64,000 nt of DNA from Cyclospora cayetanensis (Eukaryota; Apicomplexa; Conoidasida; Eucoccidiorida; Eimeriidae): positions 1 to 64,000 of the forward strand of contig NW_020312145.1 of the NCBI RefSeq assembly GCF_002999335.1, in the 5' to 3' direction. Positions 1-64,000 of the stretch are shown piece by piece. Position 1 is the first letter of the stretch; each line of letters opens with the position of its first letter. A model generated the notes under the pieces. It was not told where the DNA came from. It did no database searches and saw nothing but the letters and a program-made list of their open reading frames with translations. The position numbers and the translations under genes are program-made.

Positions 1-880
1 TGTGCGTGTGTGTGCTGCTGCTGAAAGCAGTCTTACTGCTGTGAGCAATGCAGAAGCAGCAGGAGCAGGCAGTCATGCGAAAGTCTTAACAATAGCTGCT
101 CTCTGAACTGGCTAAACTTGCAGCATCGCTTGCCCCCCTCCACCCCCCCACCACCACCACCCCCATCTCGGGTCACACTATGCCCTGTCACATCACAGCC
201 ATTCCTGCTGCATGCATGTTTGCACGCAGCAGCGGCTTCTGCTGCTGCAAGCCACCGCTTTAGACACCTAGCTTAAAGCCTTTATTCGACATTCTGCCGA
301 TCTTCCCTTTGAGCCGCCAACCCGCAGCGCAGGAAAGGCCGCAAAAATTTTAGCCTCTTCGACCCTCAGCTCAGCACAAGTCGTTGCAGCAGAATGTTGC
401 TGCAGCCGCCTCCGTAGCAACACCCTGCTGCCCTCAAATTTTGAAAAGATGCACTGCAAGGGTTCGCTCAGGGCATGCATGGGCTTCCCTTAAGGAGCGC
501 GACAGTGTGCTACTCTGCTGCTGCAATGGCGTGGCACTTGCTGCTGCTGCTGATGCAGCAGCAAGTGCCACGCCATTACAGGAGAGCTCCCACCTTCGCG
601 CTCCGGTGTAGTGCCGACCCGCTTCTAATTGGTCGGTTTTCCTTTCTTGGCTGTGTTAATTACAGACAGTTGCACTCACTCCCCCTGCTGCGACAGCCAC
701 CACGGCAGGGGCAGGGGTCGCGTCTGCATGCAGCATACATGCATATGCATATATGCATGCCACGGCAATGAGGCACGCGAAGCCCACCCTACTCCTGCGG
801 TTGTTGCTCTGAGTGATACGTCGCCTGCATACACTGCCGCTGTTGCAGTCTTTCCCACATTGGCACACCATCCGTTGCTG
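1..880. other. Stretch without a supported gene
   Basis: Short open frames only, none with a recognisable domain or splice logic. The stretch holds GT and CTG runs, a C-rich tract near 130-165 and a long inverted repeat at 525-577. It lies downstream of the leucine-rich-repeat gene on the minus strand, so part of it is probably that gene's 3' UTR. Confidence 0.5.
525..577. repeat. 23-bp perfect inverted repeat (hairpin)
   Basis: Arms at 525-547 and 555-577 are exact reverse complements, separated by the 7-base loop tgctgat. The arm contains gtggcacttgctgctgc. Transcribed from either strand it would form a stable stem. It lies about 300 bp past the stop codon of the minus-strand leucine-rich-repeat gene. 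Confidence 0.9.
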
Positions 881-3800
881 CTAGGGGGATGTGCTAGAAA
901 AGGCGTCGTCAAGCAGGCCAGATATTTCGCTTTCTGCTACTCCATCACTACTGCTGTCAGACTCGCTTCCACTGCTGCCGCTGCTATTCTCCTTCCCCCC
1001 TTCACTGCTACTACTGCCCGAACGGACAGGGCGCCTGCCAGACGCGTAGCTGCTGCTGCTGCTGCTGCTTTTGTTCTTATCTCTGTGCCTGCTTCTGCCC
1101 CTGCTGCTGCTGCTGACAGCTGCACACGAGACGCTGCTGCTGCTGCTGCTGCTGTACATGGGGAGGCCTATGCTAGCACTGAGCCCTACTTCATCGGGGG
1201 GAAGAGACATAGCCGAAGAACTGGAGTTCGTGCTGTTGCTGCAGCTGCTGTCAGTGCTGGACGCTCTGCTGCTCCTGCTGCTTAGATCCACAGCAACATC
1301 CGACAACTGAAACTCAGAATCGCCTTCTGTCTCAGCGTCGCTTACGCTGCTGCTGAGTGTGGCCTGCTGGTGCTGCAGGTGTTGCTGCGGCAGCTGGAGC
1401 TGCTGCTGCAGCATGCGCTGCTGTTTCAGCACCTCCCTATACACCTCACGGCCCCTACACATAAACATGCGCACATCCCCCGTCACTGATGGCTCCGTGC
1501 CTATCTGCTCAAGATCCGTCTGGGCAGTCTCTATCATGCAAAAAGCTGTTAGTGCAGCTCGCTGCGCTGCTTCTGTTGCCTCCAGTTCCGCTGCAGCAAG
1601 TGCTTCCTGGTCCGGTGTGATTTCCCTCGACGCGGCAGCAGCCGCAGCAGCAGCAGCAGCCGCTTCTTCTGCTGCTGCTGCTGCAGCTGCTGCCGCCGCT
1701 GCCTTCGCCCCCAGCGATGACGACCCTTTTGCCGCCTGCTGCGCTGCGGCTGCTGCTGCTGCTGCTGCCACTGCAGAGGCCGCAGGGGGGCGCATGCAGT
1801 CGCAGCAGCAGCAGCAGCAACAGCAGATAGTGCTGCTGCAGTCCTGCTGCTGTTGCTGGCGGTGCTGTAAGCAGCCTCCCTCCGCTGCAGCGGCTGCGCA
1901 GTACACCTTGTTACCACGGCCTGCAACATCAGCAATTTTACAAAGAAAACACACAACAATCCACACCGTTAGCAGCAACAAGGGAGAGTAGCAACAAGGG
2001 AAAGTAGCAACAAGAGAGAGCAGCAACAAGAGAGAGCAGCGACAAGAGAGAGCAGCAACAAGGGAGAGCAGCAACAAGAGAGAGCAGCAACAAGAGAGAG
2101 CAGCAAGCAGGGAGAGCAGCAACAAGGGAAAGTAGCAACAAGAAAGTGCTGCAACAAGAGAGAGCAACAACAAGAAAGTGCAGCAACAAGAGAGAGCAAC
2201 AACAAGAAAGTGCAGCAACAAGAAAGTGCTGCAACAAGAGAGAGCAGCGACAAGAGAGAGCAACAACAAGAAAGCGCTGCAACAAGAAAGTGCTGCAACA
2301 AGAAAGTGCTGCAACAAGAGAGAGCAGCGACAAGAGAGAGCAGCAACAAGAGAGAGCAGCAACAAGGGAGAGCAGCAACAAGAAAGCTTACGCTTAGCTT
2401 CATCAGGTGTCTCTCGGCTCCTCTTGCGTCGCTCCGCAAGGGGCGTTGTTGCAGAATCCAAGCAACCATCGTGAAGTACAACGCAACTGCAGCAGCAGCA
2501 GCCGTTGGTAGTTTTGCTGCTGCCATGGCTGCTATTCGGGCTATTGCTGCGACTCCTTTGGGAAGGCGAAGAGCCTGCTGCTGCTGCTGCAGACGCCATA
2601 CACTGTGCAGCAGCAGCCGTCTCAGCAGGACTGCTATTGCTGCTGTTGCTGCTATTGCTGCTGCTGCTGCTGCTATTGCCGCTCGACCCGTAGCAGGAAG
2701 CACTATTGCCGCTGGAAGCGGCAATAGTGCTGTAAACGCTGGCGCTGCACCGAGGGTTGTCTCTCACATCCACCAGCAGGCAGCAGCAGACAGGAGGCGA
2801 GGCGCTGTCTCTGCAGCTCAGACAGCAAGTTGTTGCGTTGCTGCTGCTTAAAGAGTGGCGTAACTGCTGCTGCCTGCGGCAGCCCGCCTCAGCGTCTGCA
2901 GCAACAGTGTTGACTGTGGCAGTGCACGCTTCTCCTGAACCTCTCGAGGCTGTTGCTACTGCTGCAGCTCCTAGAAGAGGCTGCCTATCAGCGCTCACAG
3001 CAGCAGCAGCTGCAGCTGCTACTGCTGCTCTTGCTGCTTCTGCGTCTCTTGCTGCCGCATCCGCTAGAGCGGCGGCAGCAGCGGCAGTGAGCGTTCTGTT
3101 TCGCTGCTGCGTATAGATGGCAGCAGCGGCTGCGAGAGCGCTAAAAATAGTAAGGCCTAAGTCATTGGACTGCAATCCAATGTAATGAAGACGTGTATCT
3201 GACGAGGCAGCATCTGCAACAAAAGCAGCAAGGATCGGCACCAACATATCTGTGCCTGAGAGATCGTTGCCACCCAGGTCGACCCTCCTCAGGTGTCTGT
3301 ACACTGCAGTGCGGCACCTCTCCCCAGCCTCTTCAGGGAGCACATCGGTCTCCTGCGCCTCCTCCTGCTGCAGAGCATCCGTTTTAAGCACATCCTCTCC
3401 GTTGCTATCCCTCTTCTTAGCACGCTGCCACTCACTGTGCTGCTGCTGCCACTCACTGTGCTGCTGCTGCTGCTGCTGCTGCTGCATTACTGGCCAGCTG
3501 CCGTGGTGCACTGCTGCCAGCAGCATGGCTGCTCCGCCGTCCTTAATTTCATTGTTGCTTAGATCGAGCACCTGCGACGTACAAAGCCGCGGAGACAGAG
3601 AGACAGAAAGACACGCGCATCACACAGCCGGCAAGTGTAGCAGCAGCGAGAGCGCTGATTAGACAGGCAACAACCTCCGCAGGTGTGATCTTGCATGAAC
3701 GTGGCCTCTTGGGCGCAGCTCGTGGAGTGAGCGCAACCCTTGAGGCAGCAGCTCCGAAAGCAGCAGCTCTCCGTCTTCTTTCTAGAGGCACCAAGTCGTA

Positions 3801-6024
3801 GCAGACTCACCTCGAGAACTTCCATTTCACGGAGGCAGTTGGCGAGCACCAGCGCATCGCAGCAGTCTAGCCTGCAGTGCTGTAAAAGCAGTTCTCTGAG
3901 CTGCTTCCGAAGAGGCATCAAGAGAGAAATTGTTATTTTATGCATGCCCTGGACTGAGAGAGCACAATTACGAAGCCAAAGCCGCCGCAGCATCCCTTGC
4001 CCAAACCAGGTGTCTGCCAAGACACCCCGCTTCTTGCTGCTGCAGCAGCAGCAAGAAGAAATGCGATCTTTGCTGCTCACGCTCGTCTTGCTGGTAGAGC
4101 TGCTGCTGCTGGTAGAGCTGCTGCTGCTGGTAGAGCTGCTGCTGCAGGTTCTGCTCTCGACACTGGTGTCGTTTTCCGTAAGTATCGCGCGAACCGCCTC
4201 TCCGGAGCACTGGCAAAACGCAAAGTGCTTGAGCGGTGTCAGCTGCAGTTGTTTTGTAAGCGGCGGAAGTTTGAGCATCACAATTTTGAGCTGAGGCTTT
4301 TCCTGCTTCGCTTGGTGTGTGGTAGTGGTGCTGGTCTGCACGTCGCTGTTCGCGTCGGGGATGTGTTGCTGCCAGAGCGATCTCTGCTGCTGCAGGTTCT
4401 GCTGCTGCTGCTGCAGCTGCTGCAGCTCCTTCTGCATGCGGCTGTAGTGCTCCTCCAAAACAGCCGTATGCCCATCGGCAGCAGCAGCAGCAGCCGCCGC
4501 GAGCGAGAGTGCAACAAAGGCATTTACTTCGCAGCCGATCAGCTCCAGAGACTGTACACCCCAAAGGAGCTGCAGCAGCTGATGACGCCGCTGCAACAAC
4601 TCACGAAGCTCTCCAACTCTCAGAAAGCGAAACTGAAGAGAGGGCTGCATGCCAGGAGCTGCTAGACACAGCAGCGTTCTCACTGGCTCAAAACTCACCG
4701 TGCTGCTGCAACTTGGACCTGAGTATCGTAGTAGACCTCCGCATGCAGCGCATGTCGCTGCCGGCAAAACAGCTTTCACTCGCTGCTGATGATCTATTTG
4801 CTGTGTCTGATGACCAATCTGGTGTACCTGCTTCTCCACCTGCTGCCGATGAGCCGTTTGCTGCTTCTCTATCTGCTGTTGTTGCTCTATCCGCTCCACC
4901 TGCTGCTGCTGCTCCATCTGCTGCTGTATCTGCTGCTGCAGCAGATTCCAAACGTACAAAGTCGTGGTTTGCCGCCAAGCGCGCTGCATCAGCAGCACAC
5001 GATGCAGCAGCAGCTGCTGAACAGCTGGCCGCTGCAGCTGAGCAAGGTCTGAGAGGCTCACCGCGATCTGCTGCTGCCGAACCAGCACATGCATATACAC
5101 CCCAAATGACAGCTGCAGCAACGAGTTGCACACGGCTGCTGGTCCTAAGAGTGTTGGCAACAAGTCGCAGAATTGAGGGCTCAGACACAACGCGCGCAGA
5201 AAAAGGCTGCAGCTGTTTCGATTGCACACCGTTTCGCTGCTGTTGTTGCAGTTGCTGTCGTTGTTGCTGTTGTTGCTGTTGTTGCTGTTGTTGCTGTTGT
5301 TGCTGCTGTTGTTGTCGTTGTTGCTGTTGCTGTTGTTGCAGTTGCTGTTGTTGTCGTTGTTGCTGTTGTTTCTGTCGTTGTTGCTGTTGTTGTCGTTGTT
5401 GTTGCAGTTGTTGTTGTTGCTGCTGCAACTGCTGTTGTTGCTGCAACTGCTACAACTGCGATTGTTGCTGCAACTGCTACAACTGCTGTTGTTGCTGTTG
5501 TTGCTGCTATTGCCGTGTCTTCCAGTGCTGCCTGTGGTGAGACAGGCACCAGACAAACAGCCGTTGTGACTGTAACGGCCATCTCCAAAAAGCACCGCAA
5601 GCGCAAACATCTGTGGCTTGTGGCACCTCGAGCCTTGCTGCTCTAGAAGAACAGACGAAGAAACATGCGCGAAATCCTCTCGCGAATTCGTTGGCTCTTC
5701 TGCTGGTCCGACTGCAGAGGGGATGCGCTGCATCGGCTGCTCTATGCATGCAGATTCAAGCGAGCTGTTTGTAATGCTCTGCCTGCACCTGCGATTGTGC
5801 TTGCTGCTGCTGCTGCTGCTGCTGCGGCTACTGCCGGCTCTTCTTTTGCTACTGCTGCTGCTGCTGCCTCTTCTGCTCGAGTTGAAACTGCTGGACTGAA
5901 TGAGGAGCTGCTCCTTGCGCCTTTGGCTCGCCAGAGGCTGTTGCGCCAGCGAGTCTGCAGCGCAGGAACGCGATCTTGTCACTGAATCAATTTTCGCCTT
6001 CGCTGGCAATGCCAGCACTGCCAA
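881..6024 (-). CDS. Leucine-rich-repeat (RNI-like) protein, multi-exon
   Basis: Three exons are supported on the minus strand: from about 6024 down to 3811, then 3571-2392, then 1920-881 with the stop at 881. The 3811/3571 junction (GAG|GTGAGT ... CGCAG|GTG) rebuilds a textbook LRR core, LEVLDLSNNEIKDGG. Further repeat-like segments follow (RRVDLGGNDLSG, LHYIGLQSNDLG, LLVDVRDNPRC) and precede it (LRRLWLRNCAL, LRELLLQHCRLD). The second intron, 1921-2391, is phase 1 and holds a 16-bp minisatellite. The C-terminal third is Ala/Gln/Ser-rich with a Ser-rich acidic tail. Upstream of 5,220 the frame passes through long Asn/Ser or Gln runs and no ATG is certain; a minus-strand ATG at 6263 could belong to an earlier exon. 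LRR proteins are protein-binding scaffolds, and no catalytic domain is visible. The family call is firm, but the role is unknown and the 5' end is unresolved. Confidence 0.7.
1971..2386. repeat. 16-bp minisatellite inside an intron
   Basis: Roughly 25 copies of a 16-bp unit, consensus caagagagagcagcaa on the plus strand, with variants such as caagggagag and caagaaagtg. Because 16 is not a multiple of 3, all three minus-strand frames read through it giving the same 16-residue Leu/Cys/Ser periodicity. It lies within the predicted intron 1921-2391, bounded by C|GTAAGC and TTGCAG|G. The transcribed strand is pyrimidine-rich. Confidence 0.9.
2699..2731. repeat. 15-bp inverted repeat within coding sequence
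   Basis: Arms agcactattgccgct (2699-2713) and agcggcaatagtgct (2717-2731) with a 3-base loop. It lies in the Ser/Asn-rich part of the leucine-rich-repeat gene, so it may simply reflect local duplication of codons in opposite orientation. Confidence 0.8.
5222..5520. repeat. CTG/TTG trinucleotide tract
   Basis: About 300 bp of imperfect ctg/ttg triplets. On the minus strand it reads as Gln (cag/caa), Asn/Ser (aac/agc) or Thr/Ala (aca/gca) depending on frame, and all three stay open. This is the homopolymeric amino-acid repeat style of Eimeria exons, and it makes the N-terminal frame of the leucine-rich-repeat gene hard to choose. Confidence 0.85.
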
Positions 6025-9000
6025 ATCGGCTACAGCTGCTGCAGCTGGACTGAGCGATCACATACACGGCTTTTGTAACAACTGAAAATATACGGCAGTG
6101 CCCCTCGGAAAGCGACTGTCACCGAAGAGGGGGCCGTCTTGTGTTCTGCAAATGCGTGTTTGGGTGTCTGTTGCTGTTGTGTCTGTTGCTGATGTGGCTG
6201 TTGCTGATGTGGCTGTTGCTGGTGTGGCTGTTTCCCCTGCATCCAAGGAGTGCTGTGCTGCATTTTTCAGATTTCTGGGGAGAAGGGCTGGCGCTGGTGC
6301 CTCAGGAGCTGCTTGCGAATTCGCAAGCGGCTCCTGAGGCACCAGCGGCAGTCAGTAATAACACCAACAGCGTCTGCAGCAGGCTGCTGCTGTTCTGCAA
6401 AGCCTCAAGCTCGTGCTGCAGCGAAGGAAGTCGCTGCATTCATATTACGCATTCCAGCTAATGGGAAGGAGCCATAGGCGGACCTGGCAGTGCTTCTGCG
6501 GCTGATGCTCCTCCGGGTGAGGCATGCGTTGCTGCTTCCGTGGCTCAAGAGGGAGGAATTCTCTCTGCGTATGGGGTGTATTCTATTTCGACTACGACTG
6601 GCGCTCTTGTTGCGGGTGCTGCCTGGTGTTCAAGCACTTCACCAGCTGTTGCTGCTGCAAAGTGCGACAGTGCAAAGAGTCCTCCACGCTTAAAGACACT
6701 AGTAACACGATACAACTATTGCTGTTCATAATATTAAGGCGGGAGCAACAGTGGCTATGCCTGCTAAAGCTGCTGCTACTGGATGGACGGCGGAGGCGCT
6801 GCCGACTGCGGCAGCAGCGGCTGCTGGTGCAGCCGCTGCTGCTGCTGCTGAAGCTTCTCTCTCGTCACCAGTCTTCCATGAATCATTCAGAATGTTGCGG
6901 TGTAGGCTTAATGTGATATAATTTGGCTCTGCTATACACCACCTGGCCGTGTGCAGAAAGTGACATGGTGGTCATCACGCTGAGCTGCATCTGCTGGCGC
7001 TGATGGTGGGGTGTTAACTTGCATTAGCTTGCCTCTAGAAACCAATTCTCATTGTCTGCTAGAATGTCCATCTCCCTCACAAGCGGACACCTCATGAGAA
7101 GCTCAGTTTCCTGCTGCTGGTCCAGTTGTTGCTTTCACGCGCCTGTACGAGTGTAGCGATTAGCACCTCAGCAAAAACGTGCTCTCGAGTTACACAGGGA
7201 CTACGACTCTTATGCACAAACCTGCGTATCAGACTGATTGCACTACTCTCCGAGCAGCAACAGCCCTTCTAATTTCCACAGACATGCCCCAGGATCCCAT
7301 ATTGAATGCATGGAAAACGTTGAGAGGGAGTGACCACAGCTAGTGCAGCAGGCTAAACGGCACTTCGGCACTTTCTACATGACATGTTGTACTTAGACAA
7401 GACTTAGGAAAGCAGTGACTACCTGCTTTGGCTCATCGCAGTTTGTAGCTACTGCAGCGGACCGTTGGCCAAATAGCGTGAGAATCAATTTTTTATGGGT
7501 ACGCTATGTGCTCTAAGCATGCTCGGATTGCTTGGGACGGGCAACTGTCTGCATGTTGGCTGTTCCTCTTTCCTCATGTCGAGAACTCTGAGGGGGGCGG
7601 GCAAAGGCTTGTTGTAACGAAACGCAATGACATTCTACTAGCTCGTTGGAAAGTTTGGAAAGAAGTGCCTCACTCTAAAGATCCCAGATAGATCCTTGCA
7701 TCCTGCCGTAGTAGTCAAGAGCAGCTGACCAGAGAATGAGTTTAGTAGCCGTCATGTGGCACCTCAAAGATGCCTAGTGCCTGATGGTCTTTAGAAAAGA
7801 ACATGAGAAGGTTTCAGCAAAAGACGCGCACCCATCCGAAGGTCATCATGTATGAGCGCCTTGTCAGGAAGCATGGACACGCCAGATGCGCACTAGCAGC
7901 TTCTCAATTCCTCGACGCGAGACATCTCTCGCACACATTCCACTCGTAGAAGTGCTTGGAATGGTTGGCTACGCTCTAGCAACACCCTGGCCAATCCCTG
8001 ATTATTCTCTCGGAAATACCTTCATCTTTTACATCGGCATATTCCCCAATTGAAGGGCAGAAACTGTTTTTGCCGCCTCCAAGATGAGTGTGTACTTTGT
8101 AGAGCAAAAACCTTCATGGCGATGCTGCGCGGGGGGGGCTTGGGTGGCACCGAGGCAAGGTTGCCTGAAAGTTATCTTGTGTATGGAATGCCGCGTCGAC
8201 ACCACGTGGCACTCATCCCACAGATAGCATGAAGAATCGCGCAGCTGGCCCATGGTGAGTTGTATAGGGTAAAACAGCCCTCCTCGTCAGGGGAGGCAGT
8301 AAAAATTCTGTAACTGTGTCTCCTGACGAATCAGCAATCGCCACCCCTAGACCGAAAGACGCCTCCTGTACCCCCACCGTTATACCCGCAATGCGACGCA
8401 CTCCTGTATCCCCAATGCACCAACAGTCTCTACTTTTGCTGCACTGCCATATCCTGGGAGTACTGCCTTTGGATCCTCCCTTGCATGTGCCGTCCTGCTA
8501 CCGGACAGTTTCGGAAGCAGACACCCTCAATCCTTCCAAACGCTTAGGCCGATGCCACGCAAGGTAGTCCACACACTGCGAAGAGCTTTATGCACCGATT
8601 GGCTTCCACTAGAGCGATGTGCGTGTGCTCACTCGTCAGCTGAAGCGGTCCAGCGCTTTCCGCTTTGGCCGCTGTGCTTGCCACACGACAAGGAATAGCG
8701 GATACGGCGCAAACTGTGGTAGAGTACGTGCATCCAAGTCCAGTGTGCAATGAACCCATCGCCTTTCATGAAAAACCATACACAACTATGCAGCCGACCG
8801 AATCTTCCACTGCCAGATCCGCAACAGCGAAATACATGCCTGCTTGCGCGTGAGGCATTCTTTGAATCAGCAGCGGTAAAGCATCACTACGAAGCAAATA
8901 CGAACCGGCGCAGGGTAACGCCGATCAAGGATGGAAGGATTTTTTACTTCTTTGCATGCAGCGGCGGCGCGCGAATATACACTACAGGCTTTCAGCATTC

Positions 9001-9705
9001 AAGCTATACAATGCATTGCCGAGAGGCCGCTGTCCAAAAAGCAAACCAGCGGGCTAGTACGCACGCAAACGTCTCCAGTGGGATGAGTTCAATGTGAGGT
9101 GATGAATGTATCAACAAAGTCGCACTTATTCCCAAGGCAGGAGCCACAACCGCACTTGTCGGAACTAGCAGAAGATAAGAAGTCAAGAAATACCACGAAC
9201 ACCATCGCTGCAGTAGAAGTAGAGACGCGACCAACAGTCCTGGACGGTGGCGCTTCTTTTCTTTCAGGGTGTAAGACTTGCTGCAAACCTTGAAGGATAC
9301 AGGCGAGGGACTTGTAGAGTTGGAATTCGTTGGTCAGTAGTCTCTGTCAAGGTGTGCCTTAGGTGCGTTGGTGCCTGCGTTTGTATGCGGGTGTGTGTGT
9401 CTGTGTGCAGACACCTGTCATGGCTCGAATGGGGGGCAAAGGCATTTTACGCAGGATATCAGAAACGTAGTGCTGGGTGCTGCACCTTCCAGCCGTCGCT
9501 GCCAGCTTGATGGGCATGCAGTTGCACCCTACTGGCTGCAGCTGCATGTTTGAGGCTCAACATGCAAGATGTGGCGACTTCTAAGACACTTTCAGTTGCA
9601 GCGGTTGCTACCTTTTCTGCTGCTGCTAGTGTGCGCCTCGGGATTCCGAGGCTGGTAGTGCTATCGCACTTGGAAGCGCAGAGGGGAAGCGTCGTGGCGA
9701 AGCGC
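6025..9705. other. Long stretch without a supported gene
   Basis: 6030-6263 on the minus strand carries an ATG-led frame with QQQPH repeats that could be an upstream exon of the leucine-rich-repeat gene, but no convincing junction was found. 6490-6900 is again triplet-rich. From about 6,920 to 9,700 composition is more even and only short frames occur: plus strand 9102-9293 (63 codons), and minus strand near 9089-9210, where a short Cys-rich frame overlaps a good acceptor (polypyrimidine then TAG at about 9162). None could be linked into a gene. No tRNA-like B-box with a matching cloverleaf was seen by eye. Confidence 0.4.
6292..6347. repeat. 56-bp near-perfect palindrome
   Basis: The sequence is self-complementary about a centre at 6319/6320 (core gcttgcgaattcgcaagc), with a single mismatched pair (t6310/g6329). 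The outer arms contain ctggtgcctcaggagc and its complement. There is no loop. Such a structure can form a cruciform and is commonly unstable in cloning hosts. It lies just upstream of the leucine-rich-repeat gene on its strand. Confidence 0.93.
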
Positions 9706-11169
9706 TTAGCTCTCGGAAGAATCAATCTCCTGCTGTGACAACAACGGAGTTAGCCAAGAGGTACTGGATGGAAAAAGCCGTGTGCATGCAGCTAACCAGG
9801 AGCCTTCTGCGGCCGCAAAGTTGAGGTGCATGCGGAGCAGCTGCTGCTGGCGCTGACGGTGTGCCAGATGCTGCTTTTCAAATTTCTCTAGCTCCTTCTG
9901 AACCAGCAGCTGCTGCTGCTCTAGCTCCCACCGTTGAAGCTGCACGCCAGAGAGTTGCTGCTGCAGTGCCGCGAAGTCGCTGGCGTTCTTTAGCGCGCGA
10001 CGCTTCTGAGCTAGTTGCTGATGCAAAAGCTGTTGCTCCTGTTGCACTAGCTGCAACTGTTGTTTTTCCTGCTGCTGCTGCTTCTGCTGCATCAGCCGCA
10101 GCTGGCCTTCTACAGTCGACAAATTATTGCTAGCAACGGCCGCAGCAGTGGCTGCCGCTGCGTCGTCTTTGCCCAACTGCATTATGCGCACTGCATCAGC
10201 CATGCACGAGTGCCCAAACACCCCATGCCGTTGATGCTGTCGCTGCTCTTCCTGCAGCTGCTTTCTCGTACCCTGCTGCTGCCTCTTGGTGGATCTATGG
10301 TAGCGAGCCTGCTCTTCCTGCTGCTTCTGTGCCACTGCAGCAGCGAAAACCTCCCGCAGCTCTATTTCTTGGCGGACTGCCATGCGGAGGGCCTCTTCGA
10401 AAAGAGGCGTGCTGGTGTTTGGATTGCTCTTGATACTGCTCTCAGGAACGCTGCTGTACGCAAACTTCGTCTGCTGGCTATATGCACGATTGAGCTGCTG
10501 TTGCAGCCTCTTCCTCTGAGCTGCAGCAAACTGAGCCCGACTTCCCAGTGCTGCTAGCTGAAGCAGAAATAGCAACTTGGGATTGGTTGAAGCTCCCTTT
10601 TTGGAAGCATCTGCCACAGCTTTTGCAGCAACAAGAAACTCAGTAAAGTGTCTCCTCGCAGCGAGGGGGGTCTCCTCGCGCCACACAGGTGCTAGCCACG
10701 CTGCTTTGGCTTCATAGTCTTCTTGCAGCTGCTGCAGCAGGAGGAGCTGCTGCTGTGCCACGGAGGGTCTTTGCAAATAAGGATCCACCAACAGCAGATA
10801 CAGCATTGAGACAAGGAGAACAAGCGCGAGGTAAAGACATCCCCAAAAAACCCACCGCAACTCCGGTACTTCCCGTTGTTGGTGCTGAAGCCATCCCTGA
10901 AACAACCGAAGTCTGACATTTGGTCTGTGCCACAGCAGGAGGAAGAGGCGGCGCATCCGCTGCCATTTGATCTGCAGCAACAGCTGCTGCACTCGCAGCC
11001 AGCGCGTCAAACGTTGCTGGCAGTGAAACTGTTTCCGCCGCTGTTCCTGCAGCAGCAGCACCCCCGATTCGTCTGCGGTTGCTGTTTTTTCACGTGAAGC
11101 CTTTTGAACGCTGGCGTTCGTCTGCTGTGTGCTTTTGAAGCAGTCAGCCGCCGACTCTGCCGTATGCAT
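9706..11169 (-). CDS. Single-pass membrane protein with coiled coil, unknown function
   Basis: A single-exon frame of 487 residues starting at the ATG at 11169; the open frame extends upstream only through a GTG. Residues about 1-100 are basic with no early signal peptide. One strongly hydrophobic segment (WVFWGCLYLALVLLVSMLYLLLV) at roughly 105-127 is a probable transmembrane helix. The rest is Gln/Glu/Lys/Leu-rich and predicted to be coiled coil (ELEQQQLLVQKELEKFEKQ near the C-terminus). No enzymatic motif is visible. A short intron-free structure and poly-Gln stretches are common in this genome. The orientation is divergent from the RAP-domain gene, with about 1.5 kb between starts. No family recognised; being a real gene is likely, its function is open. 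Confidence 0.6.
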   Translation of the reverse strand: MHTAESAADCFKSTQQTNASVQKASREKTATADESGVLLLQEQRRKQFHCQQRLTRWLRVQQLLLQIKWQRMRRLFLLLWHRPNVRLRLFQGWLQHQQREVPELRWVFWGCLYLALVLLVSMLYLLLVDPYLQRPSVAQQQLLLLQQLQEDYEAKAAWLAPVWREETPLAARRHFTEFLVAAKAVADASKKGASTNPKLLFLLQLAALGSRAQFAAAQRKRLQQQLNRAYSQQTKFAYSSVPESSIKSNPNTSTPLFEEALRMAVRQEIELREVFAAAVAQKQQEEQARYHRSTKRQQQGTRKQLQEEQRQHQRHGVFGHSCMADAVRIMQLGKDDAAAATAAAVASNNLSTVEGQLRLMQQKQQQQEKQQLQLVQQEQQLLHQQLAQKRRALKNASDFAALQQQLSGVQLQRWELEQQQLLVQKELEKFEKQHLAHRQRQQQLLRMHLNFAAAEGSWLAACTRLFPSSTSWLTPLLSQQEIDSSES

Positions 11170-11402
11170 TTTTGGGGGCACTGGCTTCTTGTTGGACTGG
11201 AGTGTTGGGTAGCCGCAGCTGCAGTGTCAGTACGTCTAGCGAAGTCAGCACGTTTCGTCAAAGCAACTGCCAACTGTGCGCCTTTAGAGGGAACAAGAAG
11301 AGGCTACACGGGACAGATACTGGGAAGGCCTTAAAGTCTGTCTGTCTGTCTGTCTCTGTCCCTGTCTCTCTCTCTCTCTCTGTCTCTCTCTCTGTCTCTC
11401 TC

Positions 11403-11447
<45 letters not shown>

Positions 11448-12653
11448 GTCTCTCTCTCTGTCTCTCTCTCTCTCTCTGTCTCTCTGTCTCTCTCTCTCTG
11501 CCTTCTCTGCGGCACTTACTTGCGCCTCGTCTGCCTTAGGCAGCGGCGTGGCAAGTGCAGCGGTGCCCCTCCGTGGACGCGTTTCGCTTTGTTCTACCTC
11601 TAGCTATATCTGTCCGTTGCTCTCGCGTCTCTTTTCCTAGTGCAGCCTCTGAGCTTCTCTGTTTCCTGCACTCTGCTTCTTCTTCTTCTGCCTGCCTGCA
11701 TGCCAGCCAGTTGTCTGTCTTTTCATGTTCCTCGATTAATGCCTAGAGCAAGGCGTGCCTGCGTCTCCTGAGTCTCGCTGCTACCCTGTGTGCCTTCTCT
11801 TCACGCATGCCGCTATCCTCCTCAGGCAAAGTGGAGGCCTCCCAAGAGCCGCTAGCTCGGAGGAAGCGAAAAAGAGAGTCCTTCCCCTCCCCTTCCCCCC
11901 TTTCACGGACTGCTTAATGCGCTGCCGCCTCGTTCCTGGGGTGTCTGCGTCTGCGCACAGCCAAGCAGGTGCGCGCGCATAGCGAGGCACTCAGCACAAA
12001 GGAGCAGACTTCAGGAAGTCTGAAACTTAAAAAATGCAGAAGCTGGACCGTGCAGCAAGCAGCAAAAGCGCTAGTCGTCCAGCCGTCAAAACTGGGAGCC
12101 TCGGGTGTGGTGTGTCTGTGTGTGTGGCAGGGGGGTTGTCAGAGGCCTCGCTAGGTATTAGACTGTGGTGAGTACGAGGGAAGATCAGAGATTCTACTTA
12201 CTGCTTTCGGAATTATCTTGGAATTTATCTGTTCGAAGTCTTGGCGTTTTTGCAAAAGCTACAGCAGCAGCAGCAGCAGTGCCGCCGAGACGATCGATCC
12301 CGTGGTGAGGCCTTCTCCGCAGGCAGATATGCGCTTGCTGCAGCTTCTGTGTATTTTTTTAAGCACTCCAGCAGCAACAGAAATCAGCCTTGTTCTCACT
12401 TTTTGACTCGTGTTGCAGCAAGCTACCGTCTTCCACGTTGTCATAGAATCAAGGGGTTTTTCTGTCCGCGCTTGCCGCTCCCCCCTTCTTGTTCTCCCTC
12501 CTTCTTCGACAAGCTGCCTTGCTTCGCACGACAGGCAGCAGCAGCGAAGCACTAAGGTTGCGGCGAGGCAGCACTGGCTGTGGGGTTTTGTGGGGGAATG
12601 CCTGGTGCTGCCTCCTAGCCGCTGGTTCTGCTTCCAAGAGAGGGTGCTGCCCT
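11170..12653. other. Intergenic region between divergent genes
   Basis: Contains the CT/TCTG microsatellite at 11336-11505 and short open frames without domain character. Both flanking genes start here and point outward, so promoters for both should lie in it. No TATA-like element stands out. Confidence 0.5.
11336..11505. repeat. CT-rich microsatellite (tctctctg)
   Basis: About 170 bp of (tc)n interrupted by tctg/tgtc units; purine-rich on the minus strand. It lies upstream of both divergent genes. Homopurine-homopyrimidine tracts of this length can adopt non-B structure, but no function is implied by the sequence. Confidence 0.95.
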
Positions 12654-15600
12654 ATGCAGCATAGCCAGCTGCGCTGCTGCTGCTCTTGCAGTTCTCCAGT
12701 CCAGCACGGAGCTGAGTGCCCTCAAAACAGCAGCAGGAGCAGCCGCTGCCTTCCCCCCGGCAATTCACCATGCCGCCCCCTCTGTATTACTCAGCAAAAT
12801 TTTCTGCTCGCGCTGCTGCTCCTCCTCCTACTCGTGCTGCTGCAGATTCCCAGTGCCGCCGTAGTGCAGGCCTTCCGACTGTACGTACAGCTTCCCCCGT
12901 ATCCACGGTCCTCGAGGAGGGCTCCTCCTCTTACTGCAGCCTGCAAGACAGAAGCGCTGCAGCTGCAAGCTCCTCCCTGGATGCTCTTGCTGGCCTCTAG
13001 ACGTCTCACACACGCTAAGCCTTCTTCCCCGACGTCGCAAGCAAGCGGTGGTGGAGGCAGCCTATGGTGTAGCTTTCCGTCTTCCTCCAGTCTACGCGCC
13101 GTGAGAAAACACGATGGACTGCCCACGCAAGAGGAGCAAGAGGATTTCGGGGATGACGAGGATGGCTTCGTGTCTGCTAAGTCGGAAGACGCACCCACAC
13201 GCATGTGGGTGTCGTGTGAAGCAGAGTTGCTGCGGCAACAGCAGCAGCAGGAAGCACCGAGAGGAGACGGTAGGCTTCAGCAGCACCATCCCCAGCAGCA
13301 CGCTGCTTATGCTCATCAGCAGCGGCAGCAAAGACGCAGATCCTGTAGTATTGCCTGGGAGCAAGACGAAGAGGAAGGCGACACGGCTGTGAGTGCAGCA
13401 GTGTGTCGCTGCGAAACTGTAGATGAGTTGCTCCAGTTGCTGCATAATGTGGCCGCAAGCACGCCGCTGCGGCAGCAACCATCAAGCGTGCTGCTGAGAG
13501 CCCTCCACCAGCTAGCTGTGCTTGCTGGAAACACGACGAGACACCCGTCAAGCAAGCAGCAACGTCCCCATCACGTATCGAGATTCCCCATTGTCAAGGT
13601 AGGCTTTTTCCCTGTCTCCCCAGCAGTAGACGCAGCCTCGGCGCACCAGGTAAGGCCGTCTGAAAAGTTTCTCGATCGGTTTCTTCCGAATAGCATTCCT
13701 CCATCAAAGTCTCTTGCTCTGCTGCCGCCAACCAACCTGGCTGTTGCTTGCAGGACCTACTGGCTGCACTGCAGCTCTGCGGAACGTCTCTCAGCCCACC
13801 AGGAGCAGTCGAGGTTCTCAGAAACCTCAGCCGTCTTAATCTCCTGCCGCAGCAGCCGCTGCTGCAGTCGGTGCTGTCCTCCCTGCGAAGCAGCACTTCA
13901 AGGAGCAGTAGCAGCAGCAACAGCAACAGCAGCAGCAGCAGCAACAGCGAAAAGGGCGACCCGTGGCGCCTCTCGTCCAACAGCCTGGGTATGTTCGCTG
14001 TTTGATGCCTCTTCTCTGCATGGTTTCTAGCCTACGGAGAACAGGCACGATGCCTTTAACCTCTCTCTGAAATGAAAGCGAGACGTGTCTGAGAGCCTGA
14101 TGTTCCTCGCCGATTGCGATGGCGCTTTTTCAAAGCCTAAATTTACCGTTTTTTGCAGCCTGCTGCCTCCCTTCGAGGTGCCGGCGCGTCGCTAGAATGC
14201 ACGCTGTTTACGCTGTTGGCTGCTTTCACTGTTTCCCACATGCGTGCGCTGTGTAGTGGCGCTTTGGCAAGCGGCGGACGACATGCCCCTGCTGCAGCAG
14301 CAGCAAGGCTTGCTCCATCCCCTCGTCGCGATTACAACTCAGCGTCTCAACAAAGCCGCGGCAGAGGCAGCGGGGAGGGCTGCTGAAGCTGCGTCCAGAG
14401 ATCCCATGAGACTGGAGCCGCAGCATGCTGTGTGTATTGGTCGCTGCGCTGCACGGATGCGGCTGGGGTGTAAATACACCTCCCTCACAGAGGTGCGTTG
14501 CAGATAGGTGGGCGATGCTTAGGGCAGCAGAGGCTTCGGCCTGCTGTGTATAAGGCGCCTCTTCTACTGCTGCTGCTACTGTTGAGACTGTTGGTTTTTC
14601 GCTATGCTGTTTCTGACGCAGTCTTTTGGAAGATACATTCGTGATTGGCTAGCTGTGGACCCTCCGTTCCACCCGCAGCAAGGACTGCAGCTCGTGCATC
14701 AGCACTGGCGGCAGAGAGGCAGCGCCAAGGATAGACTGCTGGCTACATCTAAGTGCTTGTTTGCACTAGCCCGCCTCGAGGATCAGCAGCAGCGAGCGAA
14801 AACGCGAAAGCAGCAACAGCGAGCCACCTTCCAGCCTGCAGAACTGCAGAAGATACTGGTGCGCCTTGCAGCAGATCTTCATTTGCTGCAGCCTCAAGAG
14901 ATGCCGCTGCTGCTGGCAGCTGTAAACGCCCTCCTGCTAGGACGGCAGCAGCAGGAAGATGTGCAGCAGCCTTTCTCCAACACGGCCGTGGTGGAAGCCA
15001 GAGCAGCAACGTCGTCGGCTGCTGAGACGTCGTCTGCCGTGCGAGCTGCTGCTCAAGTCTTTGCTGCCAGTTGTCGGGGTGTCGTAGTGCAACAGCTGCA
15101 GCGGCAGCACATACGCAGATCCGACACCGCGTTGCAACTGCTGCTGCATCTTCACGTGCTGCATGCGCGTTGCGGCTTGCTGCTCCCCTCGCTGAGTGCT
15201 CCCGCCCTTGCAGATACAGCTGCTGCAGCGGAGTGGGCACGCACTGCTCGAGAACTCGCTGGCAGAGCCGTCACTTTGATCCAAGAGAGACCTGCAACGA
15301 GCACTGTTGCCGCTGCAGAAATGCCAGCAGCGTACGGAGAAGCAAAACTTGGGGAAGAGACTGCAGCCCTCCACCGCCTAATGCAGGGGGGAGGCGTAGC
15401 AGATCCACAAGACATTGCTGCATCTGCTCCTCTGCTGCTGTTGCGGTACAGCAGCGACCACTGCGGAAGTGCTGCTGCTGCTGCACAGCTGAGAGCAGGA
15501 CGGGCAGCAGCCATGGAAGCGGCTGCAAGTGCTGCCAATCAGCGCAATAAGGCTCTCCATAGAACAATTATTGCTGCTGCGTCTGCAGAGGGAGTGCTGG

Positions 15601-15693
15601 ACGCCGTAGATATGGCTAGCCGAAGGGGCAAGCAGGAGCAGAAGCAGAAGCAGGGGCAGGAATGGAAGCAGCAGGAGCAGGAGCAGGAGTGGA

Positions 15694-15725
<32 letters not shown>

Positions 15726-18689
15726 TGGAAGCAGCAGCAGGAGCAGAAGCAGAAGCAGGGAGAAGAAGGTGTCTGTACTTTGCGCGTAGCACAGAGCGGT
15801 TCATCCCTACAGAAGGGCGCTGCAGGTCCTTTAGGCGTCAATGCAATAGTTGAAAGGTATGGTATAGATTTGGCGGATGTGACAACTGCTTTGCATCATC
15901 TTGCCATCCTATCGAAGCAGCATCCGCGACAAGACAAGCAGACGAGACGGCAGCAGGTGGAGCTTTTGCTTGATGCACGGATGATGAGGCTGCTGAGCGC
16001 AGCTGCTGATTATGCCCCCGTAGCGGACGGCAGTGTAACTCGCATTCTATGGGCAGTGCATCGAATCGGTTTGCTGCAGCCGCTGCGCCTTTTGCTGGAG
16101 CAGCTCAGTCTGCAGCAGCAAGAGGAGCAGAAGCAGGTACTACTACCACGACTTCTTGCCGTGAGGCAGCGCCTTCGAACGGCCTTGCTGCTCCGGCTCG
16201 CCACACTTTGTGAGGCTCAGCAGCTCTTGCCGCAGCAAGCTGCTGCCTCCCTGCGTGTGCTGGCTGCCATGGTCGAAGAGGCGGAGGCAGGCGCAGCTGT
16301 ACGAACACGCGCAACAGATGCAGTGTCTGAGGAAGAGGAGGAGCACAAGCAGCAGCCTACTGAGACCGCTGCTGGGGATGACAGCGACAGCCTATCCCTA
16401 ATTAAAAATCCGAAATTCGCTGCCTCTCTGTGCAACGCAGTGCTAAGGGGGCTGGATCAGCTGCAGTCAGCAGAGGCGTCTGCTGTGCTGCTGGCTTTGG
16501 CGAAGCTGCGCTGGTTGCTGCTCCCCGTAGTAACAGCTGGCACTCCTGGCGAGGAGTTTCCCGATGCAAAGAGACAACAGGGGCAGCAGAAGCAGCAGGC
16601 ACTGCCGCTGCAGCAACTCGATCAGACGATGCAGAAGAAGGACCTCTCCAGGCAGGAGAAGCAAGCGCAAACCGAGCAACAGCAGGGAGCGCTATTAGTG
16701 CAGCGGCTTATTCACGTGCAGCTTTTGCCTGCCCTTCTTCGCCGGATGCAGGAGCTCTTGCGGTTCTCCAACGCGCAGAGCATCGCTTCAGCTCTTTGGG
16801 GCCTTGCTGTGCTGCAGCAGCAGCAAGAGTTGTTACAGCAGCAGCGGCAGCAGCAGCACTTGCTGCAGCAACCGCAACAGCAAATCGCGGCGGAAGAGAC
16901 TGCAGTAGGGGAACGTGCGGCAGAAGACTTTGTTGCCGACGCAGCGCAACGGTTGCAGCAGCAGGGGGTGATCTATCGAGAGGGAACGAGGTGTCTCTGT
17001 CTGCTGCTAGTTTCCTTTACGCAGCTAGGGCATCTGCTTGTGCGTTCCCAACAGCAGCTTCGCCAGCAGCACCTGAGGCTGCTGCTCCTGGAGCTCGTTC
17101 GTGTGGCCCTTCAACGCGTGCGAAATTGCGTAGCCGATCGAGGCGATCACCTAATGCAGCAGCAGCAGGTGCAGCAGCAGCAGATGCAGCAGCAGCAGCA
17201 GCAGCCTCAGCAAGTGTCTCGCCACGAGCAGCACCGCCACGATGCTGCTGACATGTTGCACCTGGTGTGGCAGATGCTTGCGCGGCTAACGGAGCTATCC
17301 GTGCTCCCTTCGGCTGGTACTGCTGGTGATGGTCAAAAGCCTGCAGCTGCGGAGGCGCAGCCATCATTTCCTGCTGCCGACGCCGCGCTTGCTGCCGCAG
17401 CTGACACGGCTTGGATTGAGGGGCTTTGTGGATCTCTTGAATCGGCAGGAGCAGAGCTGACGAGCTTTCTCGCAAAAGAGCAGGCGGAGCCGCCCAGTGG
17501 ATTTACACCTCACATGGCAGCTAGAGTGCTGCACTCTGTGATACGCGCAGCCGTCGCATTGCAGCAAGCAGCAGGGCACCATGCAGCTCAGAATGCGGAA
17601 GCCTTTCAAGCAGCAGCCACGCAGCGCTTACTGCTGCAGGTGGCGAGAGGTCTTAGGAGCCGCGCGCTCACTCTTCTTGACGAAGCAACTGCAGCAGCCG
17701 CCGCTGCTGCTTCTGCTACCTCACGTGACAGGCAGGGCGTTGCTGCTGCAGCGGAACGGCGCCTTGCTGGCATTTCTCGAAGGACAGCCTCAGAGGAGAC
17801 AGATGCTCCTATCAAGACGCTGACTCCCCACAACCAGCAGCTGCTGAAGGCCGCTCTCCTGGCTGTCGGAGCGGCACGGCGGCTTGACGGGCTGCTGCTG
17901 CAGCAAGTGCATGCTGCGTCTGCTGCTGCTGGGGGAGGAGCAGGAGCACTCGCAGGAGGTGCCTCCGAACAGCTTCCCACGGTCGTAGGCGCTAAGGTTC
18001 CAGCTCGAGCTGAGCACCGTGCGACTTCCCTGCGGCTCATTGCGCGGCTGCTGCAAATGCTGCCTCCCAACGCCACCCCGCAGCTGTCGCAAGTGCTCAG
18101 TGAAGCAAACCGTCTGCTTCAGCCCATCCATCAATCCGAGGAAAACAAGTTTCAGCAGCAGCAGCAGACTGTTTCGGCGGCACAGACCTCTCGAACGCCG
18201 CGCCGAGGTCGGGCTCCTGCAGCAGCTGCAGCTGCAGGAGCCAACGATGCAGAAGTTCAGGAGATGCGCGTATTTGCTGCAGTGTTGAGCAAGTGGATTA
18301 GCAGCCACTGGTATGACATGAACCCCGCACTGCAGCGGTTGCTTGTGCCCCTTATTGAATTTCTGGGAATTCAACAGGCCCTACTGCAAGTTCTCGACTG
18401 TCAATTCGACCCGCTGCAGGAGCACGCCGTACAGCAGCACCGGCCGGCAGCGGCTGCCGCAAGACAGAAGACGCCTGCTGCACGGCAGCAGCTGATGCAG
18501 CTGCTGCGGTGGAAACGGCGTCTGGGGGCTGCATGCGCTGCTGCACTGTTCGTCACTGTTGCCTCGGAGCTGCAGCACTTGCCGACAGGGGAGGCAGCAT
18601 CTACGGCTGCCGATATGCTGCTTGCACTGCAACGCCTCAAGCCAGACGAACGGGAAGCTGCTGCTGCGGCTGCGCTGCCCGTGTGGGAC

Positions 18690-18742
<53 letters not shown>

Positions 18743-21700
18743 CAGCTGTCACCGTGGCAAGGGCAAGGAGAAGCGGGAGGCATCGGCGAAGCTGCTGCAG
18801 CGGCTTCTGCAGTTTCTCGGGAGGCCTCCCTCGCAAATCGCTTCAGCGGTCGACGCACCCCCAACGCATCGCCAACTGCAGCAGCTTGAGCACAGAGGCA
18901 CGATGTGGGGAGAGATCGAGCTGCGAGTTGCTGCCCGTGCTGCAGTGGCTGCAAGCGACTTGCTGAGGGAATGGCAGGAAGAGCCGAACAGCGAGGCTGC
19001 CCAGCTCCTGCAGCCTGCAGTGTATGCGTTGCTGCAACACATGACAAAGGCTGCATCCGCGACGCCTAGCGATGGCGCGTTCATTTACCTTTCAGAGGCT
19101 GACCAGCCAGAAGACCAGTGCAGCTTTGCGTTGGCGGAGGACTCTTCTGCGTCAAGTGCAGCCTTCCCCGACACACAGGCGAGCAAGACTTCCCATGAGG
19201 CGTCGCCTGCGACGCTCACAGCGGTGGCTGCAGCGTTGCTCCGCCTAAGGCCGTTCATGTCTGACATGCAAGCAGCAGCAAGCACTGCGGCGTCGCGACA
19301 GGTGCTTTTGCAGCTCTGCTCTGCTGCTGCCACGCGCCATGCACAGCCCAAGCAGCTGCTGCATTTGGACCGCCATTCAGCAGTATCTCAAGCTGCAGCG
19401 GCGACACTGCTGCTGCGTGAATTGACACAACTGCTGCAGCCGACGCGTACGGCGGCATCACGGGAGGTAACGCTGCTTTCGCCTCGAGAAACAAGCGAAA
19501 TTTTCGCTGCAGCAGCAAAGCTATTGCGATCCGCAAAGCAAACGGTTTCCTCACTGCCCCGAACTTCCGCTTTATCGCTCGTGCAGGAGGCAGCTGAGAT
19601 AGCGCTGCATGCGACAGGAAAAGCAACAACAACAGCCGCCAAGGACGCCTGCGACGCGCTATCCGCGGCTGCTTCGCTGCTGCGCTTGTCGTGTAGCTCG
19701 TTCCAGTTACCCATGGACGCTGCTGCTAGTGTTGCGGTTGTTGCTGCTGCGGCGTCCATGGGGAAGCTGATCGCTGCCCTTAAGCGACTCCACCCTGCAG
19801 TAGCACAGGCTGCGTCCGATCTGGCAGCTCACGACAGCGGATCGGGAGTGCCAGCAGCTCTGCGACAAGCCGCAGACGACGTGGATGCTGCACAGCAAGG
19901 TCTAACGGCTGCTACTCTACAGTTGGCGCACAGCATGGCAGGAGCAGAAGCCGCAGCCGCAGCTGCTTCTGGTGCTTCAGTTGCGGCAGCTGCTGCTGTT
20001 GCGGACGAGGGGGTTGGTCTTTTGGCAGACTCTTCGGCTGTTCATGCTACTGTTGAGCACGCACAGGTTCCTCCCGAAATCGAAAAGAGCAACGACGCAC
20101 TGTGGGGAGCAGCAGTGGATGCACTGCTGCAGCAGGCGGCTCCCTTGGGAGCCTCGAATGTCTTGGAGTGGGCAGATTCCGCCGTCACCCTCAGTAGCAC
20201 TGGCTTGCTCCAGCACCGCAGCGCTTCAGAGGAAATATTACCGGGAGGAGCAGCAGCAGCACCGTGTGCAGAGCAAACTGTTGCAGGAGCGACGTGGATG
20301 CGGCTGCAGCGGGCGCTCAGGCTCTGGACCTCTCCACAAGCTCCCCGGCTCGCTGCTGCCTCCCGCTTAATCGGCAGCACTCGTTTCGCTGCTCTTGGCG
20401 ATGCTGCTGCTACCGCTATTCGAACAGAACTGCCGACTGACGAACCACCCAAAGGGGCTGCAGACGAGCAGCCTCAACCAGTAGCAAAAACAACAGCGAA
20501 AGCAGCAGCAGCACCAACAAGGGTGGCCACAGGACGCAAGAGGCAAACACTTGGAGATGATGTTGTACGGTTATGGCTCGCAGCGGAGCTTCTGGCAGCA
20601 GAATGTGAGCAGCCTGAGCATCCCCAACAACAAGAATGCGGGCGACCTGCTCATGCAGTAACTGCTACGCGTGCAACCTTGCTGGAAGCTTTACTGTCTG
20701 CAACGCGTGCAGCAGCACCAAGGTGAGAGGCAGCAGCATCAACAGCAGTGTGTTGGATGGGGTGTTGTGCCCAGCCTGCTTTCTCGCTTTCTGCATTACT
20801 AGCTTTGCCGAAGCCATCCTGGATTGCGCTCGCTGCACAAGGAAGGCGGAGTTCTTTGCAGCCTTCTCCTCAAGTTGGTTGTGGCTTGTTTGGTGCTGCA
20901 GGCGCAGAGGGGCTGGAAGCAGTAGCCGCCGTCTGACACTGCTCCTGCTTCTCCTGACGGCAGCAACTCGGCTGGGTGCTTTCGAGGCTTTGCACTGGCA
21001 GTCCCTGCAACCGACGGAGGATCCGATGGATAAAGAGGCGCAATTGCAGCAGGGCATCTTTCAGGTTCGGTTACGGTGTATGTGTACTGTTGCGGCCGCC
21101 TGCATAAGTGTGTCAAAGTTTTGTGCCGCGGATGGCTCGTGTGTTCTGCTGCTCCGAGCGTGTCTCTACAGATGCTGCTCCCTTCGATCTCGGATGCCTT
21201 TGCCGAACTGCTGCCTGGCGAGCAGCCACGGAACGTTCCATCAACAGCAGCGGAAGCACAAGACGCTGCTGCTGCTGCTTCTGCAGCTGCATGGACGCTG
21301 CAGTGGCTGCGCCAGGCCCGCGCGACGCATGAACCCCTGCTGCTGCAGCTCGCAGCGATCATTGATCGTGCAGCAGCGGCTGCAGCAGAAACGCTGCCAG
21401 CAGACGCAGCTCGTGCCCTCGAAAGAGCTCTCCAGCTTCTTTCGGATGCAGCTTGTAATCAAGTGAGAGGTCCAGGCCTTACCGCCATAGCCAGTGCAGC
21501 TCTGCGTCTCGCAGCGGAGGGTCTACAGCAGCGGCAGCAGCCGCTGCCTCAGCTTCTCCGCGTGCTCCGTCTCGCAATGGCTGCAGCAGCCTTTCCTCCG
21601 ACGGTAGCTCTGCAGCAAGAACGGCGGGAGTCTCAGCAAGCCTTGCCACAAACGGTCCCAGGAAAGCACCCAGGCTGGAATTCAGAGGCTTCCTCTGCTT

Positions 21701-22748
21701 ATAGGGCGCTGGTGCGTCAGGCATCCGATCAAGCCGGAGCCGTGCTGCAGCAGCTGAATATGGCAGCCACTGCAGCGAAGGAAAAAAGTGCGAGCTATTC
21801 CCTGGATAGCGCGCTTCGGCGCCTCCAAGGACGGGGTGTGTCCGTGTTGGGCATGCTGGACTGCCTCAACAAGGTAAATACTTTTGTTCCGGTTGTTGTC
21901 GCTGTGCATCCACGCGCACATCTTGATGAATGCCTTCAAACCTCTGTGCTTGTGCAATGAGGTGTGTGCGTCTCGATATCCGCAGCTCCGGCTGGTCCAC
22001 TGCACCGCTGCAGCAACGCGGCAGGGCAACTCCCAGTCCTCTCTTCAGCAGCAGCAGCATCAGGAAGCGCTGTTTCCTGATGCTACCCTCACTTCTTGCT
22101 GTAGAAAGGAATGCGCTCAAGCAGACTGGCGTTTGCTTCTTAAGCGCGCCTCAGCGCTGGAGGGGAACGCGAGCCACCAACTGTCTGCTTTGCACAAGGT
22201 AAGCAGCTTGGACAAGCTTACTGCAATGAGCTACTGTTTCAATGAACAAGCCTATAGCAATGTGCTACTGTGTCGACGAACAAGCCTGTAGCAATGTGCT
22301 GCTGCTACACGTGCCACTGCAGGAAGTTAGCCGTGCTCTGAATGCATCGGGCTTCGCACATCGCAACGAAGTGTGGACAAACGAGGGCCTGCTGGTGGAT
22401 TTGCTGCTGCAGCAGCGCATGCAGCAGCAGCAGCAGCAAGGACAGGGCCAGCAAGAAGGTTCTCAGCTAGCGGTTGAGGCTGATGGTCCTCTGCACTTCG
22501 TGTGGCGTTGCCATGCAGCTGCGCAGTCTCTAAGGCCTCCCTCGAGGCAGCAGAAGCGGCAGCAGCCGACAGAGCCGACACAACAATACGGCCTCACAGC
22601 TCTAACAGCCCTCAAGAGGGACCTGCTGCAGCACACAGGAGTGCCTTTTATTGCAGTAGACACCTGGCGCTGGGCAGTCCTGCGCGATAGCAGGGAGAAG
22701 CAACAGTTTGTGCTGCAGCTGCTGCAGGAGCAGCAACCTCTGCCCTAA
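12654..22748 (+). CDS. Giant RAP-domain protein with helical repeats
   Basis: Eight exons join in consistent phase: 12654-13598, 13754-13988, 14257-14492, 14622-20722, 20902-21064, 21172-21873, 21986-22198, 22323-22748. They encode about 3,006 residues. The C-terminus is a RAP domain: EVSRALNASGF and NEVWTNEGLLVDLLL, then VEADGPLHFVW, then ALKRDLLQHTGVPFIAVDTWRW. RAP folds resemble endonuclease-like cores and occur in organellar RNA-binding proteins. The preceding region is Leu/Ala-rich with helical-repeat character (for example ALQLCGTSLSPPGAVEVLRN), broken by Gln and Ser runs. Residues about 50-63 form a hydrophobic core ending SAAVVQAF, like a signal sequence placed after a 45-residue extension; apicoplast routing is possible but unproven. 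The start is the first in-frame ATG; the longer open frame begins only with TTG. Likely role, inferred: organellar rRNA or mRNA processing or stability. Confidence 0.85.
18692..18748. repeat. (AGC)n run encoding poly-Ser
   Basis: About 57 bp of nearly pure agc triplets within the large exon of the RAP gene. In the coding frame it gives an unbroken serine run; the opposite frames would give Gln or Ala runs. Confidence 0.95.
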
Positions 22749-23130
22749 CCAGAGGTGCTAAGGCTGCACGGACGGCTGCAGAAACACTGCAGCAAGCTGC
22801 GGAGCGGACGAATGTTTATTCAAGTGCTTTAGTTTTCTAACATGTTGCTATTCATCTCGGGAGTAGCTACGGCAGAAGGCCAGAGAGGGGTGCTGCTATG
22901 GTGTTGTAGTGCCCTGGCGTAGTGCTGCCCCTGCTGATAGTACGTTCTAGAGACAGTTTCTCGCTGCAAGGGCCTTCGTTTAATCGGGAGAAGTGCCTCT
23001 CTCTGAGGCTTCATTGCATACTGCCTGCAGAACGGGAAGCGTCCTAAGAAAGAAGGGTTGCTCCTAAGGCCCCTTAGGGTGTCTACGCAGCCGTTCCACC
23101 CTCTTTTATTCGGAAAGTGCTGTCTCCGCA
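22749..23130. other. Short intergenic region between convergent genes
   Basis: 382 bp between the stops of the RAP gene (plus) and the uL29 gene (minus). It should contain both 3' UTRs and polyadenylation signals. No coding frame of interest. Confidence 0.6.
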
Positions 23131-24163
23131 TCATGGAGGCGACATCCTAGGCTCTGCCGGTAAGTCAGCAGCCGACAGCGCAGCATGCCCCTTTCCCCGC
23201 TGCTCTCTCTGCCGCTCTTGCCACTGCCTTTGTTCGTCGTGCTGCTGCTGCAGCTGCATTTCAACCTGGCGCAGCCCTTCCTGCATCTCTGGTGTCATGT
23301 TTTGGCGTAGCAGCTGTTGCAGCGCCTGGGCTTGTTGGAGGTGCAGCTGCTGCTGCGCATGCAGCAAGTCTTGCTGCTGCTGCCGCCGCTCGCAGGCCCC
23401 TGTGTTGGCTTCTCTTTCGGTTCTGATCGTTAGCAGTTGCCGCAGCAACCTGCGCGCATGCACCAACTTGTGCCGCCTTGTAATGCCCGCATGCTGAAGC
23501 AGCCGCAGGTGCGTGAGCGTCTGTCGCGTCAGTAGCACCTCCTGCAGACAGCCGCAATCGCCATGGCAAGAAGAGGGGCCTCCACTGCAGCAGAGGGGGG
23601 GAGGGAGGCGAAGACAGTGCGCGCTAGAAGAGCAGATATCGCTCTAGCAGTGCCTGTAATTACAAGCAAAACGAGGCCCCCCTCAGATCGGGGAGAGAGG
23701 GCTCTGCCTAAGGCACTGGCTAAGCAGCGGTGTGTGTATGCGTTGGCTACCCCTCGTGTCACAGCACAGCACCAACACAGCACCAACAAAATGCAGTCTT
23801 CCGTCGCTTCCTCACCCTTTCAATTTCCGGGATTGACAACGCACGAATGGCCTGGGCCTTGTAAAAGCGCATGCAGAGATGAGGTGCTCCGCGCTGCTCC
23901 TGCTGCTGCTGCGGAGCACTTCTGTTGCTCTTCGCTCCTGCTGCTGCTGCGGCTGTTGCTGCTACACCAAGAGCCGACACGCCATAAGGGGCAGCGAGAG
24001 AGGGTGCCGCAACTGCAGCAGCGCCTTTTCTAGGGCGTAGAACAGAAGACACCCAGCAGGCAGAGGGAGATATCTGGAACGGCACAGTGAGCAGCAACAG
24101 CAACACCAGCTGCTGCTGCAGCCGTGGGGCCCTCTCGCGCTGTCTGCGGTAGCAGGAAGCCAT
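23131..24163 (-). CDS. Bacterial-type ribosomal protein uL29, probably apicoplast-targeted
   Basis: Two exons, 24163-23816 and 23541-23131 (GAAAGG|GTGAGG ... CTGCAG|GAGG, phase 0), give about 252 residues; an ATG at 24169 is an alternative start. Joining restores an L29 core: KAQAIRALSIPEIEREV, LTHLRLLQHAGITRRHK, then ARRLLRQLLTIRTERE, matching the family pattern of an LRxLS.xEl helix, a FNLR..Q.atG turn and an R.vRR.iAriktil helix. The N-terminus reads as a short basic stretch, a hydrophobic run (LVLLLLLTVPF) and then an Ala/Ser/Arg-rich stretch, the usual bipartite apicoplast leader. The Gln-rich C-terminal extension of about 90 residues is not part of bacterial L29. Expected role: large-subunit protein near the 23S rRNA and the peptide exit tunnel. 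A mitochondrial L29 (MRPL47-like) is the alternative; the leader favours the plastid. Confidence 0.75.
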
Positions 24164-24169
24164 GCGCAT

Positions 24170-24819
24170 CAAAACTTCTTTGCTGTATCGGTTTTCTGAG
24201 CTTGCTACCGAGCGTCTTTGCGCCAATCCTGCTGCACTGCTGGAAGGCGTGACCCCTGAAGGGGGCCCCCCCGCACAGTGATGAGGCCCCCCTGTCGAGG
24301 GCGTATATCGAGGAACCTCTCTTAGACCTGCTCCAGGCTACTGGGAGAAGAACTTAATAACATAAATAGCTGCTGCGCTGAATTTTATCCGGCAAAACGC
24401 GCTCCTCAAGCGGCTTCCATGGCACTGCAGCCGACAGTCGGCAGTGTGGACCTGCATGTACACCATAGAACCCCGTAGTACAGCGCGAGCTCCTGCTGCC
24501 GCTGTTGCTCAAGTTGGCCATGTAAAATATATATAAATCGTCTTTCCGCCTCCGCTGCAAGCAATTCTACATGTCCTTCTTTTGCTGGAGCCGCTTCTGC
24601 TCATGGCGCGTAGATGCTGCTGCGGGCTGTATGTATGTAAGGCTCCCGCAAGGAGAATCGAGCCTCGGGATGTGCTTGTATATGCAGTTGCGTCTGCAGC
24701 ATCAGCACCAATAGCTTCCGCACCAACGCTAGCAGCGACTGCAAACGAATCGCTCGAGCTTCAGATATCCTTTAAGGGCCTCTAGTCAGCTGCCCCTCCA
24801 CGTGGTGTCGTAGGTAGGG
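24170..24819. other. Intergenic region between divergent genes
   Basis: About 650 bp separating the starts of the uL29 gene (minus) and the helical-repeat gene (plus). A plus-strand ATG at 24571 followed by a GTAAGG-type donor could mark a short upstream exon of the plus-strand gene, but the join is not supported. A (ta)n patch lies near 24527-24536. Confidence 0.4.
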
Positions 24820-25526
24820 ATGAATTGCTTGCGTGCGGCTTCAAGCCGCCGAAAGCAGCAGCTTCAGAGGCCTCTTCTTGTGCGGGCACGCGCGCGCTTG
24901 CAGCAGCAACCCCAACAATCGCGACACAATGAGCATTGCCAGCAAGTGCAGCAGCATTACCAACAACTGCAGCAGCAGCAGCTGCTGCTGCTGCTGAGGC
25001 AGCAGCGGCATGCCGTGCCGCCCTCGTCGCATGCTCGCCGCTTCTCTGCAGCAGCTTCTGCTGCTGCTGCTGCATCCCTGCGCGTCCCTTCGCACGTGGC
25101 AAGCGGCACAGAAGACGCCGTTTTAGCGGCAGCTGCTGTTGTACTGCAGCCGCTCCAGGTGATTGCAGCGGACAGCAGCAGAGGGATTGTCTCTATGGAT
25201 CCTACTAGGGCTGACCTCCTTATCCGTTCTTCTGTTGCGCTTGCCGAGCTCCTGCTGCCCTCATGCAGCAGCAGCAGCAGCAGTGCCGGATCTGAGCGGT
25301 TGTGGCAGTGGTATGCCGGCCTGTTGCTGGGGTGCAACGCAGGCAGCAGCAGCACTGGCAGCAGCAAAAACAGCAGCGACAGCAGCAGCGACAGCAGCAG
25401 CAAGGGATTTCTTGCGGGAGCGACGGGAGCAGCGCTGGTGGCATGCGCTGAATGTTTTGCAGCGAAAGGTTACAACGATATTCGTTCATGGCGATCTCTC
25501 TTTGCCGCTGCTGAGGCCTACATGAG

Positions 25527-25558
<32 letters not shown>

Positions 25559-28500
25559 TGCAGCAGCTGTGGGGCAAGGAGAGCGTCAAAGCTGCAGCGT
25601 CTTCCTGCAAGCAGCAACTTGAAGCGATTGCCGGTGCGAGGGCAGGAGGAGAAGCAGGAGAGGCCATCCCTGCAGTCGCTGCTGACAGCGCGAAAGGCGG
25701 AAACAGCAGCAGCAGCCGGAGAAACGAGGAGGATGCACTGCAGCAGATAGTCGTTAGAGGTCTTCATGTTATGCAGCTGTTGAGAGCAGCAGCCAGCGCC
25801 CGTGCGGAGTGGCAGTGGGGAATGCAGCTGCTGCAAGAGCTGCTGCACTCAACTGCTCATTTTGTTGACTTCTCGTCAGGCCTGCAGTAAGGGACAGACA
25901 GCGGGTAGCGGCAATATCTGCCTCGTTCAGATTCGCAACCTTGGCTACTCTCCAAAGAATGGGATAAAAGTACACCCCATACCCGCTGCTGCTGTTACGC
26001 CAGCAGAAAGAAGGCTGCTTTGACGGCAGCACCTACTTCTCTTCCTTTTGTATGGCTTAGCCTTTCTCGCGCATTGCGCATGCGCTGATGCTCATGCAGG
26101 TTGCTCCGCCTCTCTGTGGCAGCACAGGTTCCTTCTGCTAGAAGGGAAGTGGGACGCTTTTGCATCTCCTTCGACAGCTATTTGCTGCTGCGAGCAGATC
26201 CGCAGGAGCTGCTGCATTTGCTGGAGTGTATGGACGGGACAGAGCAGCTTGAAGAAGAACTGCTGCGTCACATCACACGGCACGTTGCAAGCAAGCTTCT
26301 GCTCCTGATGACGCCTTGTGACGTAGTATAGTATCTGCGGTGTCTTTCGAAGCAGTGTAGATCCTGCTCTGCTTGTACTTGCTTGGCTGCAGCACCTCCA
26401 TCGGCTACGCAGGAGAAGGGCCTTGCCGCTCTTTCTCCAAGTGTTTGCGTCTTCCCTTCTCTGTCGTTGTATGTATGTATGTATGCATGTATGTATGGAT
26501 GGATGAATGTACGTATATATGTATGTATGTACGTATATATGTATGTATGTATGTATATATGTATATATGTATGTATGTATGTATGGATATATGTATGGAT
26601 GTATATATGTATATATGTATGTATGTATGTATGTATATATGTATGTATGTATGGATGTATGGATATATGTATATATGTATGTATGTATGCATGTATGTAT
26701 ATATGTATGTATGTATGGATGTATGGGTATATGTATATATGTATGTATGTATGTATGGATGTATGTATGTATATATATATATGGATGTATGTATGTTTTC
26801 CTTTTTTGTGTGTGTGAGAGTATGTAAAGAGGGTTCGGTGGTTCTGCTTGCGCATGTGCCTGCTGCTGCTGCTTGACTGCAGGAGGCTGCACTGCTTTGC
26901 GGCAGTGGGGTTGCTCTCGCCTGCTGAGGAGACGGCACTTCTTCGGCTGTACGCTAAACTTGGCCTGCGTCATACGAGCTTTTGCCGCCACATGCTACAC
27001 AGACTGCAGCAGCAGCAGCAGCAGCAGCGACAGCAGCCGGGGTTGTCAAGGGCAGACAGGCTGCACCAGCAGCGCATGCAGGAAAGAATCTTGCTGCTGC
27101 ATTTTTTGCAGCAAGTGCTTCAGCAGCAAAGCCATGTCGTAGCTGCTAAGCCCGAGATTGCAGTGCAGCTGCTCCACGCACAGCGTTCGTTGCTGCTACA
27201 GGTTCACCATGATTCATTCCAGCAGCAGCAACAACAACAGGAGGAAGAGCAGCAGAAACAGCAGCACGAGCTTGTCACAGCAGGCGACTTTGTGGCAAAG
27301 GCGCAGCGGTTAGCAGAACTGGTGACTCCGGAAGAGAAGCAGCACATCATAGCCTCCCACGCCGCTTCTTGCAGCCGCAGCAGTGGTGGACTGCAGCGCG
27401 AGGTGTACAGACACCCCAGCCACTGTGCGGGTGTGGGGTTTCACTGCGACAGTGACGTTCCGGGCAGGTGCAGCGCCGTGCTGCCCTTGGTGCCTTATTC
27501 CACGTATGAGTCCTTACGTTCTGCAATGCCTGCTGCAGCGGCAGCGGCTGCAGCTCCTGCAGCTCAAGAACCTGCAGCAGCAGCTGCTGCTGTTGCAGCA
27601 GCAAAAGCAGCAGGCGAAGTCTTCGAGCGGCAGCAGCAGCTGCAGGGTCCCCCTGAGGCAGCAGAGCTCACCAGTGGTCAAGCAGCGATGCTCATTGATG
27701 CTTTGCTGCAGGTATATATGTATATGTATGTGTATATATTTTCTGCTGCTTGAATTTGCTGCTGCCGCTGGCGTGCGTTGCCGTTGCTGCAGCAGCTGCT
27801 ACGATTCTATTTCCGCCGTTTTCATGGGTTGTGCAACCGTCGGCTGCGGGGCTGACATTTCTGCCTTTCCACACAGGCCTCTAACAATCACGCTTTGTGA
27901 GGAGTGCTGTAGAGCACTGTTTGACTGTGTGTGCTTGGTGATGCAGTTGAAGCAACACCACGCTTGGTTGGATGTTCCCGAGGCTGCTGCTGCATTGCTG
28001 CAGCAACTCAGCACTCAAAAGGAGACTCTCCTCCTCTTTGACCCTTTGCAGGTGCGGTGAATAAAAGGCTCACTGTGAGGCACAAACCAGATTCCCCACA
28101 CTGTGCATTCGCGACTGTCTCTTTGGAGAGGCCTAGCTGTTTACAAATGGGGGTCGGTTGCACAGTGAAGGGGCATAGCAGCCTACGGAGACTTTATTCG
28201 TGTGTGTAATCCCTCCTTCCCAGTGTGTGTGCAGATGCTTGGCGTCGCTTTTTTTTCGATAGAAGGGGGCAGCCGGGAATGGGGGGGGGGAGAAGGGTTC
28301 CTCCCGCCAAAGCTGCCAAAAAACCGTTCTCTCAATACAGCAGCATGCATGTGCATGCACAAGCACATGCACATGCACATGCACATGCACATGCACATGC
28401 ACATGCGCATTTGTGCAGATCATCGCTCTCTCCGTGCTATGCGGGGAGCTGAGAAAACACTTTAAAGCCCCCAGTGACTTTCTCGAACACCTTACCAAGA

Positions 28501-29548
28501 GGTGAGAGGGTAGGGGGGTAGTAGAAGCCTTGCTACGTCCACGTCGCATACAGAAAAGAATCTGCTGCTTCTCACTGCGGATGCGCATGCCTCCTAACAA
28601 GAGGCCTCTTTTTTCCCCTTGCAGCTCCACAAGCCTGTTCTCCTGTTCGCGCTTGCTCTCTCTGGCTCCCTCTCTCTCTCTGTGTCTGTGTGTATGTGTG
28701 TCTCTCTGTCTCTTTTTTTTCTCTCTGTCTCTCTATCTCTCTCTCTCTCTCCGTTTCTGCAATTTTTTCCGATGCCGTGGCTTTTCTACCCTCCTGCGTT
28801 TGCACCGGTCACATCTGCTATCCGTGTCAGGTTTGTAGGAGACTTGTGCTCTTCTCTGCTGGCTTCCGCCTCGGTGTCTCTTTTCCTGAGGTCCCTGCTG
28901 CATGCGGTTACGTTCAAGAAGACGGAGCGCGGCAACAAAGCCTTCATCAAAATCCGGAGGAATGAGCAGCAGCCGCTTCCCTGGTTGCTCCATGCAGCAC
29001 CAGCGAGCACGTCTGACATGTCAGGCACTGCAGCAGCAGCAGCAACAACAGGCAAACAGTCCTTGGCGCTGCAGATTGCCTCCTACATTTGTGCTCACGT
29101 GTATGAGTAAGTCAAAAAGCAGCAGCAACAGCAGCAACAACAGCACAAGACCTAGCGGCAAGACGCCACTTAAGTGAACAAGTGGATTCAGCCTCCGGCC
29201 ACACACAGCCAACAGGAGACTGCAGTTGTTCACGAATCCGCAGTAAATGATCCCCCTGTTTGTGTTGCGGTGTGCCTAACTGCTGGTTGCAGGTTCAGCT
29301 TGAGGGATTTGTGCTGCTGTATGCGTTCTCTAGCGTATATGGGGTTAAAGGAAGCGGCCTTCTTTGAGGCCTTCTTGCCGTATCTGACGGAAAAGATCGC
29401 CGAGCTCACGAAACAAGACATTGCGAACCTTTCGCAGGTGTGTTGCTGGCACATGTAGAGTGAACATAGAGGGATGTAGATATATGGCCGAATCCAGTTG
29501 CGCTTCCATCATATTAACGCATTGCACTTGCAGCCCGCCTGCTCCTGA
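24820..29548 (+). CDS. Helical-repeat (HPR/FAST-like) protein, multi-exon
   Basis: Supported exons: 24820-25886, 26100 to about 26322, 26883-27711, 27947-28051, 28831-29106, 29293-29437, and a short final exon near 29534-29548 (CCC GCC TGC TCC TGA). Phases agree for most junctions; those around 26322-26883 and 28052-28831 remain unresolved and probably hide one small exon each. The start at 24820 gives an Arg-rich, acid-free N-terminus (MNCLRAASSRRKQQL), consistent with a mitochondrial presequence. The later exons show paired-helix repeats ending in hydrophobic patterns, for example PQELLHLLECMDG, LHCFAAVGLLSPAEE, and FSLRDLCCCMRSLAYMGLKE followed by LTKQDIANLSQ. This resembles the heptatricopeptide/FAST-kinase-like repeats of apicomplexan organellar RNA-binding proteins. 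No RAP domain was found before the stop, so either it lacks one or the gene continues. Role inferred, not shown. Confidence 0.6.
26468..26798. repeat. (GTAT)n tetranucleotide tract in an intron
   Basis: About 330 bp of gtat repeats with gtatatat and gtatggat variants. It lies in the intron between the exons ending near 26322 and starting at 26883. Every unit carries a GTATGT splice-donor match, so a preceding exon could splice from several registers. Confidence 0.95.
28343..28410. repeat. (CACATG)n hexanucleotide repeat
   Basis: About eight near-perfect cacatg units following tgcatgtgcatgcacaag. It is in the intron after the exon ending at 28051. Both strands read in frame as alternating Met/Cys or His/Ala, but no exon logic supports coding. 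Confidence 0.95.
28660..28755. repeat. CT-rich tract in an intron
   Basis: Pyrimidine-rich run of ctctctgtctc units upstream of the exon starting at 28831. It follows a strong-looking acceptor at about 28625 (ttttccccttgcag), which may begin a short exon of the helical-repeat gene. Confidence 0.9.
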
Positions 29549-30518
29549 GTGCATGCAGTTACGCCTTCGCTTCCACTGCTTCTAGTGAACCTGCTGTTGT
29601 TGCGGCGAGCTCCTGCTACAGGCCTTAACACGCGCAGGCGTGGAGGATAAACGCTTCATATTTCTCCTAGGTCGTCAGTGGCAGACGCTCAGTGCCGCAG
29701 CAGTGAGGGAGGGCGAGGAAGGAGGCACCTCTTCCCACAAACCTCCTCTTGAGCGCTTCGGATGAACTGTTGCAGCTACTTCGGGTGAACTGTTGCAGCT
29801 TCTTCGGATGAACTGTTGCAGCTACTTTGGGTGAACTGTTGCAGCTTCTTCGGATGAGCTGTTGCAGCTTTCTCGGATGAACTGTTGCAGCTTCTTCGGA
29901 TGAACTGTTGCAGCTACTTCGGATGAACTGTTGCAGCTACTTCGGATGAACTGTTGCAGCTTCTTCGGATGAACTGTTGCAGCTACTTCGGATGAGCTGT
30001 TGCAGCTACTATTCAAAAAATGATGCCGACTGGCTGCCTAGCAGTAGTGTCTCTCAAAGGCCCTGGGCCACTAATTATAAGTTGCACTGCACTGCCTCCC
30101 GTGTCAGGTGTTTGTTTTTACAATTTGCGCTGTACACTACTTACCGCGCATAGTAGCGCGCGCCAGCAGTATTTTACTACACCAGAGGCAAGCATGCACA
30201 CGGCTGCTGGCTGCAAAAAGAAGCAACGGCAGACCTCACTTCCCTCGCTAGCAACAACTCGAAAACCCCTAGTCCTGTGCGTCTCCTACACGGGTGTTTT
30301 CGATTTTCCCTGGACGTTCGATGCTGAAAAACTCCATTGCGAGGGCTGCCGAGGCAGCAGCGACACCAGCCTTCGCAGCAACAGTAGTAAGAGCACTCGT
30401 AATGCTCAGTGCGTGAAAGAGCAGCACACGCGCAAGGTCTCCCCTGCAGAGGGACTAACGGCAGCTCGTGCGACTGCAGTGGCTACCGCCGCTGTTTGGT
30501 GTATGAGCACTTTGTATA
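29549..30518. other. Intergenic region between convergent genes
   Basis: Separates the plus-strand helical-repeat gene from the 3' end of the minus-strand CNOT9 gene. It contains the 23-bp minisatellite. A plus-strand frame at 30020-30619 runs into the CNOT9 last exon on the other strand and has no domain character. Confidence 0.5.
29757..30008. repeat. 23-bp minisatellite
   Basis: About eleven copies of a 23-bp unit, ttcggatgaactgttgcagc plus three bases, differing mainly at cttc/ctac and cgga/cggg. The unit length is not a multiple of 3. The minus strand stays open in one frame with a 23-residue periodicity (3 x 23 bp), but the plus strand has a TGA in each unit. It sits between the 3' ends of two convergent genes. 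Confidence 0.95.
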
Positions 30519-33102
30519 TCAGGACTGGGGTAACGCCGAGGCTTGCTGCTGCAGCGGCTGGTCAGATACTGCATGCAAAAGCTGCAGCAGCCACTTTTTG
30601 GTTGCAGGATCATCCTTGAGATTTGCATGCAACTCGGGTTTCCTGCGCCCCCGCATCGCAGACAGTGCAGCCCAACCATCTGTTTCCCCACTCTGCTGCT
30701 GCTGACCTTCTACAAAGCTTGTGCACAACAGCAGACTGGCATCGACAGCCGCAGTCGTTGCGGCTATCGTGAAATAAAAGCGAATGTCGACGCACTTAAG
30801 GGCCTCCGGAAGGCACTGTCTGAGGGCCTCTCGAGCTCTGGAGTTGTCAGAAAGACGCAAGTAGCACCTGAGCAAAAACCGACATTCCCACACTCGAGGC
30901 GTTGATGGAAGGAGGCAAAGAGGCATATTCCAACATCTCCAATGCTCTAACCAACACACACTGCGGAGCCCCGCAGCCACGCCTGTCCACGCGCAAGAGG
31001 GGTCGCACATAAATCCGTATACACACATGTGTATGCACATCAACACACACAAACATGCAAACTCAAAAACACACATACACGCATGATATGTATACATGTA
31101 TTTAATATCCACATAAACACACACATTCACATATATACACACACTCACATCACATATATACACACACACATCCACATATATACACACATTCACGTCACAT
31201 ATATACACGCACATTCACATATATATACACACACATCACATATATACACGCACATTCACATATATATACACACATTCACATCACATATACACACACACGC
31301 ATTCACATACATACACACACTCACACATACACATATACACACACACATATTTGCATACATATATATACACACACTGATCGCCATCCCCACAGAGACTTCG
31401 ACCTTGGGCCCTCGACAGCTCCCCGTACACCCCAGCGCGTCGATCACCTGACGACATGCTTGAGGAGCCGACTGGAGGGAGCGTCCACAGCACTTGTGAC
31501 CATGTTGCACAACACTGTAGAGACAGCATAAAACCGTTCGGCCGTCGCGCAAATGTAAGACAGGCCCAGATCGTCAAGCAACACCTTTTGGACGATGAAA
31601 GTGGCTACCTGCGCACACAAAATCGGGTATTCCACACAAGCAGATTTCTTGAACAATTCGCAGGACCTGCCCCTCTAGAGCAGCCCCCGTCTCCTTCTCC
31701 CCAAAGCAGCAACACAAGAAACGAATACTGATGAGAACGAGACAAAGAGAGAAGCGAAACACAATTATATATGTATATAGAGTCACGCTATCCCCCGCCT
31801 TGCCCAGCGCTAGGCCCGGCACGGGCCGCCTCTGTATGCAGAGGTATGTGAAGGGTGGTGCCTAAGGAGGATTCTTTTTGTTTTGAATTACAGTTTTGGA
31901 AAGCTCGGAGCCTGTTTCCATGATTCTGAGACAGAGCGGAATGATTTCCGTTTGCAAAAGGAAGGAAACCACCGGAGGTTCATCAGCCTTGACGATTGCG
32001 CCGATGACACCCAAAGATGTTAATCGCAGGTACTCAAAGGGCCGCGTCTTCGACACCGTATTCAGGAACGGATACAGGAAAAGGGGAATATGGGCTGTTG
32101 CAGTTTACACAAACACACACACATACATATATACACACAAAAATAGACATGTACAACACATACACACACACAAGATACACACAACACATGCATATACACA
32201 AGAGATACACACACCACATGCATATACACAAGAGATACACACAACACATACATACATACATACATACACACACATCATAACAGAAGCATACAAAGAGCCA
32301 TGCGTAAAAACAGGTCAGACACCCAGCGTGCTCCCCCTTTCTCTTCCCCCCCCGAAAGCACAACTCCACCGCGGTAGGCCTATACATGGATGCAAGCGGG
32401 GAGGGTAAAAGATACCGCTGTTTCTTATGACGGACGGACAGGTAGAGGAGAGACAGATAAAGAAACACGAACCGAAATTCGATCACATATTTACAAGTTC
32501 TCTCCCGCATCTAAGGCATCGACCCTCCTGCCCGCAGCCCTCTCTTTGCATTACCGTTCAGAAGAAGCTGTCGAGTATCCGGATGCGACGCTACACATTG
32601 CAGCAATGCCAGCGAATTGCATACTCTGTTGGATGCCTGGGTGGTCAATGACGGAGGGGAGAGGAACGGACTGTGCAGCACACACAGATAAGTGTCTCTC
32701 GATTGCACACGTGACACGAGTCCCCTTACACATGCGCGCACAAGCGTACGGAAACACAAGAGCTAGCGCTCACTATTCGGCTCTTACAAAACCCAAAGGT
32801 TCCCTGACTGAAAGCGAAACATCCACGCGAAAAATAGCCAGCTCGCCAAGCGGCAAGGGCCAAGAAAGCCTCGACTTGCACCCGAGAGGCGAGCAGCTGC
32901 TCCGTTCTTTGAAAGCACTTTGTGCCTTGCGCTTACTACGCCGATATGATTTCTTGTAGGATCGCAGCCATCGTGCCAAAGGAATGCCACAGGAGAGGGG
33001 CCAAGTCTGCAAAGGCCTCCCGGCGCTTCGAGAGCTCTAAGAGCGCAAACTCCCTCTTTGAAGACACCGACAAATCCAGCACCAGCTGGCAGATGCGATC
33101 CT

Positions 33103-33134
<32 letters not shown>

Positions 33135-33650
33135 TGTTCAACTGAAAGCTCACCCCTAACAGGCCCTGTACCCCACACAGACAGCAAGCGACACGCACGC
33201 TCAAACAGCAACACGTGTGTCCATAGATATATACATATATATGTGTGTGTGTACACTGCCAATTCTCGAACAAATCAGGCACCACAAGAACATCTTTTAG
33301 CAGCCAGCCACAAGGGTGCACATGTGCCTACCAGAACGCTGGGGAGCATGGTCCTGGTTTCCCGAGGTAAGCAACTGCTGTTGTTGTTGTTGCATGTCTT
33401 GCTGCATATGTTGGTGCTGCTGCTGCATATGGGGCTGCTGCTGCATGTGCGGCTGCTGCTGCATGTGCTGCTGCTGCAACTGTTGCTGCTGCATGTGCTG
33501 CTGCTGCTGCATGTGCTGTTGCAGCTGCTGCTGCTGCATGTGCTGCTGCAGCTGCTGCTGAAGTTGCTGCTGCAACTGCTGTTGCTGCATAGTGAAGACG
33601 GGATTGTCGGCGACAGGAAAAACAACTCCTGAGTTACCCTGGACACACAT
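30519..33650 (-). CDS. CAF40: CNOT9/CAF40 (RCD1) subunit of the CCR4-NOT complex
   Basis: Seven exons with matching phases: 33650-33332, 33141-32937, 32670-32555, 32094-31892, 31608-31448, 30867-30796, 30642-30519; 399 residues. The armadillo-type core is highly conserved: [92 protein letters not shown] and [13 protein letters not shown]. Each junction restores the family sequence, which makes the exon set reliable. The family scaffolds mRNA deadenylation and contacts NOT1 and effector peptides. The first about 120 residues are a Gln/Met/His-rich low-complexity tail absent from animal CNOT9 (about 300 residues). Introns carry AC-rich microsatellites. The start is the ATG at 33650; a downstream Met before the Gln run is the alternative. 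It is divergent from a small gene only 186 bp away. Confidence 0.95.
31018..31372. repeat. AC/AT-rich microsatellite in a CNOT9 intron
   Basis: About 350 bp of cacacatata-type repeats with the recurrent motif acattcacatatatacac, within the intron between exons 31448-31608 and 30796-30867. Confidence 0.95.
32104..32278. repeat. AC-rich repeat in a CNOT9 intron
   Basis: Starts with (ac)n and continues with about three copies of a roughly 30-bp unit containing catgcatatacacaagagat. It lies in the intron between exons 32555-32670 and 31892-32094, beginning about 10 bp from the acceptor on the minus strand. Confidence 0.9.
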
Positions 33651-33836
33651 TGAAGACGGCGCGCGTAGCAGCAGCTATAGCTGCTATTGCAGCCGTTGCT
33701 GGTGCTGCGGCAGCAAGTGATGCTCCTGAGTGTTAGTCGAAAGGCGAGGCTTAAGGCCTGCAAGATATCCCGTCCCTTCTGATGATGATATGGGATACTG
33801 TGCTCCGTCGCCGTTCAGATCAAAGAACCGGTTCTG

Positions 33837-34679
33837 ATGCTACGAAAGAATCGGAGGCACCCACAGGTCCACTCGAATCCCTCTGTAGGCGCTACTGCTG
33901 CACGTTCTGCTTTCCTTTGCTGGCGAAAATGCAGTTCGCTCTTGTGCTTGACTGCAGTCCGTACACCACGAGGAGAACATGGAGGCGCGTGGACCGCAAG
34001 ACACGTGTTAAGCTTGTGGCGTAGGCCTTATTATTGGTGCCTTCTTTCTGCGCTGTTGCTGCTCCCGTTGCTGCTGCAGCGGCAAGTAAGAGCGAGCACA
34101 CACGTTGCTGGTAGTATAGCTGCACGCAATTGGTGTTGCTGTTTCCTCTCTGTTGCTGATGCTGCTGCTCCAAAGAACCCCTTGAAACTACAGCAGTCAT
34201 ACAGCTCTATTTTTGTGCAAATGGAAGAGACTTGCCGCAGTTGCTGCGGGCGTAAGGCAGAACACAACGATTACTTCGCATTAGGCGCTCTTGCTGCTGC
34301 TGCCAGCAACAAGGAAGCATCGGATTGTCTGAAACACCGCAAAAGTAGGGTCTGTATAGCGCAAAGCGTGTCAATCAGATATTAATCCCTCAAAGCAATG
34401 TTCTTGCTTTGCTGCGGCTGCATGCAACCGGTGCGCTGCAACAGTTGCTCCTGTGCATGCATGCGGGCCTGCCTCAGTGACTGTCACCTGTACTGAAACC
34501 ATGTATGTATTGCATTTCTTTTAGAATATGATTCCAGTACACTGGCTAGCCGCCCCTTCTGGCCAACAATCCCCAACACGTCAAAGAAACCGACGCTTCC
34601 TGACGCCGCCAAGCCCGACTTTGTCACAGTCGAAGCTGCATGCATCTATCTGCCAACACAACACATATGTGCAGACTAG
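33837..34679 (+). CDS. Small protein with hydrophobic N-terminal region, unknown
   Basis: Three exons fit in phase: 33837-34085 (CAA|GTAAGA), 34176-34251 (GGGC|GTAAGG) and 34525-34679 after a clear acceptor (catttcttttag), giving 159 residues. The N-terminus is basic (MLRKNRRHPQ), and residues about 66-82 contain a hydrophobic stretch (WCLLSALLLLPLLLQ). The C-terminal part has a CRSCCG cluster and a Pro/Lys-rich stretch ending HICAD. An acceptor at about 34198 would shorten the second exon without changing phase. No family recognised. The consistent phases and the divergent position 186 bp from CNOT9 argue for a real gene; organelle or secretory targeting is a guess from the hydrophobic stretch. 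Confidence 0.45.
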
Positions 34680-35795
34680 CGAAGAACTTGGAGGCCTTGA
34701 GGGCTTCCAGACGTACCCCGTGAGTATGGCTGAGCCTTGCAGTTTCGCAAAGAAACGTAGAGTGCATACACCCAATAAGCCCGCAGTTTTAGCTAATGCA
34801 TACAGACCTGGTGTACCGGTGTAGCTGTGGAGTGGCGTGGAAGCCACAAGCGCATTTCAAGGATAGAATGAAGCATGCACCACCACTCTATTTAGTCGTC
34901 GCTCGGGCCAGTTGTACAGAATTCACAGCGCCTGCTGCTACCTGACCCATTTACGTCGCATCAGGTGTCTTGAAACGGCTCAAAGTAAAAACGATATGGA
35001 CCGTTTGTTTTTCATGATGCAACTGCTCCCACAACTAACTCTGCCGTAACCGTAAAAACTGGGCATTGAATCCTAATGGGTAAATCCTATACCATGCAAC
35101 AAACGCGTCGAGTAACCGGAGATTGTCGAGGTGGCAGACCCCATGTGCGCTCCAGCCTGTATGCTGCAGTGCCTTCCCCATTACTCCCAAGCTGTTGAGT
35201 GATCTCTACCAGAGATGTTAAGAACCAGGATAACGTGCGACAATGCCACAGCAGAAAATGTATGACGAGGGGTGTGTATGAGAGCAACGACATGACAATT
35301 GGAGCCAAAATGAGCACATACGTGCAGCCCATACGGCCACAAATGTCAGCCCGAGTGCCGCCGCTCTCTCGCCTTTGCTACTTCCAGGGGCCCTTCATGT
35401 TGCTGGTGCTCGGTTTAGCTTGCTCTGTTGCTGCTGCTTTCTCGCTGTCGCTACCACCTTTGCAACGCTCTAAGAAACTTGTACGTTCATAGTACATTGA
35501 AGCTGGGCACCACAAGACAATTTAGTGGTCTCCACAGCATACAGAGAGAGCTTGTTTAAGGGAAATAGGCAGCGAGGGGGGAAGGGGGCCGCCTTTACGC
35601 TGAGAGCCTATCTACTCCTAGATGGTCTTCTCTTGGAAATAAAACTAAACACGCACATGCCCGTTATTACACCTGCCCGCTCCCGGTGGTGTCGTGTATT
35701 GACACAGCCAGAAAAACAGCGAAACCCCTGCCGCGCGGTCGAAGTCTTGCTTCTCCACAGTTCGTGACTCCACACTTGCACCCATCCCCAGTGAG
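34680..35795. other. Stretch without a supported gene
   Basis: The only notable frame is on the plus strand, 35199-35484. It contains a secretory-like hydrophobic stretch (FMLLVLGLACSVAAAF) and ends at a GTACGT donor match, but no downstream exon could be joined before the opposite-strand cytochrome c gene. Confidence 0.4.
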
Positions 35796-37309
35796 TCATA
35801 ATTTCCCACTACCACTGGGGGTGCTCGTGCGACCTCCAGGGGGCCCTTGATCGCCCCTACCAGCTCCCATTGCCGATTTTTGCGAGTCTGACTGCCGCAA
35901 TTTTGGGCGCGACGAGAGGATGTCTTTGATGTACTCAGTGTTGTCATCGCATGCGGCCTTGATATACCATATCAAGTCAACGCGGTCCTACCAAGCGAGC
36001 GCACACAAGTCCTCATGCGTGGTTTGAACCCAACTCGAACCTCAATAAGACATACCGAAAGAAGGTGTATATACACGCACTACGTCAGGAAAAAGGAGGA
36101 GGGAAGAAGGCAAGTACACCCATACTAAGACGGAGCGAGGAACTGAGAAATATCCATGAAAACACTCTCTCGGTAAAAGCCCGCCAACGCAAGACAGCGC
36201 TGTGCGGTAGGACGATTCCTACGCCCATAAAGTTACAACCACAAGCGTCCTGCACGAACTGCCGCCTCCCTGTTTCTTTTCATGGCATCATGTTGCATAG
36301 GGCGGTCCTATATATACAACATACTCCAAGCCCTACCTGCCAGTTGTCGAGGCCCCTAAAGTTCATACTCATGGGATGCTGCGTGAACTGCCGAGGGTTC
36401 TTCAGGTAGCGCATCAGCGTGATATCTACAGCAGACGCAACCAGACAAATCCCATACACCTTGAAATACTTGGCATCTAACCCGTAACCCACTATTCCCC
36501 CCACCCCCCCCCCCGCTATGCAACGCCTCTGCACCAAGGAACCACAGCAACACCCAGGCAGCACACTCCAAAGACCGATGAGCCGTGCAGATTCCCTCCT
36601 TCATGCCGCCATCATCGAATCCCACCTGTCCAAACAATTCCAGAGTCTTTGATAGCCTGAGAAGAGTCAATAAGGGACGTCCGCGGGCCAGATCCAGCTG
36701 TACGGCCATACACCCCATAGAGGGTAGGCCCTAGCTGTACAGACACACAGATGCACACACATATTTTCCTGAAATTGGAAAGCCCCCGTAGGTAGAAAGT
36801 TCCGACGTGCTGGGCGGGGCGCCAAGGAGAAGGAAGCCGCCTAAAGGGGAAACAGCCACGCAAGAAAGTCGTGCAAACAGGAGCAGCAACAAGTCAAGAG
36901 TGCCACATACGCAGACACACACACACAGAGAGAGAGAGAGAGACATGCATTCATATGAAGGGAAGCGTGAGTATCTTCTTACCAGAGTACAGCCGGTTTT
37001 CACGGGCTCATCTTTTTCAATGACATGGCACTGTGCGCAATGCTTTTTGAATAACAAGCGACCACGAACCGCGTCACCTGCCCCGCAAAAACCGCACAAT
37101 TCAAACTGTTCCCCGCCGGCTCTTGCAGCAACGCGAGTAGCCGGAAGATCTTCCATCAAACTTCGCTTCATCCCGGAGCCTCTCATCCCAAGTGTACGAA
37201 CACCCACTCACCGCCCGCCCCCCTCTCCCCCCCTTCACGGAAACGCACCGGGAGGAAGAACGAAGTCGTCTGGAACGTCATCGTCGTTGAACTTCTTCCA
37301 GCGAGACAT
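35796..37309 (-). CDS. Cytochrome c
   Basis: Five exons: 37309-37249, 37077-36983, 36734-36626, 36425-36337, 35987-35796; 181 residues with all phases consistent. Exon 1 gives MSRWKKFNDDDVPDDF. Exon 2 carries the haem-binding CAQCH in GRLLFKKHCAQCHVIEKDEP. Later exons give GPTLYGVYGRTAGSG, SGIVWTDITLMRYLKNP, the axial-ligand region with MSMNF, and RVDLIWYIKAA. It is the soluble electron carrier between complexes III and IV in the mitochondrial intermembrane space. Two oddities: the join after VKTG adds CTLL before GPTL, so the donor there may be mis-chosen, and the reading frame continues about 50 residues past the usual end as a Ser/Gly/Pro-rich tail. A splice or sequencing difference near 35,940 could shorten it. 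Confidence 0.93.
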
Positions 37310-39002
37310 TGTTGTTGGGGAAAAGCGCTGTCAAACGCTGCTGTATGCCCCAAGTGCTACCGCCAGCTCTGGTTGCTGGTGTCAAAGCTCCCACAAATGG
37401 CGAGAGCACTGGGAGTGCGCCTGGAGGGCAGTGGATTAGGAAGAAGCCCACAAAGCTCGTGAAAAATCGGCGGTCGAGATACACGCTTCCCGGGGTACCA
37501 GTGCGATCCAGCACGGGTGGTTCAATTCAGTAAACATACGTAGGCAGGATTCAGGAGAAATTACTTTTTTACAAAACAAGACTTTAAAGTCTCCCAGAAA
37601 AGCTGCAGAGTCGAATCCCCTGCAGTAATTTTGGTAGACTCGTTTCCGCACTGGTTGCGTCAGGGCTGGCAACGGATGCCGCTTGGAGTTGGCTCTCTCT
37701 CTTCAACTGTGTTACTGGCAGAAAATCCTGTACCACTACAATTCATACGGCTCCCACAAATGATTTCGTGAACGAATGTGCTCGGTGCTTGAAGCAAAGG
37801 CTTTGGCGCAAGCTCGGTTTGTTGTTTCCCTGCAGTTGGCGTCGTGGGCCCCCCTTACGAAACGCGGCAAATCACTTCACTCTGACAGAAACTTCATTAA
37901 AATGTCTTTGATTCCGAGTCACGAGCCCGGATGCGCTCTAGTATGACACAAGAGACAGGATGGAAAGCTCAGGACTCGTGTCAACTCAACGAATTTCCAT
38001 GTGCAGCAACGCACAAGGCTTTGGACAGAAGGCTTTGCGTCTTGCAAGTGTTTGCTTAATGCTTCTTTCCCTCAGCAACCCCCCCGACGAGCACGCATGC
38101 CACTGAAGTATCTGGGCTTAAGAGCTTGCCCGACAACACATCCTAGAGCCAAAGTTGTACTTGCATGCGCACATTGCAACGTTACGAGCTTATCACGGCA
38201 GAATTATCCATTAGGGCTTGCTTTTTTCATGAGCACCTCGCAGCACTGTGCATCCTGGGCCGGGTCCAGAGAGACTTCGGCTGAATATCATGGGTGACGG
38301 CAGACAAACTAACAAACCAGCATACATACATACATACACACGCACATAGGCACGCTCAGACGCACCGTAGCTAGCCACCGTTGTACCTAGTGCCAGTCGG
38401 CTAGCTCTAGCACGCGTCTACCCTAAAATGCAGCCCCCGAGCAGTAGCGTCAAGATGGCCCTTCATGGCTTTGAGGGCTGAGGAGGACGAGAAAGTTTTA
38501 GTAAGTAAATGCTGGGTTTCAGCACTAAGCCGAAGGGTTACCATTCAACCAGCGGCTTCGGGGAGAGCGCTTACCCTTCAGCGTCAACGATAGCTGACGT
38601 TGGATAGCTGTTGGCTGTCCACTCTTGCAAAATAATTCTACCGCGCCGATATCCTGTGCGACGCTTCAAGGGACCCCTGTCCTCCCACGGCCCTGAGAAT
38701 GTCCTTCGGCATGCGCCTTAATGCACAGTCGGAAGCTTCGCTCTTGATCCTCGTTGATGACGGCGGCACTCCTGCTGCATCGAAAGCCTCTTGACGCGTG
38801 AGCCAACGATTTTCTTCGGGCTGCGTGGCCTGCTTCTTCTCGATTTTTGTTTTGCACGCCTCTTCAGACGCCCACAAGAACGATCACAAGCTACCGCTTC
38901 TCTCCTCTTACCCTAGAAAAAAGAGCTTTGTGCCCCACTAATTTTCTTAGCGGCCCTAGTAGGCATCCGGGAGACCGATCCTTGTAGAACAGACAAATCG
39001 TC
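37310..39002. other. Gene-poor stretch
   Basis: Upstream of cytochrome c on its strand, so its promoter should be at the 37,310 end. Short frames only. A minus-strand frame from about 38,850 to its stop at 38638 (ends SLEASHRISAR) has ordinary amino-acid composition and a possible acceptor, but no partner exon was found. Confidence 0.35.
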
Positions 39003-39391
39003 ATGCAAAAATTCGCGTCGGAGCTGACATCCGGCCCACGCGTAGCAGCAGCTGCCTTCTCTTCTGCGGATAAGCGAGCAGAAGTGAGGGCCCCTCACCT
39101 GCAGCATGTGAGGCCGAAAACAGTTTTTCCGACTCTAGAGAGATTCAGATTCCCAGAGCGCGCAACAAGTGCAGGCATGCCGACGTCGCTGAAGGAGTGG
39201 AAGCCGCGGTGAGTGACGCAGGGAGGAGGGCCTGCTGCTGTTTGCAGAAGTGCAGGAATAGTTCGGATTAAACAGACTTCACGGGAAGTGCACTGCGAAT
39301 CTTCAAGTGTCCTTTCCGGGGTTCGTGTTGACGCCTTTTCAGCCCCTATTGTAAATTCTCAGTCGAGGACCGACGGCAAAGTGTAGGGTAG
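39003..39391 (+). CDS. Small candidate protein, unknown
   Basis: Two exons: 39003-39208, ending at a strong donor (CCGCG|GTGAGT), and 39343-39391 after a strong acceptor (acgccttttcag); phase 2 on both sides. They give 84 residues with an N-terminus lacking acidic residues for the first several positions, a middle containing FPTLERFRFPERATSAG and an end LKEWKPRPYCKFSVEDRR. Composition is ordinary, without triplet runs. No family recognised; small mitochondrial complex or ribosome subunits of coccidia often look like this, which is only an analogy. An overlapping minus-strand frame is weaker. Confidence 0.4.
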
Positions 39392-42300
39392 AAAAACATT
39401 TGATGCTCCACATGATGGAAGTAGCCAGCGAAACAGCAATTGCAGCCCGCTACACGGGCAACAACGGAGATGCAGATGGTCGTTTGGAACACCCCTGTGT
39501 GCGGCGGGCATCCGCCTCAAAGCAAAGGTCTATGCGGGCTTGCTGAACTTCTCCAGCGCTAAACGGCAGCCATGGATGGACTTTTGTCCACATTGGAGAG
39601 ATATATGCAAGCATATTTTGTGTGCGACAGCGAACCGGCAGCTCCCACATAGACACACTCCCAGAGCAACTTAAGGCTTACGCTCTTAGCTCCATTGTAC
39701 GACCTCTCAAAGCCGAGTTCCGAAGTCTACTGCTCTTGCGCCTACCCTCAGTCCTAACTCGGAGTGCCTTGGTTTTGCACTCTTATCCCTATTAAACAGT
39801 GGATTGTTTCTTAAAAGTAGAATTCATGGCTTCGATGAATTTAGTCCTCAAAAAGAAGAGTAGGTACGCTCATTATATTTTTAACGGGGTAACGGGCGTC
39901 AGTATGCGAAACTAAGCCATGTGCGACTCATGCGCTACTACAGAGGATAACTCTGCTCTTTGTCTCGCCGGCGCTAATGGTGCTATCAGTGGTGCGCTTC
40001 AGTTCGCCATGAATATTGCTGCTGGTACTGCAAGCAAGTGATCTGTAGACAATCATACAGCAGCCGAGAAAACGGTCGCTGGCTGGGATCTTCAGCTCAG
40101 AAGGATTTGGTGCAGAGCAGTAAGACCAAATGCAGCCACTGCTGCTAGAATACCGCCTCTTGTTTGGTTTATGGTCCTGCTGCTGCTGGACTGGCTGATG
40201 GATCATCTGGTGGGCTAGCTGATAGCTTGGCAGCAATCATGGCTGATGTTATGCCAGTACTTAGGCGGCCCATTGTCACTACATCTTGCGTAGGACATCG
40301 AAATCACCAGCGCAAGCGTATTGTTGAGGGGGATTATTCACAAGGATTTGTGCTGACTCCTCCAGGCGCCTCGGCGCGTGTGCTCTAGAAAGGGCAACAG
40401 CAGCCATTGCCACTGCCGGCGATCCAGGGGGCCTCCCTGGGTGGCAGTGGTGTGCGGTACTGCCTCTACTGCATTTATAGCTGCAAAAATCCACCTTGTT
40501 AGCAGCCACAGGGCTGGGTAATGGAGTTACGGCTTCTTCGGCAGCAGTGGCAGCCATAAGTGTCTGAGTGGCTGCAGCTTCGCTTGGCATGGGAGTCTGT
40601 TTTTGTTAATGGACTGCCGTCATCTCTGAAGATAATTAAGCTGACGTTCAGAGCTACGTAAGCATATTCTTATATACTTTAGTCGCTCTAGACGCCTCTA
40701 CCATCCCTCCAGCCAGGCCGTCAGATCCTTGGGACCCCTAAAGCCCGCCGTCTCCCGCGCCTCAAGATGCTCTGTCGGAGACCCCTAATTTTGGACGACC
40801 TCCTCGAACCGCCGCTGGCATCGTGCAAGATTTCGCGTTTCGACAGAAGCTGGCCCTGATGAGCGGAGCCTCCTGGATACCAACGATAAGGCATCTGTCG
40901 GGGATCTGGCGAGCTCCTCGTCAGAAGACGTCGAAGGTGCAATAGCAGAAGGTGAGGGTAACCTACAACGGTCCTCCCTTGATGTGTGCTTCGTTCTTTG
41001 AGGATCAAGCTATGGTGCCTTATGGTGCCCCCTTGGGCGAACCCTGCGTATTGCTCTAGGGTGCCTCGCCAGGGGTGAGGTGGAGAAAGCACTGTAGTGC
41101 CGTGCAACTCTCACCAGTCTTCGTAGCTGTGCGGATCCATGTTGCGTCAGTGCTTCTCTGTGTCGCTGGTGCTGCTGGTGCTGCTGCCTTAGCATTGACT
41201 AGATGCTGCGTGGAAAATGTCTGCCGCGTCAGTTGCTTGGCCGAAACCAGTACCAAAAGATTTGAATTAGCGATCCCATGTATGGTGCGAAGTGGTTTTC
41301 GATTTAACGCAAGCAAAAGTATCGAATCTACCTTGTATCAGGGATCTGTCATCTAAAGGCTGGAGCTGTCCGGCGCACCCATAGAGCTCTGCAGTCCAAA
41401 AACCAGTGTAGGCCCTCGAAGCGCGCAGCTGTCCGTGACATTGAAATGAATGCTAATCGAGTGTTCAAGTGCAGAGTAACTCATAGAAACCTAAACTAAT
41501 TTCACTAGGAACATGTTCAGACACAAAAAAAGTGCAGGCAAGGATGCACTTGTACACACAATATGAATGTTTACCCAGTTGCCTCACCAGAACGTTTCAG
41601 AGCGGTCGGGTGTATCGCCAGAATCACTGCTGCTAAAACCTAGCAATATCGAGTTTCCTGCATGCAGCCCTGATTCCTTGATTTTTGTACTGCTGTGGCT
41701 CTCTCCAGCGTGTGTGAAGGAAATCCTGTCCACTAGGGCTACGGACCCTGTGGCAGTGCAGTGAACTTATTGCCCCACAATCCCAAATCCTTAGCTCTAA
41801 AGGGTACTTTAACGCCCTCAATACAAAATGTTGGATGATAGCACAAGTATCTCAAGATGCCATAGCATAACCAAAGAGAGCGGAGAGCAAAAGCAGTGGG
41901 GGCCCTTTAGCTGACTGTGCAATATCGATACCCTGCAGCGCGAAGGCTAAAATGAAACTCTGTGCTATACAGCTGGCTTATTCTGTCACCTGCCTTCGCA
42001 TGCTTGCAGAACACCCGAACGAAGCTTACATACGCTTTTAAGCAAGCTGGAGAAGTGGGGTTCAACTTGTGGCTCACAACAGGAGCATTAGAGTCGGCAA
42101 GAGCAACTCAAAGCACCAGATTAAGTACTAGCGTGAGAATTGGATATGCATTGGGGCTGTGCTCGAGAAAATTGGAGCCTGTCTTTCCTGGTTCCTCCAG
42201 CAGGTACCGAGCCGGACCACCAGCGACATGCAAATAACCGCAGCATAAAACCGCTTGGTCCAAAACAGCTTCATTCCCTTGATGCTTGGAATATTCTTAA

Positions 42301-43519
42301 TGCGTTTCTCCGTAGTGTGAATCCCAGCTCTGCTGTAGCTCTGCTGTTGCCACTTTTTGTGTCAGTCTCTGTAGTCCTCAGCCACCCATCTCTGTGGCCT
42401 ACTTCCCCACGATTCTCCCTGTGTGCGCTATTCCGTACTATCACATCCGTTGTGCGTTTCGCTACTTTGAAAGATACGACCTTCTACTCAGCACCATGCC
42501 GGCGCTGAAGAGCTAGCGGGCCACGTGATTTTAAGGCAAGAATTGTCCGCAGGGAGTGCCAGCGACACGCCAGTTCACCCGAACGCTCTACACTTTTCTC
42601 TTGCCTGTGATCGGCCTTGAGGTTGCCTACCCTTTTATGTGCGCAGCAGCACATACGATTTAACAGAACTTTCTGTAAGCACTGCGGAGTTTCCCAGAGG
42701 CCCCCCAGTAGGCGCTTGGGAGTATGGGGTCCAGGTGGACCCGGCCTGCCCTGTGGAACTTAGCCATAGGAAAGGCCTTCAACAGCGTTGCATAAAAGCT
42801 GGGGAAGCTACTGCTCTCAGCTATTCTCCGCTTCAATGCTGGGGATGGGAAAAAAGGCTGGAGGAAATGGGGGCGTGCAACTTTTCGTGCAACTCTCTCT
42901 CTCTATCTCCCACGTCTCCACTTCACTTCTCTCCCCATAGGTCTCTGTCCTGCTGTCTCTCATCCCCTCTCTACCACTGTACTGTGCTTTTGTGAGACCC
43001 TAAGTGCGCCTTCGCCGTTGTTCGTGTGTATGTCTGTGGCTCTCTTCACTTGTACTCCTCTTCGTCAATGCCAAATGCCTTTTCTGCGCTATGCCCCCAT
43101 GGGCACGGGTTCCCCATCAGATTTTATAAGTTCCCCAATCCCTCGTTCTAACTAGCTGTGTTGCCCGTATCTCTGTGGCCTTCATGCTAAAACAAAGTGA
43201 GGTGTGGGGCACCCTGACCAGCGGCCGCGTAGATCAGACTCTTCGTTACCTGCAGGGGTGCTTGTTCATGCTTTTAGTACACCTGGATAGATTATGCAGC
43301 TACCTGAATCTTCATGACCCCGCTTAAAACGTTGACAACGCCGGCGAATGGATGCCTATTGAACGAGGCAGCAGTAGCTGATCCACCACCTAAACTGATG
43401 TGCGGCAGCAGCAGCAGTGCCCTCTCTAGTGATTATGCAGATTCACTTTGGCCTTAAGAGCTACCTGGCACCGCTGATGCCTTGATTGCGACGCAGTAAG
43501 AGTGCTGCTTGCTCGTGCC
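39392..43519. other. Gene-poor stretch
   Basis: Only short frames, none joined by splicing to a recognisable product. Examples are plus 40164-40388, minus 40279-40590 and plus 42639-42995, the last running into CT-rich sequence. Codon content looks non-coding. An exon of a poorly conserved gene could be missed. Confidence 0.4.
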
Positions 43520-45319
43520 TCACGCAAAAAGGTGGTCATACTCTGATCCCTTGACAGAGAAACGGCTATTCCAGGGGGGTCGGCTGTCGGCCTGTTGCCG
43601 CAGTTGCTGTTGCTGCATACGCTCCAGCTGCCGATTGTTCAGAGTGCAAGCCTCCAGGTCAGCGGTGATCTGTTCGATCTGCCGCTTAAGGGCTGCGTCC
43701 TGCTGCGGATTTTCTGATGCTCCTCCTGATGCCGCTTCCCGAAGAGACGGCTGCATGAGGTGCTGCATTTGAAGTTCTGCGTTGTGATGCACAACGACGC
43801 TTGAATTTTGTGGTTCGGCTGCTGCTTGCTGCGACCTGGCAACCGCACCAGCGGCAGCCGCATTAGAGAAGGCGGCTTGCAGGTGCGCGATGTATTGCGT
43901 GCTTGCTGCTGCGTGGTGCTCCGCATCAAAGGCTGCTTGCTGCTGGCGGCTGAGGGCCCCTGCATCATTTTCTCCAGCCGTTTCTGTAGCCGAGGCGCTC
44001 TCAGGAGGCAGCGCAAAGAGGTCGGGATTGGGTAGAAGCGTAAATTCAAAGAGGTTCAGCAGGTGGGGGCCACTGCTGCAGGCGAGGACTCGTCGGCCAC
44101 CCACAATGCTGGGGGGAACTACCAGAAGCTGCCCGCTACCTCGGTTACCATCCAACCTGTATACTAGCCTCAGCCTAAAGCGCAGGTTTGGTACAAGTTT
44201 CCTTCTCTGCTCTCCCGGTTGCTCCGCTGCCACGCTTGCTTTGGTGGTGCTGGTGGGGGAGTCACCGGGAGACCTGTAGAACGAGATCTCATAAACAAAG
44301 ACGGAGCTCGTAGAGGCCCCAACACAGAGGAGTCTCCTGTAGCGTCGGCAGCACTCCCTTTGTTTGCTGAGGAGTGCCTCTTCGGTTTCTCTCTCTATTT
44401 CTCCCTCTTCGTCCTCGGCGACAGCTCCCAAGTCGGTTGCCTCTCCTTCGCCCCCCAACCAGGTCAGCACGAGGCCCCCATGACGCGGCCAAGGGGCCCC
44501 AGAGAGTTCTTCTGGAGGCCCCCCGAGGTCTCCCATGGGTGCTAGCTCTACGACTGTTGCATGCACATCGCAACCCGGGTACTCGTAAGCATTAGGAATG
44601 AGACATACGAGAGTCAACAGCCTGGAACGCGGTGACAGACATGCCAAAAAAAGTACATTAGTTCCCGCATACGTCGAAAGGTCCTCGCGGGAAGCTTCCT
44701 CTACACGGGTCAGGTACGTGCCCCTCAGCTCCACGGATGCCAGAGAATCAAGCGACAACAGCCCCTCATTCCGCAGCACCTGCGATTGCTGTCGTGGCAG
44801 CTGCTGTGGCGGCTGTTGCTGCTGCTGGTCTGCTGGAAAGAGGAGTCCTTCGGGCAGTGGCGCGGTTGTTGCACTGAGGCCGGAGAAGCAGCCGGGAAGG
44901 TGTCTAGTGAGGAGTAGGGAGGCGGAGAACTCGTGCGTGTACTCAGGCTCGCTCAAGATAATGTTGAGGACCATCAATCCATGCGTTGGCGACGTAATTG
45001 CCACGTAGAAGATGTCTGCACTTTCCGGCGCTCTGGGATGCAGCAAGACATCCGCCAGCAAAACACATGCCGAGACTTCAGTGCCGATTGCACTGGGGGA
45101 TGTGTGGGCAGATTCAGCATGAGAGACCTGGGCCTCCGCCACTTCGCAGCTCCGACGCGAACACCAATGCTGGTCGAATCTGCAGCTGTTGCCGTAGCAG
45201 CTGCTGTTCGGGTTTTCATGAGACGGCGCAACAGGGCAGCTGAAGCCATCATGCGGCCTCGCTGGCCACTGCAGTCGTGTGTACTGTAGACACTCCGAGT
45301 AAAGCGTGCTGGCAACCAT
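43520..45319 (-). CDS. 599-residue protein with beta-propeller-like N-terminal part, unknown
   Basis: Single exon starting at the ATG at 45319 (a GTG lies one codon before). Residues about 80-430 consist of short hydrophobic strands separated by acidic or Gln-rich inserts, such as VLFLACLSPRSRLLTLVCL, GGLVLTWLGGEG, RRLLCVGASTSSVFVYEISF and GGRRVLACSSGPHLLNLFEF, the texture of a WD-like propeller. Residues about 450-570 are Ala/Gln-rich with a probable coiled coil (AALKRQIEQITADLEACTL). The C-terminus is SVKGSEYDHLFA. No family assigned; WD-type scaffold is an inference from texture only. Upstream exons beyond the ATG are possible because the N-terminal 70 residues look less ordered. Confidence 0.6.
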   Translation of the reverse strand: MVASTLYSECLQYTRLQWPARPHDGFSCPVAPSHENPNSSCYGNSCRFDQHWCSRRSCEVAEAQVSHAESAHTSPSAIGTEVSACVLLADVLLHPRAPESADIFYVAITSPTHGLMVLNIILSEPEYTHEFSASLLLTRHLPGCFSGLSATTAPLPEGLLFPADQQQQQPPQQLPRQQSQVLRNEGLLSLDSLASVELRGTYLTRVEEASREDLSTYAGTNVLFLACLSPRSRLLTLVCLIPNAYEYPGCDVHATVVELAPMGDLGGPPEELSGAPWPRHGGLVLTWLGGEGEATDLGAVAEDEEGEIERETEEALLSKQRECCRRYRRLLCVGASTSSVFVYEISFYRSPGDSPTSTTKASVAAEQPGEQRRKLVPNLRFRLRLVYRLDGNRGSGQLLVVPPSIVGGRRVLACSSGPHLLNLFEFTLLPNPDLFALPPESASATETAGENDAGALSRQQQAAFDAEHHAAASTQYIAHLQAAFSNAAAAGAVARSQQAAAEPQNSSVVVHHNAELQMQHLMQPSLREAASGGASENPQQDAALKRQIEQITADLEACTLNNRQLERMQQQQLRQQADSRPPWNSRFSVKGSEYDHLFA

Positions 45320-48300
45320 CACGAGACCGACGCGCCCTTAGCCATTACGAGGAGACAAAAAGGGGGAAACTACACTGGGTTAGAAGTGGGCTGGGGAACG
45401 TGAGCAGCAAAGGAAGCAGAGATGCAGTAGAGCGAGGAAGAGAAGCAAATGGGACGTATCCTCTCTAGAGGATGCGATGTAATGGCTACTGCTCTTTTTT
45501 AGAAAGAGACCGGCAAAACACGCTGCCGACGCAGCATTGCTGCTTAATATCACCTCACAACCTCGGTTCTAGCTCTTACCTACTGCCACTACAGAGCGGC
45601 CCGAATGACTGAGAAACAGAGACACCACTTCCTCTTTGAAGGGAACTGCGGCGGCAGCAAAAGCACCGGAGCAGCAGCAGATTTTTTTTTTTTACACCAC
45701 TTAGGCACAACTCAGAGAAAGCAGCCCGTCACCCTTGGTTCGTCCCCGAGAGAGAAAGGCCGTGAAGCTTGCAAAACCTTGCGCAAAGCACAGGTGCGTC
45801 AAAGTGTACTGAAGGCTTCTCAGGAAGCGGTCAAAGGGCCCCACGAGCAAGGCGCAGAACGTCTCTTGAACATGCACGCCCTCTTAAGTGCCGCATTTGT
45901 GTGAACGGACTGGATTCAATTTCCACAAGGTCTTCAAAGCCTCGAAGGACCCAGCGACGGATCGTACCATCCTGCGTCAATCAGAAAAGCGCTCAACAGT
46001 AGGCCTCAAGAGCAGCACCAGCAGCCTTCAAAAGACAAGATGTGTGCAAGGGCCCTCACGAGGGTATCAGGGGCGTTCACATAAAAGAGAAGCTTATGTA
46101 CTCTAGGAGACTGCTAAAATGGCAGCAGCAGAAGCAGCAGCACAAGGAGTAACGGCATCTGCAGCATCAGAAAAAGCAGCAGCAGCAGCAAGGCAGTCAC
46201 CTCGCAAGCTCCATAAAGCGTGGAGTCTCCAAAGGAATTCGTGGGTCCAAAGCACACAAGCCTCACTCGGCCTGAGCGCAAATAGTGTACAGGGGAGGCC
46301 TAGCAGCAGGTGCCGCTGTGACTGCCGCAGCTGCTAGCGTTGCCGCTCTTCAGTGCCTCTGAACATGCGACTTCTGCGGCATGCGTCGCAATGGTATTGC
46401 AGCCGTAGGATTAGCGCGCGTGCATGCCTGGTTTGCTGCGAGGAGGACTGCCCCTACCGCTTTCCTTCCTCTTTTGCACGGACTCACCAACGTGCTCCGG
46501 CGCTGCGGCAACTGCCGTGTTGGCAGCGCACAGGTCGAAGAAGATAAGTCCCCCGCCGTCCAAGGAGACAGCCAAAGCCGGGGTGTCCAGGGAGAAGGCA
46601 GCCGAGTGCAGAGGCGTGGGCAGCTCTTCGGGGAGACAGCCGAAGCAGATCGAGACGCATGAATAGACAGAGAGACCCCAGGAAAAAGGAAGCAACATTA
46701 AAGCGGAAAGGAGGCAGCGAGGAACAACGACAAGGCATGCAAGGGCCACGTGTCTGCCACGCTCCTACGCACCAAATGAGTCGTAGTGATTCGCCTGGTA
46801 GATGCAACGCGGCAGTCTGCGTCTGCTTCCAGTTTCTCTTGTCTTCGGGCACAACACGCTCGAGGGCACAACCCTCTGCCGAGACTGGCTTCCATCGTCT
46901 TTCATTGTTGAATGATTCTAATTCTTGTCCTGCTGTGAGGGCTCCTTGTACGCCCTTCGGAGGTTAGCAGACATCGAGATCGCCTTTCCAGGGAGAGGCT
47001 TCCCCCATAGGGGTACCCCGAAAAACCTAAGAGAGGCCTATTGGGGCGCATGTGGGCCCTTAAGGGCCACCAAGGCCCCCTATGAAAGCAGCGTTTCTGC
47101 TTGCTGGGTGGAGACTCGCGAGAGTGACCTTCGAGAAAGGATAAGGGTTCCGTGGTCGCGCGCGGGGAGAAGGACGGCCTCAGTGTGATACTCCTATGTT
47201 CCTTTTTTACCTTGTCGATTTAAATTCTTTTTTTTGAGAACCAAGGGGGGCATCAGTCTCGTGGCAGAATACGCTGATCTGCCAGAGCAGGCGCAGCGGC
47301 CCCAGGACCGCCCTGACCCACTGCACCGCCATTGCAGGGCCCCCTAGTGGAACTGCTCAGTCTGCGACTATGAGGAGATCCTTTGACTGTACTAAATCAA
47401 CCTTAAACTTCCAGTGAAATCTACAAAATGAAGCAAGAGAAATGCTCCGATTTGCAACAAACAGAGCGTGGACCGGGAAGGGGCCCTTAGGTGACCCTGC
47501 GGGATGCGCCGGGTGGGCTGCCCTCTGCTAGTGTTGTTTATTTGCACTGTTCGAGTATGCACTTGGAGCCTCAACATAGTAAGACAGGCAACCTGTAAGC
47601 CGTTCCTTTGGGGTAAGAGGCAAACGGGATCGAGTTTTACTGGAAAGGGTTGACAGCGACAGCGAAGTCACATACTGGGCCTCTTGTTAGCAGAAAGTAT
47701 CAGGCGTAAATGGGTTTTTGTGCCCCTTTGACCGAAAGTTGTTCATTTATGGGGCTGCTTTGGAGTCAGGTATCAAGGAAAACAAAAGCCACGGAAGCTT
47801 TAATTGACACAGCAAGACCTATAGCTGCTGCGAGAGGTCACTAAAAGGATTACGCGCATGGACTCGGTCCCCTACAATGCCTGTTCTTTCTGCAATGTAT
47901 GGGTGTGCCCTCTAAAGCTATTTGGAGTCTTTTCCTCCGCTTCTCCCTTTTACCTTCTGTGTCCAGTCCCCTGTTCTGGGATTGCGCATTAGCCCCACAC
48001 TGTACCACCAACGTCCATCGAAGGCACAGGGACGACAGCCTCCCCAACTCCGCTGGCCTCATACCTCATTATGACTGCAGCCGTAGCAATAAGCGCTTTC
48101 GATGAAGAATAGATGTATGCGGCCTAGCAAGGCCACACACGAGCATACGAGGCGGAAACGGTCCCCCAAAGAGCAGTGGAACTTTCATACGGCAAGCGCC
48201 AAGAAGTTTTCATGACACCCTAAGAATGGCCATACTAGAGAATTTATCGATCACAATATTTTGCATGGAGCACCCTATATGCAACGAGTGGAGAGTCATA

Positions 48301-49463
48301 CCACACAGCCAACACCAGTTATAGCTCATCCCGATAAAGGCAAGTACAATGTCAACAGTCGCAGAGTCAAGAAACCGCAACATAGGGAGGTAGGTGTGCG
48401 GATCCAGTGTAAAAGACTTTTTTTGGAGATGGCGTTTGTGCAGTTGTGTGCTGAAGACAATGCGGAGAAGAGCCTGCAGCAAGGGACGCCTGCCGACCCT
48501 GGCCCCCCTCAAGACTCAACTTCTAGACGTGCTCCCTGCGCACAAGTATTCTTCCAGCGGCTTGCTTACGTATAATGTATGCATGCAGCTGCACTCACAG
48601 GGTACTCGTCTGATCCAGGCCACTGCAGTGATGATTCCCTTTGAGTCTGAGGAGCCACGCAGGCAGGGGTGCGCAGCTGCTGGTCCGTTCACTTTGTGTG
48701 GATAAGCTTTGAGTTACAGCTGTACCGCTCACTGGAAACTGCGAAGCAGACAGCAAGCACAGCCTTCAGATTATGTCCAGCGGTTGGGGGGCCGTTTTGG
48801 CTCTCTCGGAAAGATTAGTACAGCAACAGTGGCACTCCCAAGAGTGCTAACAGCCAATTTTAGCCCCAACAAATCGAATTAGGCCCACTTACAGTGCTTC
48901 TAAGTGGGTATAATGCCATAGTTGAGTGCGTCGGCAGTGGTATCAACATTAGCGGGCGTCCAAATATTCGAATTGAACCATCTCAGGTCTGGGAAAGAGG
49001 CCAATGGCGTTCCCTAAAAGGGCATCTTTGCCGCCGCTTGATGCATTTACCTCGGTAGACAAGCAAATAAAAAACCAGTAAACATTAAGTTAAATTAACC
49101 ATTGATATGATCTTCCTTCTTTGCTAGGAAATGCACGGAAAGCTCATGGGAAGGACGGGTTCAGGCGGGCGGGGGCCAGGCCAGACCGCTACCGCCTTGG
49201 AGCCTGCAAATTATCTTAAGCTCAAAGCTCCAAAAGTTCGACTTCAGGGGCGTAATCGTAGCCTTTTATCCTGTTTTAGTGAGTTCCACTTGAACCTTAA
49301 GAGTGACAACAAAGTCCGTGAACTGTACTCGGTGTCTCCTGTGCTGCATGGGCAGTTTGCCCACGCGGCTGTGCTATTGCTTGGCATAAATGTGTTTTCT
49401 CCGGCTTTTTATGCCCATATTTACTGTTTTCTTCATTGTTTTTAACGTGATTCCAAAGACACA
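45320..49463. other. Gene-poor stretch
   Basis: Contains an Ala-codon-rich patch at 46119-46340 and short frames to about 46,970, but stops interrupt every frame and no splice scheme connects them; a degenerate gene copy is possible. 47,000-49,460 shows nothing recognisable apart from a poly-T patch near 47,228. Confidence 0.4.
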
Positions 49464-52368
49464 ATGTCCAAATCATCGCCGCTACGGGTAGGCCTCGTTC
49501 CTGGCCAGATCTACACTGCGCAAACGCTCCGAGGTACAAGGGACCCCTTGGCAGCCCAGATAGAAGAACCTCCAGCAAACGACTTGGTTTTGCCTTTTTC
49601 TACAGGGCGGTTAGGGGTCCATGGAGGCTCTTTGAGTGACAGCCACGGCAGCTGCAGTGGGGACTCTTTCAAAGCCAATCAGCAAACTTTGCACAGCACG
49701 GTGGAAAGCATTTGGGGGTCCGCCTCTGATGCTGGAAGCCTCCAAAGATGGAGAAAGGAGCGAGGACTGAGGGAAAGGAGGGTTAAGTTCGGGGAGATTG
49801 AAGGAGAGCCGCTGAGCGCACAATACTGGGCGGGGGTGTCGGAAAAGTGCAGATTCCAGCTGTATCGGCAGCCACAAGCTGTTGAGCCCCTGAGACCGCC
49901 AAACGCACCAGTCCCCTGTAGAGAGAGTCGGGAGGAGGCAATTCTTCGGGCCGAGGCAGATGCAGCGGCAGCGGCAGCGGCAGCAGCGAAACCAGAGTCC
50001 TCGAGAGCGTCCGAGTCCTCTACGCTGGTACTGAATACAAAGACAAGGCAGCTAGAGAGGAAGGGAGCCAAGGAGGTTGAGTTGATAAAGAGGCGCTACG
50101 ACACTTTGCTGCAGCAGAAAGTGGGAGGAAGGACCGAGAAGGAGACCGAGAATCTCTGTCTCTTATGGGAGGCATTCAATCGCGGATGTTCAGACGATTC
50201 CGGCTGGCTCCGCACAAAGGATTTCTCTTGGGTTCTGCAGAGGGATGAGCGGCTCTTTGAAATATTTGGAATCAAACGAAAACGCGAGAAGGGGAGTGAG
50301 GAGAAGCCCCAGTGGCAGAAATGGCTGGGAAAGGTCTTCAGGAACAGAGACGAGCTGCTAGAAGTGGTAGGCACGAGTCCACATCTCGATATTTGGCCGG
50401 CTGGCCCGTGTTCCTCGCCGGCTTTCAGTTCGTGGAAAAACGAGACTGTGATTATTGTGCGTGAAAGTGTGTCAATGCGCAGCTCTCAAACCTTCGTCGT
50501 ACCTGGGTGTATCCGGCTGCAGACCCGCGCGGGGGAGCAGAAGCTGCGAGCTATGCTGAATTCTGTGAGGCTCGTCGAGTCTCACCTCATCGCCAACGAA
50601 AGGGCGACGGACGACCTTAAAATGACGTCAGTGCCTGACACACCACACCACCCTTCAACTAGGGGCATGGCCTGAGATGTTCTCGCTGGCATACAAAACA
50701 CCACCCAGAAACAAGCGACTCGGGGGAGCGCAGGCCACACTGACTTTCCAACACAATAAAATGCTAATGCTTACTGCGCACAGGTTTGAAACGTTTGTCT
50801 CTGTATTTGCCAAGTACCTCGGCGATGCCGATCCCTCAGAATGGGCCTCCAAGGAGACGAGCTTTGTAGAAATCTGCACGTAAGAGGGAGGGAGTTTCCG
50901 GCATATGCTGTCAAGCTCGGAGTTGGGCTGTAGAGTTTCACAGCGTTTCCCTTCATCAGAAGATACACGACAAGCGGTGTTCCTGGCGTACCTACACTCT
51001 GGGTCTAGAACAAGTGCAAGGGTTTACAACTTTTGCTTCTGTGGTTCAGGGACAAGGATCCTCCCTATGCAATGAGCATAACCGAAATGCTCGTCCGCGA
51101 CGCCATACTGGGGATTTCCCTCACAAAGACAGGTAGCGAGGCGTAGACGTTGCTATTTCAGAAAGCTCCTTCATATCAAATGCGCTTCTTCACGTACTTC
51201 ATAAATGGGTATCAGATGGATGGGGGGCTTGACTGTGCTCTCTGTAAGGCATTTTGTATGGGTGCCACTTGCTGTGGTACTTTCAGTTCGCTTTATATTT
51301 AACGTTGTGGTCGCATTTTGCCGCTATGCAGTCAGATGACCCCTGCTCCAGTTTACCCATAAATCTGCCCCATTTCTGAAAAAACCTGACCTCGGTCTCT
51401 GCTGGGCAGTGGCGGTGCTCTCTACTCCTTCTTTGGAGGAGTCTTTCCTCAGCTGACTGCCTGAATGTCTGCATCCACGTGTGCTATCTGCGCATGCATG
51501 TGCCTCCGCTTGCTGCAGAGGCCCGCCGGCCCCACAAACTGCAGTTTGGCTCAGTCCCCTTGTTGGAACCCCCTGGGCTGTCTCTCGAGCAGCGCGCCAG
51601 CGACAGAGGGCAGCTTCAGCGGGCAGCAGAAGCTAAGTTCATGGCTCAGCGCATCAAGAACGGCGACGATCACAAACTTGCCGCCAGGGTGTGTATCAAC
51701 TACCGCATGATGTGGTTCCTGATGATGCTGTTCCTGACCTTGCTCTTGCTGAATCGGACGCAGTCTTCGTCTCCCAAAATCCAGAAAGCAGCTCCGCCTT
51801 GCAGCACGGCGGGGGGCGGTGTCTGTGCCTTACGGCGTGGAACTCGCTGCTGTCTCTTGTTGCTGTGACACAGGTTCGTGCTGAGGCAGAGAAGACCGAG
51901 CTGGAGTTGCTGCAGAGGACAGCCAAGAGAGAGTCTTTCGAAAGGGGGCTGCTGCAGGAGGACAAGCTGCTGCTGCAACGGCTGCGGGAGATCCGCGAGG
52001 GGCAGGGTGTGTGGCACCTGAGGCCCCTACCCAAGTTTAAGAAGGAAGAAGAGGCCTCAGCAGCGGCAGGAGGCAGCAACCAGCCAGCGGGCAAGGCTGC
52101 CGCTGGGAAGCGGACCAACGGGAGGGCTAATGGAGCAGCACTCCGACAGGTCCAGAGACAGCGAAGCACCTCGCAACAACATCAAGCGGCGGAAGAGCAG
52201 GCAGGAATATCGCGTAAAAGTTCTGCCGGTTCGCCAGCGAAGCAGTCTGTTGCGGCTCTCAGAGAGTCTCAAAACCGTTCGTTGGGATTGTCGAAGAGTA
52301 GAAGTAGCAATCACAGCTCGCTCCGCCCTGGCCAATCTGGTCATAGAGCAAAGGAAGTGACTTCGTAG
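49464..52368 (+). CDS. Charged coiled-coil protein, multi-exon, unknown function
   Basis: Exon 1 starts at the ATG at 49464 and runs at least to about 50370 (WLGKVFRNRDELLEV). Later exons are clear in phase: about 50785 to 50880 (ETFVSVFAKYLGDADPSEW), about 51050-51131 (MSITEMLVRDAILGISL), about 51521-51689 (ending HKLAAR) and 51875-52368 (stop at 52368). The join between exon 1 and exon 2 could not be fixed, because the acceptor at 50785 needs phase 2 and no good phase-2 donor was seen. The protein is rich in Arg/Glu/Lys with an Ala run in exon 1, a probable helix ELELLQRTAKRESFERGLLQ in the last exon and a basic Ser/Gln-rich tail. No catalytic motif or family recognised. It is convergent with the HAD phosphatase gene. 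Confidence 0.6.
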
Positions 52369-52836
52369 CAGCGCAGTAGAAAAGTGCCATTGTGTCACAC
52401 TCTCCGCTGCCTAAAGTGCAGAGAACACCTTGGTGGTGCATGTAGCTCTACTAAAAAATGCGTCGATTTAACGTCTTCAAGTTTGCTGAGACTGCCATAT
52501 AGGTTGAACTGTGCTTCGCTTCGTTTGAACACTGGCTAGTCGCTGGTAACTTTAAGCCATCTAGGGAGCAGCGAGCGTACAATAGACTTGGTCAGGCAGA
52601 CGCGGTGCCCTGTTCCGCCAAGTTCATAACACCCATAGAAGGTCTAAACGACTGCGCTTGAGGGAGGAGCGCAACAGGAATTGTACTCAAACAAAGAGCC
52701 TCGCACGTCTTCGGTTGGGCGTGGTGGGTCCCTAGGTGGCCGCAAGGCATCTCTAAGCCAGCGCGGCCGGTCCCTAAAGTCTGTGATTCCCATGGAGCAA
52801 GCCAAAGCGAACAGAGAGCTAGCTGGGGGGGCATGG
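52369..52836. other. Short intergenic region between convergent genes
   Basis: Holds the 3' ends of the plus-strand charged protein gene and the minus-strand phosphatase gene. No coding signal. Confidence 0.5.
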
Positions 52837-54390
52837 CTATTGCTTGAATCCATCAGCTAGCTGTCCCACGTGGGGGATAATGTAGGTGGGCGCGAGGGGT
52901 TTATCAGCGCCTAAGGTTTCCAGCTGCTGTGGGGTGGTGCAGCCGGTCAGCACCAGGAGTGAGGCGGCCCCAATGTTAGCAGCGAATCGCATGTCTGTGT
53001 CCAGCCTATCGCCTACCACTAGTGTCTTTTGAGGGTTCAGATTCAGGTGTGTGGGCAACCACTTGGCTAGCCACGCCGATTCTTTTCCCACGCACACTGC
53101 TTGCCGCCCCACTACGGCCTCGATAGCCGCTAACTGAGCACCGTTTGCGGGGTGACGCAGCCCATTGATCCGGTTGTACGCATCACGGTTGGTTGCCACA
53201 AAAGGCAGATTCCCCAGTTCTGCGTCTCTCTCCTCTTTGAGATGCCCCTGCCGTTCTGCGTGCTGCTGCAAGGAAGGCTTTTTTTGCTGAAGATACAGGC
53301 AGGCAAGTGCCATTTTGTGATAGTCGAAAGCCCTGTCCCATCCAACAACAACGGCACTCACTCGGGGATCTAGGCAGTCCTCGATTATGGCACCGCCCGC
53401 CGCGGCTGCAATTTCCTGTTGCTCTTGCATGCCGCTACACCCATTGCATTTTTTCGCAGTCGAGGAGTGCTCAACAGTGTCTGCAGTGAGCAACGGCCCC
53501 TCCAACTGCTGTACGTGTTGCCGCTCTGGCTCCCCTTGGGGCTTCGCATACAGCAACAGGATGCCCGAAGCAGCAAACTCCTCCTTCATTGCAGCCTCTC
53601 CTATGCCAAAGGCCACGGAAGCCTCCGGATGCGCCTCTCTAACGAACACTGCCGCTGCATACGCCATGGTAATCACCTGAAGACATACACGCGTACACTC
53701 CTTCTATAGAGCCAAAATTTTCGGGCTTTTCCTGTTTTAGAAAGGACGCTCGAGGCGTGCCGCAGGAGACCAAATTCGATTTGACACAAAAAAGAGTTGT
53801 CGAGGGAATTCTCCCCCTATGATGCCGCAGACTTTGCTGTTGCTGCTGCTTTCCTGTCACGTGCACGGCCTGCCACAGGCGTTGGCGCCTCCATATTTGG
53901 CATCTCTTTCTGCACACCTATACCTAGTTTCCCCTCACTATATAGATATACATATATATATGTATCTCTCTCTCTCGCTAAGTCTTGGACCACTCTGTAG
54001 TCTCCAGCTCCCTGAAACACGCCTCATAGTAGGTTGGTATGCCTGCCTAGCGTCCTTACTGACCTCTTCTTCGTAAACCTCGATGCCGGCCCTACGCAGC
54101 CCCTCTGCGCAGCTTCTTCTGCTTTTCGCAGCAGTGTTCGTGAGAAACACGAGCCTTTTTTCTTGACGCCTCAGCTGCTGTACGGCGTCCCCGACGGCCG
54201 CCAGCGCTGCCGACCCCCAAAGCAGCACCCCGTCGATGTCAAATACGAACGCCTCATACTGCTCGAGAAGCAGAGATAGGCTGTGCTCCGGTGTGTCTAA
54301 GACTTTGTACCCCAAGTTGGAGAGAGAGCGGATTTCTGCATCCAACGACGCCGCAAATGCCCTCGCGTCTGTAAGAGCCAAGGCAGACAT
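52837..54390 (-). CDS. HAD phosphatase, phosphoglycolate / p-nitrophenyl phosphatase family
   Basis: Two exons, 54390-54064 (GAG|GTCAGT) and 53676-52837 (CTTCAG|GTG), phase 0, 388 residues; the start is the ATG at 54390. HAD motifs are in order: nucleophile FDIDGVLLWG (motif I), LVFLTNTAAKSRR (motif II), VGKESAWLAKW (motif III Lys) and VGDRLDTDM (motif IV). The family blocks VVVGWDRAFDYHKMALACLY and LPFVATNRDAYNRI confirm the type-IIB (PGP/PNPase) cap class. The usual GKP of motif III reads GKE here. Inserts relative to the family are a Gln/His-rich stretch after GILLLYAKP and a Gln-rich insertion after the cap helix. Likely reaction: Mg-dependent hydrolysis of small phosphate esters such as 2-phosphoglycolate. 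No targeting sequence is evident, so it is probably cytosolic. Confidence 0.93.
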
Positions 54391-55124
54391 CTTCACAGGC
54401 AAGTTTGTTCAGAGTGTGTGAAGGCTCGACCTGCGCGTGTGGAAGCTTGTGGCTTCACGGAGATGGCTGGGGGTTTGCAGTAGGGTAGTGAAAATGCGAT
54501 GTGCACAGATGATCCACAGGCCCACTCACACCCCGGTCGAGCAGCGTAATGCGCTACACCCCATACCGTAAGCGGGTACGCGCACAATTCAAAACTGATC
54601 ACAACGCTCTTGCACTCTAAAGCGCGACGATGGTGGTTCCTTATCGAAAAACAAAGGAAGAACCCGCATAGCATAACTCATGTGGCCTGGCGCTTCATCC
54701 GCGCATCTTCGTGCATTTACAGAGAGGCTAAATGCGCCCACTCCTCCAGAAAGTCCCTACAAATAAACCGTGCACATGATGATTCTAGTAGTTTTGCAGC
54801 AATATTTCCTTTAAAACTATGGACTGAAGGTCTAAAATGCAGGCGCTGCGTTGCGGGGCTGCGGATGGGTCGTCGCTTGTAATGGTTGATTTTTCATGAC
54901 GCCGTGCCTACAGCTTTTGGCGCGATCCGAATGTAGACAGTTTCTTAGAGTTTTGCGTGCCATTTTAGTTTGATGCACTGCGGCGTCTTGGCTTCGGTGT
55001 GTGGCATCGGCCTCTCATCGCCAGTGTTTTGAATGACCATCGGTGTACGGTGTAGAAAGTTGACTTGGTGGATGCATCAAACGGATACTTGTGGGCTGGA
55101 CTAGCCAGAGAGCCGGCCCATCAG
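54391..55124. other. Intergenic region between divergent genes
   Basis: Separates the starts of the phosphatase (minus) and MerC (plus) genes. No coding signal; promoters of both should be here. Confidence 0.5.
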
Positions 55125-56915
55125 ATGCTTCGGGCTTGTATTCGCGGGAGAAGGCAGCGGGCTTCCTCTCGTGGACTTTGCACTTGGCCTGTGCGGTCTG
55201 CTGCTGAAGCGTTCCGCTCTACGACTGCTGCCGCTGCTCTTGCGGCGAGTGTTCACCCCGCCTTTGTTGCTGCAGCCGCTTCTCTTTGTACGTATACCCA
55301 TGATTCCTTATCGCTCTTGCAACGGCGGCAGCCGCAACCAGCGCCGCTGACTTTCCCAGGTCCATTGCTGCACTCGCTGGCTCAGCAACAGCACCGGCAG
55401 TTATTCCTGCCGCTGCACTCACGCACTTGGTACGACATAGGCAGACAGGTGGCCACCAGTCCTCCAGGAAAATCAAACAAGCTCAGCACACCCCTTCCCA
55501 TCGTCACGAAGCGACATCGCAAAATGCATGAACACTGCGATTCCCAGGTCATTCTCCCCATATTCCCAATGCAAAGCCCCATTTCCTGCACGCGCCGTCA
55601 CAAATACTCTGATGCAGAGGGGTTCTTTTACACGGGGGCAGAAGCTTCATGCTGTGCGTGGGGAGAGTTATGAGTGCTGTGCTGCATCTGTTTTGCGCAC
55701 TCTTGTAGCACTCCCACCGTCATAGCTTGAATATCACGAAGTGAGGTTTCCAGCTTCTCAAAGTGTAGCACACGCTGCTCCAGGAAATTCAGTTGTAGTG
55801 GCCATAGCCAAATGTGGAGGACTGGTTCCTGACTGACAATCCTGTCGATTCAAAGCCCACTAGACTTCCCCTGTGTGAATTTTTAGGGGACCTTTCTGTG
55901 TGTGGCGTGTGGCGTAGATGGGGGCTGTCTGAATGGAGCAATTTCGCGGCAATTCTATGTGCCCTTGACTGCACTCTGCTACCGCTGCTCACGGCAGCGA
56001 TTCCTTTGGCAGGCTTTGTAGCCGACACACAGCACCTCGAAGCCATACACACCGCCTCTCGATGGGTATACCTCACCCTTTATCTTCCCGATCTGTACAA
56101 AATTGCTCACGTACACATACATACGTGGCCAGCTGGATGTTTTTCTATGTGGTCTTGAGTAGCTCCGCCTGTGGCAGCACTGGCTGGCTGGACATGCAGT
56201 GCAGTCAGTCTCTGCCGCGAACTCTTCCTTTGACTGCCTACACCCTTGCCCCTTGCACATGAAGTGTGTCCTTGAAGTGGCTGTCTAGCTGATCAGCCCA
56301 CTCCGTGTCTGTACGACTCATGGCGCTGTCCGCTCATCTGCGCCTACGCATGTGTGTGTGCAGGTGGCAATGTATGTGGTGCTGCCCCTCGGCGGCTTTG
56401 CTGTAGCTGCAAACTATATTCAGCTCCGAAAGAGGCGGCTACTGCTGATGGGAGTTGCGGGGTTGTTTCTGGTGCTCGTTGCACACGCTGGATGCAGCTT
56501 CCACGATCACGGGCACGAACACATGCATTTACCTGCTGCTGCATCGCAGAAGCAGGAGTCTCCAAGCCACAGCCATCATGAGCAGCATCTAGAGCAGAAT
56601 CAGAAGGAGGAGGAACAGCAAGATGCGACGCAGGGGCAGCAGGAGGCCCACGAGGAAACAGACCAGCAGTGGTATGCTGTAGTGCTACGTTTGGTCAGCA
56701 CGCACCACACCCTTGTTTCACTAATAGGCGCTGGATTGCTGCTGTGCAGCAACTTCTTGTCCCATAGACTTAAGCACAGACTAGGTCACCATGACCATTG
56801 CTGCAGCAAGGGCAGAAAGAGCCACAGCTTCAAGAAGAAGCAGCTCGAAATGGGGCGAGGAGACAGGGAACAGGCTGATGATCACGATACCACTTCTCTC
56901 CTAGGCCACGACTAA
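55125..56915 (+). CDS. MerC-domain membrane protein with His-rich loop
   Basis: The two C-terminal exons are clear: 55918-56065 and 56364-56915, phase 0 between them (TGG|GTATAC ... GTGCAG|GTG). They encode WSNFAAILCALDCTLLPLL, LTAAIPLAGF, VVLPLGGFAVAANYIQLRKR, LLLMGVAGLFLVLVAHAG and a last helix LVSLIGAGLLLCSNFL, the four-helix MerC pattern with the conserved C..DC in helix 1. Between helices 3 and 4 is a His-rich, Gln-rich insert (HDHGHEHMH, then SHSHHEQH) absent from bacterial MerC, and the C-terminus has HHDHCC. A first exon from the ATG at 55125 (MLRACIRGRRQRASSRG), Arg-rich like a mitochondrial presequence, runs to about 55550-55670; its join to 55918 is unresolved because the acceptor needs phase 2. 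MerC proteins move or bind heavy metals; metal handling in an organelle membrane is inferred. Confidence 0.8.
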
Positions 56916-59521
56916 ACCCGGGATGTATCTGCAATGGATGGTGCAGGAGAGGGGGGAGCAGCGATAGCGGGTACTGGATATTGCGCAGAGGCCAGTCATT
57001 CGTTTGGTGCAAAGGATGTTATTTGAAGGCTACGCTCCTACTTTTCCAAGAATAGTGTTAGCACCCAAAGGTCTTCTGCGGCACCAGCCCTGCATGAGCA
57101 GATGCAACCACAGCCACCGCTGCACAGCAACGAGACATAATAAATTCGCCGTGTTGCATCTAGCTGCTGACACTATACCCCGTAATAGGATGTGCTGGCG
57201 TGGGGGCGTGTGGAGTTGATAGACCTATAAAAACATGTATATAACAATGCGCTCGGTATATATAACATACATATATATTTCTTTGATCTGGCATGAAAAA
57301 CTTAGAAGAACTTCCAAAGAATCATATATGGGAGGATAATTTTGCTCTTGCACAGAAAGCTACCTAGGTCTGTTCCACAAGACGAAAATTTCAAGGGTCA
57401 CAGCTGGGGTACGTAGACAGATGCACAATCAAAAATTTGCATTACTCTACAAGTATACGCAGCTGTTGCTTGTCTTTCTGACTGCTTCGACGAAAACATA
57501 GTTTAATTACATACAGATATATATACAATATCAGGCGTCTGCACTTGTGCACGAAGTCAGTGTAGGATTATATCCACTCACACGGCCTACACATGCACAT
57601 GCAAGTGAAAAAGCACAGATGGCTAAGTATATTCTCTCCATAGGTCTAAGGAGAGGCCCTTTCTTTTTAGTGCCACGGCAGGATCATATCAAAAGCGCTG
57701 ACCTCAAAGCCCCTGTACAACATCCCTTTAAAGCAGAGATCACCCTACCTCATGTTAACGAACTACTTGACAAGTTACATAAATAAAGAGTCAACTAGAT
57801 CTTCAGCTTCACAGATACTCTCTTTCAAATCCCCATCTTTCCCCGTGTAGCCGAAGAACAGCGTCTCTCACCCGGAAGTGTAGAGAGCATTTCTGTGTGT
57901 CGTTTGGACTGCTTAATCCCCAGCTAAAGTGCAACGGCATGTAAAACGGTGTTTCATAAGCCTCATAAGAAGGTACGATGACTGTGTACATCGACGATGG
58001 CTCACACTACATCTAAACCGTTGAAAAGCACTCACACCCATTAAAGTTTATGATGGGGCACCACGCCTCCATGGCCTCGGTCGTAGATAGAGGCGTTGCC
58101 AAAGCACAATGTGAAAGCACTAGCTCCACGACTGCTCAAAGCACGGGTTGCCAGCCGACAAAACGTTTGTGGATGCGTAGATGAAGTTTCGAAAACAGGG
58201 AGATAACGACCCCCGAAAGCATGAGCAAGTAACTAAAGGTTTCACCAGCTCGTGGGAGATGAACCTCGCTTCGTACTTGTAAGGTGAGGAGAGGCCAATG
58301 TCCCTTGGCACACGCTGATTAAAGGGAAGAGCATATTTGTGGTAGCTCTAAGGGTGCGTAGCAATCCGTCTACCTGCAAGGATTCCTATGGTTCAACCGG
58401 CCATAGAGAACCACTCTCGTGGGTTTATGCTGTGACACGCTTCATTACAAACCAGATCATAAGTCAAGCAGAGCTTTCCAAAGACCTCCCTTATTCCCCT
58501 TGAAGAGCCCCTCAGAGTTCCCTGCATGAGAAGAGGGGGACAGCTAGTGTGTGAGTTACTGCACTCTCTAAACATTCCGAGCATTCACAGCTAGAGGCGT
58601 CGAGGCTCGCGCACATACGCACACAATCTCGCGCCTTTTTGTATTGAGTTTACAGTACTCTGCAGTAAAAATGTATATCTGTATAGACAGATACGCCAGC
58701 CAGACAATTGTTTTCGAAGTCTGAGTTGATGTGTGTTGATGCTTACAAAGCCCGCTACCTATACTCATCCGCGATTACACGGCATGCACTGCAGTCAGAT
58801 TTTGGGCTCGCAGTGTCTGAGTTTGTATTCTTCAGGTAAGTAATTTAGGTTCTCCTCTGGTGTTCAGGGGGAGAGTTTCAAATGTATGCCTGCGGGTGCG
58901 TTGGACACGCAAGTCCCACTGAGGGGGATATGCTCGCCTTATAAGCACTTAAACAAGCCTCAGGCCCAAGAAAGCCCCGCAATCACTTCGTGATTGACGA
59001 TTAAATGGAGTGTAGCTTGAGAATGTTGATGCGTAGCAGGTCATGGAGAATTACGTTGACGGGAAGGTACTCTGGCCAAGGACTTTGAGCACGGATTCTA
59101 TTTTCTTGCATTAAACATGTGGCGCATACTGGAAGGATTTGCGTTCAACGGGAAACATGAATGGGATGCCTCTTGTGCCTCTATTGAGTTCAAGAAAAAG
59201 ACCCCGAGGTTTCGGGTAACCAGCGAAGGCTGCTAGAGGGGGGAGCCAGAGGCCTGCTTCTTCTGTGCGCGCAAAAGCGTTTTAGGGCTTTACTTGCACC
59301 TTGAAAATTAAATCTTAATTTAAAACGTGCGTTGTAGCTGTAGACCAACAGCTTCCTGCTTCCTGTCCTTCCCTCGAGACGTGCCGTGAAGAGGTCCTGC
59401 GAAGGCACCTGCGCCGACGCTTCAAAGTGTATTCGGCTGCAGGAGGGAGGGTTCTCTGAGGACCTTGGTACTGGGGCTTAGAATTTGGCAGCATAATTAC
59501 CTTTGGCGGAAATAGACGCTC
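56916..59521. other. Gene-poor stretch
   Basis: AT-rich patches (57,230-57,290 and 57,520) and short frames only. Nothing could be joined into a gene. The promoter of the next plus-strand gene should be near the right end. Confidence 0.45.
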
Positions 59522-61733
59522 ATGTGCTCGTGCATGCCAATGATACCCCGCGCAAAAGCCGCAACAGGATGCAGGAGGTGGACTACTCCCTGTACTCTGC
59601 ATGCCCTCCCGCTTCCCATAGGACAGTGCCTTAGTCCTGCAAGACTTCTGGGGGGCCCCTGGATTGCCTGCGCTTGCTTCGCCTCTTTGCCAGCCGCGCG
59701 AAAGCTCCCGTCGGCTTCTTCTGCAGGAAGCTTGAAACCTGCGGCTCCTTGGGGGTATGAGAAGGCTTCAGACTCTCCTCTACAAGCCGCGGGGGAGCTA
59801 GCTTCGCTACAGCTCGCCTCCTCAGAGGAAGGCATGGAGATCTCCCCAGCGGCTCAAGAAGTAGAGACCTTCCCATGGGGATGCCACCCGCAGCTGCAGC
59901 GGATGCAGGTGCTGCAGAAACAGAAGCATCAGGAGCAGCAGCAGCGCGAGGAGCTGCCTGCTGCTGTGCTGCAGCTGCTGCCGTCTACGCTTGCTCGAAG
60001 TGCCCTTGCTACAGCGTCGCAACAACAAACGAAAAGGGCCGGCCTCTTTAGGAGGGGCCCCAAGCTGAATGCAGCTGCAGTCACCATTGAGCTGCATGCG
60101 CTTGCCAGCAGCAGTAGCAAGAACGGCAGTCGTGTCTCAGCCGCAGCCAATACACCAGACATTCTTGTGGAGCGATACGATAGTGCTATACGACGAGAAA
60201 GCGACTGGGAAGAGGAGCGCGAGCTACTGCTAATACTGCTGCAGCGGCAGCAACAGATCCTTCCCTCCCTCAACCTCCAGCAGGTTGCTGTGTCTATGCA
60301 GGCTTTAGGGAACCTTGCCTCGCAGCTGCTTCTGCACGAAAGCACCACTCCTATCATCGCAGGAGTAAGGGAGGCGCTCGCGAGCAGGGCGCGGCAGCTG
60401 TTGCAGCATCAACTCGCAGCAGCAAAAACAGCAGGATACGAAGCATCAAAAGCCGTAGCAGATGCACCAACGGCAGCAGCGCTCCTTGTCAGTGCCGCGG
60501 CTATGGGTAGCCCGCAGCTGCCGCTAGCCAGAGATGCTGCTGTGCTCATTGCACGATTGGCAGCAACAGCAGCAGGAATAACTGAGACAACAGCTGAAAC
60601 AGCTACAGAAGAGGCGCCTAGTGGGCCTCTTCCCTCCTTGGAAGCCTTACATAAAGGATCTCACGCCTCTTCTCCCCAGAGATCCTTAGAGAGTACCCTT
60701 CTCCCGAGACACAACCAACAGCAGCTACGAAAGACGCTATTTGGCATACAGGGGTTGTGTGCCGTGTGCAAGGCCCTTCTGAGCCTAGAGGTGCTGCGCT
60801 ATAGCACCGCTCTTGCTAGTGGGGAGACATCCTCTGCCTCTTTTGAGTGCCGACCACCTTTGCTGCTGCAGGGGGCTTTTGAGCTGCTGCAGTGGGAGCT
60901 AGGGAACGGCCGAGGCAGCAGCCTTAGGGAGAGCGAGGCGCTGTTAGTCATCGATTTGGTGCTGCTGCTTTTGGCAGCGAAGCCTGCTGCAGCAGGAAAA
61001 GAGGTGGCAGCGCAATCAGGAGCGCCAGCGGCAGGAAGCGCAGGGGATACAGCAGAAGCTGCTTTAACACAAGTAGCAGCAAAATGTCTTATTTTGCACA
61101 GCAGTTGGCTTTTGCCTTTCATGGGCCGCCTTCACGACCTCCTCGAAAGCGATGCAGCATCCTGCAGTACTAGCAGCAGAAGCAGATTCGATATATCCGC
61201 CTATGTGTCTCTCTTCTCGTTCGCTGCGGCGTTAAAGGCGGCCTCCTGTCTTGCCCTCGAGGAGACGTCTCTGAGTACCTAAGCCTAAGCACCTGCAGCC
61301 CAACTCTAGCCCTTCCAGATAAAGCATATATATATACATATACCCATGAGCAGTGTCTCTCTCTCTAGCGAGTTTGTTGTAGAAGAGCCCCTTAAAGCCC
61401 TAAAAGGGTTTTGAACTTGTGGTTTAGCGTGTTTTTGCAGATGGCCAAGTGCTTGCGGAAGTGGATCGGTTGGTTCTGCATCTCTGCAGCAAGCGGCTGC
61501 TGCTGTTACAATCTCCTTTCCTGCTTCCTCAAGAGAAAGCCGAGCTCTCTGGGGCTTTCAAACGGTGAGCTGACGGGGAAAATGGCACGTGGTATGTCAA
61601 GGCTCGATGCTTGGAAGGAGAGTGTCGAAAGTAGGGGGATCAAAATTTTGTTTTCGGGTGGACTGATGCCGTGGATGTGCACAGGTTGGGCCTGCTGCTG
61701 CCTGACGTAGGCGAGTTGCCTCAGAGTGCTTAA
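59522..61733 (+). CDS. Helical-repeat (HPR/FAST-like) protein, 641 residues
   Basis: Three exons in consistent phase: 59522-61274 (CTGA|GTACCT), 61441-61564 (AAACG|GTGAGC) and 61685-61733 (stop TAA). The N-terminal 90 residues are Arg/Ala/Ser/Pro-rich with few acids before about residue 85, compatible with an organellar presequence. Residues about 230-640 are Leu/Ala-rich paired helices, for example LNLQQVAVSMQALGNLASQ and then ARRLLQ-type segments, and in exon 2 VLAEVDRLVLHLCSKRLLLL. The pattern resembles heptatricopeptide/FAST repeats, as in the two other helical-repeat genes of the window. No RAP domain is present at the C-terminus, which ends VGELPQSA. Inferred role: organellar RNA binding. 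It lies 640 bp upstream of the CenH3 gene on the same strand. Confidence 0.65.
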
Positions 61734-62371
61734 AGCTGCAAAGCACAGGCCCTTAGGGTTGGGGGTCTTTCAGGAGAATAGGGTCATGAATGTCGCAAGT
61801 GTGCAGCGCTTGAACCCTTTGAGCTAGACTGCCTCCGTATATGCTGCTCGTGGAAGCAAGCGCAGTTCAAGACCAAGCTTTTTTTCTGTGTAACCTTATC
61901 GTTGCGCTTGACGCTGCTGCTTCAGCGGCAGCGTAGGCGGTTTCATGTCGGGGGGAGGGGGGCCCCGTTGCCGCGCAACAGCGCGAGAGGAAGGCGGCAT
62001 ACGGAATGCCACGAATATGAAGTTTAAATGTAAACTAAATGGCCGGGCAGCAGTGCAATGCACAGAACGCCTCCAGCCAGAAACACCGCAGCCACCTACC
62101 GTCCCAGCCCAGTGCAACTTTGCGGTGTCGCTACACCGCGAAGCTGTGGCCGCAGCCTCTCGCACATTTAAAATTTTCGATCAAGAATTTGTTTTATTTC
62201 AACTGTTTCCTGTGTCCTAGTATCTGCAGAAACCTCCCTCCATAATTCCACCGCAGAGCCCTCGGGGGCCCACCGCGTGGAGGGGCTTTGCTGTCTTGTT
62301 CTTTCGAGGGGCCCCCTCGGAAATGGGTGCAACAGCAACCGGTGAGCCTTAGATTTCAAGGCCTCAGCTGG
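61734..62371. other. Intergenic region upstream of CenH3
   Basis: Contains the 3' region of the helical-repeat gene and the presumed promoter of the histone gene. Short frames at 61945-62245 lack any conserved feature. Confidence 0.5.
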
Positions 62372-63320
62372 ATGGCGCGCATCAAAAACAAACCCACCCG
62401 CAAGGGTGTGGGTAACCCCAAGCGGCAGCAGGTCCAGCAACTGCGCAGGAGACCATCTGCTTCCTCCCCCATCAGCCCCGATAGTGACAGCGCCGCGTCT
62501 TCGCCGTCAACGCCTAGCGGCAAATCCCAGCCACCCTCGGGGGGCCCCTCCTCTGGGGGGCCCCTTGGAGGCGCCCCTGGCAGCAGGCAAGTCGGCATAG
62601 GGCACCGACCGCGCCCACACCCGGGGGTCAAAGCGCTTAAAGAGATCCTCAGATACAGGGTAAGGGCGTAACGACTAGGCCATGCTTCCCGCAGTTCCGA
62701 GCTGCATGCAGTAGTTGACATTTTGCATGCGGCGGCGGCGCCTCCGTAGCTTGCGCTGAGTCGGGCCCTTGATTGTGGCATCGCGAGATTCGAGATCACT
62801 GAGAGTGCGAAGTTAGGCTGTGGGTGTTGTGTGCTTTGCAGAACAGCACGGAGTTGCTGATTCCTAGGGCTCCTTTCTTCCGTCTGGTGCGCGAAGTCGC
62901 TCAAAAATTTACGCCTCCATACTTTGGAATGTACAGGCAAGGAAATTCTTGAAATCACGAGTTGAGACTTGACGCGGCTGCGCAAGCGCTCTCGCTTTCG
63001 GCTACACTCGTCACGCTGCATGCAATAGATGGGTCTAAGCGGCGTTCTCATGCCACCGGCGTTGCTGCCTTATTTTCAAAAGCCCCATGGACTCGAACTT
63101 TAGGCCCGCACTGTTTTGCATGAGGCTTCCATAATTCACGGCGCTGTACCTGCCACTATCCTCTTCCGTTTCGCCGTTTCTTTGCCTTATTATCTTCCCA
63201 GTCTGCCCTCCCTCCTCGAATCATCACAGTCTTACGACCCCCTCGAATGTATGAAACCGTGGCTTTTCTTGCATACACATACACACACACACGCACACAC
63301 ATGCACGCACACACATACAC

Positions 63321-63351
<31 letters not shown>

Positions 63352-63934
63352 TACACACACACAGCTAGAGGTGTGTGTTTAATAACTTTTGTTTGATGGA
63401 GAAAGGATCTGCACATCTAGTCTTTGCCTGCCGACCATCCCGGATAGCTAGATATAGAATGGTGTGTATTTGCATGAATGCATTCGTCCGTCACTGTACC
63501 GAAATCCTCATGCTGCCCACATATGCATATCTCTTAGAGGGCGTTGTCTTTAGGATGTGCCCTTTGAAAATCACGAGTATTGGGCTGTCTTGTCTCGTCT
63601 GTATCCATGCACGTGTACATGCATATGTATGCCTTTTCCCCTCCTTTTTCCCATTCTGCTGCTTTTCACCTTTTCCCCAGCTTGTTTCGTTTTGTTTTCT
63701 TGCCAACCTTTCATCTTGAATCCTGCAAGGAACGTGTCAAGACCAGCCCACCGCTTGTCTCCGCGTGCGCTTCTGCGCAGGTTCACCTCGGCGGCTCTTG
63801 AGGCCATACAGTGCGCAGCAGAAGCATTTGTCACGGGGCTGCTTGAGGACTCCAATTTGTGTGCGCTGCATGCGGGACGCGTCACCCTCATGCCAAAAGA
63901 CCTCCACCTTGCCCGGAGGATCAGACACACGTAA
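62372..63934 (+). CDS. CENH3: Centromeric histone H3 variant (CENP-A / CenH3)
   Basis: Three exons: 62372-62659 (AGG|GTAAGG), 62842-62936 (ACAG|GCAAGG, a GC donor) and 63781-63934; 178 residues. The start [12 protein letters not shown] parallels MARTKQT of H3. The alpha-N and alpha-1 helices read [19 protein letters not shown] and [12 protein letters not shown]. The region after loop 1 reads [20 protein letters not shown], and the C-terminus [26 protein letters not shown] is the CENP-A form, not the HAKRVTI of canonical H3. The loop-1 region is about four residues longer than in H3, and the tail between residues 25 and 80 is Ser/Pro/Gly-rich and unlike H3; both features mark a centromeric variant. 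It replaces H3 in centromeric nucleosomes and directs kinetochore assembly. Without the GC donor the middle exon runs to a stop within four codons. Confidence 0.95.
63266..63363. repeat. CA/CATA microsatellite in a CenH3 intron
   Basis: About 100 bp of cacaca and cacata units within the 844-bp second intron of the CenH3 gene. Confidence 0.95.
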
Positions 63935-64000
63935 AAGCTGCATGCAATCCGACACTGTAGGATTGGGTAGCACAACCCCCCAGAAGCACTCGCATCTGGG

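Follow-up and report, generated by a model that had tools for sequence, protein, structure and literature searches.

Introduction

CENP-A proteins are marked by a longer loop 1 and by loss of the α1 glutamine, according to an excerpt of PMC11633173. In the human protein, as described in a passage of PMC7475651, a two-residue insertion distinguishes CENP-A from H3, and loop 1 contacts CENP-N. For apicomplexans, an excerpt of PMC9252888 lists CENP-A, CENP-C (reported in Toxoplasma), Ndc80, and AKiT proteins, which are lineage-specific, and describes the rest of the CCAN as likely absent; an excerpt of PMC8842566 places TgCenH3 at centromeres. Our literature search on CenH3, loop 1, and apicomplexans returned only work on Euglenozoa.

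Here, we analyzed a 64,000-nucleotide stretch of Cyclospora cayetanensis DNA (hereafter, the window), taken from a 68,333-base contig of an assembly of 43.2 Mb in 392 contigs. With high confidence, we read one of its genes as the Cyclospora CenH3 gene, with a GC donor in intron 2 that most likely derives from GT and with a coccidian loop 1 that is four residues longer than that of H3. By analogy with its Toxoplasma orthologue, the encoded protein would stand in for H3 in the nucleosomes of centromeres and mark the kinetochore site.

A three-exon gene

The gene comprises three exons (Table 1), which sum to 537 bases, or 178 residues and a stop codon, and the predicted protein (hereafter, the window protein) is identical to the NCBI entry "histone H3 [Cyclospora cayetanensis]" (P0001). 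The start, exons, and acceptors that had been assigned in the sequence-only reading were borne out by (i) the open frame, (ii) the MAR[IV]K start (MARIK or MARVK) with which coccidian relatives open, and (iii) spliced alignments. Intron 1 was chosen in all spliced alignment runs on this gene (6 + 2 + 6 runs), and P0243, the model of a relative, continues VSV directly after the same arginine as at the intron 1 junction.

Table 1. Features of the CenH3 gene in window coordinates; a slash marks the exon-intron boundary here and in the text
Feature	Position	Strand	Description
Exon 1	62372..62659	+	Residues 1-96, phase 0; start codon, Ser/Pro/Gly-rich tail, N-terminal part of the histone domain; open frame
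Intron 1, GT-AG (AGG/GTAAGG ... TTTGCAG)	62660..62841	+	182 bases
Exon 2	62842..62936	+	Residues 97-127 plus two bases of the Arg128 codon; α1 helix and the larger part of loop 1
Loop 1 segment TPPYFGMY(R)	62911..62936	+	Four residues longer than in H3
Six donor-dependent bases	62931..62936	+	Kept or lost by GC 62937 or GT 62931, respectively; decide the presence of Tyr-Arg
Intron 2, most likely GC-AG	62937..63780	+	844 bases, phase 2; spliced alignment and profiles
Exon 3	63781..63934	+	α2 and α3 helices, stop codon TAA

A long CA-type repeat is visible by eye within intron 2, at 63270-63364. The upstream neighbor is an alanine/glutamine-rich open frame of 586 residues (59522-61282, plus strand), for which no Pfam match was found at an E value of 0.01; a Pfam scan of eight of the nine window open frames of at least 350 residues besides the CenH3 gene gave no match, the ninth, of 2,040 residues, having been left out.

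Identity of the window protein

The claimed histone fold was confirmed by a Pfam Histone match of 100.8 bits (cut-off, 26.4), and the best 60 PDB matches listed were H3 chains. The AlphaFold model of the window protein was poor (mean pLDDT, 63) and too weak for a loop comparison, and a fold search listed nucleosome H3 chains with low TM-scores.

The window protein differs from canonical H3 in both tail and core. Its tail before the PG anchor spans 83 residues and is 49% Ser, Pro, and Gly, in agreement with the Ser/Pro/Gly tail noted from the sequence, whereas one canonical H3 of C. cayetanensis has a 41-residue tail with 24% of these residues. In α1, the glutamine of H3 is replaced by phenylalanine (PFFRLV, against PFQRLV in the two H3s of the genome). 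These two canonical H3s have an ARTKQTARKS tail and a PFQRLVREIAQDFKTDLRF core, and, among the best candidates scored, a protein search of the genome recovered only them and the exons of the CenH3 gene; we found this gene to occur once in the assembly.

In a 36-row tree with the loop columns included (34 chosen proteins and the genome's two H3s), the window protein grouped with P0002 and the CenH3s of Toxoplasma, Neospora, and Besnoitia with a support of 98/95. The tree program issued a long-branch warning for this tree, which named Besnoitia and two more. The coccidian CenH3 clade persisted at 95/88 in a 27-row tree (25 proteins and the two H3s) from which the loop columns had been removed. 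Uniting the window protein and P0002 with the genome's two H3s in one clade, a placement that the sequence-only reading had set as the outcome opposed to its CenH3 assignment, was rejected with the loop columns out (p-AU 0.003). Tree position, loop length, the lost α1 glutamine, and the tail thus support the assignment of the window gene, at the sequence level, to the CenH3 (CENP-A) type.

The coccidian, fungal, and animal CenH3s did not form one clade in our trees. A clade of all CenH3s was not rejected when two gregarines and Synchytrium were counted as CenH3 (p-AU 0.242) and was rejected when they stayed on the H3 side (p-AU 0.0097); the apicomplexan and fungal rows alone gave a p-AU of 0.042 as one clade. 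An excerpt of a survey of kinetochore proteins (PMC5579357) has the Toxoplasma candidates outside its CenpA cluster. We therefore use the class name in a functional sense.

Loop 1 length in coccidian CenH3s

Loop 1 length was read as the distance between two anchors, the PF of α1 and the ED close to where α2 ends. All five intact coccidian proteins, namely the window protein and P0002 to P0005, show a distance of 43 (P0002 being counted as coccidian by its tree position), and both canonical H3s of C. cayetanensis one of 39. Not counted as intact were P0011, which has both anchors but a distance of 34, and P0091 and P0241, which end before the second anchor. Among 120 matches listed, both anchors were found in 93 proteins, 43 of which showed a distance of 39 and 20 a distance of 43; several of these 20 are fungal CenH3s. 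Cardiosporidium and P0013 have a distance of 42, and two gregarines have 41. Since the distance is 43 in five of five intact coccidian proteins, the extra residues are, as judged from these alignments, a feature common to the coccidian CenH3s examined, and a view of them as a peculiarity of the Cyclospora protein is not supported. The earlier loop counts themselves agree with ours: four residues more than H3 here (43 against 39), and two more in human CENP-A, according to a passage of PMC7475651.

The sequence of the loop is conserved as well. Each of the eight coccidian rows of one alignment (P0002 included) has TPPY, then three residues, then Tyr/Phe-Arg, and the arginine of this pair is present in all 26 rows of that alignment. 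A pattern applied to the 120 proteins listed gave 109 matches, 104 of them with this arginine; of the other five, two resemble misread registers. The loop of the window protein is of the coccidian TPPYxxxYR form with its arginine retained, a residue whose H3 counterpart presumably sits at the DNA minor groove.

In the model of the Cystoisospora suis protein (P0011), some ten residues are missing directly behind the loop, where YR is followed by RCASEAF, probably because the acceptor at the intron 2 position was wrongly placed. A nine-protein profile of apicomplexan and related sequences gave 7,871 matches, the 120 listed being long histone-domain proteins, mostly from animals, which were not used.

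The donor of intron 2

The sequence-only reading had assigned a GC donor to intron 2 on the grounds that the frame needs it. The site CAG/GCAAGG is present at 62937, and the intron shows the strong [AC]AG/GCAAG context and the AG acceptor of GC-AG introns (CAG/GCAAGG and CTGCGCAG). When GT, GC, and AT donors between 62860 and 63099 were enumerated with AG acceptors, 63 pairs kept the frame (18 GT, 24 GC, and 21 AT). One of these joins a GT donor at 62931 (AAT/GTACAG) to the acceptor at 63780 and yields an open frame of 176 residues that loses exactly Tyr-Arg. The frame argument for the GC donor therefore fails; it is homology that favors the GC site.

Intron 2 could thus be of the ordinary GT-AG class and begin at 62931, with a protein of 176 residues that lacks Tyr-Arg and has a loop 1 of the length found in human CENP-A. 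Three profiles built without P0001 were used to score the 63 isoforms. The GC isoform was the best in each profile, with 176.4, 215.2, and 153.8 bits against 166.9, 200.9, and 150.0 bits for the GT isoform, which ranked second in two profiles and third in the other; the smallest margin, 3.8 bits, came from the profile with non-coccidian rows. Spliced alignments agreed. When GT and GC carried the same cost, CAG/GCAAGG was chosen by four of four queries; when each of the 16 dinucleotides did, it was chosen by six of eight, namely P0002, Toxoplasma, Neospora, Besnoitia, Cardiosporidium, and Cercospora, and not by the P0013 and fish CENP-A queries, which have shorter loops. Of these queries, P0002 is a 181-residue protein on a 1,024-base contig, which suggests a spliced relative. 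When only GT was permitted, alignment scores of 499 and 345 dropped to 469 and 316, respectively. Furthermore, the GT donor would remove both the arginine present in all 26 aligned rows and the Tyr/Phe-Arg pair kept in the eight coccidian rows, the NCBI protein includes Tyr-Arg, and, by a hand count against the consensus CAG/GTAAGT, the GT donor matches at 4/9 positions and the GC donor at 7/9. We therefore regard an intron that begins at 62931 as very improbable.

The two donors lie only six bases apart, share one acceptor, and each keep the frame, so that both might be used, giving two CenH3 forms that would differ by the Tyr-Arg of loop 1; titles in the reference list of PMC3488318 indicate that GC-AG introns have been studied in relation to alternative splicing. 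However, the donor at 62931 is a weak one, and the protein made from it would be without a residue kept in 26 of 26 rows, which makes dual use, by our estimate, most improbable. The GC site at 62937 is most likely the better reading of the donor, as judged from sequence homology and not from the frame.

The public models of the Eimeria maxima (P0091) and Eimeria mitis (P0241) proteins end at GMYR and look truncated, with the last exon missing. Because this end fits a read-in of GTAA, GTGA, or GTAG after AG, the position of intron 2 is probably common to Eimeria, and the GC donor is probably a later change. Judged from these models, it would have arisen from GT by one T-to-C change in the Cyclospora lineage.

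Putative GC donors in the Cyclospora genome

We surveyed 32 C. cayetanensis loci (29 + 3) by spliced alignment of six human query proteins, each of the 16 dinucleotides carrying the same cost. Flanks were well aligned in 91 of the 197 introns predicted (76 GT, 4 GC, and 11 other), and 78 of these further reached a margin of 4 or more (69 GT, 4 GC, 2 CC, 1 AC, 1 AA, and 1 CG). By eye, the five donors that are neither GT nor GC fit no splice consensus; distributed over 14 dinucleotides, they show the chance level of about 0.4 each. The four GC donors (AAG/GCAGGT, CAG/GCAGGT, CAG/GCAAGG, and CAG/GCACGC) belong to introns at L058, L059, L077, and L078, the last two on the minus strand.

GC thus accounts for 4 of 73 GT/GC donors (95% interval, 1.5-13.4%, from a small sample of hand-chosen loci), which renders doubtful, for C. 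cayetanensis, the earlier remark that such a donor belongs to a rare class. From these alignments, the share of GC-AG introns in Cyclospora may exceed the 1.2-2.1% quoted for non-canonical introns in animals, fungi, and plants, although an estimate from so small and hand-chosen a sample is best taken as a lead. A literature search on GC-AG introns in Eimeria, Toxoplasma, and apicomplexans yielded nothing on coccidia in the passages retrieved, with PMC3488318 represented by its reference list.

The survey also bears on whether the C of the intron 2 donor is an assembly error, in which case the true site would be CAG/GTAAGG and the protein would be unchanged. A single T-to-C error would yield the observed site, and the Eimeria models that stop at GMYR, in keeping with read-through of AG/GTAA, AG/GTGA, or AG/GTAG, are compatible with such an error. 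Yet the four further [AC]AG/GCA donors in a small sample of the genome indicate that GC donors look real here, and we consider an error very unlikely; a genuine GC donor is retained as our reading.

Discussion

The gene is real, it was correctly recognized as CenH3, and its loop length is normal for its group; overall, it is an ordinary member of that group. For Cyclospora, where the NCBI name is only "histone H3", this provides a clear CenH3 whose gene structure has been checked, and with it a tool for locating centromeres. GC donors in CenH3 and in a few other genes also serve as a warning that gene prediction restricted to GT donors may overlook or truncate coccidian genes.

Because the coccidian CenH3s examined share the longer loop 1, it can be tested in Toxoplasma. 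An Ndc80 match is present in the C. cayetanensis genome, and CENP-N and CENP-C_C gave no match in a six-frame search; both are weak negatives, given that such a search misses split genes, that CENP-C is reported in Toxoplasma (an excerpt of PMC9252888), and that the CENP-N search gave no match in the control genomes either. If CENP-N is missing, the coccidian loop contacts something else or merely shapes the nucleosome. A tentative and rather unlikely proposal is that a kinetochore protein or chaperone specific to the lineage docks on the conserved TPPYxxxYR loop, and that this contact replaces the one with CENP-N.

The closest described proteins, namely the CenH3s of Toxoplasma gondii (P0004), Neospora (P0005), and Besnoitia (P0003), resemble the Cyclospora protein in their histone fold, in their Ser/Pro-rich tail, and in a TPPYxxx(Y/F)R loop of the same length (anchor distance, 43). 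They differ from it in their tails, which span 114-118 residues before the PG anchor against 83 in Cyclospora, and in a C-terminal FPC. The "histone H3 variant" models of E. maxima (P0091) and E. mitis (P0241) stop where Cyclospora intron 2 begins, and they differ in a putative GT donor, in glutamine-rich tails, and in the lack of exon 3 from the public models. Human CENP-A, as described in a passage of PMC7475651, shares with the Cyclospora protein its CenH3 class and a loop 1 longer than that of H3, whereas its insertion consists of two residues, Arg-Gly, that bind CENP-N, in place of the four extra residues in Cyclospora.
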